Below, piece by piece: positions 1 to 5,461 of a DNA stretch of 5,461 nucleotides. Each line of letters begins with the position of its first letter. Positions within the stretch are counted from its first letter, which is position 1. The notes under the pieces were generated by a model. That model was given only the letters and a program-made list of their open reading frames with translations, did no database searches and was not told the origin of the DNA. The DNA is from Chloroflexota bacterium. GTDB lineage: Bacteria > Chloroflexota > UBA6077. The position numbers and the translations under genes are program-made. The stretch spans positions 1 through 5,461 of the forward strand of contig JAJZRD010000244.1 in the NCBI GenBank assembly GCA_021845945.1, written 5' to 3'.

Positions 1-54
1 GAAACTCGGTCTCGTTCAAGGGCAAGGCCTCGCTCGCATGGGAATCGATGTTCC

Positions 55-1338
55 CTATTTCACCGGCATGACCAGGTTAGGCAGCCACAGGGACAGCTCG
101 GGAATGTAGGTTATGATCATCAGGGCGATCAGCAGCGCCACGATGAAAGGCCAGACCTCCTTCGCGAACTTCGCTATGGATATCTTCCCCAGGGCGCACA
201 CCACGTACATGACCATGCCGACCGGGGGAGTGATCGTCCCGATCATGATGTTCACTGTGAACACGACGCCGAACTGTACGGGGTCGATCTGGGCGTGCTG
301 GACCAGCGGCATCATGATGGGGATCGCCATGATCAGGACGGCGAGACCCTCCATGAACATCCCCAGGATCAGGAAGATGATGTTCAGGATCAGGTAGATC
401 TGCCAGCTGTCCAGGTTCGCGTTGGCGAAGAGCTCGAGCAGCTTGATGGGGGCTTGCTCGATAGTGAGCACCCAGGCGAAGGGCTGCGCCGCCGCGATGA
501 TAATCGCGATGGAGGCGGTGCCGATGGTGGACTCGACGATGATCCTGGGCAGATCCTTCAGCTTCAGCTCCCGGTACACGAAGAAGCCCAGGATGAAGGC
601 GTAGCCAGCTCCGGCGACGGCGGCCTCGGTGGGGGTCATGACGCCGCCAACGATGCCGCCCAGGATGATAGCAGGCATGCCCAGGGGCGGAATGGCCCGC
701 AGGGTAACCCTGGCCAACTCACCGCAGGCGGCTCGACGCTCCGCCGGGTAGTGGCGCCGTCTCGAGATCACGTAGTTGAAGATGATGAGCGTGATGCCCA
801 TTACCACGCCGGGGATGGCGCCCGCCAGCAGCAGACGGCCGATAGACACGTTGGCTATGGACCCGTAGATCACGAAGGGGATGGAGGGCGGGATGATGGG
901 GCCGATGGTCGCCGCTGCGCCCACGATGGCGGCCGCGTAGGGGACCGGATAGCCTGCGCTCTTCATGGCCGGGATCAGCACGCTCCCCGTGCCGGCGGCG
1001 TCGGCTACACCGGAGCCCGACATGCCCGCCATGATCATGTTGGTGACGACCACCACGTGGCCAAGGCCGCCGGTGATGTGGCCCACCAGGGCCTTGGCGA
1101 AGGTGACCAGCCGATCGGTGATACCGCCGGTGTTCATCAGGTTGCCGGCCAGGATGAAGAAGGGGATGGCCAGCAGCGGGAAGGTATCGATGCCGCCCAC
1201 CATCCGCTGGACCAGACCGTGGAGCGGCACATGGGGGCCGAGCGTCATATAGACGGCCGCTGCTGCCGCCATGGACCAGGCGATGGGGGTCCCGATGGCG
1301 AACAGCAGGATCAGCAGGACGAACAGGCCCGCCATCAT
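55..1338 (-). CDS. dctM: TRAP transporter large membrane subunit, DctM family
   Basis: 427 aa, full length for the family. This is the transport subunit of a Na+-coupled secondary transporter in the cytoplasmic membrane; it moves the acid released by DctP by an elevator mechanism, not ATP hydrolysis. Nearly the whole protein is hydrophobic helix. Motifs in order are FPLLAIPFFILAGNLMN (53-69), GMSGSGVADAAGTGSVLIPAM (105-125), ATIGPIIPPSIPFVIYG (143-159), GGVMTPTEAAVAG (231-243), GMFMEGLAVLIMAIPIMMPL (326-345) and IMIGTITPPVGMVMY (365-379). The paired GPIIPPS and GTITPPVG hairpins are the inverted-repeat elements that form the Na+ and substrate sites in known TRAP structures. The start ATG at 1338 overlaps the dctQ stop by 4 bp, and GGGGAGG lies 9 nt upstream. 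A second ATG follows at once (1335), so the true start may be one codon later. Confidence 0.96.
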   Translation of the reverse strand: MMAGLFVLLILLFAIGTPIAWSMAAAAAVYMTLGPHVPLHGLVQRMVGGIDTFPLLAIPFFILAGNLMNTGGITDRLVTFAKALVGHITGGLGHVVVVTNMIMAGMSGSGVADAAGTGSVLIPAMKSAGYPVPYAAAIVGAAATIGPIIPPSIPFVIYGSIANVSIGRLLLAGAIPGVVMGITLIIFNYVISRRRHYPAERRAACGELARVTLRAIPPLGMPAIILGGIVGGVMTPTEAAVAGAGYAFILGFFVYRELKLKDLPRIIVESTIGTASIAIIIAAAQPFAWVLTIEQAPIKLLELFANANLDSWQIYLILNIIFLILGMFMEGLAVLIMAIPIMMPLVQHAQIDPVQFGVVFTVNIMIGTITPPVGMVMYVVCALGKISIAKFAKEVWPFIVALLIALMIITYIPELSLWLPNLVMPVK

Positions 1339-1817
1339 GGTCGTTCGCCTCCCCTCATCAAGCTCAGGAAGTTGCGGCGGATGTCACTCAGCGAGTGCAG
1401 GACTATGAGGGCCGCCGACAGCGGAACGGCCAGGTACACCCAGTACTGGGGGATCTTCATCGTTGCGGTGGGCTGAGTGGCATAGGTCATGAGAACCCAG
1501 CCGAAATAGACCAGAGCCAGCATCAAGGCCATCGACACCGCGTCGGCCAGGAGATACATGAGGGACTGGACGCGCCTGGGCAGGACGACCAAGACGGTGT
1601 CGATGACGATGTGCTTCTTGTGCTTGGTCGTGAGGGCGGCACCTAAGAATACGAGCCAGATGAAGGCGTAGCGCGAGAACTCCTCGGCCCACTCGATAGG
1701 ACTGTTGAAGAAGTAGCGCAAAATGACGTTGACGAAGGTGGCCAGGGACATCAGGACGAGAAAGGTACCCGCCACCAGTTCCTCGAAGTTGTTCACCACG
1801 AAGCGAATCGCCTGCAC
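1335..1817 (-). CDS. dctQ: TRAP transporter small membrane subunit, DctQ family
   Basis: 160 aa, typical for the family, which has four membrane helices. Here they lie at about 12-36, 49-64, 83-110 and 123-143. Family features include NVILRYFFNSPIEWAEEFSRY (30-50), with the conserved Arg-Tyr and Trp-x-Glu-Glu, then KHKKHIVID (65-73), and QPTATMKIPQYWVYLAVP (115-132) before the last helix. DctQ packs beside DctM and helps dock the binding protein; it carries no transport path of its own. The start is GTG with a strong Shine-Dalgarno site. The stop TGA (1337-1335) overlaps the dctM start as ATGA, so the two proteins are probably translationally coupled and made in equal amounts. Confidence 0.95.
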   Translation of the reverse strand: MQAIRFVVNNFEELVAGTFLVLMSLATFVNVILRYFFNSPIEWAEEFSRYAFIWLVFLGAALTTKHKKHIVIDTVLVVLPRRVQSLMYLLADAVSMALMLALVYFGWVLMTYATQPTATMKIPQYWVYLAVPLSAALIVLHSLSDIRRNFLSLMRGGERP

Positions 1818-1825
1818 GTTTGACC

Positions 1826-1831
1826 ACCTCC
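1826..1831 (-). promoter_or_regulatory. Shine-Dalgarno site deciding the GTG start of dctQ
   Basis: The minus strand reads GGAGGT with an 8 nt spacer to the GTG at 1817-1815. This is a near-perfect match and supports the non-ATG start. Confidence 0.8.
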
Positions 1832-1840
1832 GGGATCGAA

Positions 1841-1870
1841 GGGGGTGGGACCGGGGTAGGTCCCACCCCT
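1841..1870 (-). promoter_or_regulatory. Strong hairpin between dctP and dctQ
   Basis: A perfect 11 bp stem, GGGGTGGGACC (minus strand, 1869-1859) with GGTCCCACCCC (1852-1842), closes a 6 nt loop TACCCC. Two more pairs (A-U, G-U) could form if the C at 1841 is bulged. It starts about 20 nt after the dctP stop and ends 10 nt before the dctQ Shine-Dalgarno site. No T-run follows. In transporter operons, a stable hairpin after the binding-protein gene commonly protects upstream mRNA or partly stops transcription, so the receptor is made in excess over the membrane subunits. I infer that role here. Confidence 0.7.
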
Positions 1871-1889
1871 CGGGCGTTTGACGATGCTG

Positions 1890-3020
1890 CTACTGAGCCT
1901 GCTTGACCTTGTCGACCAGATCCTGGCTGATCTGAGGCTGGAACTGCTTCCAGGCATCCTTGGTCTTGTCGGCCCAATCGGCCCTGTCGATCTCCGTGAC
2001 CACCATGCCCTTGGCCTTCAGGTCCTCGACGGACTTCTTGTTGTCGGCCAACTGCAGCTTGCTCTGGTACTCTCCCGCGTCGATCGCTGCCTGATCCAGG
2101 ATCTTGCGCAGCTCAGGCGACAGTCCCTGGTAGAACTTGTCGTTGATCAGCAGGAACTGGTGCTGGGTCATGTGTCCGGAAAGGCTCAGGTACTTCTGAA
2201 CTTCGTAGAACTTGTTGGTGTAGATGGTCTGTGCAGGGTTCTCCTGGCCGTCCACCACGCCCATCTGGAGGGCGCTGTACAGCTCCGCGAAGCCCATGCC
2301 GACCACGGAGGCGCCCAGGGTCTGTAGCGCCACCTTGTGGATCGGAGCATCCGGGGTGCGGATCTTCAGCCCCTTGACGTCCTCGGCCTTGACGACCTGC
2401 TTGTTCTTCGTGGTGAGATGGCGGAAGCCGTACCACCAGGAGTAGTCGAGGGCGCGGATGCCGCTGGTCTTCGTCGCACTCTCGGCGATGTCCTTCATCA
2501 TCGGGCTGCGGGCCAGCTTGATGAAGTTCTGGTACTGCTCTTCCTCGGTGTTGCCCTTCATGATGTAGGGCAGACTGAAGACGCCGATGGGCTCCCAGCC
2601 CTGGAAGGAGGCAACGATGGCGGCGCCCACGGTGGCCATCTGGGTCACGCCGCTCTTAACTTGCTCGGTGACGTCTTTCTCGGTACCGAGTTGGCTGTTG
2701 GGGTAGACGGTCACGGTGACCTGTCCGTTCGTCCGCTCCTTCACCAGATCGGCGAACTTGACGGAGCCCTTGTGGTAGTTCAGGTCGGTGTTAGCCGTGT
2801 GGCCGAGGCGGATCTCGGTCTTTGGGAAGTTGGTGGCGGGTTGGGCAGCGGCGGCCGGCGCCTTGGTGGGCTCGGCGGCCTTTGCAGGCTCGGCCGCTTT
2901 GGTCGGCTGGGCGGCCGGGGCGGCGGCAGGGACAGGTGCGGAACTGGAGCAGGCGGCCAGAATGGCGGTCGCCAGAAGGGCTGCGAGGACCACTGCAATC
3001 AAGCCGAGACGCTTCGACAT
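1890..3020 (-). CDS. dctP: TRAP transporter solute-binding lipoprotein, DctP family
   Basis: 376 aa. It captures a substrate, typically a carboxylate, outside the cytoplasmic membrane and delivers it to DctQM. Residues 1-24 form a lipoprotein signal: K3-R4, a hydrophobic core, and lipobox LAAC with the lipid-bearing Cys24. Residues 25-63 are a flexible tether of Ala, Pro, Lys and Glu with KAAEP repeats. The DctP domain begins near IRLGHTANTDLNYHKG (70-85) and includes YPNSQLGTEKDV (106-117), WWYGFRHLTT (195-204), GLKIRTPDAP (217-226) and ELYSALQMGVVDGQENP (246-262). Arg221 is the family's conserved arginine that pairs with the substrate carboxylate. Classical TRAP receptors are soluble periplasmic proteins of about 330 aa; the extra length here is the anchor and tether. 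The ATG at 3020 follows GAAGGGAG with 8 nt spacing. I see no convincing promoter in the 216 bp upstream gap, so it may be co-transcribed with the regulator. Substrate is not predictable beyond an organic acid. Confidence 0.95.
   Translation of the reverse strand: MSKRLGLIAVVLAALLATAILAACSSSAPVPAAAPAAQPTKAAEPAKAAEPTKAPAAAAQPATNFPKTEIRLGHTANTDLNYHKGSVKFADLVKERTNGQVTVTVYPNSQLGTEKDVTEQVKSGVTQMATVGAAIVASFQGWEPIGVFSLPYIMKGNTEEEQYQNFIKLARSPMMKDIAESATKTSGIRALDYSWWYGFRHLTTKNKQVVKAEDVKGLKIRTPDAPIHKVALQTLGASVVGMGFAELYSALQMGVVDGQENPAQTIYTNKFYEVQKYLSLSGHMTQHQFLLINDKFYQGLSPELRKILDQAAIDAGEYQSKLQLADNKKSVEDLKAKGMVVTEIDRADWADKTKDAWKQFQPQISQDLVDKVKQAQ
2862..2906 (-). repeat. Repeat-coded tether segment within dctP
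   Basis: This stretch codes residues 39-53, PTKAAEPAKAAEPTK, where the unit (P/A)-x-K-A-A-E-P is repeated. The coding DNA is accordingly a short imperfect GC-rich repeat. Such low-complexity linkers in lipid-anchored binding proteins space the domain from the membrane, and they vary in length between strains through slippage. Confidence 0.55.
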
Positions 3021-3236
3021 GAAAATGTCTCCCTTCCTCGAGAATCAGATGCTGTGTAGCAAGGCTGAGTTCGGTGGGAACCGGGGTGACAGTGTCGATG
3101 ACGCTCATATGGGGCTGACCAGGCCGGAATGCTCGGTAGTCGTCTCTCCCCCACTTCTAGAGCGAAGTTCAGTGCATCGTCGGAGACAGGGGTGGCGGAG
3201 GCCATCCAGCTGTTCACACGAGACAGCGGATGCCGA

Positions 3237-3926
3237 TCACAGCGGTCGGTTGGCTGTCAGTCTGTCAATGGACTCCCAGACAGCCTGGCGGCCAACGACC
3301 AGGTGACGAACCATGAGATCTCGCGCCAGGTCAGGGTCTCTCTGCCGAAGGGCCGTCGCGATCTGCATGTGCTCCCCTACGACATCATCGCCAGTGCTCA
3401 AGTCCAGCCGCAAGAAGTAGAGCCTATCTGTGTGCTCTATCAGCTGCGTCAGCACTTGAAGCATGCGGCGGTTGCCAGCTGCCTCGGCGATAATGCCGTG
3501 GAACTCCAGATTCTCGTCCAGATGATGTCGGTAGCTGCTGCGATCGCCGGGGTGGTAAGGCGAGCACAGTTGATCCAGGCGGTTAAGGGCGTCTTCGCAG
3601 ATTTGTGTCGCAGCCTTTTCGGCGGCTACTGCCTCGATGAGCAGGCGCATCTCAAAGATGTCGGCGACATCCTGTCGCGTTAGAGTGGAGGTCAGGTAAC
3701 CCACCCGCGGCCGGGCCTCGACCAGCTCGTCCCTCTGCAGCAGGGCCAGTACCTGCCTCAAAGGGGCCCGGCTCACGCCGTATCTGGCGCTCAACTGGCT
3801 CTCGTTCAGTCTCTCGCCCATCTCGAACACCCCATTGAGGATGTCGAACTTGAGCGCCTGGTACAGCTGCTTATTGATGGTGCCGTCGTGGGGTCTTGGA
3901 GAACCGCTCGTTGGAGCGAAAGACAT
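3237..3926 (-). CDS. GntR-family transcriptional regulator, FadR/FCD subfamily
   Basis: 229 aa, a usual length for this subfamily. Residues 16-80 form the winged helix-turn-helix: LYQALKFDILNG, then GERLNESQLSARYGVSRAP (recognition region about 43-60), then the wing ending near VGYLTS. Residues about 86-222 form the all-helical FCD ligand domain. It has the FH motif with H143, the AEAAGN motif (147-152), H186 (GEHMQI) and H208 (MVRHLV), the expected metal-binding histidines. The position four before H143, often Asp, is Asn139, a known variation in this family. FCD domains usually bind small carboxylates through a metal such as Zn2+ or Ni2+. The ATG at 3926 is supported by GGAAGGTG with a 10 nt spacer. 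The gene lies directly upstream of a TRAP transporter in the same direction, so it probably controls that transporter, and perhaps itself, in response to the imported acid or a derivative. Whether it represses or activates cannot be read from sequence. Confidence 0.93.
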   Translation of the reverse strand: MSFAPTSGSPRPHDGTINKQLYQALKFDILNGVFEMGERLNESQLSARYGVSRAPLRQVLALLQRDELVEARPRVGYLTSTLTRQDVADIFEMRLLIEAVAAEKAATQICEDALNRLDQLCSPYHPGDRSSYRHHLDENLEFHGIIAEAAGNRRMLQVLTQLIEHTDRLYFLRLDLSTGDDVVGEHMQIATALRQRDPDLARDLMVRHLVVGRQAVWESIDRLTANRPL

Positions 3927-3971
3927 GGATAGGATTCACCTTCCATGGTCTGGGGCCCGCCAGGTACGGGT

Positions 3972-3999
3972 ATTATACAAACAGTCGACGAATCTGCAA
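3972..3999 (-). promoter_or_regulatory. Candidate sigma70-type promoter of the GntR gene
   Basis: On the minus strand a perfect -10 hexamer TATAAT (3977-3972) is preceded, with a 16 nt spacer, by TTGCAG (3999-3994), a partial -35. Transcription would start near 3965, leaving a leader of about 39 nt before the ATG. TATAAT stands out in this GC-rich region. The -10 overlaps a 9 bp inverted repeat GTAT-T-ATAC (3970-3978), and an imperfect palindrome CTGGGGCCCGCCAG lies at 3950-3963, just downstream of the expected start. Either could be an autoregulatory operator. TTGACG at 4006-4001 was also considered as the -35 but is 23 nt away, which is too far. Confidence 0.55.
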
Positions 4000-4059
4000 C
4001 CGTCAATCTATCGAGCTGTTGATATCAGTTTTGCGAGTATTCCGACTTGGCTGACTGCA

Positions 4060-4071
4060 GCGGGATCCCGC
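4060..4071. repeat. 12 bp perfect palindrome GCGGGATCCCGC
   Basis: The sequence is identical on both strands and sits in the gap between the enolase-family gene and the regulator gene, about 60 bp upstream of the proposed regulator promoter. It has no spacer, so it would form a poor RNA hairpin. A dimeric-protein binding site is possible but unproven. One 12 bp palindrome in GC-rich DNA can also arise by chance. Confidence 0.3.
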
Positions 4072-4088
4072 CACACTAGGACTAACCC

Positions 4089-4103
4089 TCTCCCTCTGGG
4101 AGA
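4089..4103 (-). terminator. Weak hairpin after the enolase-family gene
   Basis: A perfect 6 bp stem (TCTCCC/GGGAGA) with a 3 nt loop lies 13 nt after the stop codon. It is followed by GGGTTAGTCC rather than a run of T, so it does not qualify as a classical intrinsic terminator. It may slow polymerase or protect the 3' end. Whether the enolase transcript continues into the regulator gene cannot be settled from sequence. Confidence 0.25.
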
Positions 4104-4116
4104 TGGAATCCTACCG

Positions 4117-5409
4117 CTACGCCGGGCGGTTCTTGCTCCCTTTGAAGAGGGCCTTGCCGGGCCAGCGGGCGGCTTTGCCCAACTCCTCCTCGATGGCCAG
4201 CATCCGGTTCTGGTCGCAGCCCCGCACCTGGCCGGCGTTCAGCCCCACGGCGAAGTCACCCAGACTGTCCAGGTCGCCCCGACTACCGCAGGGATGGACG
4301 TTGTAGCCGTTCAGCCGGCACGCCTCGGCCGCTTCCAGCGCCTCGCTGACGGTGCCCACCTGGGTGACCTTCAGCACCATGGAGTTGGCGGCACCGGCCG
4401 CGACCCCCTCCTGCAGTCGCCGGGCGTTGGTGGTGAACAGGTCGTCCCCCACGATCTCGATCCCCAGCTCTCGCGTGGCCAGGGCGTGACCCTCGAAGTC
4501 CTCCTCGTGGAAGGGGTCCTCGATGGAGAGGAGGGGATAGCTGGCCACGTGCTGCTGGTACAGCTTCAGCAGCTGGTCTCGGGTCTTCTCCCCCTCGGAG
4601 AAGAGGCCGGCGTACCGGTCGATCTCCGGCTCGTAGTAACAGCCGGCGGCCGCGTCGTAGTAGAGGCCGAGGCGGTCCTCCAGACCGCATCGGACGATGG
4701 CCTCGGCCATCAGCTCCAGGTACTCCCGGTCGTCTTTCAGGACCCCCGCCAGGTTCAGGCCGCTGGTGAAGACGGAGCTGATGCCGGAGTACTGCCGGAC
4801 GTTGTGGCCGTATTTCTTCTCGGCCAGGCGGCTCAACTCCCGATTCGCCCGCCAGCAGTCGTACATGGCGGCCGAGTAGCTGCCCGATCCGTAGCCGACG
4901 AAGTGGAAGCTGGGCTTGAACCAGCGGTCCTTGCCGGGGTCCCTGTAGCGGCCCGCGGACCCTCCGCCCACTATGGGTATCGGCAGGAGGCAGCCGTTGG
5001 GGCCCCCGATGTACTGGTAGAGGGGCAAACCGGCGCTGTTGGCGGCGGCCTTGAGGACCGCCAGGGAGACCCCGACGATGGCGTTGGCCCCCAGTTGCCC
5101 CTTGTTGGGCGTTCCGTCCAGCTCCCTCATCAGGGAGTCGATCTCCCGCTGGTGGGTGACGTCCATGTCCGCCAGGGCCGGCCCGATCACCCTATTGATG
5201 TTCTCGGCGGCCTTCAGCACCCCCATGCCCTCGTACCGCTCGCCCCCGTCCAGGACGAACTCGGCCTCGTACCTGCCCGTGGACACCCCTACCTCGGGCG
5301 TCGACGTGCCTGCCGAACCGTCGTCGGTGGTGACGGTGACCTGGAGCCGGACGTTGCCCCGCAGGGCGAACTCCTCCTTGGCCGTTACCCTCTGGATCTT
5401 CGCGCCCAC
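4117..5409 (-). CDS. Divergent enolase-family protein, probably not a glycolytic enolase
   Basis: 430 aa with a GTG start; classical enolases are about 430 aa. Residues 1-135 are clearly enolase-like: RGN at 17-19, STG at 43-45, GVLKAAENIN at 63-72, ELDGTPNK at 96-103 and LGANAIVGVSLAV at 107-119. In the barrel domain the three Mg2+ ligands are kept as D252, E297 (SIEDPF) and D322 (VGDDLFTTN), and the catalytic base as K347 (LKVTQVGT). Other active-site parts are gone. The NGGxHA loop reads GGGSAGRY (148-155). The QEF glutamate and the GDEGGF motif are not recognisable between 155 and 220. SHRSGETED is replaced by HPCGSRGDL (372-380). The GQIK lysine is R396, and the SRSERxAKYNQ segment is shortened. 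Family knowledge says these lost residues bind the phosphate or do acid catalysis in 2-phosphoglycerate dehydration, so I infer a different carboxylate substrate. In-frame TAG CGG TAG gives a double stop. Confidence 0.85.
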   Translation of the reverse strand: MGAKIQRVTAKEEFALRGNVRLQVTVTTDDGSAGTSTPEVGVSTGRYEAEFVLDGGERYEGMGVLKAAENINRVIGPALADMDVTHQREIDSLMRELDGTPNKGQLGANAIVGVSLAVLKAAANSAGLPLYQYIGGPNGCLLPIPIVGGGSAGRYRDPGKDRWFKPSFHFVGYGSGSYSAAMYDCWRANRELSRLAEKKYGHNVRQYSGISSVFTSGLNLAGVLKDDREYLELMAEAIVRCGLEDRLGLYYDAAAGCYYEPEIDRYAGLFSEGEKTRDQLLKLYQQHVASYPLLSIEDPFHEEDFEGHALATRELGIEIVGDDLFTTNARRLQEGVAAGAANSMVLKVTQVGTVSEALEAAEACRLNGYNVHPCGSRGDLDSLGDFAVGLNAGQVRGCDQNRMLAIEEELGKAARWPGKALFKGSKNRPA

Positions 5410-5410
5410 T

Positions 5411-5461
5411 TTAGCTTTCCTCCCCGCCGTACCGTTTGGGTATCAAGATGACTCGCAGATC
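5411..5461 (-). CDS. C-terminal end of an upstream gene (partial, product unknown)
   Basis: Read on the minus strand from the window edge, 16 codons stay open and end in TAA at 5413-5411, giving the tail DLRVILIPKRYGGEES. The stop is one base before the GTG start of the enolase-family gene, and that gene's Shine-Dalgarno site sits inside these last codons. This is the usual arrangement of two genes in one operon. A second minus-strand frame is also open across this short stretch, so the reading frame rests mainly on the stop/start junction. The tail is too short to assign a family, and no function is proposed. Confidence 0.5.
   Translation of the reverse strand, partial: DLRVILIPKRYGGEES
5419..5425 (-). 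promoter_or_regulatory. Shine-Dalgarno site for the enolase-family gene
   Basis: The minus strand reads GGGGAGG here, with 9 nt between it and the GTG at 5409-5407. It supports the GTG start, which also puts the conserved RGN motif (residues 17-19) at the same distance from the N-terminus as in classical enolases. Confidence 0.75.

Follow-up and report, generated by a model that had tools for sequence, protein, structure and literature searches.

An enolase-like gene in the stretch of Chloroflexota DNA analyzed here (5,461 nucleotides, hereafter the window) raises the question of what a protein does when it keeps the metal site and base lysine of enolase (phosphopyruvate hydratase, EC 4.2.1.11), a textbook single-substrate enzyme, but not the residues used for acid catalysis. 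The gene (4117..5409, reverse strand) is an intact frame of 430 amino acids, as the sequence-only reading of this DNA had stated, with a GTG start at 5409 and a Shine-Dalgarno-like stretch, GGGGAGG, upstream. Its product carries the Pfam domains Enolase_N and Enolase_C and has the enolase fold, with an N-terminal and a TIM-barrel domain. It falls outside the mandelate racemase/muconate-lactonizing (MR/MLE) subgroup, having Enolase_N instead of MR_MLE_N, with MR_MLE_C as a weaker secondary match of 34.9 bits. The TIGR01060 score of the window protein is 278.8, below the curated cut-off of 300, and three relatives score 304.4, 306.7, and 264.5 against the same cut-off.

We tabulated the active-site residues of the window protein against E. 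coli Eno (E. coli numbering), together with 120 homologues among the matches listed at 61–99% identity (family A, 8000 candidates scored), 120 homologues among the matches listed in a search seeded with a sister group (family B), and 15 ordinary enolases. As the sequence-only reading had proposed, the metal ligands D246, E290, and D317 are kept as D252, E297, and D322, and the base lysine K342 as K347; D246, E290, and K342 are present in 240/240 listed A and B homologues, and D317 in 239/240. The metal-II loop serine S42 (S43 in the window protein), absent from that reading, is likewise kept in all 240. In contrast to these five positions, the GGxHA histidine is replaced in 239/240 listed homologues (Y155 in the window protein), Q167 by proline in 240/240 (P166), and the acid residue E168 by serine or threonine in 240/240 (S167), while the HRS phosphate motif and its flanks, S369/H370/R371/S372, read C374/G375/S376/R377, with S369C, R371S, and S372R in all 240. 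The second lysine, K393, is arginine throughout the 240 (R396). The GDEGG loop with its acid residue E209 is lost in the window protein, where the E209 column holds G217 in a loop of unsure alignment; a motif scan of the 240 listed homologues found GDEGG nowhere, and Q[ED][FYW] in none within residues 131–200. Every tabulated active-site residue is kept in 15/15 ordinary enolases, and since the changes are uniform in the 240 listed homologues, they are a lineage-wide trait and reflect neither chance, decay, nor error. The losses that the sequence-only reading had listed (His-loop, QEF, GDEGGF, SHRSGE, and second lysine) are thus real and lineage-wide, and its suggestion of an altered substrate or chemistry in place of decay gains support from this uniformity. 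It had also pointed to residues 148–220 as the new active-site stretch; here, segment 154–166 does hold the new invariants R154, Y155, K165, and P166, which together with R377 and R396 are unchanged across a 47-row alignment, but residues 208–214 are poorly modeled and the surrounding stretch is variable.

The window gene is a member of a family of its own, found mostly in Chloroflexi. In a tree of 53 rows, family A (20 rows, window included) has support of 98/99, family B (18 rows) 100/100, and the split of A and B from ordinary enolases 100/100; support for family A becomes 94/98 once three odd rows (haloarchaeal and L110) are added. The prediction that homologues with the HPCGSRGD signature would form a clade of their own therefore holds, with the signature in 120/120 listed family A homologues; MPC[DSGN]SRGE occurs in 120/120 listed family B homologues, which include Lachnospiraceae/Clostridia besides Chloroflexi. 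Database names in both families, where given, are mostly enolase or phosphopyruvate hydratase. The distribution across the Chloroflexota samples is patchy, with A/B-level matches in at least 4 of 400 evenly drawn phylum genomes (three of them among the A/B genomes already identified; up to four candidates per genome scored). Of 15 genomes from a single family, 6 gave such matches. A strict motif scan of 396 genomes from a sample of one class gave matches in 10, seven of them family A in seven genomes; the matches in G412 (which reads HPCGRRGD), G801 (a chance match containing a stop), and G962 (no enolase-like frame) were rejected. The strict MPCESRGE pattern was found in 2 of 250 genomes of a Lachnospiraceae sample, one being the seed genome. 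In a single genome, G003, members of the two families lie adjacent and convergent (L139, 3–1451, forward, and 1535–3184, reverse). Separately, G001 encodes an odd, long-branched enolase homologue (L110 1501–2715 / L152 8929–10221) with SVRSGE, GAKFS, and FEDH motifs, which adjoins an arsenite-methyltransferase-like and an ArsR-like gene (named by eye) and has no kinase neighbor.

On the same (reverse) strand as the gene lie a GntR-family regulator with an FCD domain (3237..3926; PF00392, PF07729) and, by domain matches, the three parts of a TRAP transporter: the solute-binding protein DctP (1890..3020), the small permease DctQ (1335..1817), and the large permease DctM (55..1338). Upstream, 51 of the 52 bases preceding the enolase-like gene are taken up by the tail of a reverse-strand frame cut off at the window edge (5411..5461), consisting of 16 codons, DLRVILIPKRYGGEES, at 5461–5414 and a TAA stop at 5413–5411, with a single base (5410) before the GTG start. 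This frame is probably the C-terminal tail of a partner DUF4147/MOFRL kinase, judging from the C-termini of family A partner kinases (GDLRVILVL, GDLRVAVIH, GDLRVAVVL, and GDLRVAVVI); the call is well placed but short, as only about 7 of the last 16 residues, the visible part of the putative kinase, are comparable.

We therefore turn to the genomes of relatives, on which both the kinase-partner and the second-enolase tests were made. A DUF4147 glycerate-2-kinase-like gene adjoins, or shares a gene run with, the enolase-like gene in 20 of the 23 judged A/B loci. In family A, it lies upstream in L002, L004, L006, L153, and L201 and downstream in L145, L146, and L154; in family B, it is upstream in L139, L140, L141, L148, L151, and L155, downstream in L147 and L149, convergent in L142, and five or six genes off in a single same-strand run in L007, L008, and L200. 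All 20 partner genes match DUF4147, and both DUF4147 and MOFRL were found in 8/8 partner kinases run against the whole of Pfam. No kinase-like neighbor was seen in L143, in L150 (readable downstream only to about 800 bases), or on the only readable side, upstream, of L144. The judged set leaves aside L159 and loci whose contig is cut beside the gene (L001, L005/L158, the A copy of L003/L139, L220, and L066); no kinase lies on the readable downstream side of L001 and L005/L158, and the L066 fragment may be the opposite end of the gene in L201. As a control, an HMM built from the partner kinases and nine ordinary glycerate kinases matched in 15 of 19 A/B loci trimmed to flanks of about 1.5 kb. 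It matched in 0 of 71 ordinary-enolase loci, mostly archaeal, of which 46 had flanks of 2 kb or more at either end, and in 0 of another 38, drawn almost entirely from Chloroflexota, of which 32 had flanks of 1 kb or more at either end. The enolase-like gene thus usually travels with a diverged DUF4147/MOFRL kinase-like gene.

These kinases differ from the ordinary type. One strong, ordinary-type DUF4147 match (about 240–290 bits) is present in 11/12 genomes, the exception being G009, and weaker, diverged copies (106–161 bits, 26 in all) occur in 8/8 A/B genomes tested, against 0 of 4 tested family mates lacking A/B (nine such mates exist). Eighteen of the 26 are module partners; the other 8 are not, which counts against reading the pair as a module, and four of these non-partners, at L202, L203, and L204, have no enolase-like neighbor. 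At L203 two diverged kinases stand in tandem, and L204 is a 4.2-kb contig. Across the 18 partners compared, the GxGK lysine and GGRN are kept (GAAK in L007 and L008), SGGGS is altered in 15, and RKHL is changed in all 18, being RNH in eleven, otherwise changed in L142, L147, and L149, and lost in L002, L004, L006, and L153. As L142, L147, and L149 retain SGGGS/SGGGT, their kinases might still use glycerate. Distances among the enolase-like proteins track those among their kinases: over all 18 pairs, r is 0.61, a value reached in 0 of 5000 permutations; for the 7 pairs of family A, r = 0.95 (p = 0.0018), and for the 11 pairs of family B, r = 0.69 (again 0 of 5000 permutations). Part of this correlation could stem from linked inheritance alone.

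A similar pairing appears outside families A and B. A plasmid search matched 1114 records, all below 60% identity, and in two examined among the best 20 of these, from Haladaptatus and Halorubrum (NZ_CP120472.1, NZ_CP054586.1), a DUF4147 gene comes immediately after an annotated eno (L225 3992–6654; L226 3998–6649). These enolases cluster with ordinary enolases in the tree and keep E168, E209, R371, S372, and K393 intact, but read GGELA where the others have GGxHA, and SERSGQ where the others have SHRSGE, so that Leu and Glu replace the GGxHA histidine and H370, the two histidines of the C3 side; their kinases read TGGAS/TGGTS in place of SGGGS. As these enolases fall outside A/B, it seems that altered enolases have come to be paired with DUF4147 kinases on more than one occasion, in this case with intact phosphate residues. 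A mannonate dehydratase and an aldehyde dehydrogenase lie near the pair in L226. More tentatively, dedicated kinase–enolase pairs may have evolved repeatedly from glycerate kinase and enolase to process sugar-acid-like compounds, with C2 phosphorylation of an alpha-hydroxy acid, expulsion of a C3 group other than a simple hydroxide, and products of the phosphoenolpyruvate (PEP) type that could return the spent ATP, an idea we regard as possible but doubtful.

Other neighbors may bear on the nature of the substrate. An ABC transporter and a LarA-family gene are combined with the kinase–enolase pair in L007, L008, and L200, the binding protein being Peripla_BP_6 in L200 and of the urea/branched-chain type in L007. 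The three LarA-family genes belong to NCBIfam nickel-pincer isomerase group 22 (NF052515), and a further group-22 gene lies 6.4 kb from the family A gene in L005/L158. The LarA enzymes studied to date work on the C2 position of alpha-hydroxy acids (PMC7583248, PMC11770544), so that this linkage fits a C2-hydroxy substrate; group 22 was not seen named in the main text of the LarA papers, nor was any activity for it. L006 includes members of the DHDPS, MR-type dehydratase, ThDP enzyme, and HpcH/HpaI aldolase families (Pfam), of which the dehydratase and the ThDP gene also occur in L004 (by clustering). Arylsulfatase-family genes lie near modules in L145 (6878–8329) and L150 (2334–3938), both by NCBIfam, and in L002 (17098–18453), by clustering, and might hint at sulfated substrates. 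Four neighbor genes, one in L144, two in L143, and one in L151, gave no Pfam match.

Taking these observations together, we lean, with some reserve, toward reading the gene as one half of a kinase–enolase module that would catabolize an imported alpha-hydroxy acid distinct from glycerate. The separate family, the replaced acid-catalysis residues, and the usual diverged kinase neighbor argue that the window protein probably completes a catabolic route for a sugar-acid-like compound and does not serve glycolysis. In enolase structures, the residues kept here serve the carboxylate at C1, the two metals, and the base at C2, whereas those lost act on the C3 hydroxyl; combined with the kinase, this favors an acid that is phosphorylated at C2 and loses its C3 group without help from E168/E209. 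In the proposed sequence, the acid would be imported by the TRAP transporter (window) or an ABC transporter (some relatives), a LarA-type nickel isomerase would in some clusters set the C2 configuration, and the diverged glycerate-2-kinase-like protein would transfer phosphate to the acid, with the C2 oxygen as the probable acceptor. The enolase-like protein would then hold carboxylate and phosphate through two Mg2+ ions (D252/E297/D322 and the S43 loop) with R377, S376, and R396, K347 would take the C2 proton, and the C3 group would be eliminated without the E168/E209 acid machinery to give a PEP-type product. R154, Y155, and K165 may bind or protonate the new C3 group, and with P166, R377, and R396 would form a cationic site. 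Purely as a guess, 2-phospho-3-sulfolactate could be converted to PEP and sulfite, which would fit an anionic, good leaving group.

The sequence-only reading had instead favored an unphosphorylated substrate, and a dehydratase or epimerase that uses a single Mg2+ and takes sugar or hydroxy acids lacking a phosphate, with the kinase working at another step of the pathway (for instance, on glycerate arising downstream), is in our judgment unlikely without being negligible. The MR-type relatives perform the same chemistry without phosphate (cf. PMC6946804), and the non-phosphorylative sugar-acid enzymes in some clusters (MR-type dehydratase, aldolases) speak for this explanation and against the module, as do the loss of H370, the altered R371-S372 order, and K393R; the Ser-Arg exchange might itself abolish phosphate binding. 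The sequence-only reading had declared the phosphate-binding residues lost, which finds no support in that form, as the metal-II serine is invariant, Arg-Ser is reordered to Ser-Arg, and Lys393 has become Arg. Retained or reordered phosphate-site residues, phosphate residues kept in the haloarchaeal pair, and a kinase-like partner that is linked in 20 of 23 judged loci and co-diverging, even though 11/12 genomes already have an ordinary-type glycerate kinase match, leave the unphosphorylated substrate less supported. On our reading, in which the kinase would act on an alpha-hydroxy acid and the pocket for the C3 leaving group would have been rebuilt, the substrate is more likely to be phosphorylated, but different from 2-phosphoglycerate (2-PG).

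A working 2-PG enolase with a remodeled active site, serving a local route from glycerate through 2-PG to PEP with the neighboring glycerate kinase, seems improbable. The overall enolase fold, TIGR01060 scores around the cut-off (278.8 for the window protein, 264.5–306.7 for the three relatives), the kinase-like neighbor with SGGGS/SGGGT kept in three partner kinases, and the haloarchaeal pairs would suit it, but E168 is replaced and GDEGG absent in all 240 listed homologues, and SGGGS is altered in 15/18 partner kinases. Moreover, the sequence-only reading had asked whether the genome has a second, complete enolase, and in relatives one with QEF, GDEGG, SHRSGE, and IKTG is present in 8 of the 10 A/B genomes in this count, from which G414, G564, and G930 are excluded (G001, G002, G003, G006, G007, G008, twice, G009, and G389); G004 has it as a contig-end fragment, and none was found in draft genome G005. 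A non-catalytic or moonlighting paralogue, which the missing classical residues alone might suggest, is highly improbable given that conservation across the 240 listed sequences extends to the base lysine, to the metal ligands (with a single exception), and to the residues that replace the classical ones, and given the linkage to a kinase and, at several loci, transporters.

For the kinase–enolase module that we prefer, what is new is the invariant metal-II serine S43 and the linkage to a diverged DUF4147/MOFRL kinase-like gene: two related families annotated as glycolytic enolase have a uniformly replaced catalytic acid set and co-diverge with a kinase. The subgroup is real and consistent, and we found no description of it, nor of an enolase–glycerate kinase module, in the literature searched, which lay mostly outside subscription journals. 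If the module reading is true, enolase itself, and not just its MR/MLE cousins, radiates to new substrates, many database annotations would be corrected, and a catabolic strategy of Chloroflexi and some Lachnospiraceae, likewise without a description in the literature searched, would be revealed.

As the sequence-only reading had pointed out, recruitment of an enolase homologue may have a precedent in carboxyphosphonoenolpyruvate synthase of phosphinothricin biosynthesis. Compared with enolase (TIGR01060), the present proteins share the fold, both Pfam domains, the metal ligands, the base lysine, and the metal-II loop serine, and differ in the acid/leaving-group residues, the His loop, the SHRS order, the second Lys, and their separate clade. 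The enolase subgroup to which they belong is COG0148-like. The glucarate/galactarate route ends in glycerate kinase and enolase, with no altered enolase seen in that account (PMC11775122). In SAR202 Chloroflexi, a COG4948 paralogue expansion is reported to be nearly all of the mandelate racemase family (PMC6946804, PMC10444878); the MR/MLE sugar-acid dehydratases described there share superfamily chemistry, a sugar-acid context, and Chloroflexi paralogue expansion with the present family, which differs in lying in the enolase subgroup and in being paired with a kinase. The partner kinases, in turn, share with DUF4147/MOFRL glycerate 2-kinases (2b8n, 1x3l) their family, the GxGK lysine, and GGRN, and differ from them in SGGGS (15/18), in RKHL (18/18), and in occurring as extra copies beside an ordinary-type glycerate kinase.
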